This document shows positions 1 through 64,000 of a DNA stretch of 64,000 nucleotides, one piece after another. Within the stretch, counting starts at the first letter, position 1. Every line of letters begins with the position of its first letter. The notes under the pieces are model-generated. The model was not told where the DNA came from. It saw nothing but the letters and a program-made list of their open reading frames with translations, and did not search any database. Location: assembly GCF_014284155.1 (NCBI RefSeq), contig NZ_JACOFZ010000002.1:468711-532710 (forward strand), written 5' to 3'. The translations under genes and the position numbers were made by a program. The stretch comes from Affinundibacterium nitidum (GTDB lineage: Bacteria; Pseudomonadota; Gammaproteobacteria; Burkholderiales; Burkholderiaceae_D).

Positions 1-2
1 AC

Positions 3-2054
3 ACCGACAAAGGCCTACATCGACTAAAATCCTGGGATGGAAAAGTCGCGCAATTTGACTATGTGAGCGGCTTACTCAATCAAGCCGACAAAAATCTTGG
101 CAGCAATTTGCTCGAAGACCAGCAAGGTCGCATTTGGACTGAAGATGCAGTGATTGACCCTGCACAAATGCAGATACGCTTTTTGAGTAGCGCCGATGGT
201 ATCGATGCCCACACCAGCTGGAACGGTTCTTGTACTAAAACACGCGATGGTCTACTCATGTTTGGGGGTACAAAGGGTATCGCCATCATTGATGCCAATC
301 GTTTTACTTCCATGGCACCGCTGCCCCAAATAGCCATCACTGAACTCAAGATTAATGGCCATGCTATCGCCCCGGGCAACTTGGCGAACTCCATGCAAGG
401 TGAGCAATTTAAACTTGTACTCTCCCCTTCGCAACGTGACTTTTCGATTGAATTTGCTGCTCTTGATTTCGCCGAACCCAAAAAAAATCGCTACCAGTAC
501 CGTCTGCAAGGCTATGACAAAGATTGGATAGAAACCGATGCAGATCATCGCAATGCGGCTTACACCAGTTTATGGCCAGGTCTATATCAACTGCACGTTC
601 GAGCCAGCAATCGGCATGGCGAATGGATTAGTCAAGAATTGGTCATTCCCATTCGCGTCTTGCCTGCATGGTGGCAATCTTGGTGGTTCGTGGCATGTAT
701 TTTGATTCTCATTGCGGGCTTCATTGCCGCCTTACTACGTTGGCGCGAGCAACGCCTACAGGAACAAGCTAGGCATCTGCAAACTCTGATCGACGCAAGT
801 ACCGCAGACATTTTGGATATCGGCGCGATTGGTCGTGAGCTCACATCGACGCTCGATACCGGGCAGGCTTTTGACCGTGTATATCGTCAAATTTCATCCA
901 AACTTCAAGTCGACGTGTTTTTTATTGGCATCGTCGACGAGAGCCGCGCCCAATTGAACTTAGCGTACAAGATGGAGGGTGGCCGTCGATTACCCGATGC
1001 AGCCATCAAGCTCAATGAGCTGCATCACCCTGCTGTATGGTGCGTGCAAATTCACGAGGATATGATCACCAAACAGCGGCATGAACTGAGCAATTACCTT
1101 GGCGACATTACGATCCCCGGAGATGTCACAAAGACAGAAACCATGATCTTTTTGCCGCTCTTTGCGGGCCATAAAGTCATAGGCTGTTTAAGCGTACAAA
1201 GCCATCAAATCGATGCCTATAGTAAAGAGCAAATCGATCTCTTACGTATCCTGGCAAGTTATGCAGCCATTGCATTATCCAACTCAATCGCACATAGCAG
1301 CTTGGCCAGATCAAATGAAGAACTCGCTGATGCCTTGCATGATCTCAAAACTGCACAGGCCAAATTGATTCAAGTCGAGCGCCAGCAAATTTCACTCGAC
1401 TTGCACGATAATCTTTCTCAAACGATGACAGGTATCTTGCTGCAACTCGACACGGCACGCACCGTCCTATCGCAAGAAGCAGACGCCGGTCAAAGCACAA
1501 CGCAAGCACCAACAAACAGCAACCCAGCGGCCAACGACCTCAGCCATCGTGGCTTACCTTATGTTGACCGCGCTATTGAACTTGCCCGCGACGGCATTAC
1601 GCAGACACGCTACATGCTCAAGCAGCTACGTACAAAACAGACTAAGCCGACCGCGATTGACTTGCTCGACACTTTAAGACGAGATTTAGCACGATTGGTA
1701 GCGGGGACACCAATCAAAATCAAAGTCGAACAAAGTGGCCATCCGATTCCTTTACAAGCCAAGGTTGAATCGGCAGTACTCAACGTCGCCCAACAAGCAG
1801 CAACCAATGCCTTAAGACATAGTGGTGCTAAGACGATACGCGTGACAATTGCTTTTCAGCCAGACCACGTTGTGCTCACAGTACAAGATAGCGGCTGCGG
1901 TTTTGATGCCCACTCACCTAATTTCAATCCCGGCATTGGCTTATTTGGCATGCGCCAGCGCGTGACTGCATTGTCTGGTAAATTTCATCTTGCGACTGGC
2001 ATAGGTAAGGGCACGAAAGTGACCGCCAGCATTCCATTCATCGAGGAAGAATAA
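3..2054 (+). CDS. Sensor histidine kinase with periplasmic Y_Y_Y domain and GAF domain, 5' end outside window
   Basis: The reading frame is open from base 3 with no stop, so the gene enters from the left edge; a GTG at 63 is only an internal codon. The first visible residues resemble a two-component regulator propeller blade. A Y_Y_Y domain follows (about nt 380-650, with the YQYRLQGYDKDW signature), one membrane segment near nt 665-740, a GAF-like domain (about nt 800-1290), a HisKA_3 dimerisation helix with the LDLHDNLSQT phosphoacceptor motif near nt 1395-1425, and a HATPase domain ending in GIGLFGMRQRV. This is the NarX/LiaS-type class that phosphorylates LuxR-type response regulators. 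Its stop codon overlaps the start of such a regulator (TAATG), so the two form a pair. The signal sensed cannot be told from the sequence. Confidence 0.93.
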   Translation, partial: TDKGLHRLKSWDGKVAQFDYVSGLLNQADKNLGSNLLEDQQGRIWTEDAVIDPAQMQIRFLSSADGIDAHTSWNGSCTKTRDGLLMFGGTKGIAIIDANRFTSMAPLPQIAITELKINGHAIAPGNLANSMQGEQFKLVLSPSQRDFSIEFAALDFAEPKKNRYQYRLQGYDKDWIETDADHRNAAYTSLWPGLYQLHVRASNRHGEWISQELVIPIRVLPAWWQSWWFVACILILIAGFIAALLRWREQRLQEQARHLQTLIDASTADILDIGAIGRELTSTLDTGQAFDRVYRQISSKLQVDVFFIGIVDESRAQLNLAYKMEGGRRLPDAAIKLNELHHPAVWCVQIHEDMITKQRHELSNYLGDITIPGDVTKTETMIFLPLFAGHKVIGCLSVQSHQIDAYSKEQIDLLRILASYAAIALSNSIAHSSLARSNEELADALHDLKTAQAKLIQVERQQISLDLHDNLSQTMTGILLQLDTARTVLSQEADAGQSTTQAPTNSNPAANDLSHRGLPYVDRAIELARDGITQTRYMLKQLRTKQTKPTAIDLLDTLRRDLARLVAGTPIKIKVEQSGHPIPLQAKVESAVLNVAQQAATNALRHSGAKTIRVTIAFQPDHVVLTVQDSGCGFDAHSPNFNPGIGLFGMRQRVTALSGKFHLATGIGKGTKVTASIPFIEEE

Positions 2055-2695
2055 TGAATACAGAACACAGCATCACCGTGTTTTTAGTAGACGACCACCC
2101 TGTGGTACGCGAAGGCTTGCAAGCGCTATTTAGCCAACATCCTGAGTTCAAAGTCATCGGCGAAGCGGCCGATGGCATTAGCGCCGTCACCAAATTTGAT
2201 GAAATCCGCGCAGATGTCGCTCTGATCGATTTGCGCTTGCCGGGCCAAAGCGGTATCGAAGCGATTCGCGCTATCCGCGCCCAACACCCAAAAGCGGGTC
2301 TAATCGCCATCACCTCTTTCGATGGCGACGCCGACGCTCGTAATGCCTTGGCTGCGGGAGCGAATGGTTTTTTGTTTAAAGGATCTCCCGGCACAGAAAT
2401 TTTAGATGCAGTGCGTGCCGTGAGTGCTGGTGGCGAATGGGTGACCGATGAGATTGCCGCCCTGCTTACCGCTACCGATGGCAGCGACCTAAGTGCACGC
2501 GAACAAGAAGTGCTGACTAAACTCGCCGAAGGCTTACGCAATCAAGAGATCGCAGATCAACTCGGTCTTTCACTGAGCACAGTCAAGTGTCATGTAAATG
2601 CGATTCTCGATAAGCTCGATGCGGTAGATCGTACCGAAGCCGTTGTCACTGCTTTAAAGCGAGGGATTATTCATTTACCTTCGCGTAATTGGTGA
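2054..2695 (+). CDS. LuxR/NarL-family response regulator
   Basis: Receiver domain at residues 8-125 with acidic pocket D13/D14, phosphoacceptor D59 in ALIDLRLPG and a conserved K near the FLFKG segment. A GerE-type helix-turn-helix occupies about residues 145-205 (LSAREQEVLTKLAEGL, then a recognition helix with STVKCHV). The length of 213 residues is normal for NarL/FixJ regulators. The ATG overlaps the kinase stop codon by one base, so translation is probably coupled and the kinase upstream is the cognate partner. Target genes are unknown. Confidence 0.95.
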   Translation: MNTEHSITVFLVDDHPVVREGLQALFSQHPEFKVIGEAADGISAVTKFDEIRADVALIDLRLPGQSGIEAIRAIRAQHPKAGLIAITSFDGDADARNALAAGANGFLFKGSPGTEILDAVRAVSAGGEWVTDEIAALLTATDGSDLSAREQEVLTKLAEGLRNQEIADQLGLSLSTVKCHVNAILDKLDAVDRTEAVVTALKRGIIHLPSRNW

Positions 2696-2769
2696 AGCTT
2701 ATCTAGGCAATCCGCCCTGTTGAGTAAGACTAGTAGAATATCAACGTCGCCCAAACTAGAAAGACCATC

Positions 2770-3195
2770 ATGAAAAAATCGCTCCTCACCATCGTCATCA
2801 CAGCTGCTTTTGGTGCAGCTTTAAGTCTGACATCGATTAACGGTTTAGCAGCAGAACAATCTGCTGATCCGTGCAAAACGCAAGCGAATACCTTAGAAAT
2901 TAACGAGTGCGGAAAACAAGAGTTGGCCAAGAAAGACAAAGAGCTCAACGCTGCTTATCAACAACTCATGAAAAAACTCGCCCCCGCAGATAAGTCTGAC
3001 GACACCAAGTACGCCGAGGTCAAAAAGCAATTAATCGAAGCACAGAAAAACTGGATCAAATACCGCGACGCCGACTGCAGCGCCAAATACACACTCTACG
3101 AACAAGGCTCCATACGTGGGATCGTGCACTTGAGCTGTTTAAGAGAAAAAACTGAACAGCGGACAAAAGAGTTGTTGAACTGGGATCCGGTGTGA
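2770..3195 (+). CDS. LprI/DUF1311-family periplasmic protein
   Basis: 141 residues with a signal peptide (MKKSLLTIVITAAFGAA, probable cleavage after GLAA). The mature part has the DUF1311/LprI N-terminal pattern: C near the start, a second C after NTLEINEC, an LNAAYQQLMKKL helix, a W-KYRDADC segment and a final LSCLREKTEQR. The four cysteines fit two disulfides. LprI of Mycobacterium inhibits lysozyme, but most proteobacterial members are uncharacterised, so a lysozyme-inhibitor role is only a possibility. It stands alone, on the opposite strand to the operon that follows. Confidence 0.8.
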   Translation: MKKSLLTIVITAAFGAALSLTSINGLAAEQSADPCKTQANTLEINECGKQELAKKDKELNAAYQQLMKKLAPADKSDDTKYAEVKKQLIEAQKNWIKYRDADCSAKYTLYEQGSIRGIVHLSCLREKTEQRTKELLNWDPV

Positions 3196-3288
3196 GATCA
3201 CATTCTTTTGATTACTTTTAGCACAATTTGGAAATCAGAAACATAAACAGCGCTTAAGATTTTAACTCGTCTTGATTCGCTTAATTCT

Positions 3289-4164
3289 TCATTGCTGCGA
3301 GTCACCAAAATTTTGTGCTAATGTTTGCAATCCAGAAGCAAAGTTCAAGTCTGATTGCACACCAAGTGGCGGTAAAACACGTACTGGTTTGCTGTGCATA
3401 TTGGTGGAGGAAAGCACATTCTGTACGATCTCAGGAGTAGCGTTCCAGATAGGATCATCGATGGCTTCGAATACCGCTTTGAGTTGATGACCCCAAGTGT
3501 TGCGTATCATTTGGAAGTATTGGTTTTTTTCGTCAATGGTAACGAAGCGCGTGACTGCCAGGCGGTCAGTTTCGTACACTAATAAATCGAGCGGCAAGCC
3601 TACCGAAATATTTGATCGCAAGGTGGAATCCATGGAAATCAAGGCACATTTGGCTGCTTCGTCGAGTGGTGTTGCTGGTGTGACGACGCGATCTAAAATT
3701 GGCTTGCCATATTTAGCTTCACCGATTTGAAAATAGGTGTTTTCGTTGTGCGATTCGATGAAATTGCCGGCGGAATAAATTTGGAACAAGCGGCAGCGTT
3801 CGCCTTTAATTTGGCCGCCTAAAATCATGCTGACATTAAAATCGATACCGAATTCGGCAAGCGCTTTGGCGTCGCGATGAAACACACTGCGCACAGCGTC
3901 ACCGACAATGCGGGCGGCTTCGTACATATTGGATGCGGTCCAAATACTTTGACCATCAGCACTAACATGTGCGGAGATCAGTTCACGTATGGATTGAGAA
4001 ATGGAGAGATTGCCTGCTGTGAGTAGTACGATCATACGGTCACCCGCATTTTCAAACACACTCATTTTACGGAAAGTGCCGACCTGATCAACGCCCGCAT
4101 TGGTGCGTGAATCAGAAAGAAAAACCAGCCCTGCATCCAGGCGCATACCAACACAGTAAGTCAT
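3289..4164 (-). CDS. Anbu-type proteasome-related peptidase
   Basis: The N-terminus MTYCVGMRLDAGLVFLSDSR matches the Ntn-hydrolase fold of HslV/20S beta subunits. Removal of Met would expose Thr2 as nucleophile; D18 (LSDSRT) and K33 (FRKM) sit where the catalytic Asp and Lys of proteasome-type peptidases lie. At 291 residues it is longer than HslV (about 175), as expected for Anbu. It is the last gene of the minus-strand ATP-grasp/alpha-E/transglutaminase cluster, 235 bp after the preceding stop. That gap holds a 15-bp perfect palindrome at 4379-4393 and may contain its own promoter. Anbu genes commonly accompany this gene set; the physiological substrate is not established. Residues 2, 18 and 33 support an active enzyme. 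Confidence 0.9.
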   Translation of the reverse strand: MTYCVGMRLDAGLVFLSDSRTNAGVDQVGTFRKMSVFENAGDRMIVLLTAGNLSISQSIRELISAHVSADGQSIWTASNMYEAARIVGDAVRSVFHRDAKALAEFGIDFNVSMILGGQIKGERCRLFQIYSAGNFIESHNENTYFQIGEAKYGKPILDRVVTPATPLDEAAKCALISMDSTLRSNISVGLPLDLLVYETDRLAVTRFVTIDEKNQYFQMIRNTWGHQLKAVFEAIDDPIWNATPEIVQNVLSSTNMHSKPVRVLPPLGVQSDLNFASGLQTLAQNFGDSQQ

Positions 4165-4399
4165 TGCGAATCAGTTTTTTTGGGTAAAGCACTATTTTAC
4201 ACTAGCGAACTTTGCCGAATAAGCCAATGAAAGGAGATTCAAGTTTTTTGTTTGCAGTGCGCTGTTATAAGTTAAGCGATGTGCCAATTTGGTGCAAATT
4301 AAAGGGTACAAGAGAAATATTTTCTCGAAAAATATTATATTGAAATGCTTTAATACTCAGAAACGAAGACACGGCGTCGGATAAAATTTATCCAAACAA

Positions 4400-5311
4400 T
4401 TACTTTATTGGCACTGGGGTTACCGTCACACTGACTGCGAGATTTTGTTGATCACCACCAAGTACCACGCCACGCATAGGCGTGACATCGCTAAAATCGC
4501 GACCCCAACCTAAGGTGATGTGTTCATGCTGAACTAGACACCGATTTGTGGGATCAAAATCAACCCACCCGAATTCTGGGCAATAGACTGACACCCAGGC
4601 ATGCGAGGCGTCAGCGCCGATCAAACGAGCTTCGCCTTCTGGTGGGTGCGTGAGAATATAGCCACTGATATAGCGCGCTGCCAAGCCTAAGCTACGCAAG
4701 CAACCTATCATTAATTGTGCGAAATCTTGACACACACCACGGCGCCCTCTCAAGACTTGTTCAAGTGGAGTGGAAATATCAGTCGCTTCACCATCAAATT
4801 CAAAATCATCAAAGATGCGCTTGGTGAGACTCAATGCTGCTTCTAAATGCGGCCGGCCCGGCGTGTAACTGGCCAATGCATACTCTCGAAGCTCTTCGTT
4901 CCAGTTGACATGGGGTGAAGCGTATAAATAACGTTGGGGTTCATCGCTAGACAAGGGGTCAAACACAAAACGCGTGTCACGCAAAGCTTCCCATGGTGTC
5001 GAGTGACTCAATTCAGCGAAGCTGTATCGCGCTCGCAGCACCACTTCAAACTCGGCGCGCACAGACAAGGCATGATGCGGTTCGAGTATCGTCATGTTTT
5101 GCACTTTGTTGCCAAAATAGTCGAGGCCTTCGGTGCGTTCTTCTCCAATCGGGGCGACTGTGATGGAATCATTTAACACCTCTTGAAACTTAAAGCTACG
5201 TGGCGAGAGATGCAAATATTGCTGCGACAAGGTTACCAGATTCTGATACTGATAATCCGTTTGGTGCACGACCTGATAATGTGCGACGACTGGACGAAGC
5301 AATGTGTTCAT
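4400..5311 (-). CDS. Transglutaminase-like cysteine peptidase/amidase (COG1305 type)
   Basis: 303 residues: an N-terminal beta-rich region (Bact_transglu_N, about 10-95) followed by the transglutaminase core. The catalytic triad is visible as C194 (RRGVCQDFAQL), H237 (ADASHAWVSV) and D253 (WVDFDPTN). There is no signal peptide, so it should act in the cytoplasm. The ATG overlaps the stop of the upstream ATP-grasp/alpha-E gene (ATGA), implying translational coupling. In this family's conserved neighbourhood the transglutaminase fold is predicted to hydrolyse amide bonds in a peptide-like product made by the ATP-grasp partner; that role is inferred from comparative genomics. Confidence 0.9.
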   Translation of the reverse strand: MNTLLRPVVAHYQVVHQTDYQYQNLVTLSQQYLHLSPRSFKFQEVLNDSITVAPIGEERTEGLDYFGNKVQNMTILEPHHALSVRAEFEVVLRARYSFAELSHSTPWEALRDTRFVFDPLSSDEPQRYLYASPHVNWNEELREYALASYTPGRPHLEAALSLTKRIFDDFEFDGEATDISTPLEQVLRGRRGVCQDFAQLMIGCLRSLGLAARYISGYILTHPPEGEARLIGADASHAWVSVYCPEFGWVDFDPTNRCLVQHEHITLGWGRDFSDVTPMRGVVLGGDQQNLAVSVTVTPVPIK

Positions 5312-8040
5312 GAAGAAGTACCCATTACCGAAGAACCACTTGCTGCGCCGGGCTTATCTAGGTTTGGAGATACCCCAGTGTAACTAAAAAAGCGCACGCT
5401 CAGCCTATCAGAAACCTCGGCACTGGCGCGACTAATTCGCCCCAAGAGATCGATCAAAGCAGGATTACCGGCGTAAAAATCATGGGCCGGATCAAGCACT
5501 AATAATTCCTGCAATAAGGGCGCGAGAAGTTCTGTGCCACAAGCGCCATAACTGCGCGCTAATTTACTCAAATAAGTGAGTATGCCTTCCAATTGAAACA
5601 CCACTGAGCGGGGATTACTTTCGTCGAGCAACAATAGGTCGAGCACTGACATCCATTCGGGTCTAGCCATATATCGTGAGCGATAGGTCACGATACTATC
5701 GGCCGTTTCAAGGAGCCAGTCGAGTTTGCTATTGGCACGCATGGCCAAACCGTGCTGTAGCAAGGCGCAAATAAATTGGAGCCTTTCGATGCGTCTACCG
5801 ATCGATAAAAAGCGCCAGCCTTTATCTCGCGTCATACCATCTAAGGCAAATCCTGTGAGGTTCATCAAATCACTAATTGCTTCATCAAGCATGAGCGAAG
5901 CTTCAGAAATTGTGGGCGGTGTTTCACCGTTACCGAAGCGCTGCATCATTTGATTGATGGTGCGCCAGTTGTCGAGTGAAACGCGTTCACGCAATTGGCT
6001 GGCGATGCGATACAGGTTTTGTAATTGATTGGCGATACCTGGTAAAGAGGGGGAGACCATTGCAAGCATGAGTTCACTCTCAAGCTGCTGGTCGGACAGT
6101 ATGGGTACGGTCGCTGGTGTATTCGATTGTGGGCTTTGGCTTTGGCTTGGTATGCCAGATTGCGTCTGTGACTGTGATTGCGCCTCAGTCTCGATCGCTG
6201 GCAAAGTAATCAAGTAAGACCAAGCACACAATGCCTGTATGGTTTGCCATTCATCTCGACGCATCTCCGCGGGCATGGTAATCATTTGCACTATCGCGGT
6301 ACGCATGAGTCGTGCGATATTGTCACATCGTTCGCAATAGCGCCCAAACCAATACAGGTTCTCGGCAACGCGGCTAGACAAATGAGTGTCGTCGCGTATC
6401 AAATCTTTAGCGTTCGGTTGTTTGCGTACCATACTCTCGGGCTCGGCCTGAGGATTGGCAAGCACCCAAGTATCTTTACTTCCACCACCACGCTGCATCG
6501 CTAATACGCGGTCGTCTGGCCCCGTCGCGACCCGAGTTAAACCACCGGGCATCACAACATAACCTGATGGAGTCGCACAAGCATACACACGCAAACCTAT
6601 TGCCGATGCCGTGAGAGAATTCTTCAGAGGCTGAGATGGCTTCGATGACTCTGCCACTGGATTGTCATTTTTTGTACGAACTTGCTCAGCTACTTGTGCA
6701 CGCCAGATCGGTGCCTGCGACAAATGCACTAATTCTTGAGCAACAAAATTCTCTGGATGGGCACGCATCTTTTTGATGAATTCGGCTCGCGCACTTCCTT
6801 TCAAATCTTTGCCAAAAACTGGATATTGGCGTAATTGCGGAAAACTCGGTTTAACAATCAGTTGATCTAAACGCGCAATTACTTCTTCAAGAGCTGCTGG
6901 CTCGCCACACCACCAAGTTCCCACGGAAGGCATTTTTAATTCTTCACCCAAGATCTTTTCGCTCAAGCTAGGCAAAAATCCGAGCAAGGCGCCTGACTCC
7001 AATAAGTTAGAACCCAAGCTATTTGCGATGACCACGTTGCCACGACGTGCAACATCAGTTAAGCCCGCGATACCCAAGGCAGAGTCACTTCTTAGCTCTA
7101 GTGGGTCGCTAAATTCATCGTCAACGCGGCGCATAATGACATGTACGCGCTGCAAGCCGGACAATGCTTTCAACCAAACCATGCCGTCGCGCACGGTTAA
7201 ATCACTTCCTTCGACGAGCGGCACCCCGAGATAACGCGCTAAAAAACTTTGCTCATGATAAGTTTCGTTATACGGGCCAGGCGTCAACAAAACAATCAGA
7301 GGGTCTTCATTTTCAGCCAAGGTTCGCTGACCGTTGGGCGCGCTTGTGCCACCGTTCGCGCACATTCGCCCCCAATGCGTCATACTTTCTAACATCGTCG
7401 AAAAGAAGCCAGCTAGATGCCTGACTTTCATTTCTCGAAAAAGCTCAGGAAAAGCGCTAGCGATTACGAAACGGTTTTCTAAAGAGTAGCCCGCGCCCGA
7501 CGGTGCTTGGGTACGATCACCGACCACCCACCATTGACCATTCGGTGCACGGGCCAAATCGACTGCATAAAAATGCAGCGCAATCTCGTCGAGATGCTCA
7601 ATGCCATGACAGGGTCGCAAGAAGCCTGCATTGCCGTGGACAAGTGCAGCGGGTAAAGCTGCCTCGGCCAACAAGCTCTGCTCACCATAAATGTCGATCA
7701 GAATGCGATTCAATAAAGTGGCGCGCTGTACTACCGCAGCTTCAATCTCTTCCCATTCCTCATGCGGCAAGATCATGGGCAAGACATTTAGATCCCATGG
7801 GCGTTGCATTCCCTTAGTATCATCATACACATTATAGGTAACGCCGTTTTCGCGCACTTTTCGTTGTACGATTGCTGCACGCTGCTGCATGACACCTTCT
7901 GGCTCTTGCGCCAGACTTTCCATTAAGCGACGCCAATGCGCACGGGGCGCCCGCGATGGCTCAAGCATCTCATCGAAGGTCTCGCGAGTGACGGGGTAGG
8001 ACGATAGCAGCTGGTTTAAATTCTTATTCAACTTTTTCAC
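5308..8040 (-). CDS. Fusion of circularly permuted ATP-grasp (COG2308) and alpha-E (COG2307)
   Basis: 910 residues starting at GTG (8038-8040). The first half, to about residue 550, is the circularly permuted ATP-grasp ligase: FVIASAFPELFREMKV, VLLTPGPYNETYHEQSFLARYLG, VHVIMRRVDDEFSDP, and a C-terminal GGLTRVATGPD and GGGSKDTWVL block shared with the separate ATP-grasp protein at 12537-13961. The second half is an alpha-helical alpha-E domain beginning SSRVAENLYWFGRYCERCDN. Two low-complexity insertions stand out: a K/S/N-rich stretch in the ATP-grasp part (about nt 6610-6710) and a Q/S-rich stretch in the alpha-E part (about nt 6105-6195). The 34-bp spacer upstream contains the dyad GGTGTGAACACC. 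The predicted role is ATP-dependent amide-bond formation; substrates are unknown. Confidence 0.9.
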   Translation of the reverse strand: MKKLNKNLNQLLSSYPVTRETFDEMLEPSRAPRAHWRRLMESLAQEPEGVMQQRAAIVQRKVRENGVTYNVYDDTKGMQRPWDLNVLPMILPHEEWEEIEAAVVQRATLLNRILIDIYGEQSLLAEAALPAALVHGNAGFLRPCHGIEHLDEIALHFYAVDLARAPNGQWWVVGDRTQAPSGAGYSLENRFVIASAFPELFREMKVRHLAGFFSTMLESMTHWGRMCANGGTSAPNGQRTLAENEDPLIVLLTPGPYNETYHEQSFLARYLGVPLVEGSDLTVRDGMVWLKALSGLQRVHVIMRRVDDEFSDPLELRSDSALGIAGLTDVARRGNVVIANSLGSNLLESGALLGFLPSLSEKILGEELKMPSVGTWWCGEPAALEEVIARLDQLIVKPSFPQLRQYPVFGKDLKGSARAEFIKKMRAHPENFVAQELVHLSQAPIWRAQVAEQVRTKNDNPVAESSKPSQPLKNSLTASAIGLRVYACATPSGYVVMPGGLTRVATGPDDRVLAMQRGGGSKDTWVLANPQAEPESMVRKQPNAKDLIRDDTHLSSRVAENLYWFGRYCERCDNIARLMRTAIVQMITMPAEMRRDEWQTIQALCAWSYLITLPAIETEAQSQSQTQSGIPSQSQSPQSNTPATVPILSDQQLESELMLAMVSPSLPGIANQLQNLYRIASQLRERVSLDNWRTINQMMQRFGNGETPPTISEASLMLDEAISDLMNLTGFALDGMTRDKGWRFLSIGRRIERLQFICALLQHGLAMRANSKLDWLLETADSIVTYRSRYMARPEWMSVLDLLLLDESNPRSVVFQLEGILTYLSKLARSYGACGTELLAPLLQELLVLDPAHDFYAGNPALIDLLGRISRASAEVSDRLSVRFFSYTGVSPNLDKPGAASGSSVMGTSS

Positions 8041-8074
8041 ATAGGATGGTGTTCACACCGTTCGGCCTTTGCCA

Positions 8075-11000
8075 CTAGGGCTGCCAACGCATATCAAGCG
8101 TCATCGGGAAATTCGGGTTTAAATCTTCTCGATAAACAATTATAGGGCCTGGCGTGTGTCCGTGATCCCAAAATCGTGCAAAACGACGCGCTTCTGCAGC
8201 ATTCGCGTTAACTGGCGCATTTTCTTCACTGCGTCCGCCCGGGTGGCTTACATGATAAGTACAGCCGCCAATGGCGCGGCCACTCCAAGTATCGACCAAA
8301 TCAAAGGTCAACGGCGCGTGACTCTGGATAGTTGGATGCAAGGCAGACCATGGGTTCCATGCTTTGAATCTTACACCGGCGACAAATTCGCCCGGAATAC
8401 CGGTCGGATGTAGTGGCAATGGGCGCCCATTGCAAGCGACGATATGCCTGCTGTTGGTGACACCACGCACCCGTAACTGTAAGCGCTCTATCGACGAATC
8501 GACGTAACGCGCGGTGCCGCTGCCACTGACTTCTTCACCCAATACATTCCAAGGTTCAATCGCCTGACGCAACTCCATCTCCACGCCGTCATACACCACC
8601 GTGCCGAAACGCGGGAAACGGAATTCAATAAAGGGGTCAAACCAATGCTCTTCGAAGGCGTAGCCAGCGGCTTGCAAATCTTTTACTACATCGCGAATAT
8701 CCAGTGCCACAAAATGTGGGAGCATCCAACGATCATGGAGAGCAGTACCCCAATTGACCAATTTACAGGTGTAGGGCTTACGCCAAAAACTCGCCACCAA
8801 GGCGCGCAGCAGCAGCATCTGTAACAAGCTCATCCGTTCATGCGGTGGCATCTCAAAAGCACGAAATTCGACTAAGCCGAGGCGCCCAGTGGGACTATCA
8901 GGTGAATACAATTTGTCGATAGAGAATTCTGAGCGGTGCGTGTTACCGGTGAGATCAACCAAGAGATTGCGCAGCAGTCTATCCACGATCCAAGGGCGCT
9001 CGCTCTCTTGCAAGTTGGGTAGCACTTTATCCATTTGCTGAAAGGCCAAAGACAGCTCATACAAATTGTCGTCGCGCGCCTCATCAACCCGCGGTGCCTG
9101 ACTTGTTGGACCAATAAAGGTACCAGAAAACAAGTACGATAAAGCAGGATGATTTTGCCAATAGGTGATTAAACTTTTTAACACGTCAGGCCGACGCAGC
9201 ATGGGACTATCAGCTGGGGTTGCGCCGCCCAAAGTAGCGTGATTGCCACCACCGGTGCCAGTGTGGCGACCGTCGACCATAAACTTTTCTGTACCCAAGC
9301 GTGTTAGACGCGCTTCCTCATACAGCGTCGTCACGTTATATACCAACTCATTCCAGGTCGCAGCCGGATGAATATTTACCTCAATAACGCCCGGATCAGG
9401 TGTCACGCTGAGGAGCTTCACGCGAGGATCACGGGGTGGAGGATAACCTTCCATTCTTACTTTAAGTTTGAGTTTGGCAGCAGTCGCTTCCACATTGCTC
9501 ACCAATGCGAGATAGTCTTCTATACGCTTTATAGGCGGCATGAACACATGCAAACGACCTTCACGCACTTCTACGCACAAGGCAGTATGAATCACCTCGT
9601 GCACCACGAGCATCGCATCTATCTTTGAATTTGACTTGGATTCGTTAGCGTTTACATTTGTGCTTGCCCCAGCATGTTTTGTCTCTGGCTTGGCATCTTC
9701 TTTATTCGCCATTTTTAACACGGAAGTAACGACCGTTTTACCCGCATCCTTAGCAGTGTTGATCGCTGGCAGATCACTCTTCTTGGCGAATGGGTCAACA
9801 TCAAACTCTTGCACTTTGTCGGCTTCCAAGACCCAAGGTAGCGACGCCAAAGGTAGCCGTAAGCCCATCGGCGAATCACCTTCTAATAGATAGAGGTGTT
9901 CGCGTTTCAACGGCCATGGGCTAGTTCTCCAGCTACTTCCTAAGGCTGTGCTGGCGTCGAGTTCTTGCGGTTTGAGTGGCAACACATAGCCCACCACTTC
10001 ACCGAGGCCACGCGCTAACAATCGTGCGATGCGACGCCGTTCTTCAGATGCCGATAGATCCGCTTTGAGCGGATCAAGATTAACTGGCAAAGCCTGTTCT
10101 CGCTGCGCTAACTGCACCACGTCTTCATAAGCCGGAATGAGACTATTCGTCGACAACAGCAATGATTGTGTTAGTTCCAACGCAAAAGCCTTGGCCTCTG
10201 GATCGCCATAGCCCTCGGCTTTATTCTCATCCGAAAACAAACTAATATCGCGCCACATTGGCTGTCCATCTACGCGCCAATAAATATTCAAGGCCCAGCG
10301 TGGCAATGGTTCACCAGGATACCATTTACCTTGTCCGTAATGCAGCATGCCACCCGGTGCGAAATGATTTTTGAGCCTGTGCATCAGCTGCCCCGCCAGC
10401 TCCCGCTTTTTATCGCCGTGCGCCAAGGTATTCCATTCGGCTCCATCCATGTCATCAATTGAGACGAATGTCGGCTCGCCACCTTGGGTTAAGCGCACGT
10501 CTTGTTGCTTCAAGTCGACATCAACCTGCTGCCCTAGGGCGTTAATTTTGTCCCAATCTTGTTCGCTATAAGGTTTGGTAACGCGTGGGTCTTCATGAAT
10601 ACGCGTGATTGTCATCTCGTGGGAAAAGGTGACCTCAGCCTTATCGACAAAGCCAGAGACCGGTGCCGCTGACGACGGCATCGCCGTGCAAGCCAAGGGA
10701 ATATGTCCTTCTGAGGCAAGCATACCTGACGTGGGGTCTAGCCCTATCCAACCAGCCCCTGGCACATATACTTCGGCCCATGCGTGCAAATCGGTGAAGT
10801 CGACCGTGGTGCCACTCGGGCCGTCTAAGGCGGCTTGATCTGCTTTCAATTGAATTAGATAGCCGGAAACGAAGCGCGCTGCCAAACCCATATTACGCAG
10901 CATCTGTACGAGCAGCCAGCCGCTATCGCGACAGGATCCGGTTTGCTTCTGCAAAGTTTCTTCAGGTTCTTGCACTCCCGGTTCCATGCGTACCAAGTAC

Positions 11001-11482
11001 CCAATGTCTTTTTGCAGGCGCTGATTGATCGCCACCAAGAAATCATTAGTCGTAATTTTCTCGACCAGTAACTCGGCCTTCAATTTACTTAACCACTTTT
11101 CCTGCAACGGACCTGGCTCTTCAACGTGCAGATAGGGGCCCAGCTCTAAGCGCAATTGGGGCGTGTAGTCAAACGGGAAATGGGTGGCATAACTTTCGAC
11201 GAAAAAATCGAAAGGATTAATCACCGTCATATCGGCCACCAGATCCACCGTAAATTCCAAGACGGGCGACTTCTCGGGAAACACAAAACGCCCAATGTAA
11301 TTACCATAGGGGTCCTGCTGCCAATTGATGAAGTGATCAGACGGCGTTACTGTCAACGAATACGACAGAATGGGTGTTCGCGTGTGCGGTGCCGGACGTA
11401 GACGGACTTCATGCGGCGACAGATTAATTGGTTTATCGTAGTGGTAGCTAGTCTTATGATGCAAGGCAACGCGGATGGCCAT
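8075..11482 (-). CDS. Large transglutaminase-like protein with DUF2126 region
   Basis: 1135 residues. Residues 1-275 form a transglutaminase module with Bact_transglu_N and the triad C184 (TGSCRDSGWLL), H233 (FTDLHAWAEVYV) and D249 (WIGLDPTSG). From about residue 330 to the end lies the DUF2126 (COG4196) region, with the marker stretches LTQGGEPTFVSIDDMDG, GMLHYGQGKWYPGEPLPRW, MVDGRHTGTGGGNHATLGG and ALHDRWMLPHFV. A lysine/asparagine-rich linker (about nt 9600-9780) separates two DUF2126 blocks. There is no signal peptide. This is the standard long partner of the ATP-grasp/alpha-E proteins. DUF2126 has no proven biochemical activity; the transglutaminase part appears catalytically intact. Confidence 0.92.
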   Translation of the reverse strand: MAIRVALHHKTSYHYDKPINLSPHEVRLRPAPHTRTPILSYSLTVTPSDHFINWQQDPYGNYIGRFVFPEKSPVLEFTVDLVADMTVINPFDFFVESYATHFPFDYTPQLRLELGPYLHVEEPGPLQEKWLSKLKAELLVEKITTNDFLVAINQRLQKDIGYLVRMEPGVQEPEETLQKQTGSCRDSGWLLVQMLRNMGLAARFVSGYLIQLKADQAALDGPSGTTVDFTDLHAWAEVYVPGAGWIGLDPTSGMLASEGHIPLACTAMPSSAAPVSGFVDKAEVTFSHEMTITRIHEDPRVTKPYSEQDWDKINALGQQVDVDLKQQDVRLTQGGEPTFVSIDDMDGAEWNTLAHGDKKRELAGQLMHRLKNHFAPGGMLHYGQGKWYPGEPLPRWALNIYWRVDGQPMWRDISLFSDENKAEGYGDPEAKAFALELTQSLLLSTNSLIPAYEDVVQLAQREQALPVNLDPLKADLSASEERRRIARLLARGLGEVVGYVLPLKPQELDASTALGSSWRTSPWPLKREHLYLLEGDSPMGLRLPLASLPWVLEADKVQEFDVDPFAKKSDLPAINTAKDAGKTVVTSVLKMANKEDAKPETKHAGASTNVNANESKSNSKIDAMLVVHEVIHTALCVEVREGRLHVFMPPIKRIEDYLALVSNVEATAAKLKLKVRMEGYPPPRDPRVKLLSVTPDPGVIEVNIHPAATWNELVYNVTTLYEEARLTRLGTEKFMVDGRHTGTGGGNHATLGGATPADSPMLRRPDVLKSLITYWQNHPALSYLFSGTFIGPTSQAPRVDEARDDNLYELSLAFQQMDKVLPNLQESERPWIVDRLLRNLLVDLTGNTHRSEFSIDKLYSPDSPTGRLGLVEFRAFEMPPHERMSLLQMLLLRALVASFWRKPYTCKLVNWGTALHDRWMLPHFVALDIRDVVKDLQAAGYAFEEHWFDPFIEFRFPRFGTVVYDGVEMELRQAIEPWNVLGEEVSGSGTARYVDSSIERLQLRVRGVTNSRHIVACNGRPLPLHPTGIPGEFVAGVRFKAWNPWSALHPTIQSHAPLTFDLVDTWSGRAIGGCTYHVSHPGGRSEENAPVNANAAEARRFARFWDHGHTPGPIIVYREDLNPNFPMTLDMRWQP

Positions 11483-11584
11483 AATGCGAACCTATTTGAT
11501 GAAGTGTCATCGACGAAATCGTCAACTTCAGAGAAGCGTGTTGATGAGGACGTGCGAGTATTTCATCGCACTCCAGAAAATTAC

Positions 11585-12535
11585 TTAAGCGACCAATGGA
11601 ACTAAGAAGTCACGTCGAATCAAGTTACCGAGTTCAAAAATACGTTCGAGAAATTCAGTCAGAGAATCATGTAGCCCGGCATCCAAGATCTCTTCAATCT
11701 TGGCGAAACGTAAATCGGCGTGCAACTTACCTGCAAAACGTTCCGTCTCGGCTGAAACATCGTTGCGTACTAAAGCCAAGTTAGCGACCACTTCATCCAT
11801 GCACGCCAATAGTGAGCGTGGCATATCGCCGCGTAGTATCAATAACTCTGCAACACGCTCAGGGGTGATGACATCGCGATATACCTGACGATAAATTTCA
11901 AAGGCCGACACCGAGCGCAACAGCGCGGACCAATAGTAGAAATCACGTTGGGTGAGTTCTTCTGCATGGCTTCCCTTTTTACCGCCATGAAACTTCACAT
12001 CAAGGATACGTGCGGTGTTATCCGCACGTTCTAAAAAGGTGCCAAGGCGAATGAAGTAGACTGCTTCATCTTTGAGCATGGTGCCCAAGGTAACACCACG
12101 CGACAGATGAGAACGATATTTAACCCATTCAAAAAAGTGACTAGGATCAGTTTGCAACAAACCGCGATCAAGGCGTTTTTGCATATCAAGCCAAGTCGTA
12201 TTTTGCGTCTCCCATACTTCGGTGGTGAGTGTACCGCGGATGGCTCGTGCATTCTCGCGGGCGGCCGTTAAACAACTGACGATAGACGATGGATTCGCTG
12301 GGTCTCGCACCATAAAATCCAAGACATTCTTGGCGTTTACCTCGTTGTAGCGTGTGTCATACACCGACTGCAACTCAGAAATTCCCAAGATCGCGCGCCA
12401 ACCTTGCGCCGCATCGATCGCCGACTGTGGCAGCATGGAGGTTTGAATATTCACATCCAACATCCTGGCGGTATTTTCTGCGCGTTCGGTATAACGCGCC
12501 ATCCAAAACAAATGATCTGCGGTACGACTAAGCAT
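11585..12535 (-). CDS. Alpha-E domain protein (DUF403/COG2307)
   Basis: 316 residues, all helical in character, with the family opening MLSRTADHLFWMARYTERAE. Internal hallmarks include NARAIRGTLTTEVWETQNT and FLERADNTARILDVKFH. A GGAGG ribosome-binding site lies within the last codons of the upstream ATP-grasp gene, 1 bp before this ORF, so the two are tightly coupled; the same two domains are fused in the 910-residue protein downstream. Alpha-E proteins are obligate neighbours of circularly permuted ATP-grasp proteins, and a role in binding or presenting the acceptor has been proposed without direct proof. Confidence 0.92.
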   Translation of the reverse strand: MLSRTADHLFWMARYTERAENTARMLDVNIQTSMLPQSAIDAAQGWRAILGISELQSVYDTRYNEVNAKNVLDFMVRDPANPSSIVSCLTAARENARAIRGTLTTEVWETQNTTWLDMQKRLDRGLLQTDPSHFFEWVKYRSHLSRGVTLGTMLKDEAVYFIRLGTFLERADNTARILDVKFHGGKKGSHAEELTQRDFYYWSALLRSVSAFEIYRQVYRDVITPERVAELLILRGDMPRSLLACMDEVVANLALVRNDVSAETERFAGKLHADLRFAKIEEILDAGLHDSLTEFLERIFELGNLIRRDFLVPLVA

Positions 12536-12536
12536 A

Positions 12537-13961
12537 TTATTCCTCCAAAATCCAAGTGTCTTTTGTGCCGCCGCCTTGTGACGAATTGACCACTAGCGAA
12601 CCTTCTTGCAACGCCACCCGTGTCAAACCGCCGGGCACCATGGAAACCGTCTTGCCAGAGAGGACGAAGGGGCGTAAATCGATATGACGAGGCGCAATCC
12701 CGCTCTCAACAAAGGTAGGGCATGCTGACAATGCCAAAGTTGGCTGGGCGATGTAGCCATCGGGTTTGGCTAAAATACGCTGGCGGAATTCCTCAATTTG
12801 CTGTTTGGTCGAAGCCGGACCCACCAACATCCCATAGCCGCCCGCGCCGTGAACTTCTTTCACCACAAGTTCGGAGAGGTGCGAGAGGGTATAAGCCAGA
12901 TCGTCTGGCTTGCGACATTGATAGGTGGGAACGTTATTGAGTATCGGAGCTTCTGATAAATAAAACTTGATCATATCGGGAACAAAAGGATAGATCGATT
13001 TATCATCCGCCACACCGGTACCGATTGCATTGGCAAGGGTAATTCGACCAGCGCGATACACTTCCAACAACCCCGGCACGCCCAAAGTAGAATCAGCGCG
13101 AAACGCTAGAGGATCCATGAAATCATCATCAATACGACGATAAATCACATCGACTTTCTTGGGGCCACGCGTCGTACGCATATACACGGCGTTGTCGTTG
13201 ACGAATAAGTCTTTGCCCTCGACCAGTTCGACACCCATTTGCTGCGCTAAAAAGGCGTGTTCAAAATAGGCTGAGTTATACATGCCGGGTGTCATGACCA
13301 CGATAGTAGGATCTTCGACACCGACGGGCGCGACCGAACGCAAGTTATCGAGCAACATGTCAGGATAATGATCGACGGGAGCAATCTTATTGCGGGCGAA
13401 GAGTTCTGGGAACAAGCGCATCATCATTTTGCGGTCTTCCAGCATGTAAGACACGCCGGAGGGTACGCGCAAATTGTCTTCGAGTACGTAAAATTCCCCC
13501 TGCCCAGCTCTGACGATATCGACACCAGCGATATGCGCATAGATATCTGACGCTACCGAGACGCCCTTCATCTCGGGACGGTACTGCGCATTCTTGTAAA
13601 TTTGTTCCGCTGGAATGATGCCCGCTTTAATAATGTTTTGATCGTGATAAATATCATGGATAAACATGTTTAAAGCAGTCACGCGCTGTACTAAGCCCTC
13701 TTGCAGTTGCGACCATTCAGCCGCTGGAATAATGCGCGGGATAATGTCAAAGGGGATCAAACGCTCCGTACCAGCGTCGTCACCATACACCGCGAAGGTG
13801 ATGCCTACCCGACGAAACAGCAAATCTGCTTCTGCCTTTTTTCTTTGTATGGTCTCCGGCGCTTGCTGCTGGAGCCATGTGCTGAACTCGCGATAATGTT
13901 CGCGTATCGAATTTGCCGAGCCAGTTTCCTCAGCCTTCATTTCATTAAAAAATTTGACCAT
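12537..13961 (-). CDS. Circularly permuted ATP-grasp protein (COG2308), first gene of the operon
   Basis: 474 residues, the single-domain version of the ATP-grasp half of the 5308-8040 protein. Shared blocks are GTERLIPFDIIPRIIPAAEW, FYVLEDNLRVPSGVSYMLED, VVMTPGMYNSAYFEHAFLAQ, KKVDVIYRRIDDDFMDPL, LVVKEVHGAGGYGMLVGP (ATP-grasp loop with lysine) and the terminal GGTKDTWILEE. Met1 and Met8 are both possible starts and neither has a clear Shine-Dalgarno. The family is predicted to ligate an amino or carboxyl group with ATP hydrolysis, perhaps building a peptide tag or small peptide. It leads the operon that ends in Anbu. Confidence 0.92.
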   Translation of the reverse strand: MVKFFNEMKAEETGSANSIREHYREFSTWLQQQAPETIQRKKAEADLLFRRVGITFAVYGDDAGTERLIPFDIIPRIIPAAEWSQLQEGLVQRVTALNMFIHDIYHDQNIIKAGIIPAEQIYKNAQYRPEMKGVSVASDIYAHIAGVDIVRAGQGEFYVLEDNLRVPSGVSYMLEDRKMMMRLFPELFARNKIAPVDHYPDMLLDNLRSVAPVGVEDPTIVVMTPGMYNSAYFEHAFLAQQMGVELVEGKDLFVNDNAVYMRTTRGPKKVDVIYRRIDDDFMDPLAFRADSTLGVPGLLEVYRAGRITLANAIGTGVADDKSIYPFVPDMIKFYLSEAPILNNVPTYQCRKPDDLAYTLSHLSELVVKEVHGAGGYGMLVGPASTKQQIEEFRQRILAKPDGYIAQPTLALSACPTFVESGIAPRHIDLRPFVLSGKTVSMVPGGLTRVALQEGSLVVNSSQGGGTKDTWILEE

Positions 13962-14415
13962 AGTGGGGCACTCGTTGTTGTTCTCAAAGTTTATTCAGCA
14001 AGAAGTAAGCCAGCTCTAAGCTGGCCTCAGAGAGATCAAAATGAGTTCAAATTTCACATTAAATTTGTAGCTAATCATGGAAGAAAATGTATTTTTTTTG
14101 AGGGCGGGGGAAAAAGGGCTAGGTCAAAGCAGCTTTTGTCAGATATTTACTTAACCTCATTGCTGTTCGGCCCGTAACGGCCGTGCACCAACATGTGGGA
14201 AGTATCACCAAACGCACCACAATAAACAGCTCTTTAGGAAAATGCCCCAAACTAGGGCGGCGAATACGCCCTCAATGGTATTTGTACAATACGCTGCACG
14301 CTGCGCCTGATCTGTTTGGCCCAAAAACAGAGCAGCAGACTAAGGAGTGGTTGAAGTGATATCCTGCGTGAGAATCGCTTCGTCTGAAAGATGAGATTAC
14401 TGCGGATTTTTCTTA
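13962..14415. other. Intergenic region upstream of the ATP-grasp operon
   Basis: 454 bp with no convincing gene. It contains a perfect 7-bp stem (GCCAGCT at 14009-14015 with AGCTGGC at 14019-14025), not followed by a T-run, so it looks more like an operator or mRNA leader hairpin than a terminator. The promoter of the minus-strand operon should lie here, but no good -35/-10 pair was recognised. Confidence 0.5.
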
Positions 14416-14892
14416 TTACCCCAAACACCGCCGCTTCAAATCCCCATCCCTGATTTGATAGCAGTAACTATTTTCTCGTTTCACTTTACCTAGGCAAAAA
14501 TTCTTATTATCACTGTCCCTAATCTGGTAACAGTAAGAGGTTTCTTTGGTAGTCTCGCCTAGGCAAGCGTTTTTGCCGTCGCTATCGTTCATTTGATAGC
14601 AGTACGAGGTTTCTCTCTTGACGCTAGCGAGGCAAGTGTTTTTACTATCGTAATTACTGATTTGGTAACAATAGCTAGTTTCGTTTTTTATCTTTGCGAG
14701 ACATGTATTTTTGGTATCACTATTTCTGATTTGGTAGCAGTAACTGGTTTCGTTCTTGCTTGTACCTAGGCAGAGATTTTTATTGTCCGCGTCGTTAATC
14801 TGATAGCAATCGCTATCGCCTTTGGCATGTGCGGTTTGCACCGCATGAGAATTAACGAATGCGATGAGAACGACGAGGGAAAATGCGCGCAT
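14416..14892 (-). CDS. Secreted protein of six 22-residue Cys-containing tandem repeats
   Basis: 158 residues: a signal peptide (to about residue 24, ending TAHA) and then six near-identical units. Each unit carries two cysteines in the frame S-Y-C-Y-Q-I-x-D-x-D-x-K-N-x-C-L, with 12 residues between the two cysteines (C-x12-C), followed by a short Lys/Glu/Thr linker. The first unit starts DSDCYQINDADN and the last ends in RRCLG. Every repeat could form its own disulfide, and the D/N-rich middle could bind a cation. No family was recognised. The gene is monocistronic, between the ATP-grasp operon and the M14 gene. Codons vary between units, so this is not a sequencing collapse of one unit. Confidence 0.8.
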   Translation of the reverse strand: MRAFSLVVLIAFVNSHAVQTAHAKGDSDCYQINDADNKNLCLGTSKNETSYCYQIRNSDTKNTCLAKIKNETSYCYQISNYDSKNTCLASVKRETSYCYQMNDSDGKNACLGETTKETSYCYQIRDSDNKNFCLGKVKRENSYCYQIRDGDLKRRCLG

Positions 14893-15188
14893 GATGGGCT
14901 CACTTTGTCATGACAATGATTCCAACATAGACAGTTTGCCGAGAATGGTTCAAGGGATTGTTCATACTTTTTCTGTTTTTTAACCTTCTCTCACACTCTC
15001 TTTACCAAATCGATATTCTCTTCTTCTATTTCTTCAAATACCTATGCAGACATTGATTTGATGCAGATTAACGACAGTATTTCTTGTCATGGATTCCAGT
15101 ATCCGCCCATTTTTGTGGCACACTTGCGCTCGTCCTGTATTGCAATTCTGCTTTGGTATTTCTCTACCTCTGAAAGTCCGCAACTGCT

Positions 15189-16235
15189 ATGCCTGCACTC
15201 CCCGAATTACAAGAACTCGAGCGTCTGATTCGTTTAGGGAAAGATCATCTCGAAGTGAATGTGATGTGCGAAGTGGGGGTGCGCCATAAACGTTTTCCTG
15301 TATATCAACTGGCACTGGGCAACCCTGATCCCCACTTACCGGCGATTGGTTTTTTTGGTGGCATTCATGGCCTAGAGCGCATCGGCACACAAGTGTTACT
15401 CAGTTATTTGCGGGGATTGTTATCTCAAGTCGTATGGGACAAAAGCTTGCAGCAGTTATTGCAAGAGGTGCGCCTGGTATTTATGCCCTTGATCAACCCT
15501 GGTGGTATGTGGAAGGCTACGCGTGCCAACCCTAGCGGGGTTGACCTGATGCGCAATGCACCGGTTGAAGCACAAGGTAAAGTGCCTTTCTTATTGGGAG
15601 GTCATCGCATTAGCCGCCACTTACCTTGGTATCGTGGCGATGAAAATGCCGAGATGGAAATCGAGAATCAAGCGCTGTGCAAAGTGGTGCAAGAGCAGTT
15701 GCTCACGCGTGATTTTAGTATGGCGATCGACTGCCATTCTGGCTTTGGCTTGGTCGATAGAATATGGTTTCCGCATGCGCACAGCCCCCACCCTATTCCC
15801 CATTTAGCCGACATCTTGCGTTTGGAAGAGTTATTTCGCGAGACACATCCCCACCATCGTTACGTGTTTGAACCGCAAAGTCGGCAATACAAAACGCATG
15901 GCGATGTGTGGGACTATTTGTACCTGCGCCACGAAGAACTTGCTGGCGCTGGTACTGCGCTAAACGGTGCGGCGTCTGCGCCGTCAAAAACCTTCTTGCC
16001 CTTAACTTTAGAAATGGGCTCTTGGCTGTGGGTTAAGAAAAATCCACGCCAGTTATTCTCCCGCCACGGCATGTTTAACCCCACGGCGGAACATCGTTTG
16101 CATCGTGTATTACGCAGGCATGCGTCTTGGTTTGATTTTTTGTTGCGTGCCAGTTGTGCCCACCACAATTGGATGAGTACGGGGCCACAGCGCTGCCGTA
16201 TGCAAGAGCAAGCCGTCGCTCGTTGGTATCGATAA
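15189..16235 (+). CDS. M14-family zinc carboxypeptidase-like protein
   Basis: 348 residues with the M14 zinc site: H60 and E63 in FFGGIHGLER, and H183 in AIDCHSGFG. An MRN motif (121-123) corresponds to the substrate-carboxylate Arg/Asn, and E275 in PLTLEMGSW is a plausible catalytic Glu. There is no signal peptide, so it is probably cytoplasmic. The family includes carboxypeptidases and succinylglutamate desuccinylase-like deacylases; which reaction it performs cannot be decided. It is followed 14 bp later by an alpha/beta hydrolase gene, so the two likely form an operon. Confidence 0.85.
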   Translation: MPALPELQELERLIRLGKDHLEVNVMCEVGVRHKRFPVYQLALGNPDPHLPAIGFFGGIHGLERIGTQVLLSYLRGLLSQVVWDKSLQQLLQEVRLVFMPLINPGGMWKATRANPSGVDLMRNAPVEAQGKVPFLLGGHRISRHLPWYRGDENAEMEIENQALCKVVQEQLLTRDFSMAIDCHSGFGLVDRIWFPHAHSPHPIPHLADILRLEELFRETHPHHRYVFEPQSRQYKTHGDVWDYLYLRHEELAGAGTALNGAASAPSKTFLPLTLEMGSWLWVKKNPRQLFSRHGMFNPTAEHRLHRVLRRHASWFDFLLRASCAHHNWMSTGPQRCRMQEQAVARWYR

Positions 16236-16249
16236 ATGGGTGCAAGACG

Positions 16250-17008
16250 ATGACGACTTGGGTACTTTTACGTGGGCTGATGCGCGAATCACGTCACTGG
16301 GGTGATTTCCCACACCAATTACAAAGAGTGATTGGGGAGAGTGATATTGTGTGCATCGACTTTCCAGGGAATGGCCCGCTTAACGCGCAGCATAGCCTGA
16401 CCAGCGTGCCAGAGATGGCGGAACATTGTCGTCAACAGTTACAAGCAAAAGGATGCACGGGCCCCTATCACGTCTTGGCAATATCACTCGGTGCCATGGT
16501 GGCAGTGGCTTGGGCCGACGCGCATCCAGACGACATCAAATCAATGACGCTGATCAATACCAGCCTTGCGCCGTATAACCCTTTCTACCAACGCTTACGC
16601 CCGCAGAATTATCCCCAACTATTGCGCACCTTATTATTTGGTAACCGCCGCAAACGGGAGGCGTTGATTTTAAAACTCACGAGTAATCTAACAACAAAAG
16701 CGGCAGCGCCTAGCATCGTTGACGAATGGGTGCATTATGCGCGCGAGTTTCCGATTGCCCGCGCCAATATCTTAAGGCAGCTACGCGCAGCTTCGCAGTT
16801 TCGGGCGCCCGATCATGCGCCATCGACGCAGGTGCTGATGTTGGCATCGAAGCAGGATCACTTAGTCAGTGTGAAATGCTCACAAGAGATTGCTGAAAAG
16901 TGGGAGGTGGAGTTGCAAGTACACGAGCACGCCGGCCACGATTTGCCTTTGGACGATAGTGCATGGGTGATTAAGATGATACAAGAGTGGCATACGCGAG
17001 TGCTTTAG
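16250..17008 (+). CDS. Alpha/beta hydrolase
   Basis: 252 residues from the ATG at 16250 (MTTWVLLRGLMRESRHW). The longer in-frame extension to 16154 would overlap the M14 gene by 82 bp and has no family similarity, so it is not used. The nucleophile elbow is AISLGA, the acid lies in SKQDHLVS and the catalytic His in EHAGHDLPLDD. The oxyanion segment is LLRGLMRESRHWG. This is a generic esterase/lipase-type fold; its substrate is unknown. It is co-oriented with the M14 gene. Confidence 0.88.
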   Translation: MTTWVLLRGLMRESRHWGDFPHQLQRVIGESDIVCIDFPGNGPLNAQHSLTSVPEMAEHCRQQLQAKGCTGPYHVLAISLGAMVAVAWADAHPDDIKSMTLINTSLAPYNPFYQRLRPQNYPQLLRTLLFGNRRKREALILKLTSNLTTKAAAPSIVDEWVHYAREFPIARANILRQLRAASQFRAPDHAPSTQVLMLASKQDHLVSVKCSQEIAEKWEVELQVHEHAGHDLPLDDSAWVIKMIQEWHTRVL

Positions 17009-17095
17009 CCACTCTTGCTTGTGGTGTTGCGAATTGCTAATCAGTGATTACTGTGTGCTGCCTAACTTATTGCGAGAAAATGTTAGCGTAGGCAA

Positions 17096-18343
17096 TCAAC
17101 GCAACTTCAAAGTCGTGATACGTGGGCAGTGGTCGCTAGAAATAATCTTTTGCCCTTTGAGTTGATCAACGCCGACTTTCACCGAGCTCGCACCACCTGC
17201 TTGTTTAGCATTGAGCGCATCACTCAAGAGGATATGATCCAAACCAACGAATCCTTTGCAAGCGCCTGTGCCTTCAGCCAATGGCACTTGCACCAAGCCT
17301 GGGTTGCCATCGGAAATCTCTTGCCACATTAAGCGGGTTTTAACTTCGCCGTATTGGCCTGTTTTGTTGTGGCTAGCGGGGTCGCTGCCGTCACTACGCA
17401 CTTGGTCTTTACTTGGATTGGAAGCGGCTTCTTCATCTAAGCGACGATTGAAGTCACCTAACAATACGAACAGGGGCGTTTTAGCGGCGACACGTTCGAT
17501 CCAATTTTCCAATGGTGCGACTTGGCGATTCAAGATTTTGCAGGCTTTATCATCATCGGTTAGCACATGGCCTGGGTAGCGATCTGTGGTGATCAGATTG
17601 GCGCATGAGGATTTGAGATGAACATTGAGTACGCTCAGATCGACACCTCCGATATTGATCTTCAGCTCTACACCTGGGCGCAACTTCCGTACCTTTTGCG
17701 TTTCTTCTTCGTTGTCTTTAATCGCTAAGGCTTCTTCGCTTTTGCATTGTGCCGGTTTGGCGCTCAAGGATTTTTTCCAAGCGAAGCCTACGGTTTGGAA
17801 AGCATTGTGATCAGCAACGCAGGTCTCGAAGTCATTGACGTGCTTACCGAGAATAGCTTGTATGGTTTCACGGCTTTTGACTTCTTGGAAAGCCATGATG
17901 TCAATACCGTGTTCCGTGACTAGTTTGTCGATAGTGCTGGTCAAGCCCGCCATTTTTTCATCGTACCAAGATTCACCCATGGTCCAGTTACTGGCATTCA
18001 AACGGTAGGCATTACAAGGCGCCACCAACATACTTTTTTCGAAACCACCGGCAGCGGTCTCAATATTGTTTTGGCACTGCTTAGCGCGGTCTGCTTCTTC
18101 TTTGGTGGGCTCAGAAGCACCACGAGCAATACGCGGACGCGTGTCGCACCAATTTACTTCAGGTGCAGAGCAAACGGCCAGATGGGTTTTGAAATCAGCC
18201 TTGGTACTTGCCCAAGCGAGGTTGAATGAAGCAATACCGACTTCATTGTTTTTAGATTGAGCGTAGCTTGGGACACTAAAAGCCATTGCAGTTAATGCGA
18301 AAGCGATGCTACGTGCTGCGAGTTTTTGTGTGAGGTTAAGCAT
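17096..18343 (-). CDS. Secreted endonuclease/exonuclease/phosphatase (EEP) family protein
   Basis: 415 residues with a signal peptide (MLNLTQKLAARSIAFALTAM, cleavage near SYAQ). DNase I-like fold markers in order: IASFNLAW near residue 37, DIMAFQEVKSRE (metal-binding Glu), LNVHLKSSC, VLLGDFNRRLDEEA (Asp/Asn metal site), GLDHILLSD, and the terminal SSDHCPRITTLKL catalytic His. All catalytic positions appear present. Family members cut nucleic acids or phosphoinositides or sphingomyelin; the exported location fits an extracellular nuclease or phosphodiesterase. It is convergent with the alpha/beta hydrolase and stands alone. Confidence 0.87.
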   Translation of the reverse strand: MLNLTQKLAARSIAFALTAMAFSVPSYAQSKNNEVGIASFNLAWASTKADFKTHLAVCSAPEVNWCDTRPRIARGASEPTKEEADRAKQCQNNIETAAGGFEKSMLVAPCNAYRLNASNWTMGESWYDEKMAGLTSTIDKLVTEHGIDIMAFQEVKSRETIQAILGKHVNDFETCVADHNAFQTVGFAWKKSLSAKPAQCKSEEALAIKDNEEETQKVRKLRPGVELKINIGGVDLSVLNVHLKSSCANLITTDRYPGHVLTDDDKACKILNRQVAPLENWIERVAAKTPLFVLLGDFNRRLDEEAASNPSKDQVRSDGSDPASHNKTGQYGEVKTRLMWQEISDGNPGLVQVPLAEGTGACKGFVGLDHILLSDALNAKQAGGASSVKVGVDQLKGQKIISSDHCPRITTLKLR

Positions 18344-18681
18344 GTGATGCTGACTCCATTCGTCGAATTGTAGTTTGTATTTGTTCGTGCGTTGAATACT
18401 GGGCGTGCGATTGTAGCCGAGAATGTGCAGAGCTTAGCTTTTGTGTGCAGGAATAGCGATGCCGAAACAACAATTTCGAGTGTTTGTTCTGGGTTGATTT
18501 GTATCGTAGTTTTGCAGGGTGGGTACACGCCCATCTATAAACGCCAAGCGATTAGCGATTCAATCGTCACTGGTACGAAGGTCCAACTGGGTTGAACGAG
18601 CGACTGTAGGTCGGGGGTGGCCCGACAGCCAGTCACCTTTTTTGTCTCGCCAAAAAAGGTAACCTAAAAAAGGCGACCGCA

Positions 18682-18805
18682 CTAAATCGCCCTTCGGGTG
18701 CCCAATGGTGCATAACAAAAAATGGGAAAGTGTTGAAACTCGCCTTCGGCTCAAACAGCAACACTTTCTTTTTCCATTTTCTGTTGCGCACCATTGGCGA
18801 TTTAG
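18682..18805. repeat. Long palindromic module A1
   Basis: Left arm CTAAATCGCC, CAATGGTGC, AAATGG and AAAGTGTTG (18727-18735) pair with CAACACTTT (18759-18767), CCATTTT, GCACCATTG and GGCGATTTAG on the right. The loop is AAACTCGCCTTCGGCTCAAA. Read on the minus strand it has the same plan as module A2. Confidence 0.88.
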
Positions 18806-18929
18806 AAGCGGAGCTGCGTAAAGCTCAAAAGCAACGACAACACCAAAACAAGCAATCTCGACGTTCGCTCTGCTTTCAATTATCCGTCGGGAATCGTTGG
18901 TTTTGGCTTTGGTTTTCATCCACTTCTGA

Positions 18930-19049
18930 CACTGCCAATTGTGTGAGGCAGAAATGGGAAAAAGAGAGTCAGGTGTCTCAGCGAAGCGAGTTTCTGACTC
19001 TCCCCATTTTTGACTCGCACAATTGGGAAGCCGAAGGCCAGTGGCAGTG
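18930..19049. repeat. Long palindromic module A2
   Basis: Nested stems: CACTGCCA (18930-18937) with TGGCAGTG (19042-19049); CCAATTGTGTGAG (18935-18947) with CTCGCACAATTGG (19014-19026), 13 bp with one G-T; AAATGGG with CCCATTT; GAGAGTCAG (18964-18972) with CTGACTCTC (18994-19002). The loop GTCTCAGCGAAGCGAGTTT resembles the reverse complement of the A1 loop. Confidence 0.88.
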
Positions 19050-19303
19050 TGGTCGCCTTTCTTTGCTTACTTTCTTTGGCGAAGCAAAGAAAGTGAGTGG
19101 CCGCCGGGCCACACCCGGCCAACTAACTTTAATAATCACCAAAAGCCAATGAAACAAAGAACGAAAGACACTGGATTCACCCTTGCAGGGTACGCCCGTG
19201 TTTGCAAACACGAGTCAATCGCCGAGCAATCAGCATGCTAATCGAAACCCTCGCCAATTCCTTCGCGAGAATGACAGGCCAACGTATTCGGTCATCATCA
19301 ATC

Positions 19304-21625
19304 TCATTTTCTCACTCTCCACCAAGACGGCAACAAAGCACGTACTTGCGCTTGATTAAACCGATCATCCATCAAGTAAATCACCCCTTGATCTTCCGGT
19401 GTCCGTATCACACGGCCCGCTGCTTGCACTACTTTTTGTAAGCCGGGAAAAAGATAGGTGTAGTCATACCCTGCGCCAAAAATGTCTTGCATGCGTTGGC
19501 GTATATGTTCGTTGATGGGATTCAGTTGTGGCAATCCGAGCGTAGCGATGAAGGCACCGATCAGGCGTGCGCCTGGCAGGTCTATGCCTTCACCAAAGGC
19601 ACCGCCTAAGACGGCGAAGCCTATGCCTTGGCTGTGTTCGGTGAACTGGTCAACAAACTGTCTGCGCGCAGACTCGTCCATGCTGCGCGTTTGCGTCCAG
19701 ATTGCAATATCGGGGTAGCAGCGCTGCAAATCTTCGCGCGCTTGTTCCATGTAGTCGAAGCTGCTGAAGAATGCGAGGTAGTTGCCCGGCTTTGCGGCGA
19801 ATTGGCTTGCAATCGTTTCGCTGATGGGGCGTAGGGATTTTTGTCTGTCTTGGTAACGTGTAGAGACGTGGTCAAGTACCTGCACGGACAATTGTTCTGA
19901 TCGAAATGGCGAGGGCACATCGATCCATGCGGTGTTATCGGGCATGCCTAGCAAATCGCTGTAATAGTTCCACGGACTCAATGTGGCAGAAAACAAGGCG
20001 CTGCAATGGCTGGCCGCGAAGCGATGTTTGAGGAAAGGCGCGGGAACGATATTGCGCACGCAGAGTATCGATTCGCCGCGTTCAATTTTTACGTCGAACA
20101 AGGAGTGCTCAGCAAAGCTTTCACACAAGCGACTGAACAATAAAGCGTCGAGATAAAAACTCTGCAGCTCTGGCAATACAGCGGTTGGATGTTGATTGAA
20201 GTAGCTAGCCACATCGGCACAAGCATTACTTAGAGCGAGTAGAAATTTTTCAGGTAACTGTTGATGAGCGATATACTCATCTTCTTGTTCTTTGTGCAGC
20301 TGGCGCCATTGCCTCGCGACGCGTTCGAACGGTTTTTTCAGATCAGCAGGCGCGAGTTTGCGCATGGCTTTGAAGTCGCGATAGGCTAACTCGGCGCTAT
20401 ACATGGCCCGAGCGCGCGCCACCATATTGTGCGCTTCATCGACTAAGAGTGCGACCTTCCACTCGTTCGCTAACGTTTGCCCAAACAACATGGCATTCAA
20501 GTCAAAGTAATAGTTGTAGTCGCCTACCACCATGTCTGACCACTTGCTCATTTCCGTGCTCAGGTAATAAGGGCAAATCTCATGATCCAAGGCGAGTTGA
20601 CGTAAATTGGTTTGGTCTAAAACCGGCACCCGCAACGCGGCTTGTCTCGCAGCAGGAAGGCGATCGTAGAAACCCTTCGCTAGGGGGCATGAATCACCAT
20701 GACAAGCTTTATCGGGATATTCGCACGCTTTACTTTTGGCGACCAGTTCAATCACACGCAGCGGGCGCATGGGTTCAACACCCTGCACCGTATCTGCCGT
20801 GTTTAATTGCGGCGCCAGCGTTGTGATGGCGTCTAATGCCAATTGCCGTCCCGATGTTTTGGCGGCCAAAAAAAAGATCTTATCGAGGCTATGTTCTTTG
20901 CAGGCTTTTAGCATAGGGAAGATACTGGCCATGGTTTTGCCTATGCCTGTTGGTGCTTGCGCCAGCAGGCAACAGCCACGATGACTGGCCTTGTACATCG
21001 CTTCCGCCAACTCGCGCTGCCCGACCCGAAATTGGGCGTGCGGGAAAGTCAGGGCATCCAACACGGCATCGCGTTCTTGTCTATGCCGCATCTCCTGCTT
21101 TGCCCAAGCTAAAAACAGCGTACATTGCTGTTCGAAGAACACACGCAATTCTTCGGCACTGTGATTCGTGCTTACTGCAGTTTCGGCCTTGGTATCAACA
21201 TTAAAGTAAATCAAGCTGACGCGAATTTGTAGAAGCTGCAGCTTCTCACATAACAAATGCGCGTAAATCTTGGCTTGCGCCAGATGCAAACAACGGTGGT
21301 TCTCAGGGATATTGGCAAGATCTCCACGATAGGTCTTGATCTCTTCGACTTGTTTGCGCTCGGGCCAATAACCGTCTGCCCTGCCCTTCACTAGCAATTC
21401 TTGATAGCCCCCCTGTAAAGCAACTTCGTATTCGTAGCTGGCGGGACGTCGCGACACCACTTGCCCGTGGCCCTCAATGCCTTCTTGTGCGCTTGGCGAC
21501 GGCGTGAAGCGCAAATCGAGATCACCTTGTTTGGCAGTGAATTCGCACAGGCTACGAACACCGATAGTGTAGTTGGCTAGAGTCGTCGCCTCTGCATCAG
21601 TTTTGGCAGTAAGGACTAGCGTCAC
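19304..21625 (-). CDS. Iron-sulfur Rad3/DinG-type DNA helicase with N-terminal Cas4/RecB-like nuclease domain
   Basis: The start chosen is GTG at 21623-21625, which overlaps the stop of the upstream FAN1 gene (GTGA); an ATG 60 bp further upstream would read into FAN1 and adds no family sequence. The protein is 773 residues. The N-terminal 160 or so carry a PD-(D/E)xK pattern (GRADGYW, then VEEIKTYRG, then a late Gln/Tyr helix). Helicase motifs: Walker A APTGIGKT, DEAH box VDEAHN, and motif VI QAAGRVIRTPEDQG. Four cysteines between motifs Ia and II (KACEYPDKACHGDSCP and HEICPYY) match the XPD/DinG 4Fe-4S site. It should unwind or cleave damaged-DNA structures with FAN1. Translation is coupled to FAN1. 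Confidence 0.93.
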   Translation of the reverse strand: MTLVLTAKTDAEATTLANYTIGVRSLCEFTAKQGDLDLRFTPSPSAQEGIEGHGQVVSRRPASYEYEVALQGGYQELLVKGRADGYWPERKQVEEIKTYRGDLANIPENHRCLHLAQAKIYAHLLCEKLQLLQIRVSLIYFNVDTKAETAVSTNHSAEELRVFFEQQCTLFLAWAKQEMRHRQERDAVLDALTFPHAQFRVGQRELAEAMYKASHRGCCLLAQAPTGIGKTMASIFPMLKACKEHSLDKIFFLAAKTSGRQLALDAITTLAPQLNTADTVQGVEPMRPLRVIELVAKSKACEYPDKACHGDSCPLAKGFYDRLPAARQAALRVPVLDQTNLRQLALDHEICPYYLSTEMSKWSDMVVGDYNYYFDLNAMLFGQTLANEWKVALLVDEAHNMVARARAMYSAELAYRDFKAMRKLAPADLKKPFERVARQWRQLHKEQEDEYIAHQQLPEKFLLALSNACADVASYFNQHPTAVLPELQSFYLDALLFSRLCESFAEHSLFDVKIERGESILCVRNIVPAPFLKHRFAASHCSALFSATLSPWNYYSDLLGMPDNTAWIDVPSPFRSEQLSVQVLDHVSTRYQDRQKSLRPISETIASQFAAKPGNYLAFFSSFDYMEQAREDLQRCYPDIAIWTQTRSMDESARRQFVDQFTEHSQGIGFAVLGGAFGEGIDLPGARLIGAFIATLGLPQLNPINEHIRQRMQDIFGAGYDYTYLFPGLQKVVQAAGRVIRTPEDQGVIYLMDDRFNQAQVRALLPSWWRVRK

Positions 21626-23352
21626 GGCGCATCCTCTTGCCAACGCAAATAGCATACTGAAATCGGCAATGCATGTTGCTGACAAAATTCGATCAGACGC
21701 AATTGATTGTCTTGTAGCTTGTCTCCAGGACCTTTGACTTCGATCAGTTGGTAAGCCTCTCGTTCTGGGTAAAACTGAATCAAATCAGGGAAACCACTGC
21801 GATTGCTTTTGATGTCGGACAAGATGCGCGTGAACCAGTGTTTCAAATCATGCGCTGGGATGCAGTGCAATGCCATTTCCAGCAGATCTTCATCCAACGT
21901 TTCCCAGAACACGAAGGGTGACTGTTTACCGTATTTTTCAGCATAGGTCTGACGAATGCGATCGCGATAGACGTCGGATTCCAATAGCGCGAAACAGTGG
22001 GCAAAGTCGTCTGCTCGTCTTTGCACAAAGTCTTCGCTGCTTAAGTCAACGGGGCCACGATGGAAGGGATGAAAAAACGCGCCTGGCAAAGCTTTAAAGA
22101 TAGCAGGCCAACACAGCAAGCCGAGTAGGGAATTGAGTAAAGCGTTTTCGACATAAAACACTGGCGCGTCATCTTGATGCAAATGCTCGCGCACTACATG
22201 TTCCACATAAAAATCTTCACTTGGGTAAGGCAATTCGAGATGCAAAGTATGAATCTCTATCGCTGCTTTTTTCTCAGGCTTTTGCAAACCCAGCTTACGG
22301 TTTAGGCGCGGGGCACTTCGCATTAATTGCTGTAATTCGGCATCGCTTTCTGGCGCCGCTATTGCTTGGTTCAAGAGTTCTAATGCAGCAGCACTTGCGC
22401 CCATTTTTTCAAGCACGCGAATGCATCGCTGGCGTGCGCCGGGATAGCCGCTTGCAAGATAAGCTGTTTCAGCGAGTGACCATGTTTGCTGTTTTTCCGC
22501 ATACTGGCCGATATGAAATAAGAGTTTATGACGCCGCCGTTCTATCCATGCATTGGAGATATTGAGTTCTTGTACTTGGGAGAGAACATGGTCTACCTCT
22601 TCTATCGAGGCACATTGATCAAAGGTATCTCGACAACTTTGCAAGGCAAGATAGTCATCGACATCACGACGCGACTGAAAGCCACGAGCTTCAGGAGAAA
22701 AATCTATACTTTCATATTGATAGATGCCGAGGTCAGACAAGACGAACTCTGACCAATCTTGATGGCTGTTTCCAAAAAAAATCAAGCGCAAGCGATGACA
22801 CAGATCTTTGATTTTGATCCGCCACACTTGTTCATCTGCGTTGGCGTACCACGAAGAAAACGCCTGCACCAGCTCACCACCATCGGCATCTTGAAACTCG
22901 GCTTGCTCAGCCAAAGAGGCGAGTAAATCAGCCTTCTTTAATTGCTTTTGTGTTGACGTTAAAGCGAAGCTTGTTGTCAATTCAGGCTTCAATAGCAAGT
23001 CAAACAATTCGCTTAAGCTTAATTGCGGATCTTCCTCCACCCATGCCACATCGATCAAGACTTGCATTGCCATTGCGGTATCGCCTATCTCGTCGTAATG
23101 CAGTTTACTGCGACGAAATAGCTCACCTTTCCGCATGACCATGCGCACAAACAAAGCACGCGAGGCTTGCGGTAACTCGGCAAACTGGTCGATGAATTGC
23201 TTCTCTTCCGCGTTGAGCACATCGTCATAACGCGAGCGTACCCAGTCGAGTACAAGCTCGAAATTGTCGAGGTAGTACAAGGGGTCCAGAATTGGAAGCC
23301 CTGCCTCCGATGCGACATCGGATTCGAGCATGGAATTGATATGAGACGACAT
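21622..23352 (-). CDS. FAN1-like structure-specific nuclease with VRR-NUC domain
   Basis: 576 residues. The N-terminal part has the FAN1 helical/SAP-like opening (PLYYLDNFELVLDWV, then RALFVRMVMRKGELFRR) and a TPR-like middle (GYPGARQRCIRVLEKMG). The C-terminal VRR-NUC domain carries the nuclease motif GFPDLIQFYP followed by LIEVKGPGDKLQDNQ, i.e. PD-x(n)-ExK. FAN1 proteins are 5' flap/exonucleases that unhook interstrand crosslinks. The gene is co-transcribed with the helicase downstream (4-bp overlap). A LexA-type box lies 40 bp before the ATG, so DNA-damage induction is likely. Confidence 0.93.
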   Translation of the reverse strand: MSSHINSMLESDVASEAGLPILDPLYYLDNFELVLDWVRSRYDDVLNAEEKQFIDQFAELPQASRALFVRMVMRKGELFRRSKLHYDEIGDTAMAMQVLIDVAWVEEDPQLSLSELFDLLLKPELTTSFALTSTQKQLKKADLLASLAEQAEFQDADGGELVQAFSSWYANADEQVWRIKIKDLCHRLRLIFFGNSHQDWSEFVLSDLGIYQYESIDFSPEARGFQSRRDVDDYLALQSCRDTFDQCASIEEVDHVLSQVQELNISNAWIERRRHKLLFHIGQYAEKQQTWSLAETAYLASGYPGARQRCIRVLEKMGASAAALELLNQAIAAPESDAELQQLMRSAPRLNRKLGLQKPEKKAAIEIHTLHLELPYPSEDFYVEHVVREHLHQDDAPVFYVENALLNSLLGLLCWPAIFKALPGAFFHPFHRGPVDLSSEDFVQRRADDFAHCFALLESDVYRDRIRQTYAEKYGKQSPFVFWETLDEDLLEMALHCIPAHDLKHWFTRILSDIKSNRSGFPDLIQFYPEREAYQLIEVKGPGDKLQDNQLRLIEFCQQHALPISVCYLRWQEDAP

Positions 23353-23391
23353 TGAAGCGAATGAATCGATAAATATGAGCGAAAATCAAAA

Positions 23392-23411
23392 TACTGTATG
23401 TTTGCACAGTA
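23392..23411 (-). promoter_or_regulatory. LexA (SOS) box upstream of the FAN1-helicase operon
   Basis: TACTGTATGTTTGCACAGTA is a 20-bp dyad with perfect CTGT-N8-ACAG, the LexA consensus of most proteobacteria, plus outer TA pairs. It ends 39 bp before the FAN1 ATG and nothing else is divergent nearby except the 3' end of a lipoprotein gene, so FAN1 is the obvious target. Confidence 0.85.
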
Positions 23412-23517
23412 TATCGATTTTATCGATCGCCTACTACAAGGCTTTATCCAATCCCTATCTCATTTTTTGCGCCAAGCACTTTGAACGCTCATCGTGCTTG
23501 GCTCGGACTGACTTTTT

Positions 23518-25164
23518 TCAAAAGCCAAATGGTGAATGACGAATGGAATCACCTTGCACATAAATATTTGCAGTGCTATAAGTTGCACCCACTCCAAAGG
23601 CGCTTGACATGAGGAAGCGATACCCGCGATTTCCCTGTGAATTCAATTGACTTAACCAGCCCGAATAGTCGTCGACGTTGGCAAGTGCTGCATATCTGTA
23701 GGACTGTGTATCGGTAGACCTTTTTTGGTAGATCGTAAAAATACCATCGCTCTGAGCGATACTGCCGGCGAAGCGAAAGCCTTGCGCTCCTAACTCGTTT
23801 AAGCGACTCACTTCGCTATCGACACTACCAGAGCCTGGTAGCAATTTGTACTGATAGGTCGCTCCATTAGCATTTTCGTCAACATAAATGCCCACTGTGC
23901 CATCAGAGAAGATGAAACTGCCAGTAAATTGATAGCCGTCTTTTCCTAAACTCTCGAGTTTAGTGAGCGTCTCTTTTGAAGTGGAATATACGTCCTCCAA
24001 CCGATACTTGAAAACTCGAGGGTCTGACTTATTATGGATAAAGAGAGACTTCGTGCCATCTCCAAATAAGTAGGTTCCGTAAAAGTAAAATCCACGCGCA
24101 CCGAAGGCATTTAAGTTCTTTAAAGCTTCAGCCTTATTCCATCCAGCCGTCGCGACCTCATATTCGTAGAGAGCGTTCTTTCCAAAGTTTTTTGTATACA
24201 GCGTGTAGGTCGCGCCTTTGAGGTAGTAGTTACCATTGTATAGATACCCCAGTTTTCCTTGTTCGCCAGCGACTGTGAGAAACTGATTTGAAGTGTCTAC
24301 GCTCAAACTAAGCAATTTTGCTTGAACGCCTACGTCACTAAACCCGACAGCTAACTTGGCTGTCGATGAGTCGGTGGGGGTCACCGCTTTTGCAATCTCC
24401 ATACCTTTACGTATATTCTCGGCATCGCTGGTATAAGACACCCCCTCATCGATAGCGACATAGCGTGCCACTTCAATTTTTCGGTCGAGTAAGTCGGCAA
24501 CGGCTCCATAGGTCACGTCATTCTTGAAGGTATGCGCAGCATTGAGTATCGTCCATACCAATCGCGCTCTCGACGAACGTCCACTCGAGAGCTCGGCGTT
24601 CCAGTAATCTAATCCCGCTTGGTCTACAGTTTGTCGTCCAAGCACATTACGGTAAATGATTTGAATGAATGCTGTATTTGACATTCCTGTCGTGTAACCA
24701 GTGAGCTCGGGGTACAAGACTGCAGCTTCATAAAAGCTCGCTGCGATTTGGTCAATGGTGACACCTTGCTTCAGTTTGCTCGCCCAGTATGACAACCCCT
24801 GTGAATCTGGCACACGATTAAAGAACGCGACATACAATTCGAGAAGCGCATTCACATCTTTATCCGTCAGTCCCTGTAACTTAGTCACCATCGCCGTGTC
24901 GACGATACTGTCCTTAAATCTAAAAATAGGGAAGCCACTATAGGATTTCTCGATGGATGTATTTTTTTCCGAGAGTACGATACCTTGCGCTGATCTCTTC
25001 ACGACAAAGTCTGAACGAAAGCCGTCGATGACGATCTCTGCTTGTTGTGGAGCGGGTGCCGACACTACTTGCGTTTGCGGATGGGTATCACGTGTATCGC
25101 CACCACAAGAGCTCAAAAGGCCGGTCAATATTCCCAGAAAAATAATTCTACTGCTTGGTCGCAC
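23518..25164 (-). CDS. Lipoprotein with DUF4214 domain and C-terminal repeats
   Basis: 548 residues with a lipobox (TGLLSSC, lipidated C20). Residues about 95-240 hold DUF4214-type helices (LYVAFFNRVPDSQGLSYWASKL, then IIYRNVLGRQTVDQAGLDYW), a domain common in secreted and S-layer-like proteins of this group. The C-terminal half contains four related units of about 48 residues, each with a hydrophobic strand, a LNxxGxxGxxF turn and a DGT strand (for example NAFGARGFYFYGTYLFGDGT and ESLGKDGYQFTGSFIFSDGT). The repeats look like a beta-rich extracellular domain. Function is unknown. It stands alone on the minus strand with no operon partner. Confidence 0.85.
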   Translation of the reverse strand: MRPSSRIIFLGILTGLLSSCGGDTRDTHPQTQVVSAPAPQQAEIVIDGFRSDFVVKRSAQGIVLSEKNTSIEKSYSGFPIFRFKDSIVDTAMVTKLQGLTDKDVNALLELYVAFFNRVPDSQGLSYWASKLKQGVTIDQIAASFYEAAVLYPELTGYTTGMSNTAFIQIIYRNVLGRQTVDQAGLDYWNAELSSGRSSRARLVWTILNAAHTFKNDVTYGAVADLLDRKIEVARYVAIDEGVSYTSDAENIRKGMEIAKAVTPTDSSTAKLAVGFSDVGVQAKLLSLSVDTSNQFLTVAGEQGKLGYLYNGNYYLKGATYTLYTKNFGKNALYEYEVATAGWNKAEALKNLNAFGARGFYFYGTYLFGDGTKSLFIHNKSDPRVFKYRLEDVYSTSKETLTKLESLGKDGYQFTGSFIFSDGTVGIYVDENANGATYQYKLLPGSGSVDSEVSRLNELGAQGFRFAGSIAQSDGIFTIYQKRSTDTQSYRYAALANVDDYSGWLSQLNSQGNRGYRFLMSSAFGVGATYSTANIYVQGDSIRHSPFGF

Positions 25165-25344
25165 GAGTATCTCCTTACGCTAGGCCAGATCAAAGTTTTG
25201 AAAAATAAATTCAAATTGAGCAATAATTATTGCTCATTGGGCATGCTTTCTCAAGCATTTGCATAGTTTATTTTCTAAAGACCTGTCGATACTGCATCCA
25301 CTCTCCAGCGAAACGGAGTCACCGAGCAATACGTTCAACCTCAC

Positions 25345-26268
25345 TTACTCCCCTCGCATTACCTCTACCAATTGTTGTCGCAACCACCTTGCCGCCGCAT
25401 CGTTGTCGGTATTCGCATGCCAATACAGATGCGCGTCAATCGGTTGTGTTGTGAGGGGAAAAGCATCGATGCGATTTTGGAATTGCGCATTAGCGATATT
25501 GGCATAATGCTCAGGCATCGTCAGTAATAAGTCGGTTTCTGACACCACACGGCAGGCCGCGAAGTAGTGTTGACAGCGCAAGGCGATGTGGCGACGCAAA
25601 CCTTCACGGTTCAATTCTGTGTCTTCCAAACCCAAACCCTTACGGCGCGAGGACACTAAGACATGGGCTTGCTGCACATAAGTATCGAGATCGAGCAGCT
25701 TGCCCTTCTTTTTGGGAAATGCAGGATGTCCTTTACGTGATAAGACAATCAGACGGTCTCGCGTCACTCGTTGATGACGGATAGCGCTGCCAGACGCCAT
25801 AGGCATGGGAACATCGAGCACCATGTCGAGATTGCCGCTACTGAGTTCCGTTTCGATATCAGTGCGATCTACACGCACACTGGAAATCAACATCCCCGGC
25901 GCTTGCTCGGCAATTCTCTGCATCAGTTGAGGCAAAAGCGTGGCCTCAAACACATCGCGTAAGCCGAGATGAAAACTGCGCTGCGCTTTACTCGCATCAA
26001 AGCTCTGCTCCGCTTGCAAACTGGATTCAAACAATTGCAAACCCTGACGTACTTGCATGATGATGCTACGCGTAAAGGCGGTCGGCGCCATCACTGAGCC
26101 TTGACGCACAAAAAGCGGATCATTAAACATCGTACGCAAGCGCGCCAAAGCATGGCTCAAAGCTGGCTGACTCAAGTTTAAGACCTGACTGGCGCGTGTG
26201 ATACTGCCTTGGCTGTAGATGGCATCGAGGACGACGAAGAGGTTCAGATCAGTTCTTGAGATATGCAT
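25345..26268 (-). CDS. LysR-family transcriptional regulator
   Basis: 307 residues. The winged HTH is at 1-65 (LNLFVVLDAIYSQGSITRASQVLNLSQPALSHALARL in sense, a canonical LysR N-terminus); the effector-binding domain runs from about residue 95. It is divergent from the acyl-CoA dehydrogenase operon with 130 bp between the starts, the usual arrangement for a LysR regulator and its target. The effector is probably a metabolite of that pathway. Confidence 0.92.
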   Translation of the reverse strand: MHISRTDLNLFVVLDAIYSQGSITRASQVLNLSQPALSHALARLRTMFNDPLFVRQGSVMAPTAFTRSIIMQVRQGLQLFESSLQAEQSFDASKAQRSFHLGLRDVFEATLLPQLMQRIAEQAPGMLISSVRVDRTDIETELSSGNLDMVLDVPMPMASGSAIRHQRVTRDRLIVLSRKGHPAFPKKKGKLLDLDTYVQQAHVLVSSRRKGLGLEDTELNREGLRRHIALRCQHYFAACRVVSETDLLLTMPEHYANIANAQFQNRIDAFPLTTQPIDAHLYWHANTDNDAAARWLRQQLVEVMRGE

Positions 26269-26293
26269 AGCATGAATTATGCCACATGCATAT
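26261..26293. promoter_or_regulatory. ATGCAT dyad in the LysR/acyl-CoA dehydrogenase divergent region
   Basis: ATATGCAT (26261-26268) and ATGCATAT (26286-26293) form an inverted repeat with 17 bp between arms, one arm covering the LysR start codon. It is placed where an autoregulatory LysR site would lie. Both arms are internally palindromic, so chance is not excluded. Confidence 0.35.
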
Positions 26294-26398
26294 CATTCAT
26301 TTGATCTATTTTATGGCCAGCCGTATGCTGCGGTTTAGACCAAGTTTTCCACGCTTTAAGCTGGGCAACGATTTTGACCCAATCGAAGAAAGCACCGC

Positions 26399-27652
26399 AT
26401 GAATTTCGACCATTCTCCCATCGCCAAAGATCTCATCGCTCGTATGCAAAAGTTTATGCAGGAAGAGGTTTTACCTGCCGAAGCCACTTACTACCAGCAA
26501 CTCAAGGGCGGTAGTGACTGGGCCCAATGGCAGCAACCGGCCATCATGGAAGAGCTTAAGGCTAAAGCCAAAGCTGCGGGTTTGTGGAATCTGTTTTTGC
26601 CGGAAGACGGCGCGCGCTTAGCGAATGTGGACTATGCGCCTCTAGCCGAAATCACCGGCCGATCGATGATGTCGCCCGAAGTATTCAACTGTAATGCGCC
26701 AGATACCGGCAATATGGAGGTCTTGGTTAAGTATGGCTCCGAAGAACAAAAACAACGCTGGCTTAAACCTTTGATGAATGGGGAAATTCGTTCTGCGTTC
26801 TGCATGACTGAACCCGACGTCGCATCGAGTGATGCAACCAATATGCAAGCGACCGCTATTGTCGAAGGCGATGAGGTGGTGATCAATGGCCGCAAATGGT
26901 GGAGCTCTGGCATTGGCCATCCCAATTGCAAAGTGCTGATCTTCATGGGTTTAAGCGATGCGACTGCCGACAAACATCGTCAGCATTCTATGGTCTTGGT
27001 GCCGCTTGACACTCCTGGCGTAAAAATTGAACGTATGCTGCCGGTCTTTCATACCTTGGACGAGCCATTTGGTCACGGTGAAGTGAGTTTTACTAACGTA
27101 CGTCTTCCACTATCTGCCATCATTGGCGGTGATGATGGCATCAGCGGCATTGGACGGGGTTTCGAAATCGCACAAGGGCGACTTGGACCCGGTCGAATTC
27201 ATCACTGCATGCGTGCCATTGGTGCAGCGGAATATGCGCTCGAATTGATGTGTCAACGTTCGCTCAGTCGCGTGGCTTTCGGCAAACCCTTGGCGAAACT
27301 AGGTGGCAATGCCGACATCATCGCCAATGCGCGGATGGCAATTGAACAAGCGCGTTTGCTGACATTGAAAGCTGCTTGGATGATGGATACCGTGGGTGTG
27401 AAAGGCGCGATGAGTGAGATTTCACAGATCAAGGTCATAGCGCCGAATATCGCGACTCAGATCATCGATGCTGCGATGCAGATGCACGGTGGCGCGGGGC
27501 TTTCCGATGATTTCCCACTTGCTGCGCTGTATGCCTATGCGCGGGTGTTGCGTCTTGCAGATGGCCCGGATGAAGTTCATCGTGGTTTGATCGCGAAGAT
27601 CGAATTAAAAAATCAAGCAGCTCGCGCAAACGCAGCGCTAGCAACACACTAA
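26399..27652 (+). CDS. Acyl-CoA dehydrogenase family protein (ACAD10/11-like)
   Basis: 417 residues with all acyl-CoA dehydrogenase blocks: helical N-terminus, the FAD/substrate strand [15 protein letters not shown], the middle strand [14 protein letters not shown], the helix with [20 protein letters not shown], and the C-terminal [33 protein letters not shown]. The length and the adjacent phosphotransferase match the ACAD10/11-type pair, in which 4-hydroxyacyl-CoAs are phosphorylated and then processed; that specific activity is inferred here. It is the first gene of a four-gene operon. Confidence 0.93.
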
Positions 27653-27692
27653 AGCTCGGTCCTATTTTGAACGATTCTTACAAAGTACTTTT

Positions 27693-28763
27693 ATGAATGC
27701 CATGAACGACCAAGCTAGCGCTGTACGTGCCGGCGAAGAGCTTCCTATCGACAAGGTAGATGCCTTCGTCAAACAGCATGTCACTGGACTACAAGGCACA
27801 CCGGAGATCGAACAATTCGCGGGTGGCGCCTCAAATCTGACCTACTTACTGCGCTACCCCGATCGCGATTTGATTTTGCGTCGCCCACCATTCGGGCATC
27901 GCGCTAAATCGGCGCACGATATGTTACGCGAAGCGAAAATCATGCAGGCATTAAAGCCTGTCTACCCTTATGTTCCTGCGGTGATCGCGAGCTGCGATGA
28001 TGCGAGCGTGATGGATTGCGATTTCTATGTAATGGAACGTATCCACGGCATTATTCCGCGCCACAATATGCCGAAAGGCATGGTGCTCAGCGAGCAAGAA
28101 ACGCGACGCCTTTGCCTCAATGTCATCGATAAGATGATTGAGTTACACCAAATCGATTACCAAGCGGCAGGCCTAGCAGGCATCGCCAAAGGTGAAGGCT
28201 ACGTGCAACGACAAATGGATGGCTGGAGCGAGCGCTACCGCAAAGCCAAAACCGAAGACGTAGGTGACTTTGAACAAGTGATCGCTTGGCTACAAGCGAA
28301 AATGCCTGCTAAAGATGTCGCTACCTGCTTAATCCACAATGACTTCCGGTTTGATAATGTGGTGCTCAATCCCGACAACAGTAGCGAAGTGATCGGTGTC
28401 TTAGATTGGGAGATGGCGACCTTGGGCGACCCACTGATGGATCTTGGCAATACCTTGGCCTACTGGGTGCAAGCCGATGATGATGCGGTATTTCAATCGG
28501 TGCGCCGTCAACCGACACATTTGCCGGGCATGCTAAAACGCGAGGAAGTGATTGCCTATTACGGTGAGAAGACCGGCTATCGTGTCGACAATTTTGATTT
28601 CTACGCGATCTTCGGCTTATTCCGTTTAGCCGTGATCGTGCAACAAATTTACTACCGCTTCTTCCATGGCCAAACCACGAACCCAGCTTTTGCCAATTTC
28701 GGCAAAATGAGCAATTACCTTGAACAGCGTTGCCTGCGTTTGATCGCAGCATCTCGTTTATAA
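27693..28763 (+). CDS. Phosphotransferase of the aminoglycoside-kinase fold (ACAD10-like)
   Basis: 356 residues. Kinase-like motifs are the nucleotide-binding region with LTYLLRYPDRDLILRRPPFG, the catalytic loop HNDFRFDNVVLNP (Brenner-type H-x-D-x4-N) and the metal motif GVLDWEMATLGDPLMDLG. These match the APH-type domain that in ACAD10/11 phosphorylates 4-hydroxyacyl-CoA. It starts 40 bp after the acyl-CoA dehydrogenase. Antibiotic resistance is an unlikely role given this context. Confidence 0.9.
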   Translation: MNAMNDQASAVRAGEELPIDKVDAFVKQHVTGLQGTPEIEQFAGGASNLTYLLRYPDRDLILRRPPFGHRAKSAHDMLREAKIMQALKPVYPYVPAVIASCDDASVMDCDFYVMERIHGIIPRHNMPKGMVLSEQETRRLCLNVIDKMIELHQIDYQAAGLAGIAKGEGYVQRQMDGWSERYRKAKTEDVGDFEQVIAWLQAKMPAKDVATCLIHNDFRFDNVVLNPDNSSEVIGVLDWEMATLGDPLMDLGNTLAYWVQADDDAVFQSVRRQPTHLPGMLKREEVIAYYGEKTGYRVDNFDFYAIFGLFRLAVIVQQIYYRFFHGQTTNPAFANFGKMSNYLEQRCLRLIAASRL

Positions 28764-28778
28764 GACACGAGGGCAACG

Positions 28779-29480
28779 ATGGGTAGCATTTATCTGATTC
28801 GTCACGGTCAAGCGAGTTTTGATGCGGATGACTATGATCAGCTCTCGCCTTTGGGCATAGAGCAGTCACGCTTGCTCGGCACTTGGATGCGTAGCATGGG
28901 CTATGCACCCGATAGCATAATCTGCGGCAGCGCCAAGCGCCACAAGCAAACGGCGCAAGCCTGCCTACAAGCTTGGCGCGAGGACCTCAATCAGCACCCC
29001 GAAGAGAGTTGGCTCATCGATGCTGGCTTTGATGAATTTGATCATCAAGAAGTCTTGCTCAAGCAATGCCCGCAGTTTGCCGACTTTGCCGAACTCAAAC
29101 AATTCGTTGCCGCACAAACCCATCCACGACGCGCTTTTCAGGAACTATTTACTGCAGCGGTCAATCGTTGGATCAGTGGTGAGTATGCCGACTATAGTGA
29201 AACTTGGATTCACTTTCAGCAACGATGCCGCGCTGCATTGGAACGTGCCTGTGCCACGGAAGGCAAGATATGGATCTTCACTTCGGGCGGCACCATTTCT
29301 GCGCTTTTACAGCAAGTGCTTGGCATAAGTGACGAGCGCATCTTTGATTTGAACGCCACTTTGATCAATGCAGGTGTGACGCGTCTGCATTATCGTCCAA
29401 GCAAGATCAGTTTAAGTTATTTAAATAGCAACACGCACTTGGAAATGCATCAAGCGCCTGCGCTGCTCAGTTACCGATAA
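28779..29480 (+). CDS. Histidine phosphatase family protein
   Basis: 233 residues with the RHG motif at 8-10 (YLIRHGQASFD), the conserved SPLGIEQSRLLG, and the second catalytic region FTSGGTISALLQ, where the usual GH is replaced by GG at this point. A GAGGG ribosome-binding site lies 7 bp upstream. It belongs to the phosphoglycerate-mutase-like superfamily. In this operon it may act on a phosphorylated intermediate, but the replaced second His leaves activity uncertain. Confidence 0.88.
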   Translation: MGSIYLIRHGQASFDADDYDQLSPLGIEQSRLLGTWMRSMGYAPDSIICGSAKRHKQTAQACLQAWREDLNQHPEESWLIDAGFDEFDHQEVLLKQCPQFADFAELKQFVAAQTHPRRAFQELFTAAVNRWISGEYADYSETWIHFQQRCRAALERACATEGKIWIFTSGGTISALLQQVLGISDERIFDLNATLINAGVTRLHYRPSKISLSYLNSNTHLEMHQAPALLSYR

Positions 29481-29514
29481 CCCCACTTTTTATGTTTAAG
29501 TATTGGAGCACAGA

Positions 29515-30357
29515 TTGAAAGACCTCAAGAATAAAATCGCCGTGATTACCGGTGCAGCAGAAGGAATCGGCAAAGCAATCGCCGTCGCTGCCGCCACGCA
29601 AGGGATGAAACTAGTATTGGCCGATATCAGCGCTAGCAAACTTGACGCCACTGTACAAGAATTCAAAACAAATGGCACCGAAGTGATCGGTGTGGTGACC
29701 GATGTTGCGAGCGAAGCGGCAATCGAGCATCTCGCTCACCAAGCCTTCAACGAATTTGGCAATGTTCATCTCTTGGTCAACAATGCTGGCGTCGCCTTCA
29801 CCAAAGCCGCATGGGAAACCACTGCCCAAGATTGGGAGTGGATTATGGGCGTCAATCTGTATGGTGTGACACACGCACTGCGCGCCTTCATTCCACGTAT
29901 GCTAGCAAACGGAGAAGAAGGGCACATCGTCAATACGGCATCGATGGCAGGCATGATATCCGCCCCCGCTTTAGCGGCTTATAACGTCAGTAAATTTGGT
30001 GTCGTCACCTTATCGGAAGGCTTGTATCACGATCTCACACTACGTCAAAGTAAACTCGGTGTGTCCGTACTGTGCCCAAGTTGGGTTAACACGCGCATCA
30101 TCGAATCCGAACGCAATCGCGATGCATCGCAACGCACAAATGTCGATAAGCTCGAACGCATCTCTGCCAAAGCCAGCGCGAACATCATGAAAGCAGTGCA
30201 AAATGGCTTAACGCCTGAAGAGGTGGCAAAGCAAGTTATCGATGCAGTGCAAGCCAATCAATTCTATATTTTGACGCACGCAGACTCGCATGCGGCCGTC
30301 AATGTACGCGCTCAAGACATCTTATTAAACCGGCAGCCAAGCTTGATGCCGATTTAG
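29515..30357 (+). CDS. SDR-family oxidoreductase
   Basis: The start chosen is TTG at 29515, because GGAG at 29506-29509 is correctly spaced for it and gives the family-like N-terminus MKDLKNKIAVITG. A TTG at 29503 would place that site inside the gene. The 280-residue protein has the cofactor motif TGAAEGIG, the NNAG strand, a catalytic S (NTASMAG) and Y-x3-K in AAYNVSKFG. It is a classical short-chain dehydrogenase, probably oxidising a hydroxyacyl product. It is the last gene of the operon. Confidence 0.92.
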   Translation: MKDLKNKIAVITGAAEGIGKAIAVAAATQGMKLVLADISASKLDATVQEFKTNGTEVIGVVTDVASEAAIEHLAHQAFNEFGNVHLLVNNAGVAFTKAAWETTAQDWEWIMGVNLYGVTHALRAFIPRMLANGEEGHIVNTASMAGMISAPALAAYNVSKFGVVTLSEGLYHDLTLRQSKLGVSVLCPSWVNTRIIESERNRDASQRTNVDKLERISAKASANIMKAVQNGLTPEEVAKQVIDAVQANQFYILTHADSHAAVNVRAQDILLNRQPSLMPI

Positions 30358-30605
30358 CATCAATAACTTCTATTTCATTTTCAAAGCTCTTTTCTTTGAC
30401 AAGGGAAGAGCGATTCTTGAAATACTATTTCCTCAATATTTGCAAAAAACGTACGTTAACGGCGCTGAATTTCACCGAATCAGTGCTGTATTGGCACTTT
30501 CTGAGCTCGATTCTTGAGAGCAAGTAAGAAACTGCCTTATGATACCTATTGCTGTATCTGTGGTTTTCCGTCTGGCACTTCCCTACGTCTCCCAGGATAA
30601 GCATC

Positions 30606-32990
30606 GTGCGTATTCGGCATTTACAAACAAGGATCATCATTGCCTTTTCGGCCTTGCTCTTAATCGTGCAGGTGGTCTCGCTCGTATTTGTGAATAGCTT
30701 TATTTCGAAGAGCGCCAATAAAGATATCGAACACAATTTGTTATCCGGTGAAAAGATCTTCAATTCTATCCGCGCCGATAACACCAAATGGCTGACACAG
30801 TCGGCCGGGATCCTCACTTCAGATTTCGCTTTCGTCAAAGCTGTCGCCACTGGCGATCGTAACACCATCGTTTCTGTTCTACAAAATCACGGCGGGCGGA
30901 TTAATGCGGATATCGCGATGTTGGTCGGTACTGACAATACCTTGGTCGCCGACACCCTCAAACAGAGCCGAGCAGGTCAAGCTTTTGCATTCCCTCAGCT
31001 CATTAAATTGGCTGAACAAAATGGACAAACAAGTTCGGTCGTCATGTTCGATGGTAAGTTGTATCAACTTGTTGTCGTACCTGTGATGGCCCCCTTACCA
31101 GTGGCATGGCTAGCATTAGGGTTTGTCATTGACGACAAGTTCGCGGCAAACTTGAAATCACTGACAGGCCTAGAAGTCTCATTTATGGCCCCCAATGCCG
31201 TGGGTGGCAAACTCCAATTATTGGCAAGCACCCTGCCGACAGACAGCGCGGCAACTCTCCCTCGCGATATCGCATTGGTGGCTGGGGATATCGATGCCTA
31301 TGTGAAAGTGACCTCATTAGCCAATGAAGATTATCTGACCCGGATCTCGCGCCTCAAATTAAGTGCAGATATCGAAGCGGTGACAGTACTTCAGCAATCA
31401 CTCGATATCGTTTTAGCGCCATTACGTCGTCTGCAGATGATCTTAATACTTCTCGGCGTGCTGGCACTCGGTGCGACACTGGCTGCCTCTTTCCGGATCG
31501 CACGCAATATTACCCGCCCTTTACGCGATCTAAGCACCGTGACGGAAGATATTGAAAGAGGTAACTACAAACAAAGCAAAGTACTGGCACCCGATGATGA
31601 AATTGGTCAACTAGCCTCGGCCATTCACAACATGGCGCAAGGGATTGCGGTTCGCGAGGAACGCATCAGTGAATTAGCCTATCGCGATGGTTTGACAGGC
31701 CTCGCGAATCGTACAGCATTTTCTCAAACCCTTGATCAAACGATCGACGACGCACAGCGACGGGTTGGCAATGCGCACGCATTCTCAGTTCTGCTGATGG
31801 ACATTGATCGTTTTAAAGATGTGAACGACATTTTAGGCCACCATATTGGTGACATGTTACTTAAAGAAATTGTACAAAGGTTGCAGCACGAAGTTAGCAC
31901 CGAATTCAATCTGATTGCTAGGCTTGGAGGTGATGAATTTGGCATGCTCTTATGCGGCCAAGAACCAGGACGTGCCATTGGTTTAGCGGCGCAGATTCGC
32001 GAAGCATTAGACCGCCCTATCCTACTTGAAGGTCATCAAGTGATTGCCAGTGGAAGTATCGGTGTTGTCCACTATCCCTTGCATGGAAATCAGCAGAACG
32101 CATTATTGCGCCATGCTGAGTTAGCCATGTATACAGCTAAACGCAGTAATAGTGGATATGTGGTGTACGACCCTGCGCTTAAAGCGCATACACAACAAAA
32201 TCTTTCGCTTCTTGCGGAATTACGCCATGCGATTGAACACGATGAGCTTAAACTTTACTACCAACCGAAAGTGAAGCTTAAAGACAATACGATCAGCGAA
32301 GTCGAGGCGTTAATCCGCTGGATCCACCCCAAACGTGGCGTGATACCACCTGATCAATTTATTCCCTTCGCTGAAAGTACTGGCTTTATCGGCATCATCA
32401 CCGAGTGGGTGATTCAACAAGCATTACACCAACGCCGGGCGTGGCAAGAAAAAGCACTGCCATTAACGATCTCGATCAATATTTCTGCGCGCGATTTACT
32501 CAATCCTAAACTACCTAGTGTGTTTTCTGAACTAATGAATCGTTACCAAGCTGAGCCGCATTGGCTAAGCTTAGAAATTACCGAGAGCGCAATCATGACC
32601 GACCCTAAGAGTGCTTTGGAGGTATTGAATCAATTACGTATCAAAGGCCTGCGCATGTCTATCGATGATTTTGGTACAGGCTACTCTTCTTTGGCCTATC
32701 TCAAGAAGCTCCCCGTCAACGAGCTTAAAATTGATAAATCATTCATTACCGACATGGAGAACAATCCTGATGATGCTGTCATTGTACGTTCGACCATTGA
32801 CCTTGGACATAATATGGGATTAACTGTCATTGCTGAAGGAGTGGAAAATCAAGCAACTTGGGATGCCTTAGCCCACATGGGTTGCGATGCGATTCAAGGC
32901 TATTTCGTCAGCCGACCGCTCGCGGCCGAGACGTTGGAAAACTGGTTACAAACCTCGCATTGGAAATTTAAAGAAGACCATCATGCCTAA
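30606..32990 (+). CDS. Membrane-bound GGDEF-EAL protein with periplasmic sensor and HAMP
   Basis: The start chosen is GTG at 30606 (AGGA at 30594-30597, 8 bp away), giving 794 residues. There is a first membrane helix (IIIAFSALLLIVQVVSLVFV), a periplasmic Cache-like sensor to about residue 275, a second helix (LILLGVLALGATLAASF), a HAMP domain (ITRPLRDLSTVTEDIERGNY), then GGDEF with the intact motif RLGGDEF and EAL with EVEALIRW and the downstream DDFGTGYSSL loop. Both catalytic motifs are intact, so it may make or break cyclic di-GMP. The stop overlaps the start of the next gene by 8 bp, so translation is coupled to a predicted outer-membrane barrel. Confidence 0.92.
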   Translation: MRIRHLQTRIIIAFSALLLIVQVVSLVFVNSFISKSANKDIEHNLLSGEKIFNSIRADNTKWLTQSAGILTSDFAFVKAVATGDRNTIVSVLQNHGGRINADIAMLVGTDNTLVADTLKQSRAGQAFAFPQLIKLAEQNGQTSSVVMFDGKLYQLVVVPVMAPLPVAWLALGFVIDDKFAANLKSLTGLEVSFMAPNAVGGKLQLLASTLPTDSAATLPRDIALVAGDIDAYVKVTSLANEDYLTRISRLKLSADIEAVTVLQQSLDIVLAPLRRLQMILILLGVLALGATLAASFRIARNITRPLRDLSTVTEDIERGNYKQSKVLAPDDEIGQLASAIHNMAQGIAVREERISELAYRDGLTGLANRTAFSQTLDQTIDDAQRRVGNAHAFSVLLMDIDRFKDVNDILGHHIGDMLLKEIVQRLQHEVSTEFNLIARLGGDEFGMLLCGQEPGRAIGLAAQIREALDRPILLEGHQVIASGSIGVVHYPLHGNQQNALLRHAELAMYTAKRSNSGYVVYDPALKAHTQQNLSLLAELRHAIEHDELKLYYQPKVKLKDNTISEVEALIRWIHPKRGVIPPDQFIPFAESTGFIGIITEWVIQQALHQRRAWQEKALPLTISINISARDLLNPKLPSVFSELMNRYQAEPHWLSLEITESAIMTDPKSALEVLNQLRIKGLRMSIDDFGTGYSSLAYLKKLPVNELKIDKSFITDMENNPDDAVIVRSTIDLGHNMGLTVIAEGVENQATWDALAHMGCDAIQGYFVSRPLAAETLENWLQTSHWKFKEDHHA

Positions 32991-33864
32991 TTTTCGTCTC
33001 ATCTGTACGCTACTGGCGACTAGTTCACTCACTTTAATATCAAACGCAGCAGCTGACGATTTCGCTAATTTTGAAAGTCGTATCAAACATGACGACAACG
33101 TCGGCAATTCGCGGGTTCGTTATGCCGTGACCGATACTGTTGTCGCCAACACGCTTCGATTTGGACGCATTATTGATATCGGTGAAGATCCGTATCTGTT
33201 AACTTTCAATGGCAAGCTCAACAATCAAACCTATCATCGCTTAGATGGACTGAACCAACTTGCTGTGGGCGTAGGCGTCGATCTCAAAAAGAAATTGGGT
33301 CTAGGGCCTTATGCCCCCATCGTCGCGGCGAACATCAACTTTGAACGTCAACAGTTTCAGCAGGAAGATAAGAATCTGAACGTGCAAGTGCTCGAGCTAC
33401 GCGCTAGTAAACGCGTATGGGATGAATTAAATCTGAGCATACACGCTTCCACTGAGCGGCGACATGCAGCGGACAATAACAGTGTAAAACCAGGGCTATC
33501 GGGTGCAGTGTACGACGGCAGCAATCGACAACTTAGCTTAAACGCAGATTACACCTGTTGGGCAAACAGTATTTTGTCGCTGCAATACAGTATTCGTCGC
33601 GGTGATTTAGTGGTATCGACGATTACCAATTCAGCCGCGATAATTAATGTAGCGAAAGCGATTCGTCCCGATCCCGCCTTTGGCTCCGATCGCGACGCCT
33701 ATAAAGTGGAAGGAGAAATTAAGTCTCTTGGCTTAAGCTTTACCTATCCTTTAACCGCTCGATGGGAATTACAGCTCGATAGGCAACAGCACCAGTCGAC
33801 CGTAGTCAACGGCGTTAAGTATGATCGACACGCGTATAGCTTAGCCGCGCGTTACCAATTTTAA
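32983..33864 (+). CDS. Predicted outer-membrane beta-barrel protein of unknown function
   Basis: The start chosen is ATG at 32983, which overlaps the GGDEF-EAL stop by 8 bp and gives a proper signal peptide (MPNFRLICTLLATSSLTLI, cleavage near NAAA). The 96-bp longer form has no signal peptide. The 293-residue mature chain alternates polar and hydrophobic residues in many short strands (for example WDELNLSIHAS, RWELQLDRQQ) and ends in a C-terminal Phe (AARYQF), the usual outer-membrane insertion signal. No family was recognised. Genetic coupling to a cyclic-di-GMP enzyme and a cupredoxin suggests a shared envelope function. Confidence 0.75.
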   Translation: MPNFRLICTLLATSSLTLISNAAADDFANFESRIKHDDNVGNSRVRYAVTDTVVANTLRFGRIIDIGEDPYLLTFNGKLNNQTYHRLDGLNQLAVGVGVDLKKKLGLGPYAPIVAANINFERQQFQQEDKNLNVQVLELRASKRVWDELNLSIHASTERRHAADNNSVKPGLSGAVYDGSNRQLSLNADYTCWANSILSLQYSIRRGDLVVSTITNSAAIINVAKAIRPDPAFGSDRDAYKVEGEIKSLGLSFTYPLTARWELQLDRQQHQSTVVNGVKYDRHAYSLAARYQF

Positions 33865-33871
33865 AACGGTC

Positions 33872-34570
33872 ATGTTCATGGCAACGAGTATCGCTTGGTC
33901 GAAACGAAGTATGAAGTCCTACATCTACAACAGCCTAGGTATATGCGCGTGGTTCCTGTACTCATTGAACGCGTACGCTGGTGATTTGAAAATCAAAGTA
34001 CTCGATCAAAAAGGGAAGTCTGTGGAAGATGCCATAGTATTAGCGACGCCAACGGACCTCAGTAAAATCTCGAAAGCGAAAATCAAAGACGAGGTAATCG
34101 ATCAAATCGACAAAGAATTCGTCCCCTTTGTCAAACCGGTGTTTGTCGGTTCGAAAGTATTCTTTCCGAACAAAGATGACGTTCGCCATCATGTCTATTC
34201 GTTCTCAACAGCGAAAACCTTCGAGCTACAACTTTACTCTGGGAAGACTGCGCCACCTGTGGTATTAGACAAAGCCGGCATCGTCGTTTTGGGCTGCAAT
34301 ATTCACGACTGGATGTTGAGTTATATCTATGTCGCCGAGACACCCTATTTTGCAAAATCGGACAAGGATGGGAACACCCATCTGAGCGAGTTACCAAGCG
34401 GTGAATATACGCTAAAGATTTGGCACCCGAGTATGGGAATGATGTCAGGGGAATTAGGCAATCATGTTTCTATCCAAGACAACACAAGCCAAAAACTAGA
34501 TTGGACAATTGCGGTCAAACCTATCATTCGAATTCCAAGAAAAACACCAACACAAAATAACGGATACTAA
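33872..34570 (+). CDS. Periplasmic cupredoxin-like protein (methylamine-utilisation-like)
   Basis: Up to 232 residues; ATG at 33911 is an equally possible start that would give a cleaner signal peptide (MKSYIYNSLGICAWFLY...), and neither has a convincing ribosome-binding site. The mature part has a plastocyanin-type fold with likely type-1 copper ligands: H in VRHHVYSFS, and C, H and M in LGCNIHDWM. A CarboxypepD_reg-like strand set (DKDGNTHLSELPSGEYTLKIWHPSMG) follows. Relatives are often annotated methylamine utilisation protein, although no mau genes are nearby. It lies 7 bp after the barrel gene. Confidence 0.82.
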   Translation: MFMATSIAWSKRSMKSYIYNSLGICAWFLYSLNAYAGDLKIKVLDQKGKSVEDAIVLATPTDLSKISKAKIKDEVIDQIDKEFVPFVKPVFVGSKVFFPNKDDVRHHVYSFSTAKTFELQLYSGKTAPPVVLDKAGIVVLGCNIHDWMLSYIYVAETPYFAKSDKDGNTHLSELPSGEYTLKIWHPSMGMMSGELGNHVSIQDNTSQKLDWTIAVKPIIRIPRKTPTQNNGY

Positions 34571-34579
34571 GCAAGATTT

Positions 34580-35176
34580 CTACTCGGGAGCCACCTGCAA
34601 AGCTTCTAGGAACCGGGCCACCATATTGTAAGCAGCAATCACTCCCACTAACTCAACCTGTTGTGTTGGGTCAGGCAATACAGCTTGCAAACGCCGAAAA
34701 CTCGCATCACTAACTTGCACTTGCAACGTCATTTCACGGGCCAAAGCGATGACACTCGCTTCCGCTTCAGTAAACTCCAACGCACCATTCTCCGACTTTA
34801 ACTGAGGCTCAACATGTGCCCAACGATGTAAAGCATCAAGTTTGGCTTGTGTACCGCCCGCACTGAGGTACTCGGGTGCATGTTGGGAATATTCATACGG
34901 GGCATTCGTCAAAATCGCCACTGCGCAAATGGCTAACTCACGCCACTCTGCATTCAGAGATAAACGATTACGAACCGCCCCCAGAAAATGATTCCACCCT
35001 GTCGCGTAGGCTGGGCTATTTAAGAGCATGCGATCAAGATTTAGCAACTGACCACCACGACGTTGGCGAATGGCATCAACCACGTCGGCCGGTCCGAGCG
35101 CAGCATCATCCTGATGGGGAATACGTCTACCGCTCACCGATGTCGAGTTGTGCAAAGGGCTCTCTGTCTGACTCAT
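34580..35176 (-). CDS. Carboxymuconolactone decarboxylase-family protein
   Basis: 198 residues in the CMD/AhpD-like fold: RLSLNAEWRELAICAVAILTNAPYEYSQHAPEYL contains the conserved E, Y and H of the family, but the C-x2-C redox motif of AhpD is absent, so peroxidase activity of the AhpD kind is unlikely. It is the last gene of the minus-strand ABC-transporter operon, 15 bp after the ATPase gene, suggesting a role in degrading the imported compound. Confidence 0.85.
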   Translation of the reverse strand: MSQTESPLHNSTSVSGRRIPHQDDAALGPADVVDAIRQRRGGQLLNLDRMLLNSPAYATGWNHFLGAVRNRLSLNAEWRELAICAVAILTNAPYEYSQHAPEYLSAGGTQAKLDALHRWAHVEPQLKSENGALEFTEAEASVIALAREMTLQVQVSDASFRRLQAVLPDPTQQVELVGVIAAYNMVARFLEALQVAPE

Positions 35177-35191
35177 ATTGAATTCCCTATC

Positions 35192-35989
35192 TCAATCAAC
35201 CGCTGCCGCCACCATTTCGGCTTGCTGATGACGTTGTTGCTCTTCCATAACGAGCATCCCCAACTCGCGTTTCAGAGCATTAAACTCCGCAGAAGCTGGA
35301 TCACGTAGACGAGGCAGGTCAATCAACATATCACGTTTAATCGTGCCAGGACGGTAAGTCATCACAATGATGCGATCAGCCAAATAGATCGCCTCTTCGA
35401 TACTGTGCGTCACGAAGATAACTGTTTTACCGAGCTCAGACCAAATCCGTAACAGTTCATCCTGTAGGCTACGGCGGGTCAAGGCGTCTAGCGCACCAAA
35501 AGGTTCATCCATCAAAAGTATGGGGGAATCCAAAGCTAAGACACGAGCGATGGCGACACGTTGACGCATACCACCTGAGAGGTCTTTGGGGTAACGTTGA
35601 CGGAAGTCGCTTAAGCCTAACTTTTGCAACAGCGTACTCACTGTTTGTTCAATCTGCGCTTTCGACTGTCCTTTAATTTCAAGCCCGAAAGCGATGTTTT
35701 TTTCGACCGTCATCCAAGGAAATAAAGCATACTCTTGGAACACCATGCCGCGCTCTGGCCCAGGCCCGCTGACCACTTTACCATCAGCTGCAATTGTTCC
35801 ACTACTTGGTAGAGAAAAGCCCGCAATGGCATTCAGCAAAGTCGATTTACCACAACCCGATGGGCCAAGCAGGCACACAAATTGTCCGCTCGCGATCTCC
35901 AGATTGATGTCTTTCAGTGCCACGACTTCACGATCATCGCTCGCAAAAATTTTATTCACATCCTGAATTTGTATACTGGCTGCACTCAT
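35192..35989 (-). CDS. NitT/TauT-type ABC transporter ATP-binding protein
   Basis: 265 residues with Walker A GPSGCGKST, Q-loop, signature LSGGMRQRV, Walker B ILLMDEPFGALD and the switch His in VTHSIEEA. It resembles SsuB/TauB. It follows the permease by 1 bp. Energises uptake together with the permease and binding protein upstream. Confidence 0.95.
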   Translation of the reverse strand: MSAASIQIQDVNKIFASDDREVVALKDINLEIASGQFVCLLGPSGCGKSTLLNAIAGFSLPSSGTIAADGKVVSGPGPERGMVFQEYALFPWMTVEKNIAFGLEIKGQSKAQIEQTVSTLLQKLGLSDFRQRYPKDLSGGMRQRVAIARVLALDSPILLMDEPFGALDALTRRSLQDELLRIWSELGKTVIFVTHSIEEAIYLADRIIVMTYRPGTIKRDMLIDLPRLRDPASAEFNALKRELGMLVMEEQQRHQQAEMVAAAVD

Positions 35990-35990
35990 C

Positions 35991-36818
35991 TTAATGCTCC
36001 AATCCGCGATGCCAACGCAGTAAATAATTGTTCAAACGCGAGACGACAAGGTCGATAATTAAACCCCACAATCCAATCGTGATCATGCCGGCAATAATCT
36101 TGTCCGACCAAAAGTACTCACGCGCCTCCAATATCCTAAATCCCAAGCCGTTATTTACCGCAATCATTTCAGAGACGATCACAACAATAAAGGCGGTACC
36201 AATGCCAATGCGTACGCCGGACAAAATATAAGGCACCGCTGCTGGCAGGATCACTCGCGAAAACAAAGTAAATTGATTCGCACCAAGATTGCGTGCAGCG
36301 CGGATATAGATGCCGTCCACTTGACGCACACCGGCTATGGTATTGATCAATACTGGGAAAAAAGCTCCAATCGCGATTAAAAAAATCGCGGGTGGATTAC
36401 CTAAACCAAACCATAAAATCGATAGCGGTATATAGGCAATTGGTGGAATCGGTCTTAAGACTTGCATCAGAGGATTAAACAAAGCAAAAGCACGTTGACT
36501 TGCCCCCATCACTAAACCTAAAGGAAGAGCTAAGCCCGCGCCAATGCAAAAGCCGACCATCACGCGATACATACTACCCATGGAATCGACAATTAACTCA
36601 CCCGACATGGCCCAAGCGAACCAACTGCCCCCGGCTTCGGCAAAACTGGTTTGTGGTAAGAGATAAGTAATCCAACGTTGTACCACCGCCGACGGCGAAG
36701 GTAAGACGTGCGGATTCACCCATTCCCGCATGGACGCGGTCTGCCATATTGCGATCAGTAGCACCGGCACGATCATGCCGGTGAGTACGCTACGCCATCG
36801 CTTCATTACTGTATTCAA
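35991..36818 (-). CDS. NitT/TauT-type ABC transporter permease
   Basis: 275 residues, about six membrane helices, with the EAA-type loop AARNLGANQFTLFSRVILPAAVPYILSG that contacts the ATPase. It resembles SsuC/TauC permeases. It lies between the binding-protein and ATPase genes of the operon. Confidence 0.94.
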   Translation of the reverse strand: MNTVMKRWRSVLTGMIVPVLLIAIWQTASMREWVNPHVLPSPSAVVQRWITYLLPQTSFAEAGGSWFAWAMSGELIVDSMGSMYRVMVGFCIGAGLALPLGLVMGASQRAFALFNPLMQVLRPIPPIAYIPLSILWFGLGNPPAIFLIAIGAFFPVLINTIAGVRQVDGIYIRAARNLGANQFTLFSRVILPAAVPYILSGVRIGIGTAFIVVIVSEMIAVNNGLGFRILEAREYFWSDKIIAGMITIGLWGLIIDLVVSRLNNYLLRWHRGLEH

Positions 36819-36893
36819 TGTCTCACTCCTCGAGCTCCGATTTCAATTTCATGTGAAACGGTCGCACTTAGTTTATGTTTTCAACGATCATGC

Positions 36894-37877
36894 TTATTTG
36901 ATGTTCAAGGATTTTTTTGCTTGCTCGAGCAAATCTACTTTGACCCAATCTGTCGCCACAGGAGGTGCCGCCATCTTACCAATGCCGTGTTTCACCATCA
37001 CGTCAGTAGTTACCTGAATATGAGCTGGCGTGATGTCGTAGGTATAAGCTGAATTACCAATCGCGTCATCAAAATCATCCGCCGTGATTTGACCTTTAAA
37101 TATCGTTTGAGTTACATACTTTTGTGCCGTTGCTTTATTATCGATGAAGGTTTTAGTTGCTTCGACAAAGCAGCGCATGAACTTCTCGGCGACAGGGCGG
37201 CGTTCTTTGTAGAACTTTTCCGTCATGACCAAGGTACGAATCGGGGACCCTATTGGTGTGTCGTAAGGTTTGATCACTTCGACACCAAAGCCTTTATTCA
37301 AAGCTTGAGAAGATTGCGGTTCTGTCTGCATGATGGCATCCAAGTTCTTACCGAGTAAGGCTTGATTCAAATCGGGATAGCCGAGATAAATCAACTGCAC
37401 ATCTTTACCGGGAACATCAGATGAGCTCAAGCCATGCTGTCCTAATTCAGCGGCCAACAAGAGTTCTTGAATACTGCCACGAGTGACGCCGACTTTTTTG
37501 CCTTTCAAGTCTTTCACGGTTTTAATGCCCGCGTCAGGTCTCGCAACGAGACGAGCACCGCCTGTAGCAAAGCCGGCAACGATGTAAATCGGCACACCTT
37601 TGGCACGACCAGAAATAGCAGCCTCTGAGGCGGTTGCGCCGACATCTAGTTCACCTGCAATCATCGCTTGCATCACATCCAAACCCTTAGCGAAGGTACT
37701 TTCTTCGACCTTGATACCGCACTTGGGCGCGATTTCTTTGATATAGGAGATGGCACCGAAGTGCGCCAACTTGAGATTACCAAGACGGATCACATCATCC
37801 GCTGCTTGCGCCGGTGCGGCCAACACTGCCAATCCTGTTACTGCTGAGCCGACTGCGATTACCATTTTCTTCAACAT
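36894..37877 (-). CDS. ABC transporter substrate-binding protein (SsuA/TauA-like)
   Basis: 327 residues with a signal peptide (cleavage after AAPAQA). Two-lobe binding-protein features include FAKGLDVMQAMIAGELDVGATASEA, AGFATGGARLVARPDAG and GKKVGVTRGS. A GAGGAGA ribosome-binding site precedes the ATG. It is the first gene of the operon SBP-permease-ATPase-CMD. The class takes up sulfonates, nitrate, taurine or aromatic compounds; which one is not decidable. Confidence 0.94.
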   Translation of the reverse strand: MLKKMVIAVGSAVTGLAVLAAPAQAADDVIRLGNLKLAHFGAISYIKEIAPKCGIKVEESTFAKGLDVMQAMIAGELDVGATASEAAISGRAKGVPIYIVAGFATGGARLVARPDAGIKTVKDLKGKKVGVTRGSIQELLLAAELGQHGLSSSDVPGKDVQLIYLGYPDLNQALLGKNLDAIMQTEPQSSQALNKGFGVEVIKPYDTPIGSPIRTLVMTEKFYKERRPVAEKFMRCFVEATKTFIDNKATAQKYVTQTIFKGQITADDFDDAIGNSAYTYDITPAHIQVTTDVMVKHGIGKMAAPPVATDWVKVDLLEQAKKSLNIK

Positions 37878-38012
37878 AGCTATCTCCTCATTATTTTTAA
37901 AATGAAAACTAACGAATCAGTGTGCACTCTAACCTCGCAACAGGATATATCGGAAATCACGTACTCAAAGCGTATTTGCGCCAATTCCGCAACATACGAA
38001 GTCAAAAATGAA

Positions 38013-38045
38013 AAGCCCTTGCCAACTTTAAGTAGGCAAGGGCTT
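38013..38045 (-). terminator. Rho-independent terminator of the MFS gene
   Basis: Perfect 11-bp stem AAGCCCTTGCC / GGCAAGGGCTT around an 11-nt loop, followed on the minus strand by TTTTCATTTTT. It lies 33 bp past the MFS stop and before the ABC operon. Confidence 0.85.
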
Positions 38046-38077
38046 ATTGGGTCAGAAGAAACTTCTAGCGTTGAAGT

Positions 38078-39739
38078 TTATGACAAGAATTTTGCTACGC
38101 TCAGCAAGGTACGATAGACACCCCAAGCAAGTGGCAAACCAACGGCTAACCAAGCAAGTGCGACAACGATGGGACTGACACTATCGGCGCCTGCTGCGCC
38201 ATCACGATGCAATTCAGAGGCCGCCGCCTTTTCATGTGCCAAGCGTTTTTCTTCTGCCAACTCTGCATCACTCATGAACCATTTATCGTCAAGTGGCTTC
38301 ACTAGCAAATTACAAATCAGGCCGACCACTAACATGCCAACCAAGATATACATAGTTTGGTTGTAGACTTGTTCACGTGGAATACCAAGGCTCAATTGAT
38401 ATTCGCGCATATAGTTCACCACCACAGGGCCAAGCACACCCGCCGTTGCCCAGGCAGTCAATAAACGACCATGGATCGCACCCACCATCTGCGTTCCGAA
38501 AATGTCAGCAAGATATGCTGGTACAGTTGCGAAACCACCGCCATACATACTCAAGATCACACAGAACGCGGTAACAAACAAGATTACGCTTCCAGCAGCG
38601 GCACTACTTGGTACGCTGAAATACATAATTCCACCGAGTACGAAGAACACTACATAAGTCATCTTGCGGCCGAGTTTATCGGACAAACTGGCCCAGAAGA
38701 ATCGACCACCGATATTGAACAAGCTGAGCAATGCAGTAAAGCCCGCCGCCACCGTCGCGATCGATGCCAGTTGCGCTTTGTCGAGCTCAGTGAATTTTTT
38801 AGCGACACCAATCAAACTACCACCGAAGACCTCTTGCAGCATCGGAGAAGCCATACCTAACACACCGATACCAGCACTAACGTTCATACATAGCACCATC
38901 CAGATCAACCAGAACTGCGGGATCCCCCAAACACGCTTTACATGCACATGTTTATTGGTGATCATCGCATTCTCAGTTTGCGCAACTGGCGGTGTCCACC
39001 CTGCTGGTTTCCATCCTGTTTCAGGTACACGATAGCCAAATGCACCTGCCATCATAAACACGAAGTAAATCAGCGCCATTACCACGAAAGTCTGCATAAC
39101 GCCGACGTTATCCGGCGTCGCGAAATACTTCATCAAATCGGCAGCGAGTGGTGAGCCAATCATCGCACCACCACCAAAACCCATAATCGCCATACCGGTT
39201 GCCATACCGCGGCGGTCTGGAAACCATTTGATCAAAGTTGATACCGGTGAAATATAACCCAGCCCTAGGCCGATCCCGCCGATCACGCCCGAACCGAGAA
39301 TCATCATCCAGAATTGATGCAGATGAATACCAAGTGCTGAAATCAGCATGCCACCACACCAGCATACCGCTGAGACCACGCCCGCCTTGCGCGGCCCTGC
39401 ACGTTCCAGCCAACCGCCCCATGTCGCAGCACTGGTGCCGAGTAAAACAAAGAACAAGGTGTACATCCATCCCAGCGTCGAGATTTGCCAGTCACATGTA
39501 GTGGTGGTTAACTGTCCCAACAAGCCCACGTCGGGACCGCATTTAAGAGATTCTTTGATGCCGAGTGCTTTCGACAAAGGTAACCAAAAAACAGAAAAAC
39601 CATACGCCATACCGATACATAAATGGATGGCTAATGCTGCTGGCGGCACTAGCCAACGATTAAAGCCTGGCCCTGCAATAATGCGCTCTTTATCGAGCAA
39701 ACCACTCGTTGCGTTTGACATCACTATCCCCTTAATCAT
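38078..39739 (-). CDS. OFA-family MFS transporter
   Basis: 553 residues with twelve membrane helices, an opening LAIHLCIGMAYGFSVFWLPLS and MFS loops such as GWMYTLFFVLLGTSAATWGGWLE and KWFPDRRGMATGMAIMGFG. Length and the long cytoplasmic loop (ETGWKPAGWTPP) match the OFA (oxalate/formate antiporter) family, whose members move small carboxylates. It has its own terminator, so it is a separate transcript from the ABC operon. The substrate is unknown. Confidence 0.9.
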   Translation of the reverse strand: MIKGIVMSNATSGLLDKERIIAGPGFNRWLVPPAALAIHLCIGMAYGFSVFWLPLSKALGIKESLKCGPDVGLLGQLTTTTCDWQISTLGWMYTLFFVLLGTSAATWGGWLERAGPRKAGVVSAVCWCGGMLISALGIHLHQFWMMILGSGVIGGIGLGLGYISPVSTLIKWFPDRRGMATGMAIMGFGGGAMIGSPLAADLMKYFATPDNVGVMQTFVVMALIYFVFMMAGAFGYRVPETGWKPAGWTPPVAQTENAMITNKHVHVKRVWGIPQFWLIWMVLCMNVSAGIGVLGMASPMLQEVFGGSLIGVAKKFTELDKAQLASIATVAAGFTALLSLFNIGGRFFWASLSDKLGRKMTYVVFFVLGGIMYFSVPSSAAAGSVILFVTAFCVILSMYGGGFATVPAYLADIFGTQMVGAIHGRLLTAWATAGVLGPVVVNYMREYQLSLGIPREQVYNQTMYILVGMLVVGLICNLLVKPLDDKWFMSDAELAEEKRLAHEKAAASELHRDGAAGADSVSPIVVALAWLAVGLPLAWGVYRTLLSVAKFLS

Positions 39740-39934
39740 TATTATTGAAAGACTTGATGATACCTAGACCTATCTGCCGCTCGGATCCATAAATGGCTGT
39801 AAGATCGCGTTGCGAAACAACATAAGCTTTTGCGATATTAATCCAATTCAGAATCCATCACCTGAGACAGGGAGATTTTGTCTCAAATAAAAGTGAGATG
39901 CCGACCCTTTCCTTCGTTTTATTTGCTAAAGACG

Positions 39935-39966
39935 AAAAAAAACGACACCTCGGTGTCGTTTTTTTT
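39935..39966 (-). terminator. Rho-independent terminator of the outer-membrane protein gene
   Basis: AACGACAC / GTGTCGTT stem with a CTCG tetraloop and long A and T runs on both sides. It sits 21 bp past the stop of the barrel gene and should work from both directions. Confidence 0.9.
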
Positions 39967-39986
39967 GGGAAATCTAATCAAAAGGA

Positions 39987-40556
39987 TTAGAACACAGCTT
40001 GAATACCAACTGAGAACATGTTGACATTAGATGTGCTGTCATTAAAGCCAGACACTTTTACTCGACGATGATCAAACTCAGCGCGCAAAGATAAGTCTTT
40101 ATTCAAAGGGTACAAAGCACCAAAGCCAATCAAACCTTGAGTGGAGTAGCTATTGTCGGCAGCAGATGCTCCAGCGAAGCTTGCTGTCAATTCACCCTTC
40201 ATGTATGCCACACCAACTTTACCGAAACCTTGGAAATTTTTGTATGCAGGTGTCTTAAACACGGCTGCTACATCTAAGCCCTTACCAGTAAAACTAGCAC
40301 TCAAGCCACCAAATCTGGCAGTCGCTTCGTTCAAAGAAACGTAAGCCGCTTCAACTCCAACGAAGGATGTAAAATCGTAACCAGAATATAACTTGTAGCC
40401 AGATGCAGTGGTGGTGCAAGAATCGGTACCTACGCAATCGAGGTTCCATTTTGCGCGTCCAACTGTGCCACCCAAATAAGCCTGTGCAGATGCATGAGCG
40501 CTAACCAACGCACAAACTACGGCGAAAGCCGCCGCAAAAATATTTTTCTTTAACAT
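39987..40556 (-). CDS. Small outer-membrane beta-barrel protein (OmpA/OprF N-terminal type)
   Basis: The start chosen is ATG at 40554-40556, placed 6 bp after AGGTGA; a GTG 9 bp upstream lies within that site. 189 residues with a signal peptide (MLKKNIFAAAFAVVCA, cleavage after ASA) and an eight-strand barrel character: glycine/aromatic strands such as GYKLYSGYDF and YKNFQGFGKVGVAYM, ending in a Phe (SVGIQAVF). Two Cys in an early loop could form a disulfide. No partner domain is present. Probably a small structural porin-like protein. Confidence 0.85.
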   Translation of the reverse strand: MLKKNIFAAAFAVVCALVSAHASAQAYLGGTVGRAKWNLDCVGTDSCTTTASGYKLYSGYDFTSFVGVEAAYVSLNEATARFGGLSASFTGKGLDVAAVFKTPAYKNFQGFGKVGVAYMKGELTASFAGASAADNSYSTQGLIGFGALYPLNKDLSLRAEFDHRRVKVSGFNDSTSNVNMFSVGIQAVF

Positions 40557-40709
40557 ACAGTTCACCTAAATTTGAATAAAAAAAATGCTGAGATCGAGTC
40601 TAAAGGTCCGCAAAACCGCAGCATGCCTTACGATAAACCTAGATTCTACCTGCTGATGATACCTATGAGCAGCTTTTTCTCGTAAAGCGTTGTGCACAAG
40701 CCAGTGCGT

Positions 40710-41180
40710 CTAGTTCCCCATCGACGATGGAATAGGCAAACCACTGACAGGTTTAATTTCTTCCATGCAGACCATTGATCGTAAGTTTGCCACACCAGGA
40801 ACTTGCATCAGTTTATCGGTTAGAAACTGCGATAAACCTTTTAAGTCCGTTGCGACCACTTTCAAAAGGTAATCAAAATCGCCAGAAATCGTGTGGCATT
40901 CAATGATATCGGGGAAAGCCATAATTTTTCGTTCAACTTCGCGCACGTTGCGAAATTGCTCTCGATCTAAAGATAAATTCACATATGCCATCACGCCTAA
41001 ACCGACAGCCTCGGGGGCAACTTGTGCGGCGTATGCACGAATCACCTTGGCCTCTTCCAAAGCACGCACCCGTCTTAATGTTTGTGGAGGAGACAAATGA
41101 ATTTTTTCCGCCAATTCCAAGTTACTCATGCGACCATCATTCTGCAAATGACGAAGAATATTAAAATCGTAGGAATCCAT
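40710..41180 (-). CDS. Lrp/AsnC-family transcriptional regulator
   Basis: The start chosen is ATG at 41180 (MDSYDFNILRHLQ), since a GAGG site lies 6 bp upstream and the 81-bp extension to 41261 adds only a hydrophobic, non-family stretch. 156 residues: HTH with RMSNLELAEKIHLSPPQTLRRV, then a RAM effector domain (IIECHTISGDFDYLLKVVATDL). It is divergent from arginase, whose control by Lrp-type proteins is common, so arginase is the likely target. Confidence 0.93.
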   Translation of the reverse strand: MDSYDFNILRHLQNDGRMSNLELAEKIHLSPPQTLRRVRALEEAKVIRAYAAQVAPEAVGLGVMAYVNLSLDREQFRNVREVERKIMAFPDIIECHTISGDFDYLLKVVATDLKGLSQFLTDKLMQVPGVANLRSMVCMEEIKPVSGLPIPSSMGN

Positions 41181-41313
41181 TGAAAACCTCATAGTTTGAA
41201 AAAATCGCCAATTTAGAAATAAAAGACACAAAATTATCCAGAACAAGAAACATAATTTCATATTTAATCGATACGCGCAACAAATTAGAAATTTATTTTC
41301 TCACCATTTTGTC

Positions 41314-41319
41314 TATAAT
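41314..41319 (+). promoter_or_regulatory. Probable -10 box of the arginase promoter
   Basis: TATAAT about 200 bp before the arginase ATG; the -35 region (TTTATT near 41291) is weak, as expected for an activated promoter. It implies a leader of about 190 nt. Confidence 0.45.
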
Positions 41320-41406
41320 CGCTGCTGCAAGGACGCGGCTCAAAGGCGTGCTGGTAACGAGTGCGAGCAAACAGTAAAATGCCATCCACAAATTGGTTCT
41401 AGTCAT

Positions 41407-41448
41407 AGTGTTAATGACAACGCCAGTGCTGTTGACTGACATTACACT
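41407..41448 (+). promoter_or_regulatory. Compound hairpin in the arginase leader
   Basis: AGTGTTAATG (41407-41416) pairs with CATTACACT (41440-41448), one bulged T, and within it CAAC (41418-41421) pairs with GTTG (41431-41434). It could be an mRNA structure or a regulator-binding dyad. No known riboswitch class was recognised. Confidence 0.4.
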
Positions 41449-41517
41449 CACTAGCGGTACCACCACCAAGGTTCACAATTTATTTCATCAAATCATTTCT
41501 AAACGACAGAATACTTT

Positions 41518-42438
41518 ATGAAGACAATCTCTTTAATTGGCGCACCAACCGATGTTGGCGCAAGTGTCAAAGGTGCTGGCATGGGTCCAGATGCTTTGCG
41601 CGTTGCAGGCTTAGCCCAAGCACTTGAAGCGCGTGATCTGGCGGTAGTCGATCATGGTAATTTGCATGGCCCAGCCAATCCTTGGCAAGCACCAGTCAAT
41701 GGTCTGCGTCATTTGAATGAAGCAATCGATTGGAATCAAGCGGTTTATGATGAAGTTAGCAATGCATTGAAACTCGGTCATATTCCAATGATGCTCGGTG
41801 GCGACCACTGCTTAGCGATTGGCTCGATTAGTGCTGTCGCCAAATATTGCAAAGATAATGGTAAGAAATTGCTTGTATTGTGGTTCGATGCACATGCAGA
41901 CAGCAACTTATCAACGATTAGCCCAACTGGAAATATCCACGGCATGCCTGTCGCATGTTTGATGGGTCACGGACCTGAACAACTGATCGCTTATGGTGGT
42001 TATACACCAGCAATGCAACCCAATGAAATTCGTCAAATCGGTATTCGAAGCGTGGATGATGGTGAACGTCAGTTTATCCACGATATGGGAATTCCTGTGT
42101 TTGATATGCGTTACATCGATGAACACGGCATGCGCGAAGTGATGTTAAAAGCATTGGAAGGGGTCGATGAGAACACACATTTACACGTGAGTTTCGACCT
42201 TGATTGTTTAGATCCAGATATCGCCCCAGGCGTTGGCACCGCTGTTTTGGGCGGCCCAACTTACCGTGAAGCGCAACTGTGTATGGAAATGATCGCCGAT
42301 ACAGGCCGTCTCGCTTCGATCGATATCGTCGAACTCAATCCGGCGCTCGATGTTCGCAATCAAACTGCGATCATGGCAGTAGATTTGATCGAGAGTTTGT
42401 TTGGTAAATCAACATTGGTTCGTATGGCTGCAAAATAA
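41518..42438 (+). CDS. rocF: Arginase
   Basis: 306 residues, the usual length. Manganese ligands are visible: H97 (GGDHC), D124, H126 and D128 (FDAHADSN), and D227 and D229 (SFDLDCLDP). The substrate-carboxylate loop NLSTISPTGNIHG and the final EINPALD-type strand (VELNPALDVRNQT) mark arginase rather than agmatinase. It hydrolyses arginine to ornithine and urea in the cytoplasm. It is transcribed from its own promoter opposite the Lrp-family gene and ends at a terminator shared with proB. Confidence 0.95.
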   Translation: MKTISLIGAPTDVGASVKGAGMGPDALRVAGLAQALEARDLAVVDHGNLHGPANPWQAPVNGLRHLNEAIDWNQAVYDEVSNALKLGHIPMMLGGDHCLAIGSISAVAKYCKDNGKKLLVLWFDAHADSNLSTISPTGNIHGMPVACLMGHGPEQLIAYGGYTPAMQPNEIRQIGIRSVDDGERQFIHDMGIPVFDMRYIDEHGMREVMLKALEGVDENTHLHVSFDLDCLDPDIAPGVGTAVLGGPTYREAQLCMEMIADTGRLASIDIVELNPALDVRNQTAIMAVDLIESLFGKSTLVRMAAK

Positions 42439-42453
42439 TTCGAGCTTCCAAAC

Positions 42454-42494
42454 AAAAAATCCCGCGTCACAGAAGTGTAGCGCGGGATTTTTTT
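42454..42494. terminator. Bidirectional terminator between arginase and proB
   Basis: AAAAAATCCCGCG and CGCGGGATTTTTT make a 13-bp stem around a 14-nt loop (42467-42480). A-run on one side and T-run on the other let it serve the convergent rocF and proB transcripts. Confidence 0.9.
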
Positions 42495-42513
42495 GTCCAA
42501 GTGATAGCAATGA

Positions 42514-43635
42514 CTAGGCCACCAAAACTAGGTTGTCACGATGGATGAGCTCGGGTTCCTCGACAAATCCTAGGATGCTTTCGATTTCACTCGAGGCTTT
42601 GCGCATGATCCGACGAGCGTCACCACTACTGTAATTGCTTAAGCCTTTTGCGAAAACTTGTCCCTGCTGATCGATACAACTAACGACAGCCCCACGACCA
42701 AATTCCCCTCGCACCTCGGCCACGCCAATCGCTAACAAAGACTTTCCTTCATCGCGCAACTTGCCGACCGCCCCCGAATCAAGCACCAGCTGACCTGAAG
42801 TCTGCAAGTGATCCATCATCCATTGTTTACGGGCTGCGAGCGGTGCCATGTCCGAACTCAGTTGCGTACCAATTGCTTCACCTTGCGCCAGACGTACCAA
42901 GACATTCTCTTCACGCCCCCATGCAATCACTGTATGCGCACCTGAACGCGCAGCGCGTTTAGCGGCCAAGATTTTGGTGAGCATTCCACCGCTACCGATA
43001 CTACTGCCCGCTCCTCCTGCCATCGCCTCCAACGCAAGATCGCCGGCACGTGCGTGATGCACGAACTGCGCATCAGGATTTTTACGTGGATCCGCGGTAT
43101 ACAAACCTTTTTGATCAGTCAGAATAATGAGAGCATCAGCTTCCACTAGATTCGCGACAAGCGCACCTAGCGTGTCATTATCACCAAACTTAATTTCATC
43201 GGTCACCACGGTGTCGTTCTCGTTAATCACAGGGACGACACCAAAGCCTAATAAAGTGGTCAGCGTTGAGCGCGCATTGAGGTAACGTTCGCGATCCGCC
43301 AAATCAGCATGCGTCAATAAAATCTGCGCCGTACCCAGATCGTGTGCACGAAAGCTGGATTCATAAATCTGTGCCAAGCCCATCTGCCCTACTGCTGCAC
43401 AGGCCTGCAATTCATGCACACCTGTAGGTCGAGACTCAAACCCCAAACGTTGGCGGCCTTCTGCAATAGCACCCGAACTGACCAGTACTACCTCTTTTCC
43501 CATCCCGCGTAGGGTGGCAATTTGCTGAGCCCAATTGGCAATGGCAGCACGGTCAAGGCCACGACCTTCATTGGTAACGAGGGAGGATCCGACTTTGATG
43601 ATGATGCGCTTCGCGCTTTGTACGAGGGATTGCAT
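42514..43635 (-). CDS. proB: Glutamate 5-kinase
   Basis: The start chosen is ATG at 43635 ([18 protein letters not shown]), giving 373 residues, the family length. An in-frame ATG at 43659 would leave only about a 12-nt leader behind the TATAAT at 43679-43684. The amino-acid-kinase domain ([57 protein letters not shown]) is followed by a PUA domain from about residue 285. It makes glutamyl 5-phosphate, the first step of proline synthesis. proA is not in the window. In related genomes proB normally sits next to obgE; here a foreign-looking segment separates them. Confidence 0.94.
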
Positions 43636-43678
43636 GAAGGGTAAGTAAATGTGTTTCATTCGGAATTAAATCACGTAA

Positions 43679-43684
43679 ATTATA
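43679..43684 (-). promoter_or_regulatory. Probable -10 box of proB
   Basis: TATAAT on the minus strand about 45 bp before the proB ATG, with an AT-rich -35 region. It supports the shorter proB start. Confidence 0.4.
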
Positions 43685-43700
43685 CATTATTCTGAATTCG

Positions 43701-43741
43701 ATTTTATTTTCGGAATTTTATTTTGAATGTGATTTTATTTG
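43701..43741. repeat. Three AT-rich direct repeats upstream of proB
   Basis: ATTTTATTTT at 43701-43710 and 43715-43724, and ATTTTATTTG at 43732-43741. They lie upstream of the proB -10 box and could act as an UP-like element, or be a slippage product. Confidence 0.5.
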
Positions 43742-43815
43742 TTCTGATAGCTCGAACTCGGTAAGATGCTTGCTTGTTAAACAATTTCATTACACTTATT
43801 TGGGAAATTTATCTC

Positions 43816-44781
43816 ATGGATATCGATCAAAACGAAGAGTCGGCAAGCCCCAACAAACTGTGGATGTTGCTGGTTTTCTTCATTTGCGCAGGCATCATCA
43901 TTCATGGCATTTGGGGCGGCCGCACTTCTTCGGGCAATACCGCTTACGAGATGGGTGAAAGTTTACCCTTGGCGGCAATTGCCGCTGGTGCACTTCATTT
44001 ATTGTTCAGATCCAAACTTGCTGCACGCTTTAGTTGGATCGGTTTTGGCCTGATCTATGCTTCATTAGTCATTGCTTCAATTAGCGCTACTAACCGCTAC
44101 CTAGAACAAAAGAGCATTTTGGCCACCGACCTCCGCTCCACATTTGAAAGCATTAAGACTTCGATTGATAAAGGTGAAAGTCCAACGAAACTTCCGACAT
44201 TTAAATCTCAAGGCGACTCCACTCCTGCGCGCATGGGAGCCATACTGCAAAAAATACTAGCCACGAGTATTGAACAAAGAAAACGATATGAAGAAGAGAT
44301 CAGTGCGACCAAGTGGGAAACCATTCTAGAACCAGAACGTATCGCGCGTGATAAAGATTTTAGCGAAAGCTTTCGCATTATCGGGAAAGCCAAAAGCATC
44401 GTCCGCCGTTATCAATCAGGCACCGACTCCTTGTTCCTTGCTATGCGATTAGAAATTGAAGGGGGAGATCTAGACTCTGAAGCTAAACGAGGGATGTTGG
44501 CAGGGTTTGATAAATCATCTCCTCAAGGGAAATCCGATGCAAATAGCTTGTGGGATATGGAAATGGAAATCGTGAACACGGTCGAAGGAATGATGGTCGA
44601 ACTGATACAAAACCGCTCTAAATGGATAGTCAAAGACAAACAAATCATCTTTACGAAACAAGCAAATCTCGATTCATATAGAGCGGGCCTCGATCATATC
44701 AACGAACTCTCAAAGAAGCAGGACGTAATACGTCAAAATTCGCTCAAAAGATCATCTGAAAAGCTAAAAGTGTTTGATTGA
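43816..44781 (+). CDS. Membrane protein of unknown function
   Basis: The start chosen is ATG at 43816 (MDIDQNEESASPNK), with GGGA about 10 bp upstream; the 42-bp extension lacks support. 321 residues: three membrane segments near the N-terminus (LWMLLVFFICAGIIIHGIW, LPLAAIAAGALHLLF, WIGFGLIYASLVIASI), then a soluble, highly charged, mostly helical region. No domain was recognised. It is on the plus strand between proB and a broken copy of the obgE 3' end, ends at its own terminator, and interrupts the usual obgE-proB neighbourhood, so it may have arrived with that rearrangement. Confidence 0.75.
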   Translation: MDIDQNEESASPNKLWMLLVFFICAGIIIHGIWGGRTSSGNTAYEMGESLPLAAIAAGALHLLFRSKLAARFSWIGFGLIYASLVIASISATNRYLEQKSILATDLRSTFESIKTSIDKGESPTKLPTFKSQGDSTPARMGAILQKILATSIEQRKRYEEEISATKWETILEPERIARDKDFSESFRIIGKAKSIVRRYQSGTDSLFLAMRLEIEGGDLDSEAKRGMLAGFDKSSPQGKSDANSLWDMEMEIVNTVEGMMVELIQNRSKWIVKDKQIIFTKQANLDSYRAGLDHINELSKKQDVIRQNSLKRSSEKLKVFD

Positions 44782-44810
44782 TTTAACGAAGCAATGAGCG
44801 TACCTCGCAA

Positions 44811-44845
44811 AAAAAAAGAGCCAATCAATTATGGCTCTTTTTTTT
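44811..44845. terminator. Terminator after the membrane-protein gene
   Basis: AAAAAGAGCC and GGCTCTTTTT around a 10-nt loop, with A and T runs on both sides. It resembles the obgE terminator at 45517-45550 in stem sequence (GAGCC/GGCTC) but has a different loop. Confidence 0.88.
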
Positions 44846-44865
44846 ACAAACGCTGGAATTGACTC

Positions 44866-45028
44866 AGTCAATCACTTTGAAACGTGGATCATCTGGATCA
44901 ATCGACAAAATGCCTTGCGCTTCTTCTTTCATTTGCGTCTCTTGTGAACGCTGCTCTGCAGTACGTTTTTCTTCGAGATGTACATAGATGTCGTTGACCA
45001 AAGCCTGACAACCTTCATGATTAAGTGC
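44866..45028 (-). pseudogene. Duplicate of the obgE 3' end
   Basis: 163 bp identical, base for base, to 45573-45735 inside obgE, offset 707 bp. It covers the last 54 codons or so; the stop is TGA here (44864-44866) instead of TAA. Beyond 45028 similarity fades within about a dozen bases. There is no start or upstream domain, so it cannot make a protein. Perfect identity points to a recent event or to gene conversion. Confidence 0.93.
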
Positions 45029-45516
45029 GGAGATTTCGACTCTGGCTAAGCACTGCTTACATTAATTATCAAAGCGACATCTACGATACAGCACGGAAAA
45101 CAGTATCCGGCAGAAGCAGTCAGAAAACAGAATCGGTATCGTAGGTATTTTCCATGAGAGGGCCAGAGTTAAGACTTTCACTTTGGAAAATCTTGTGCAG
45201 AAGCATATAGAAGATTAAACTTACCAAACTACCCACAAATGCTTTTTTCTGGCATTCAACTAAGATACTCAATGAATACAAAATGAAAAATTCTCAGCAC
45301 AATATCATCAACCGAGTGAATACACTCCAGAGTAGCGTGGGCAGGTACCAACAGCAAACAATACTCCGCCATGCGGAACACAACCATTATCTGAACCAGC
45401 AAAATACGGGGCGCAAGCATTTGCTTTTTATTTATATGATTCCTGCGCTGGTACCAGCATTTTTTTTATTCTTTAAATAGAAGACGACCAGATACTTCGT
45501 CATATGAATCCACAAA
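45029..45516. other. Spacer between the two obgE 3' ends, with nested inverted repeats
   Basis: No convincing gene. Nested inverted repeats: ACTCTGGC (45039-45046) with GCCAGAGT (45162-45169), and inside it CTACGATAC (45081-45089) with GTATCGTAG (45136-45144). A 65-codon plus-strand ORF at 45283-45480 has a basic N-terminal part and a hydrophobic tail (LLFIYMIPALVPAFFLFF) but no ribosome-binding site; a small membrane peptide is possible but unsupported. Confidence 0.6.
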
Positions 45517-45550
45517 CAAAAAAAGAGCCGAACATGTCGGCTCTTTTTTT
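45517..45550. terminator. obgE terminator
   Basis: GAGCCGA (45525-45531) and TCGGCTC (45537-45543) around ACATG, with A-run before and T-run after, 21 bp past the obgE stop. Confidence 0.9.
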
Positions 45551-45570
45551 GATTCTAAACATGTGAAGAC

Positions 45571-46680
45571 TTAGTCAATCACTTTGAAACGTGGATCATC
45601 TGGATCAATCGACAAAATGCCTTGCGCTTCTTCTTTCATTTGCGTCTCTTGTGAACGCTGCTCTGCAGTACGTTTTTCTTCGAGATGTACATAGATGTCG
45701 TTGACCAAAGCCTGACAACCTTCATGATTAAGTGCAGAAATCTCAAATACTGGACCTTTCCAGCCGAAACGCTTGACGAAATCTTTGACGCGCTTCTTAC
45801 GGTCCTCTTCGCTTAAAACGTCAAGCTTATTCAAGACTAACCAGCGAGGTTTATCTGCGAGTGTTTCATCGTATTTTTGCAATTCTTTGATCAAAGCTTT
45901 CGCATCTTTGACTGGATCTGCACCTTCATCGAACGGTGCCAAATCGACGATGTGCAACAGCAAACCAGTACGCTGCAAATGCTTCAAGAACTGTACGCCG
46001 AGACCAATACCATCAGCTGCACCTTCAATCAAACCAGGAATATCGGCAATCACAAAACTCTTCTCGTGACTAACGCGAACCATGCCCAAGTTAGGGTGCA
46101 AAGTCGTAAATGGGTAATCAGCAATCTTTGGACGCGCATTCGACACTGCAGTGATGAATGTTGATTTGCCCGCATTCGGCAAACCCAACAAACCGACGTC
46201 AGCCAAAACTTTCAGTTCGAGTTTCAGTTCGCGACGTTCGCCCTCTTTACCATCGCTACGTTGGCGAGGTGCTCGATTCGTCGAAGATTTGAAATGGATA
46301 TTACCCCAACCGCCTTCGCCACCGCGCGCCAACAAGACTTCTTGTCCATGCTCGGTGATATCAGCAATCACTTCGTCCGTATTGCGATCAATAATCAGGG
46401 TACCGACTGGCATACGCAAACGAATGTCATCCGCGCCTTTGCCATAGCAGTCAGCGCCACGGCCATTTTCACCGTCTTTTGCTTTATGTAATTTGGAATA
46501 ACGAAAATCCACCAAGGTGTTGATGTTGCGATCGCCCACGGCATAAATGCTACCGCCTTTGCCACCATCGCCGCCGTCAGGGCCGCCAAATGGACGGAAC
46601 TTCTCACGACAGAATGAGGCAACACCATTGCCCCCATCACCTGCAATGACTTCGATTCTTGCTTCGTCAATAAATTTCAT
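45571..46680 (-). CDS. obgE: Obg-family GTPase ObgE/CgtA
   Basis: 369 residues. The glycine-rich Obg fold (residues 1-158, [14 protein letters not shown] and [13 protein letters not shown]) precedes the G domain with G1 GLPNAGKST (166-174), G2/G3 DIPGLIEGA and G4 LNKLD. A short acidic C-terminal tail follows. Obg proteins bind the 50S subunit and link GTP level to ribosome assembly and the cell cycle. The gene follows rplU-rpmA as usual, but a terminator and a new promoter separate it from them. Its last 54 codons exist twice in this region. Confidence 0.97.
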
Positions 46681-46882
46681 GTTTGCCGCCTAAACGAAAG
46701 GGCTTTTCAGCCTTGAGTCCCAGTCTTTCTTTTGGTGGCATCCTGATTGAGACGCGCTTAACACCGAACACTGGGCGATTACGAATGGAGAGTCTGAACG
46801 GGCTATTGTGCGGCTTTATTTCACCGGCAGCAATAGACATTGTTCTAAGACAAAATAAGCCAATGGGAAATGCCATCGGCAT

Positions 46883-46901
46883 GATGCTCATTCCGAGCAT
46901 C
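46883..46901. promoter_or_regulatory. Dyad at the obgE transcription start
   Basis: GATGCTC (46883-46889) and GAGCATC (46895-46901) around ATTCC. It begins 5 bp past the -10 box of the predicted obgE promoter, so it would overlap the start site: an operator or a 5' mRNA hairpin. Confidence 0.5.
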
Positions 46902-46905
46902 GCGT

Positions 46906-46934
46906 TTTATAGAATGTATCGCAGAGTCAATCAA
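46906..46934 (-). promoter_or_regulatory. Sigma-70 promoter of obgE
   Basis: On the minus strand, TTGATT (46929-46934), 17-bp spacer, TATAAA (46906-46911). It lies about 230 bp before the obgE ATG; that leader (46681-46905) holds no gene. Confidence 0.65.
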
Positions 46935-46985
46935 AGATCGAGGCGCAACACATTTGCCTGCATCTATACCTACACGCTGAAAACT

Positions 46986-47012
46986 AAAAAGGCTCTACCT
47001 ATGGCAGAGCCT
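46986..47012 (-). terminator. Terminator after rpmA
   Basis: AGGCTCT (46990-46996) and AGAGCCT (47006-47012) with a 9-nt loop, followed on the minus strand by TTTTTAG. It separates the rplU-rpmA transcript from obgE. Confidence 0.8.
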
Positions 47013-47042
47013 CTCTATCGAATAAATTGTCGGCTTAAAGAA

Positions 47043-47300
47043 TTAAGCAGCAACAACCATTACTGTTTGACGCTTCAACGCGCCTTTGATCGCAAACTGT
47101 ACTTTGCCTGTTACCAAAGCGTACAAAGTGTGATCTTTACCCATACCAACGCCTTCACCAGCGTGTACTTTTGTACCGCGTTGACGAACGATGATACCGC
47201 CAGCATTGATAGCTTGGCCGCCGTAAACTTTAACGCCTAAGCGTTTTGACTCTGAGTCACGGCCGTTGCGCGTGGTGCCGCCGCCTTTTTTATGTGCCAT
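47043..47300 (-). CDS. rpmA: 50S ribosomal protein L27
   Basis: 85 residues beginning [20 protein letters not shown], the conserved L27 N-terminus that reaches the peptidyl-transferase centre, followed by [22 protein letters not shown] precedes the ATG. It follows rplU by 50 bp in the standard order. Confidence 0.98.
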
Positions 47301-47350
47301 TTAATAGCTCCTTGAAATCTAATGAATTTGCTTTATTTCTTAACGGTGAA

Positions 47351-47662
47351 TTAACCGTTGATAGAAACGATTTGCAGTTCAGTGTAGTTTTGGCGATGAC
47401 CTTGGCGCTTTTGGTAATGCTTACGACGACGCATTTTGAAAATGCGAACTTTGTCGTGACGACCGTGGTCGATTACCTTAGCCAGCACCGTAGCACCTGC
47501 GACCAATGGAGCACCAAACTTAATGGTTTCTCCAGCACCCAATGCGAGTACTTGATCAATGGTGATTTCGGAGCCAATGTCTGCAGGTATCTGTTCTACT
47601 TTAAGTTTTTCACCAGCGACAACTTTATATTGTTTGCCACCGGTTTTTATGACCGCGTACAT
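47351..47662 (-). CDS. rplU: 50S ribosomal protein L21
   Basis: The start chosen is ATG at 47660-47662 ([14 protein letters not shown]), 6 bp after GAGG; an upstream in-frame ATG at 47677 is not used. 103 residues, with the L21 end [19 protein letters not shown] and the [17 protein letters not shown]-binding segment. First gene of the rplU-rpmA transcript. Confidence 0.98.
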
Positions 47663-47755
47663 GTGAAACCTCATCAAATGAATAATAGGGATTTCCCCGA
47701 GGATGCTAGCAAGACCCGAAGATCGTTGCCAAACAAAAAATCAAGGGAACTGCGA

Positions 47756-47784
47756 ATTATACACAGGAAGGCAGCATCGGTCAA
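47756..47784 (-). promoter_or_regulatory. Sigma-70 promoter of rplU-rpmA
   Basis: On the minus strand TTGACC (47779-47784), 17-bp spacer, perfect TATAAT (47756-47761). This near-consensus promoter lies about 94 bp before the rplU start. Confidence 0.85.
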
Positions 47785-47835
47785 AGCCTATTTGCACATT
47801 TTTTCAGCAATAATCGGAGAAAAAACCCTTTAGAT

Positions 47836-47856
47836 TTAAGCTTTTAGCAAGCTTAA
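47836..47856 (-). terminator. Probable terminator of the GH18 gene
   Basis: TTAAGCTT and AAGCTTAA with a 5-nt loop, followed on the minus strand after 11 bp by GGGTTTTTTC. It lies 21 bp past the GH18 stop. Confidence 0.5.
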
Positions 47857-47876
47857 GCAATCATTTATCGGTCGGC

Positions 47877-48869
47877 CTACTTTGCCCGCAAATCGCGAAT
47901 CGCACGCCAAGTCTCACTTTGACGCCAAGCCTTGCCCTCTAACTGTAAATCCCAAAGCGCGACACCAACACTTAATTGTTTTGCTTCTTGGATATGATTC
48001 AGAACACTAGGTCCCGCTCCGCCCTCGCCCCAATGGTCTAGCCATGTTGGCATTCCCATCACAATTTGATCGGCTCGATAACCCGCTTTGACGCCATATT
48101 GCAGTTGCCAACTGTACTTAAACATCGCCGCACCGTTTTCGCAGACGTTCCCGCCCTCGGGTGTAAAACTGGCGGTGCTGCCCTCATACAAATCCTGATA
48201 GCCCATACTGTGAATGGCGTCGACTTGACCGCGCCAATCCACCCACCACGACATATTTGGCGCATTGGTGCAAGGACTGTGGAAACTATCTACCGTCAAC
48301 AACTTCCCGCGTTTTTTCAGTTCTTTTGATAATTGCGCAACGAAATGGGCATAGGCTTGACGGTCATGATCGAGCGCCCCCTCACCTTCCAAATCCAAAT
48401 CAATGCCATCTAAGTCGAACTTCTGCATTTCATTGAGCAAGGCGCGCGAAAATGATTTCGGCTGCTGTGCGAAAGCATTACGTGCTAATTCCCAGTCCCA
48501 TTTTTTCATCACTTGAGAGTTGTTATACACCGTCAAAACAACTTGAATTCCTCGTTGTTTCGCCCACGCGACAAGCGCACGCACTTGAGCTTCGGTGACC
48601 AACTTACCTTGTTCATTGACAGGCGCGAACACGAGTGATTTACCATCTTTAGACGGATTCCAAAATTGCAGACCAATTCGTGTCAGGCCTTTTGCGATAT
48701 CAGGATTTGATTCCAAGGCCGGCAACGAAGTATCGATGCCATACGCTGGGACCCAGCCAATCACTTGAATCGATGGCGCGTTCTTGGATGGCGCATTAGT
48801 TGCCCGAGACGAAGGAACCATACACAAGGTGGCGATAGAAAAACCAAGGGCAAAAAGAAATAAGCGCAT
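47877..48869 (-). CDS. Glycoside hydrolase family 18-type protein
   Basis: The start chosen is ATG at 48869 (MRLFLFALGFSIATL), which gives a signal peptide (cleavage near SSRA) and has GGA upstream; the 57-bp extension is unlikely. The 330-residue protein has the GH18 catalytic motif as DGIDLDLEGE (D-x2-D-x-D-x-E), with VDAIHSMGYQD and IVMGMPTWLDHW typical of the family. The general-acid Glu and both Asp are present, so it should be active on a beta-1,4-GlcNAc polymer, chitin or peptidoglycan. It is exported; no carbohydrate-binding module is present. Confidence 0.88.
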   Translation of the reverse strand: MRLFLFALGFSIATLCMVPSSRATNAPSKNAPSIQVIGWVPAYGIDTSLPALESNPDIAKGLTRIGLQFWNPSKDGKSLVFAPVNEQGKLVTEAQVRALVAWAKQRGIQVVLTVYNNSQVMKKWDWELARNAFAQQPKSFSRALLNEMQKFDLDGIDLDLEGEGALDHDRQAYAHFVAQLSKELKKRGKLLTVDSFHSPCTNAPNMSWWVDWRGQVDAIHSMGYQDLYEGSTASFTPEGGNVCENGAAMFKYSWQLQYGVKAGYRADQIVMGMPTWLDHWGEGGAGPSVLNHIQEAKQLSVGVALWDLQLEGKAWRQSETWRAIRDLRAK

Positions 48870-49097
48870 GATTCCAGCTTTGACAGATAAAAGTAGTATT
48901 GTTAAGCGGATTAAAGAAAGTCGCAATTGGTATTTTACTGGTATTCATAAACAAGCCACCCTCGAGAGCATCGATATGTGCTAGTGGTATCAATCGTAGA
49001 TGGCTCAGAAAACTCTGCCGCAACGATTTTTGGTTATCTAAAAAACAAATTCAGTCAACAATATGCGGGGCAAAATAGGCGAATTGACGGTGTTTTT

Positions 49098-49125
49098 TTG
49101 CAAGATCGCCATCACATCGTATAAT
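49098..49125 (+). promoter_or_regulatory. Sigma-70 promoter of ispB
   Basis: TTGCAA (49098-49103), 16-bp spacer, TATAAT (49120-49125), about 57 bp before the ispB start. The rest of the 48870-49182 gap shows nothing else. Confidence 0.7.
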
Positions 49126-49182
49126 CTCGACCTACAACAGCTACTCTAGCTCCTTACCTATTGGATTTTTGCAGGATTCCCC

Positions 49183-50163
49183 TTGTCTGCCACAGCAAAC
49201 CAAAACACCATCAACCAACTGATCGCGCCAGACATGGCCGCAGTCAATCAGGTTATTCGCGAACAACTTCATTCCGATGTTGCCTTAGTTAGCCAGATTT
49301 CTGAATACATTATCAATGCCGGTGGCAAACGCATTCGTCCTGTACTCGTGTTACTCATGGCCAATGCTTACGCGTATCAAGGTAAACATCATTACGATTT
49401 AGCGGCGATCGTCGAATTTATCCACACAGCGACGCTGTTACACGACGATGTCGTGGACGAGTCTTCGATGCGTCGTGGTCGTCAAACAGCCAACGCATTA
49501 TTCGGCAATGCAGCATCAGTCCTCGTCGGCGACTTCTTGTATTCACGTGCATTTCAGATGATGGTCAACATCGATAGCATGCAGGTGATGCGCATCTTGG
49601 CCGACGCGACAAATGTTATCGCCGAAGGTGAAGTGCTACAGCTCTTGAATATGCATGATCCCGATGTCACAGAAGAACGCTACCTCGAAGTAATCCGCTG
49701 CAAGACCGCAAAACTATTTGAAGCGGCGGCCGAAATTGGCGCCTTAATTAGTGGTGCAACGACCGAACAAATCGCGGCAGCTGGCGAGTATGGACGCTCT
49801 CTCGGCACAGCCTTCCAATTGATCGACGACGTGCTCGATTACTCAGGTAAGGCAGAAGAAATTGGCAAAAATGTCGGTGACGATCTACGCGAAGGTAAAC
49901 CCACCTTGCCGTTGATCTATTTAATGAAACATGGCACCGAAGACGAACGAGCACTGGTGAAAGCGTGCATTGAAGAAGGTGATGAGTCAAAATTTGATGC
50001 AATTTTGTCAGCAATTACTCAGTCTGGGGCGCTCGCCTATACCAAGGAACAAGCAGATCATGCTGCCGCCCGCGCAGCGAATGCGATCGTCGCCCTTCCC
50101 GAAAGCTCCTATAAACAAGCCCTATTAGACTTGGCTTATCTCGCCGTTAATCGCAATCATTAA
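49183..50163 (+). CDS. ispB: Octaprenyl diphosphate synthase
   Basis: 326 residues starting at TTG (49183), supported by AGGA at 49173-49176. The two aspartate-rich prenyl-transfer motifs are LLHDDVVDESS (first, about residue 86) and QLIDDVLDYSG (second), with the GGKRIRP pyrophosphate-binding segment near residue 48. It makes the polyprenyl side chain of ubiquinone. The product length cannot be read from sequence, so octaprenyl is the family default. It lies upstream of the type IV pilus genes. Confidence 0.93.
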   Translation: MSATANQNTINQLIAPDMAAVNQVIREQLHSDVALVSQISEYIINAGGKRIRPVLVLLMANAYAYQGKHHYDLAAIVEFIHTATLLHDDVVDESSMRRGRQTANALFGNAASVLVGDFLYSRAFQMMVNIDSMQVMRILADATNVIAEGEVLQLLNMHDPDVTEERYLEVIRCKTAKLFEAAAEIGALISGATTEQIAAAGEYGRSLGTAFQLIDDVLDYSGKAEEIGKNVGDDLREGKPTLPLIYLMKHGTEDERALVKACIEEGDESKFDAILSAITQSGALAYTKEQADHAAARAANAIVALPESSYKQALLDLAYLAVNRNH

Positions 50164-50191
50164 GTCAAGTGCAAGCAACTTGCAGCATGTG

Positions 50192-50226
50192 AAAGCCACT
50201 TTCAGTCAAACTAAAGTGGCTTTTTT
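50192..50226 (+). terminator. ispB terminator
   Basis: AAAGCCACTTT and AAAGTGGCTTT around a 10-nt loop, followed by TTTTT. It starts 29 bp after the ispB stop. Confidence 0.9.
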
Positions 50227-50730
50227 CATTTTTAGCGCGAGTTCGCGTCAAAATTGCCGCCAATAGTGCAGACGTCTCGAATGAAAGACCGACGTATTTA
50301 CAACACCAAGGGGACGGCCAGATTTTGTATCCGGTTCATCAAATAAGCCAGAATTCTCAACTTAGGTCCGACACAGGAGAAGCACCCTTACGATCCATTC
50401 GCCTGCAGAACTCAGGCATTTTGAGAGCGCGCATTACACAGATTGGCAACCTCAATCTACGGCCTTATCGTCTTAGCTTCGAGGCGCAATTTGTAAAAAC
50501 CAGTATCCTCCCCACCGACCAAGGTCTGAGCTCGCTCATAAACAATGTCCGTGGAATCATGGCAAAAATTGCTTTTGGCTTGCTTTTGAAAGTATCATAA
50601 ACGCTTCAAAAACAATAACTAAAAGTTCATTTCTCAACTGATGCCTGAGATAGATCACTGTTTACAAAAGTCTTACTTAGCTGCATTATCACAAAGCAAT
50701 CAACGATTATCCTTTTTCTAGACAAAAACT
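50227..50730. other. Intergenic region between ispB and pilB
   Basis: 504 bp with no tRNA, hairpin or convincing gene. A 91-codon plus-strand ORF at 50325-50600 lacks a ribosome-binding site and family similarity. The pilB promoter should lie near the end, where TTTACA and ATTATC appear 18 bp apart, a weak match. Confidence 0.5.
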
Positions 50731-52461
50731 ATGTCCGCTGTCCCTCCCAATGCTGCTGCCAATTTGCCCGTTTCTGGACTGGCTCGCGCCTTAGCACAGG
50801 CAAATTTGGTGACAAATGCGCAAATCGAGACTGCACAGAAGAAAAGTCAGATTGAAAAGTCGCACTTTCTCGACGCCTTGATTCACGGTGGTGCCATCAA
50901 CACCCGTGACTTAGCGACTTTTTGCTCTGAGACATTTGGATATCCACAAGTTGACTTAAGCCTGGTCGACGAAGCGCAGTTACCCGAGAAGGTCATTGAC
51001 CACAAAATGATGTTGGGTCAACGTGTGTTGGCTCTATCGAAAAAGGGTAACAAGGTTTCTATCGCGATCTCCGATCCAACAAACACGGTTGCGATCGACC
51101 AAATCAAATTCCAAACTGGGCTAAGTGTCGACATCGTCATTGTGCAGCATGACGTACTGATCAAACTCGTCGATAAACTAAGCAAGACGTCAGAACAATC
51201 GATTACGGACCTGGCATCAGACGACTACGAGCTCGAATTCTCCGAGGAAGATCTTAATTCAGGCGTTGCCGATAATCAGGCCGCCGCTGAAATCGACGAT
51301 GCTCCAGTCGTCAAATTTTTGCAGAAAATGCTGATCGACGCGATCAACATGGGTGCTTCCGATCTTCACTTTGAGCCCTTCGAAAAATTCTATCGTATCC
51401 GCTTCCGTATTGACGGCGAATTGCGTGAAATCGCCCAACCACCGTTAGCGATTAAAGACAAATTGGTATCTCGTATCAAAGTTATTTCAAAACTTGATAT
51501 TTCTGAGAAACGGGTCCCTCAAGATGGACGTATGAAGTTGGTGCTATCGCCGACCAAAGCCATCGATTTTCGTGTGAGCACCTTGCCTACCTTGTTTGGC
51601 GAGAAAATTGTTATGCGTATTTTGGACGGTTCACAGGCACAGATGGGTATCGATGCCCTCGGCTATGATCCAGACCAAAAAGAAATTCTAATGGATGCGA
51701 TCCATCGCCCCTACGGCATGGTCTTGGTTACCGGGCCAACTGGTTCTGGTAAAACGGTTTCTTTGTACACATGCCTTAACGTCATCAATAAACCAGGCAT
51801 CAATATCTCGACCGCAGAAGATCCAGCTGAGATTAACTTGCCAGGCGTGAATCAGGTGAACGTCAATGATAAAGCCGGTCTAACTTTCCCGGTCGCATTG
51901 AAAGCCTTCTTGCGTCAAGATCCTGACATCATCATGGTCGGTGAGATTCGTGACTTAGAAACTGCCGACATCGCTATTAAAGCAGCGCAAACAGGTCATA
52001 TGGTGTTTTCCACACTGCATACCAACGATGCGCCATCAACATTGACACGTTTAATGAACATGGGCGTTGCCCCTTTCAATATCGCTTCCTCGGTGATTTT
52101 GATTACTGCACAACGTTTGACACGTCGTTTATGTACTTGCAAAAAACAAGTTGAAATCCTTGACGACGTTTTATTACAAGCAGGTTTTTTAGATGAAGAA
52201 CTTGATGGGACATGGAAACCATATGGCCCAGTTGGTTGCGAACGCTGCAACGGTTCAGGCTATAAAGGTCGCGTCGGTATCTACCAAATCATGCCGATCA
52301 CCGAAGCACTCGAGAAAATCATTTTAGCGAATGGAAGCGCGCTCGAAATACGTAAGCAATCAGAAGCGGACGGCGTCAAAGGACTGCGTCGCTCTGGCCT
52401 ACAAAAAGTGCGTCAAGGACTCACCAGCCTAGAAGAAGTCCTCGGCTGCACTAACGAATAA
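50731..52461 (+). CDS. pilB: Type IV pilus assembly ATPase PilB
   Basis: 576 residues: N-terminal MshEN/GspE_N domain (about 20-170), then the GspE ATPase with Walker A TGPTGSGKTV, the Asp box and Walker B DIIMVGEIRDLETAD, His box, and the four-Cys zinc site (RLCTCKKQ and CERCNGSGYKGR). It powers pilus extension at the inner membrane. It is followed by pilC and pilD in one operon. pilA is not in the window. Confidence 0.97.
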   Translation: MSAVPPNAAANLPVSGLARALAQANLVTNAQIETAQKKSQIEKSHFLDALIHGGAINTRDLATFCSETFGYPQVDLSLVDEAQLPEKVIDHKMMLGQRVLALSKKGNKVSIAISDPTNTVAIDQIKFQTGLSVDIVIVQHDVLIKLVDKLSKTSEQSITDLASDDYELEFSEEDLNSGVADNQAAAEIDDAPVVKFLQKMLIDAINMGASDLHFEPFEKFYRIRFRIDGELREIAQPPLAIKDKLVSRIKVISKLDISEKRVPQDGRMKLVLSPTKAIDFRVSTLPTLFGEKIVMRILDGSQAQMGIDALGYDPDQKEILMDAIHRPYGMVLVTGPTGSGKTVSLYTCLNVINKPGINISTAEDPAEINLPGVNQVNVNDKAGLTFPVALKAFLRQDPDIIMVGEIRDLETADIAIKAAQTGHMVFSTLHTNDAPSTLTRLMNMGVAPFNIASSVILITAQRLTRRLCTCKKQVEILDDVLLQAGFLDEELDGTWKPYGPVGCERCNGSGYKGRVGIYQIMPITEALEKIILANGSALEIRKQSEADGVKGLRRSGLQKVRQGLTSLEEVLGCTNE

Positions 52462-52479
52462 CGAATCAGGATCAAGTAG

Positions 52480-53712
52480 ATGGCAACTCCGCAGAATAAA
52501 GCCGCAAAGCCCTCGCAAACTAAAGAGATTTTGTATGCGTGGGAAGGCAAAGATAAACAAGGTAAAGCCGTACGCGGAGAAATGCGTGCGCGTGGTGAGG
52601 CCGTGGTTAACGCTAGCCTAAGACGCCAAGGCGTTATTGTCACTAAGGTCAAAAAGAAGAAATACAGCTCAGGTCGTGGGATTACTGACAAGGACATTAC
52701 GCTCTTCACCCGCCAATTGGCGACCATGATGAAAGCGGGTGTACCGCTCTTACAATCGTTCGATATCGTAGGTAAAGGTCATTCAAACCCTGCCGTTGCC
52801 AAGCTGTTGATGGACATTCGCGGAGACATCGAAACCGGTACTAGTTTGAATCAAGCCTTCCGTAAGTATCCCCTGTATTTCGACGCGCTGTTTTGCAACT
52901 TAGTCGGTGCGGGTGAGCAGGCAGGTATCTTGGAAGACTTGCTGACGCGTTTGGCGATCTATAAAGAAAAGACACTGGCGATCAAAGCCAAGATTAAGTC
53001 AGCACTTACCTACCCTATCGCGATCTTGGTCATTGCCTTTGTAGTCACCGCCGTGATTATGATTTGGGTTGTTCCTGCCTTTAAAGAAGTGTTTACCAGC
53101 TTCGGTGCCGATTTGCCAGCACCAACGCTGATCGTCATGGGGATTTCCGACTTTTTTGTCAAAAATTGGTATTTCATTTTTGGCGGCATTTTCGGCGTGG
53201 TTTATTTCTTTTTCCAAGCATGGCGGCGTTCATTGGAAATGCAGCGCTTCATGGATAGAGCACTTCTGCAGGCACCCATTTTTGGCGAAGTGATTCGTAA
53301 AGCGACCATTGCCCGTTGGACTCGTACATTAGCAACTATGTTTGCTGCAGGTGTACCGTTGGTTGAAGCGCTCGATTCCGTTGGTGGTGCCTCAGGCAAC
53401 GCCGTGTATCTTGACGCTACAATTAAAATTCAAACTGAAATTACGACCGGTACTAGCTTGACGGTCGCAATGCAAAATGCGAATGTATTCCCACCGATGG
53501 TGACACAGATGGTGGCAATTGGTGAAGAATCTGGTGCTTTAGATGCGATGTTAGGCAAAGTTGCTGATTTCTATGAGGAAGAAGTGAATGAGGCAGTAGC
53601 GTCACTTTCCAGCCTCATGGAACCAATGATTATGGCGATCTTAGGTATCGTCATCGGTGGCTTGGTTGTAGCGATGTACTTACCAATTTTCAAATTGGGG
53701 TCGGTGGTGTAA
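52480..53712 (+). CDS. pilC: Type IV pilus inner-membrane platform protein PilC
   Basis: 410 residues with two GspF domains (about 75-195 and 275-400) marked by FTRQLATMMKAGVPLLQSF and RTLATMFAAGVPLVEALDSVGG, and three membrane helices. Its ATG lies 18 bp after pilB, and its stop overlaps pilD by one base (TAATG). It anchors the pilus motor in the membrane. Confidence 0.96.
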   Translation: MATPQNKAAKPSQTKEILYAWEGKDKQGKAVRGEMRARGEAVVNASLRRQGVIVTKVKKKKYSSGRGITDKDITLFTRQLATMMKAGVPLLQSFDIVGKGHSNPAVAKLLMDIRGDIETGTSLNQAFRKYPLYFDALFCNLVGAGEQAGILEDLLTRLAIYKEKTLAIKAKIKSALTYPIAILVIAFVVTAVIMIWVVPAFKEVFTSFGADLPAPTLIVMGISDFFVKNWYFIFGGIFGVVYFFFQAWRRSLEMQRFMDRALLQAPIFGEVIRKATIARWTRTLATMFAAGVPLVEALDSVGGASGNAVYLDATIKIQTEITTGTSLTVAMQNANVFPPMVTQMVAIGEESGALDAMLGKVADFYEEEVNEAVASLSSLMEPMIMAILGIVIGGLVVAMYLPIFKLGSVV

Positions 53713-54578
53713 TGCAAGATTTGTTTTTTTTCGCGCCACCACACACACTTATTAGTACTGTATTTATCGGCATTCTGGGGCTGCTCATCGGCAGCTTCCT
53801 GAATGTCGTGATTCACCGCATCCCGAAAATGATGCAACGTGCAGAAGACAACGACGTTGCAGAAATCACAGGCAAAGAACGCCCCCATCAGGACAAATAC
53901 AACCTGATGCTACCGCGCTCTGCTTGTCCACATTGCCAACACCAAATTACAGCAGCGGAAAACATTCCTGTGCTGAGCTACCTATTCCTAGGTGGAAAAT
54001 GCAGTCAGTGCAAGACACGCATATCAGTCCGCTATCCTATCGTTGAGGCAGTTACTGGTTTGTTAAGTGCCTATGCGATTTGGCATTTTGGCAGCGGCAT
54101 TGAAGGGCTATCTGCGGTGGTGTGCATTTGGTTCTTGGTGGCGTTAACTGGAATCGACTTTGATACCCAACTTCTCCCCGATCAACTGACCCTACCACTG
54201 CTTTGGATTGGGCTCTTGATTAATACCCGTTACACTTTTACTAGTCTAGAACAAGCGGTGCTTGGTGCTGCTTTAGGCTATATGTCCTTGTGGACTGTCA
54301 ACGCCGCCTATCGCCTTTGGCGTGGTCATGACGGCATGGGCTACGGAGATTTCAAGCTTCTTGCTGCACTTGGCGCATGGTTGGGAGCAATGAATTTACC
54401 CTTCATTATCCTAGCTGCTTCGATGGTCGGCTCCGTGTTCGGCATATTGATGTTGCTCGGGAAACGATTAGGCTGGAATCTTCCTTTCGCTTTTGGTCCT
54501 TTCTTAGCTGGCGCCGGACTGATTGCCCTGTTCTGGGGCAAACAAATTACTTCTCAATACCTGGGCTTATTCTCTTAA
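53712..54578 (+). CDS. pilD: Prepilin peptidase/N-methyltransferase PilD
   Basis: 288 residues, membrane-embedded. The N-terminal methyltransferase part has LIGSFLNVVIHRIP and a four-Cys zinc site (CPHCQHQ and CSQCKTR). The aspartic-protease residues lie in ALTGIDFDTQLLPD and GMGYGDFKLLAALGAWLG. It cleaves and methylates prepilins at the inner membrane. The stop abuts the coaE start. Confidence 0.96.
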   Translation: MQDLFFFAPPHTLISTVFIGILGLLIGSFLNVVIHRIPKMMQRAEDNDVAEITGKERPHQDKYNLMLPRSACPHCQHQITAAENIPVLSYLFLGGKCSQCKTRISVRYPIVEAVTGLLSAYAIWHFGSGIEGLSAVVCIWFLVALTGIDFDTQLLPDQLTLPLLWIGLLINTRYTFTSLEQAVLGAALGYMSLWTVNAAYRLWRGHDGMGYGDFKLLAALGAWLGAMNLPFIILAASMVGSVFGILMLLGKRLGWNLPFAFGPFLAGAGLIALFWGKQITSQYLGLFS

Positions 54579-55193
54579 ATGCAGTCGACTTTATTTAGCA
54601 TTGGGCTGACCGGTGGTATTGGCAGTGGCAAGACAACCGTGAGCGATATGTTTGCAAAGTTGGGCGCACATATCATTGATACCGACCTCATCGCACACCA
54701 GTTGACCGCCCCCAATGGCAAAGCCATAGAACCCATCATCGCTGCGTTTGGTGAGGATATTGTCGATAGTTCTGGCGCCATGGACCGTCAAAAAATGCGT
54801 AGACTTGTCTTCAAAGAGCCTACTGCTAAGCGTCAATTAGAAGCTATCTTGCACCCTATGATCCGCTCGGAGTGTGAACAGCTTGCCGCCTCCGGGGCTG
54901 GTAGCTACCCCATTTTCGTAGTACCGCTGCTGGTTGAATCGGGAAACTGGCACGAACGTGTCACTCGCATTTTGGTCATCGACTGCGATGAGCAAACCCA
55001 AATCAAACGGGTAATGATGAGAAATGGTTTCCCAAGAGAGCAAGTTGAAGACATTATGCAAGTTCAAGCCTCTCGCGATGAACGCCTTGGGGTCGCCGAT
55101 GACGTCATTAATTCCGATGAAAATCTCGACCAGATCTGGCAGCAGGTAAATGATCTGCATCAAAAATACCTAAAATTAGCACAGGCATGCTAA
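54579..55193 (+). CDS. coaE: Dephospho-CoA kinase
   Basis: 204 residues with the P-loop GLTGGIGSGKTT at 9-20, the dephospho-CoA loop GAHIIDTDLIAHQLT, and VPLLVESGNW. It makes the last step of coenzyme A synthesis. Starting directly after pilD, it follows the usual pilD-coaE-zapD-yacG order. Confidence 0.96.
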   Translation: MQSTLFSIGLTGGIGSGKTTVSDMFAKLGAHIIDTDLIAHQLTAPNGKAIEPIIAAFGEDIVDSSGAMDRQKMRRLVFKEPTAKRQLEAILHPMIRSECEQLAASGAGSYPIFVVPLLVESGNWHERVTRILVIDCDEQTQIKRVMMRNGFPREQVEDIMQVQASRDERLGVADDVINSDENLDQIWQQVNDLHQKYLKLAQAC

Positions 55194-55295
55194 ACAATTG
55201 CACGCAATGTTTGTATTTTTTCTCCGCTTGGTTCAGAATCACGTGAAGCCGAAAAATAAGAAGAATCCGGCAACATCATTTACAGGGATTTTATT

Positions 55296-56051
55296 TTGAT
55301 TGTTTACGAATACCCTTTCAACGAGCGTATTCGCACGTTATTGCGGTTAGAAGACCTGTTTGAAAAGTTTTCATTTTTCTTACACCAGTCAGACCCACTG
55401 CAACACCACGTCGCTATCGCCACTATTTTCGAGATGCTCGAGGTAGCAGGTCGTGCTGACTTAAAATCTGACTTGCTACAAGAGTTAGACCGTCAAAAAA
55501 ACACACTGATCGGCTTCAAATCCAATCCTAACGTACAAGCAGAAATGCTCGATCAAGTGATCAACGATGTCGAGCGTGCAAGTGTCAATCTCATGGCATG
55601 CACCGGCAAGACTGGTCAAAATATCCGTGATAACGAATGGTTGATGAGTATCCGTGGTCGTACCATCATTCCTGGTGGGGCTTGCGAATTCGATTTACCG
55701 AGCTACCACGCTTGGAAAAAACTACCTACCGAGAAGCGGTTCGCTGATATTTCCAACTGGTTTTCTCCACTCGCACCTTTATTTGATGCGATCAACGTTG
55801 TACTGCGTTTACTCCGTGAATCCGGCGGCACAACCAAAGTGATCGCTCAGGGCGGGAGTTATCAACAAATGCTGCAAGGCAAAGTCTACCAACTGCTGCG
55901 CGTGACTTTGCCACGCGAAATGGGCGCTATTCCTGAGATCTCTGCCAATAAATACATGCTATGGATACGTATCATGTCGCAAGATGGCGATATGAAACCA
56001 AAACCATTTGAGGGCGATGTACCTTTCGACCTCACTCTTTGTAACTTCTGA
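55296..56051 (+). CDS. zapD: Cell division protein ZapD
   Basis: 251 residues starting at TTG (55296), with AGGG 8 bp upstream. Family opening [21 protein letters not shown]; no enzymatic motif. ZapD crosslinks FtsZ filaments at the septum. It follows coaE by 102 bp and precedes yacG by 9 bp. Confidence 0.94.
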
Positions 56052-56060
56052 TTTATCGCC

Positions 56061-56252
56061 ATGGCTACTGTTGTCGACTGCCCAACCTGTGGGACCAAAG
56101 TCACTTGGGTACCGGAAAATGCTTTCCGCCCCTTCTGTTCTGAACGCTGTAAACAAATTGATCTCGGCGCTTGGGCCGAAGAGAAATACACCATTCCCGC
56201 CGTCAATCTTCCCGAAGATCCAGATAATCCGGACCTCGATAAGCTCAACTAA
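56061..56252 (+). CDS. yacG: DNA gyrase inhibitor/zinc-ribbon protein YacG
   Basis: 63 residues with a four-Cys zinc site (CPTCGTKV and [15 protein letters not shown]) and an acidic tail. Known homologues inhibit gyrase in vitro. It ends 3 bp before the convergent TyrR-like gene. Confidence 0.93.
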
Positions 56253-56255
56253 GAC

Positions 56256-57815
56256 CTATTTTTTAGGGATGCCATGTTTGCGTAACTTCGACGCAATCAT
56301 GGAATGGGAGGTATCGAGTCTGGCCGCTAGTTTGCGGCTCGACGGAAACTCTTGATATAGTTTAGACAATAAAGCAGCTTCGAACTGATTGACCGACTCT
56401 TCCCAAGTTTCGGCTTCTTGAAACACCACGGCATCAGCCTGCATGGAATCTTCAGCCCAATCAAGGTCGGCGGCATCAAGCACACGTTGATCAGCCATCG
56501 TGATCGCCCGGAACACCACATTTTGCAATTGCCGCACATTTCCCGGCCAACGATTGTTCAACATTGCCGTCGTTGCAGCTTGATTCAGGCGAGAAATTGG
56601 TTTCTGCGCTTGAGTACAGGCGCGCTCAATGAAATGACGTGCCAACAGCAAAATATCATCGGAACGCTCACGCAATGGCGGCATTTCCAGATGCAATACG
56701 TTTAAACGATAAAACAAATCTTCACGGAAGTTACCTTCTTGCACCATCTTGCGTAGATTGCGATGGGTGGCGCTAATGATGCGGACATCGACCTGAATTT
56801 CTTTGTCGCCACCGATACGGCGGAACTTACCATCGTTTAAGAAGCGCAAAAGCTTGGCCTGCAGGTACAAAGACATCTCGCCAACTTCATCCAAAAATAC
56901 CGTGCCGCCATCGGCCATCTCGAACAAGCCTGGCTTACCGCCACGATTAGCCCCCGTGAAAGCGCCCGCCATATAACCAAAGAGTTCACTCTCTGCCAAA
57001 CTCTCTGGCAAGGCGGCACAATTGAGTTCCAAAAACGGCGCACTGCGACGCGCACTGACGCCGTGACAAGCTTGTGCCAATAACTCTTTGCCCGTGCCCG
57101 TCTCACCTGTAATCAACAAAGGTGCATCAACCACAGCGACACGCGCGGCGCGTTTTTTCAAGACACGAATTTGTTCAGATTCACCAATGATCGCTTCAAA
57201 ACCACCGACTTCAGCATGGGAAATCGCATGCAGGCGTTCGCCGATACGCTTAGGTGCCGTTAATGTGAGTAGCGCACCTACCGCTTTGCCATCATTGCTC
57301 GTACCCGCTGCCGACAAAGGCTCGAATACGGGTGTGACGTCCATCATGAAAGGTTCGCCGTTCAGCAAAACTTCGCGCGTCGGAGCGCAGAATTCATTCG
57401 CAATCAACTCATGCTGAACCGTATGGTCTTGTAAGACTTGGTACAGAGACTTCTGACACAATTCTTTCTCAGTGCAACGGGCCACTTCGGCCGCCGCTGC
57501 ATTCGCGATCACGATGCGCCCTAGGGCGTCAATCGCAATCACTGGATCTTCCATCACTGCCATGATGGTATCGAGATTTAAACTACGACGCATACCCGGC
57601 AAAATATCGACCACCTCAATCGTGCCCACGCCAGGCACTTGATCGCAATCCGCTTGCAACGCAGGCAGCATCGTTTGCTTGAGTTCGGGAATATCAATAT
57701 AAATATTGGGCGGATCAACCTCCACCGCTTGCACGTTTAAGCCTTGACGTGCCAATACCGCCAGAATCTCGTGCGCGATACCGACGCGATCTTCAAAGGG
57801 AATATTGACACGCAT
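56256..57815 (-). CDS. Sigma-54-interacting regulator, TyrR/PhhR-like
   Basis: 519 residues: an N-terminal ACT domain (about 1-75), a PAS domain (about 80-190), an AAA+ domain with Walker A GETGTGKE, the sigma-54 contact loop AGAFTGAN, Walker B GGTVFLDEVGEM, and a TyrR-type HTH at the end (SRKLAARLDTSHSMIASKLRKHG). The intact GAFTGA loop suggests that, unlike E. coli TyrR, it can activate sigma-54 promoters. ACT binding of an amino acid is inferred. Downstream of alr and dadA in the same direction, so it may control amino-acid catabolism. Confidence 0.92.
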   Translation of the reverse strand: MRVNIPFEDRVGIAHEILAVLARQGLNVQAVEVDPPNIYIDIPELKQTMLPALQADCDQVPGVGTIEVVDILPGMRRSLNLDTIMAVMEDPVIAIDALGRIVIANAAAAEVARCTEKELCQKSLYQVLQDHTVQHELIANEFCAPTREVLLNGEPFMMDVTPVFEPLSAAGTSNDGKAVGALLTLTAPKRIGERLHAISHAEVGGFEAIIGESEQIRVLKKRAARVAVVDAPLLITGETGTGKELLAQACHGVSARRSAPFLELNCAALPESLAESELFGYMAGAFTGANRGGKPGLFEMADGGTVFLDEVGEMSLYLQAKLLRFLNDGKFRRIGGDKEIQVDVRIISATHRNLRKMVQEGNFREDLFYRLNVLHLEMPPLRERSDDILLLARHFIERACTQAQKPISRLNQAATTAMLNNRWPGNVRQLQNVVFRAITMADQRVLDAADLDWAEDSMQADAVVFQEAETWEESVNQFEAALLSKLYQEFPSSRKLAARLDTSHSMIASKLRKHGIPKK

Positions 57816-57863
57816 TGTTTTCTCTCGGGTGCAGGTTCAATTCAAGCGGACAGCGGACGCGAC

Positions 57864-59141
57864 TTACACTGCGATCGGACGGTTCACGCGCCCATAACGG
57901 TCCATGTACAAACCGTCTGTCGCAATCGCTGGCTTCTTGCCGGAAATCAAATCGGCTAAGAATTGACCAGAACCGCAAGCCATAGTCCAACCGAGTGTGC
58001 CGTGTCCCGTGTTCAAGAACAAATTGCGATACGGTGTTGGCCCAATCACTGGCGTGCCGTCTGGTGTCATCGGGCGCAAGCCAGTCCAGAATTCAGCTTT
58101 GCTAACATCGCCACCTTGTGGGAATAAATCTGTCACGGAATGCACTAAAGTCTTGCGACGTGATTCGCGCAAACGCAAATCGTAACCTGTAATCTCAGCC
58201 GTACCACCAACACGAATACGATCGCCTAAACGTGTAATCGCCACTTTGTAGGTTTCATCCATCACCGTTGATTCTGGTGCGCCTGTCGCGTCGGTGATTG
58301 GCACTGTGATCGAATAACCTTTGATTGGATACACAGGAATTTTGATGCCCAATTCACGCAACAGAATTGGTGAGTAACTACCGAGTGCCAAGACAAATTG
58401 ATCCGCAGTAAAACTGCCTTTCGACGTTTGCACGCTCTTGACTTGATCACCTTCTGCGATCACGCGTTCGATACTGACACCATATTCAAACTTCACGCCC
58501 AAGCCTTCAGCCAGTTTCGCTAAGTTCTGTGTGAACTTGAAGCAGTCACCCGTTTCATCGCCAGGTAAGCGCAACGCACCGACGAATTTTTCACGCACGT
58601 TTTTCAGTGCTGGTTCAACACGTAAGCACTCATCACCGCTCAAGGTTTCATATGGCACACCATAGCGTTTCAAAATGTCGATATCGGCTTGTGAAGCATC
58701 GAGTTGTTGCTGGTTGCGGAACAATTGCAATGTCCCTTGAGTGCGCTCGTCATAGGAGATGCCAGTATCTTCACGCAACTGCTGCAATACATCACGGCTA
58801 TATTGCGCCATACGCAGCATACGACCTTTATTGATCTCGTAGCGTTTCGTTGTGCAGTTCATCAGCATTTGAAACACCCAACGCCACATGGCAGGATCCG
58901 TGCTTGGACGAATCGCTAATGGACTGTGCTCCATCATCAACCATTTGATCGCTTTCATTGGCACACCTGGGCCCGCCCATGGTGCGGAATAGCCTGGAGA
59001 GACCTCGCCCGCATTGGCAAAACTTGTTTCCAAGGCGGCACCTGCTTGGCGCTCAATCACAGTCACTTCATGTCCGGCTTTGGCTAAGTAGTAAGCGGTG
59101 GCTGTGCCGATAACACCGGCGCCTAAGATCACGATTTTCAT
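57864..59141 (-). CDS. dadA: D-amino-acid dehydrogenase small subunit
   Basis: 425 residues: FAD-binding [20 protein letters not shown] at the N-terminus, [23 protein letters not shown], and the C-terminal [17 protein letters not shown] of DadA. It oxidises D-alanine and other D-amino acids to keto acids, passing electrons to quinone. It lies between alr and the TyrR-like gene, in an alanine catabolic arrangement. Confidence 0.95.
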
Positions 59142-59199
59142 ATGAGTATTTCCGTAAAGTTTAAATCTAAGATTAGTGAGAGCTGCGTTCTAGATAGCA

Positions 59200-60318
59200 T
59201 TAAGCGTCAATGTAATGACGTTGATAGCGTGGGCCTAAGCTCGTCAAAATTTCGTAACCGATGGTGCCGGCCTGTTTCGCAACTTGATCCACCGTGTTGT
59301 CTGGGCAAATCAAATCGACCAATGCGCCAGGGTATAAGAGATGCGGGTCAACATGGCTAACGTTCAAGGTGATGGTATCCATTGAGACATTACCGACCAT
59401 TGGCACTTCATTGCCAGCGATGTGCGCCACGCCGCAATTACTCAAACTGCGTAACCAACCATCGGCATAACCGACAGACACAGTGGCAATGCGTGAAGGC
59501 TGGGTCGCGCGCCAAGTCTTGCTATAGCCTACGCTCGCACCCATAGGAATTTCACGTGTTTGGATAATCCGGCCTTGTAATTGCACAACCGATTTCATCG
59601 GGCTCTCTTGTCCAGCGACAGGCGCTACGCCGTACAAAGCCGCACCTGGACGTGCCAAATCAAAATGATAATCTGGGCCGAGGAAAATACCGGAAGAGTT
59701 GGAGAAACTCGCTTGTAAACCCACATAACGTTGGCGCAGCGTTTTCAAAAGGTTTTGGAATGCTTGCAACTGCATCGCGTTCATCGGATCTAACTGATCT
59801 TCAGCACAGGCTAAATGACTCATCACATAAGTGAGATCGATCCCATCCGTGATACTGAAATCACGCAACCACGCCATCACTTCCGCTTGTGACAAACCCA
59901 TGCGCGCCATACCGGTGTCAATTTGGATGATCGCAGGCAAAGCTTGATTACGCTCTTGCGCAAGTTTGCGCCAAGCCGTGATTTGATCGAGGCTATTCAA
60001 CACTGGAGTGCAGCCGTACTCGATAAACTCGGCTTCATAGCCAACGGGCGAGCCATGCATGACATAAATATTGGTATCGCGAGGGATATGCGCACGCAGG
60101 CTAATGGCTTCTTCGAGCTGAGCCACGAACAAATGACGACAACCTTCGGCCACCAAGGCTTTCGATACGGGAATAGCACCCAGTCCGTAAGCATCGGCCT
60201 TCACAGCCGCACCACATTGCGCGATACCTAAACGGTTTTGCAAATAACGATAATTTGCCCGCAATGCCTTTAAGTCTATCGTGAGAAGCGCACCCGCGCG
60301 CCCGGCTTCTTGTTGCAT
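59200..60318 (-). CDS. alr: Alanine racemase
   Basis: The start chosen is ATG at 60316-60318, 5 bp after GAGG; the 72-bp extension has no ribosome-binding site. 372 residues, PLP lysine K40 in AAVKADAYGLGA and the catalytic Tyr region GASVGYSKTW, plus MVGNVSMDTITL. It interconverts L- and D-alanine. Adjacent dadA suggests the catabolic (DadX) role, which would feed D-alanine to DadA; it could also supply cell-wall D-alanine if it is the sole racemase. Confidence 0.95.
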   Translation of the reverse strand: MQQEAGRAGALLTIDLKALRANYRYLQNRLGIAQCGAAVKADAYGLGAIPVSKALVAEGCRHLFVAQLEEAISLRAHIPRDTNIYVMHGSPVGYEAEFIEYGCTPVLNSLDQITAWRKLAQERNQALPAIIQIDTGMARMGLSQAEVMAWLRDFSITDGIDLTYVMSHLACAEDQLDPMNAMQLQAFQNLLKTLRQRYVGLQASFSNSSGIFLGPDYHFDLARPGAALYGVAPVAGQESPMKSVVQLQGRIIQTREIPMGASVGYSKTWRATQPSRIATVSVGYADGWLRSLSNCGVAHIAGNEVPMVGNVSMDTITLNVSHVDPHLLYPGALVDLICPDNTVDQVAKQAGTIGYEILTSLGPRYQRHYIDA

Positions 60319-60470
60319 GTTAACCTCGAAAAATCTAGAACTGCTGTGGGTATAGCAAATGCCATGCCAAACAGTGAAAATGCGGTGCAAGGGGCTAAAT
60401 CAAGGACTTAGCCACCGATCGTGGCATTCTAACAGAATAGACTGTATCGAAATAAATACAAGAAGGAAGA

Positions 60471-60562
60471 AGAGAGAATTAGAAAATAAAATTCTCTCTA
60501 TGACAAAGCAGAAAAAATCGTTTGTGTATCGAAAACAATACGATGTATTAAATTAAATACAT
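60471..60562. repeat. Two hairpins between alr and ruvB
   Basis: AGAGAGAATT (60471-60480) with AATTCTCTCT (60490-60499), and ATGTATT with AATACAT around 60543-60562. Neither has a T-run. The first would form a hairpin in the alr leader on the minus strand. The rest of the 60319-60587 gap is featureless. Confidence 0.55.
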
Positions 60563-60587
60563 AAACCATGGTCGTCGATGAGAGGAA

Positions 60588-61655
60588 CTACCCACCCCAC
60601 AAATCGCCATTCGGATTCGTACGCGGCGCTGTCAAGCCGAAATGCTCGTATGCGCTAGCGGTGGCAATCCGTCCACGTGGTGTTCTTTGCAAATAACCTT
60701 GCTGAATCAAGTACGGTTCCAGCACGTCTTCTATCGTGTCGCGCTCCTCACCGATGGCAGCAGCAACGTTATCCAAGCCAACAGGACCGCCACCAAATTT
60801 AAACAAGATCGCTTCGAGTAGTTTTCTATCCATCAAATCGAAACCAACCGCATCGACATCGAGCATTTTCAATGCCGCATCAGCCATCGGTTTCGTGATT
60901 TCGCCATTACCTTTGACCTGCACATAATCACGCACGCGACGCAATAAGCGATTGGCGATACGCGGTGTACCGCGTGCACGCTTGGCAATCTCGAAGGCGC
61001 CATCTTGTTTGATCGGCACTTCCAACAACGAGGCCGAACGCGTCACAATACGTGCCAACTCTTCCGAGGTATAAAACTCCAAACGCGCCACGATACCGAA
61101 ACGATCGCGCAGTGGATTGGTCAACATCCCTGCCCGCGTGGTCGCGCCCACCAAAGTGAAAGGCTGCAAATCGAGCTTCACCGAACGAGCAGCCGGACCC
61201 TCACCAATCATGATATCGATTTGATAGTCTTCTAAGGCTGGGTACAGAATTTCTTCCACCACAGGCGACAAGCGGTGAATTTCATCGATAAACAGAACAT
61301 CGTTGGCTTCCAAATTCGTCAGCAAAGCGGCTAAGTCGCCGGCTCGCTCTAATACTGGCCCCGAAGTCTGGCGCAAATTCACACCCATTTCACGCGCGAT
61401 GATATGCGCCAAAGTCGTCTTACCCAAACCCGGTGGGCCGAACAGCAACGTATGATCAAGCGCTTCTTTACGCTGACGCGCAGCACCAATAAAGATCTCG
61501 AGCTGATCACGAATCTTCTCTTGTCCCACATACTCGTCGAGCTGCTTAGGACGCAAAGCACGCTCTATCGCCTCTTCATTTGGCGATGAAGGCGTGGCCG
61601 CGATGATGCGCGTATCAACGAGTTGCGAGGTGAGGTTATCGGTTTGTATGCTCAT
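60588..61655 (-). CDS. ruvB: Holliday junction branch-migration helicase RuvB
   Basis: 355 residues: GPPGLGKTT Walker A at 73-80, Walker B DEIHRLSP, sensor 1 GATTRAG and the winged-helix end [16 protein letters not shown]. It powers migration of Holliday junctions with RuvA. It is separated from ruvA by one extra gene. Homologues usually lie directly after ruvA. Confidence 0.97.
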
Positions 61656-61720
61656 GCAAATTTACTTTTTCAAAAAATTCGTTAGTTGGCAAGTTAAGTT
61701 TTGCTACTAGCAAAGAAACA

Positions 61721-62209
61721 TCATTTGTTCTCTACGAACTTCATCTCACGAACATAATTTTCAATCATCTGCAGTTTAGGTCTCAAATCCACACCAATAG
61801 TAAACCTTTGGCTCAACATCGGTCGAACAACTGCATTTCCATCAACGGGCAACGCTACCACCAGCCAACGCTCCCCTTCATGCATCTCAACATCAAAGGT
61901 TCGCTCGCAACTAGTGCCCACCATACCGCCGTAGAAAGCCTTCACAACAACTATTTCATTCGATGCGCCAAGCAAATTTTTCTCAACACGAAGAGTGACT
62001 GATTGTTCGATCAATCCATCTGCTTGCTTGAGCTCTTGCACTTTCAATACCTTTGCCTCAAGAATCAACACATTTGGTTGATTTAAGGACAAAAAAGCAG
62101 TTAAATCATAGGCCTCTTTCGCTGGCTTACAAGCATGGGAATTAGCCACGACCAGAGCCAAGAACAGAAGCACAAAAAACTTCTCAATACAAAATTTCAC
62201 GACCGCCAC
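61721..62209 (-). CDS. Secreted protein of unknown function inserted between ruvA and ruvB
   Basis: 162 residues starting at GTG (62209), directly after the ruvA TGA. A second GTG 3 codons on (VKFCIEKFF) could also be the start. Signal peptide to about residue 26 (FFVLLFLALVVANSHA, followed by C). The mature part is beta-rich, with two Cys (SHACKPA and GTSCERT) and the sequence EGERWLVVALP; a distant likeness to NTR/TIMP-like domains was noted but is not proved. No link to recombination is evident. It would be co-transcribed with ruvA and ruvB. Confidence 0.78.
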   Translation of the reverse strand: MAVVKFCIEKFFVLLFLALVVANSHACKPAKEAYDLTAFLSLNQPNVLILEAKVLKVQELKQADGLIEQSVTLRVEKNLLGASNEIVVVKAFYGGMVGTSCERTFDVEMHEGERWLVVALPVDGNAVVRPMLSQRFTIGVDLRPKLQMIENYVREMKFVENK

Positions 62210-62791
62210 TCAACTCTTAGACAGAGCTTTAAGGGCCGCTTTAATACCATCCGAAACGCCAGAGCCAGCAGGCACCAGTTTCAATGCAGCCAATGCTTCT
62301 TTGTCGGAGTAGCCCAAGGCCAGCAAGGCATTCAAAATATCGGAACTATGGTCACCCGCAATCGCAGCCGCGCCAGCCGCTCCCAAATCTGCCCCGAGCT
62401 TACCTTTCAACTCTAATAGCAAACGTTCGGCCGTCTTCTTACCAATGCCAGGCACCCGCGTTAAACGCCCTGCCTCTTGCAAAGTAATCGCTTGCGCCAA
62501 ATCGGCCACTGACATCCCAGACAAAATCGACAAAGCGGTACGCGCCCCAACACCGCTAATCTTAATCAACTGCCGAAACGTGGCCCGTTCTTCTGCTGTA
62601 CCAAAGCCAAACAAGACATGCGCATCTTCGCGGATTGCCAAATGCGTCAATAAAGCCACCTTTTCACCCAAAGCAGGCAAGTTATAAAAAGTACTCATCG
62701 GCACATCGATCTCATAGCCAACGCCTTGGCAATCAACCATGATTTGAGGGGGATTCTTTTCAATTAAGGTTCCGGCGATACGACCTATCAT
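62210..62791 (-). CDS. ruvA: Holliday junction branch-migration protein RuvA
   Basis: 193 residues, the usual length: an OB-fold N-terminus ([19 protein letters not shown]), two HhH motifs ([16 protein letters not shown] and [20 protein letters not shown]) and the C-terminal domain III ([21 protein letters not shown]). It binds four-way junctions and loads RuvB. The start lies 12 bp from a LexA-like box. Confidence 0.97.
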
Positions 62792-62803
62792 GCTGGGCTT
62801 TCA

Positions 62804-62823
62804 TACTGTATAAATAAGCAGTA
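62804..62823 (-). promoter_or_regulatory. LexA-like box upstream of ruvA
   Basis: TACTGTATAAATAAGCAGTA: CTGT-N8-GCAG with outer TA pairs; one mismatch from the CTGT-N8-ACAG consensus, and an AT-rich spacer like that of E. coli sites. It ends 12 bp before the ruvA ATG, where ruvAB is SOS-regulated in many proteobacteria. Confidence 0.75.
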
Positions 62824-62925
62824 ATAGTAAACTATTCTGGTGGGGTTGTGGGGAGCTTGTGGATGGTTTGCAAAGCTAAACCACGATTTCAAGACGCTTG
62901 AAACAAAATTGAGTTTTTGTCTATC

Positions 62926-63439
62926 GAGCCGCTGTAGGTCGGGGGTGGCCTGACAGTCTTTACCTTTTTTGCTTCGCCAAAAAAGGCGACCGCACTAAAT
63001 CGCCCTTCGGGTGCCCAATGCTGCACAACGAAAAATGGGAAAGTGTTGAAACTCGCCTTCGGCTCAAACAGCAACACTTTCTTTTTCCATTTTCTGTCGC
63101 GCATCATTGGCTATTTAGAAGCGGAACGGCGAAACCCACCGCTCAACCTCAGGCCGTTGAAATACGCTTAACCTTAGCTACTTTCTTTCGCAATTTCATT
63201 TGCTTACGGCCTTTGAGTGCGTATGTTTTGACTTGCCCGCGTCTGGCACTGCCATTTGTGCAGGGCAGAAAATGGAAAAAGAAAGCTTTGTTGTCTGAGC
63301 GAACCGAGTTTCAAAGCTTTCCCATTTTTTGTCCTGCACAAATGGGAACCCGAAGGGCAGTGACGGTTGCGTCGCCTTTCTTTGCTTACTTTCTTTGGCG
63401 AAGCAAAGAAAGTGAGTGGCCGCCGGGCCACACCCGGCC
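62926..63439. repeat. Structured intergenic repeat, copy B (about 514 bp)
   Basis: Homologous to 18598-19120 over its whole length: the same leading hairpin, module B1 (62995-63118, same AAAGTGTTG/CAACACTTT stem as A1), module B2 (63247-63362) and the same CTTTCTTTG and GCCGGG terminal part. In B2, CCATTTGTGCAGG (63252-63264) pairs perfectly with CCTGCACAAATGG (63333-63345), and GAAAGCTTTG (63281-63290) with CAAAGCTTTC (63312-63321). It fills most of the gap between ruvA and the last gene. Confidence 0.9.
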
Positions 63440-63508
63440 AGCGAAACAAACCGCAATCAAGGACCGATGTAAGTACGCAGCCGAATACGACCAATCAAAA
63501 GATAAAGA

Positions 63509-64000
63509 TCAAAGAGCAAACACGACAAAGTATTTAACAGCGAGAAAATCGTACCACTTACGCTCAAAACCACGAGCCCTCTCCATTTCCATTTGATCAA
63601 TTGGAAAAAATACCTCCAACCGCTCCAATAAACCCGTTCTACGCAAATCTTTCTCAAAAACAATCACCATAGAGTTCTCGGTAGAAATCTTCAACATGAT
63701 GTCTCGCTCACCGGTCTCCGAAGATTCAAAGCTACTTGCCTCAATCATTGAAATATCCTGAAATCGCATAACCTTTTGAACCTTGAATGTCTGAGCATAT
63801 TCAAAAGCATCATCAAGAATTCGAATACCGCGCTTAGACCTTTCAGGGAAAATGACAACAAATAGAAAAAATAGTCCCGTGATCAGAAAAAAAGCACCCG
63901 CGAGTAATGTACAGAAATTCGCCTCTAGGACTGAAAAGGCAACAAATGCGATAGATAGGCACAAGTAAAAATACGCATCGCTAGTTGAAATTATTGGTTC
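63509..64000 (-). CDS. Membrane protein of unknown function, 5' end outside window
   Basis: The frame stays open to the right edge; a TTG at 63964 is only one possible internal start. Two membrane segments near the visible N-terminus (YLCLSIAFVAFSVLEANF and LLAGAFFLITGLFFLFVVIF) precede a soluble PH-like or DUF-type domain of about 90 residues (VMRFQDISMIEASSFES, then IMLKISTENSMVIVF). No family was named with confidence. It follows the structured repeat on the minus strand. Confidence 0.7.
   Translation of the reverse strand, partial: EPIISTSDAYFYLCLSIAFVAFSVLEANFCTLLAGAFFLITGLFFLFVVIFPERSKRGIRILDDAFEYAQTFKVQKVMRFQDISMIEASSFESSETGERDIMLKISTENSMVIVFEKDLRRTGLLERLEVFFPIDQMEMERARGFERKWYDFLAVKYFVVFAL

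Follow-up and report, generated by a model that had tools for sequence, protein, structure and literature searches.

A multicopy palindromic repeat family in Affinundibacterium nitidum and other genera, with a predicted single-strand fold

Two palindromic repeat copies, A and B, lie within a 64,000-nt stretch of the Affinundibacterium nitidum contig NZ_JACOFZ010000002.1 (hereafter the window, which is the whole stretch of DNA that was analysed). Their stems differ in sequence and remain paired. The locus raises the question of what is maintained in these copies, and whether it is maintained as RNA or as DNA. A previous sequence-only reading of the window had proposed that the fold, as RNA or as extruded DNA, is what is kept.

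Layout of copies A and B and of the repeat unit

In a repeat search, each of the two copies came out as a single palindrome of about 520 nt, composed of two units of about 200 nt that face outward (Table 1). The palindrome arms are 18606-18683/19046-19123 in A and 63002-63055/63305-63358 in B. A second module in the opposite orientation had been described in each copy; it was confirmed, and modules 1 and 2 are related since each element is one palindrome. The compensated stem differences were also recovered. The module 2 outer stem is CCAATTGTGTGAG with partner CTCGCACAATTGG in A and CCATTTGTGCAGG with partner CCTGCACAAATGG in B, with three positions differing and compensated; at a fourth position just one arm has changed (T.G in A vs C-G in B). 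The inner stems, GAGAGTCAG/CTGACTCTC in A and GAAAGCTTTG/CAAAGCTTTC in B, are paired at every base. The two copies had further been said to keep the same loops and borders. The module 2 apical loops are in fact not identical, each having one substitution relative to the consensus, and the borders given were off by a few bases, as A runs to 19123 and B starts at 62934. The observation on A and B is confirmed and is part of something larger: the two modules are copies of one larger unit, with a triplex pattern and a predicted pseudoknot, that is present in many genera. In the left P2 of B, 14 nt are missing between two AAAAAAGG repeats relative to A.

Table 1. Features of copies A and B, in window positions. 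P3 scores are those of model R1; triplex and pseudoknot parts are predicted.
Feature	Position	Strand	Details
Copy A, whole palindromic element	18606..19123		made of two divergent units; each end may reach about 15 nt further, with weak conservation
A left unit, REP-like end hairpin	18606..18626	-	GTCGGG-loop-CCCGAC; GTAG just before
A left unit, P2 triplex/pseudoknot	18638..18676	-	parts in minus-strand reading
A left unit, pseudoknot arm	18672-18676	-	TCGCC
A left unit, third strand	18666-18671	-	T6
A left unit, P2 arms	18652-18657 with 18638-18643	-	loop GGCGA 18647-18651
A left unit, P4 small hairpin	18690..18698	-	CCC-GAA-GGG
A left unit, P3 long hairpin	18691..18804	-	102.7 bits
A centre, variable	18805..18927		between the two units
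A right unit, P3 long hairpin	18928..19037	+	92.3 bits; outer arms 18935-18958/19003-19026
A right unit, P4 hairpin	19030..19038	+	GCC-GAA-GGC
A right unit, pseudoknot/triplex/P2 region	19053..19093	+	
A right unit, pseudoknot arm	19053-19057	+	TCGCC; third strand TTTCTTT 19058-19064
A right unit, P2 arms	19070-19078/19085-19093	+	loop GGCGA 19078-19082
A right unit, REP-like end hairpin	19103..19119	+	GCCGGG-CCACA-CCCGGC
Copy B, whole palindromic element	62934..63440		
B left unit, P3	63004..63117	-	97.8 bits
B left unit, P2	about 62962-62990		truncated
B right unit, P3	63245..63356	+	107 bits
B right unit, pseudoknot arm, third strand and P2 hairpin	63372..63412	+	
B right unit, REP-like end hairpin	63422..63438	+	

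The unit strand was defined as the one reading TGTYTGAGCG. On this strand, the variable centre is followed by the closing stem P1, the long hairpin P3, the small hairpin P4, the 3' strand of P1, the pseudoknot arm, the third strand, a linker, the P2 hairpin, and the REP-like end hairpin; the second pseudoknot arm is located in the loop of the P2 hairpin. P3 contains AAAATGG/CCATTTT, the bulge ATNA(A) of 4-5 nt, an 8-10 bp inner stem whose sequence is almost completely variable among units, and the apex TGTYTGAGC-GNA-GCGAGTTT. The whole-unit alignment (A2) misaligns the closing stem, which was scored by script instead. A complement of at least 4 nt was found in 171 of 174 units vs 62% of mismatched pairs, and one of at least 5 nt in 68/174 vs about 16%.

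Several copies depart from this plan. A structured insert of about 80 nt (GTGTAGCAGGG...CCTGCGNAACGG...) replaces the apical GNA hairpin in four copies (L198:5657-5847, L199:749-937, L214:142-330, and L153:6072-6251). Its own stems are variable yet still paired, and its pattern was found in none of 12 genomes searched. The element centre 3' of the module in L186 is a long AACTTC hexamer tandem repeat, and related GTTGNN runs are present in other element centres. The REP-like end hairpin is altered at the left ends of L103 and L127, where a different palindrome, GGTTGGACTATAGTCCAAC, is present. In an Aquificaceae MAG (L148, L172, L175), a lone unit lies within an element seemingly ending, as judged by eye, in inverted repeats like TGATGTTACGCA...TGCGTAACATCA. 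Near copy A, a DinG/XPD-like helicase and a VRR-NUC (FAN1-like) nuclease are encoded (19304-23352), and ruvA is near copy B (62210-62791).

Paired changes, strand asymmetry and the third strand

Covariation was scored on 35 modules picked for diversity out of 197 (alignment A1). Paired cells in the P3 structure amounted to 92.3%, compared with a shuffle mean of 71.3 and at most 49.2 in slid controls, over which the tested structure is favoured by having been derived from the same sequences. Cells changed on both sides numbered 256 (shuffle mean 68.8; slid controls at most 87), a value reached by 0 of 500 shuffles, although kinship among sequences can beat shuffles even without structure. At least one both-side change was seen in 30 of 36 pairs (shuffle mean 20.4). 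Each of these three values exceeded every one of the 500 shuffles and every slid control.

Strand asymmetry was examined in 149 distinct rows, fitted to the model and drawn from the 150 best of 240 matches. The pair cells comprised 4799 Watson-Crick, 279 G.T, 29 A.C, and 167 other combinations; counted as distinct local variants, G.T exceeded A.C by 124 to 27. A model-fitted alignment leans to structure, but the strand is set by the apex, so the asymmetry does not come from the fit alone. C-to-T damage of the exposed strand could add to the G.T excess. The inner stem alone, taken without a model and read on the opposite strand, gave 15 A.C and 3 G.T among 64 distinct stems (64 of 66 kept, including at least one window match that is no element), which is the same direction. 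The predominance of G.T over A.C on the unit strand indicates folding by one strand alone and not a symmetric cruciform; extruded DNA of the latter form, one of the two options proposed earlier, is accordingly disfavoured.

The third strand was compared with the pyrimidine arm of P2 in mirror and in direct orientation. A first test that included the flanking Cs (direct 45, mirror 34, tie 37) was confounded because the Cs ahead of the third strand form part of the pseudoknot arm; it was replaced by one scoring the T-blocks alone. Downstream of apices, 154 distinct P2 strings were found, 147 of which could be parsed. The mirror relation only was seen in 52 strings (17 distinct sequence pairs), the direct relation only in 0, both in 91, and neither in 4. 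In L152, one of the last four, a G faces an inverted T-A pair, and G is the best known third-strand answer to such a pair. The unit strand is predicted to form a parallel pyrimidine triplex in which the third strand mirrors its partner.

Potential intrastrand triplexes (PIT) offer the closest comparison for P2. Its order of Hoogsteen, pyrimidine, and purine strands is that of class IV, in which the 5' Hoogsteen strand mirrors the pyrimidine arm of the hairpin, and the P2 sequence pattern has this relation (PMC4666352). TM_ECO (BoxC) is a G/C-rich purine motif; P2 is rich in A/T, of the pyrimidine type, and coupled to a predicted pseudoknot within a larger unit, and the passages of PMC4666352 consulted give no description of it.

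Pairing between the P2 loop and the 5' flank was parsed in 134 units. The complement was 5-6 nt in 115, 4 nt in 7, 3 nt in 11, and none in 1, hence at least 3 nt in 133/134 and at least 4 nt in 122/134, mostly as the single version TCGCC/GGCGA. The 36 distinct versions included 12 of this common kind and 24 others (e.g., TGCCC/GGGCA, GCGCG/CGCGC, GCGACC/GGTCGC, and GTGGCC/GGCCAC). Among the 24, the complement was at least 4 nt in 14 and at least 3 nt in 23, vs 22% and 62%, respectively, for arms set against the loops of other units. The predicted pseudoknot is supported, far less strongly than P3 or the triplex, and no reading of the family depends on it by itself.

The proposal that the fold itself is maintained is strongly supported by the covariation, the triplex mirror pattern, and the strand asymmetry of G.T over A.C. 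The outcome that had been named as speaking against it, unpaired changes as common as paired ones, was not found in the copies examined. As far as sequence patterns can tell, the hairpin and the triplex are well supported, and a one-strand fold is what is conserved while the sequence changes freely.

Distribution and turnover of the family

BLAST of A within its own genome (G000) returned 18 matches; many cover only part of the element or hit one copy a second time, on its opposite strand. With model R1 there were 16, which by hand count are 11 real units (at least 47 bits) and 5 weak opposite-strand shadows. Matches to A were found in 33 of 60 genomes. Among 398 Pseudomonadota genomes, the exact 19-nt apex was present in 21, the own genome included (reversed control, 0), and 24 were positive with R1; nine candidates were scored per genome in the latter scan, so that copy numbers are lower bounds. 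The named hosts among the matches listed are Undibacterium, Herminiimonas, Herbaspirillum, Sapientia, Solimicrobium, and Oxalicibacterium. The MAG hosts among them are labelled Duganella, Elusimicrobiaceae, Aquificaceae, and Oleiphilus, where the Elusimicrobiaceae and Aquificaceae matches may include misbinning. A and B belong to a multicopy palindromic repeat family spread over many genera.

The order of units was minus-then-plus, with the end hairpins pointing outward, in all 39 two-strand clusters counted by hand (G000, 5; G016, 16; G014, 6; G031, 12); the exceptions are clusters L189 and L243, which read plus-then-minus. With a simple ORF caller, the neighbouring genes in 58 element contexts were convergent in 20 cases (background 72/519), divergent in 4 (88/519), and tandem in 34 (359/519).

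RuvA and RuvB were identified at the B site. At this site next to ruvA, units are present in G000, G017, and G002 as different versions, and none was found in the 2-kb stretches of five other species (G008, G010, G016, G006, and G019). The flanks adjoining B differ even from those of G017, in which the neighbouring genes are 91-98% identical. Modules reassort among copies: the copy at C11:1208093 of G000 corresponds to one in G017 (C261) whose left P2 and P3 are different, and module 2 of L131 is a chimera of two stem variants, in which one arm comes from the GAGAGTCAG stem and the arm facing it from another stem. Recombination can thus break pairing, but such cases are rare among 64 distinct stems. 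Neither a precise empty site nor a target duplication was readable in G017 or others, where copies are altered or flanks too diverged; mobility is therefore deduced from distribution.

Cargo of phages or plasmids was ruled out as an explanation. None of 50,697 phage records matched, and the strict pattern was absent from viral contigs. Seven of 72,556 plasmid records matched, each over 8-18% of A near its P2 end, and six of these matches lie on replicons of 0.67-2.5 Mb.

Readings of the family

The loops bear on whether DNA or RNA folds. GNA triloops account for 218 of 237 apical loops (GNRA, 1; UNCG, 0) and for 116 of 208 P4 loops (GNRA or UNCG, 0), compared with 11 GNA, 11 GNRA, and 3 UNCG among 818 GC hairpins outside the elements. 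With a stricter stem rule for hairpins 3' of P3, GNA was found in 45/375; the enrichment remains and is smaller. In DNA, a GNA loop with a C-G closing pair is very stable. The same apex, TGTTTGAGCGAAGCGAGTT, occurs in two integron attC-like sites whose ends pair (L358 and L359, both matches of the model). These two were recognised by eye; two scripts listed neighbouring attC-like sites rather than these, and further attC-like sites lie within the same stretches (script). A third candidate, L357, also looked attC-like. By convention, we take the apex strand in L358 and L359 to be the attC bottom strand, which is the strand recombined as ssDNA. With RNA parameters, its folding energy was -28.7 vs -22.2 kcal/mol for the top strand in L358 and -40.2 vs -27.9 kcal/mol in L359. 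The GNA loops and the apex-bearing attC-like sites favour ssDNA, without proof.

We prefer the reading that the family is a non-autonomous mobile element that folds as single-stranded DNA and is moved in trans by a predicted enzyme, to which we give slightly less than even confidence. The fold would form when the unit strand is exposed on the lagging-strand template or during repair or transfer. An enzyme supplied in trans would recognise the apex, the bulge, and the end hairpin and would copy or move the element from one intergenic site to another. With two inverted units, either strand, once exposed, would carry a unit able to fold, and copies might afterwards swap modules by recombination. 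The many dispersed copies and the presence of units at the B site in only some species are in line with mobility, and the minus-then-plus order of the 39 clusters also counts for this reading. Against it, no partner enzyme emerged from the 50 Y1-transposase stretches or from the TnpB search of 20 positive genomes described below, clusters L189 and L243 run in the opposite order, and GNA drops to 45/375 under the stricter stem rule.

That the unit instead acts as RNA, from its own or read-through promoters, with the fold guarding mRNA 3' ends or forming an ncRNA-protein complex, is possible but rather doubtful. G.U tolerance and pyrimidine triplexes occur in RNA too, which counts against the ssDNA reading. 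The tolerance here is strand-specific, the triplex and pseudoknot patterns suit RNA, neighbouring genes tend to converge (20/58) and seldom diverge (4/58), and an inverted pair would place the fold in transcripts from either side. Against RNA stand the apical loops, almost never GNRA or UNCG tetraloops, the apex in the two attC-like sites, and the Rfam searches. The latter gave no match at gathering score in the window, and weak scans of 8 + 8 loci gave 6 matches, every one far below gathering score; a known RNA family was rejected on these results. Selection on the fold would not be needed at all if paired changes arose by template switching in quasi-palindromes and spread by gene conversion among copies. 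Palindromes this large invite template switching, and the reassorted modules, the L131 chimera, and the differing G000 and G017 counterparts fit such a history. Template switching produces inverted complements and would not give the mirror pattern of P2 (52 mirror-only vs 0 direct-only), and it predicts neither a one-strand excess of G.T over A.C nor a fixed loop, which makes this explanation improbable.

REP, REPIN, and BIME repeats with their RAYT transposases are dispersed intergenic palindromes with inverted pairs and end hairpins, as is the present family; the unit described here differs in its length of about 200 nt, its long hairpin, and its triplex and pseudoknot patterns (PMC3733652). 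A large element of the REP/BIME type moved by a RAYT (TnpA_REP) would account for the REP-like end hairpins, the GTAG ahead of the left hairpin in A and B, the REPIN-like inverted pairs, and the intergenic location. The unit is several times the 20-40 nt of a REP. A hairpin was present at 34 of 36 left ends, where no constant GTAG (or CGTC) tag was found at its foot: GTAG preceded it in just 7 of the 34, ACAG in 12, GCAG in 4, GTTG in 4, GCTG in 3, and four others once each. The RAYT domain PF01797 occurs in 49 of the 60 genomes searched, but 50 Y1_Tnp stretches (some overlapping) held no element (best R1 E value, 0.74) and no hairpin of the GTCGGG type, for which, rather than GCCGGG, the script was written; in 20 of these stretches, BLAST with A and B as queries likewise found none. 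RAYT was therefore rejected as the mobiliser, and a REP-type origin seems highly improbable. Least credible is a double-stranded cruciform serving as a structural or replication-arrest site. The near-perfect 520-nt palindrome invites this idea, but the strand asymmetry speaks against it, and in some copies the P3 starts lie up to about 650 nt apart, with several hundred bases between units that would hinder extrusion.

Other known systems resemble the family in part. Integron attC sites also fold as hairpins, but no R and L boxes were seen at the hairpin base of the repeat and no cassette array was seen; boxes with GTTRRRY at the base were absent from the repeat units inspected and present in L358. 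Like MITEs, the family is non-coding and multicopy with inverted ends; unlike in MITEs, neither a terminal repeat matching that of a transposase nor a target duplication came to light, and G017 and the other genomes compared showed no clean empty site. TnpB reRNAs (omega RNAs) contain a pseudoknot and a triplex, and the present unit likewise is structured and ends near a transposon-like end. A TnpB guide RNA was rejected since a TnpB domain was found in only 1 of 20 genomes bearing the unit. That sole match is a 487-aa frame in G000 (C32:65513-67054; L053, L407), near an IS200-type TnpA of 181 aa. No recognised description of the motif was found in the literature searched, where most subscription journals lay outside coverage.

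Returning to the ssDNA reading, a bolder and tentative conjecture, which we hold to be possible and no better than doubtful, is that this widespread selfish DNA is a folded ssDNA "machine", a branched hairpin with a pseudoknotted pyrimidine triplex, and that a host factor or strand-transfer enzyme of one kind reads the apical GNA hairpin both here and in integron attC sites, which would be why they share it. Palindromic repeats may be linked to the recombination sites of integrons. The apex motif and the covariance model offer a clear way to search for the enzyme by which the repeat is moved or read. A triple helix made visible by third-strand covariation in natural repeats would be rare evidence that living bacteria make use of such a single-strand structure.
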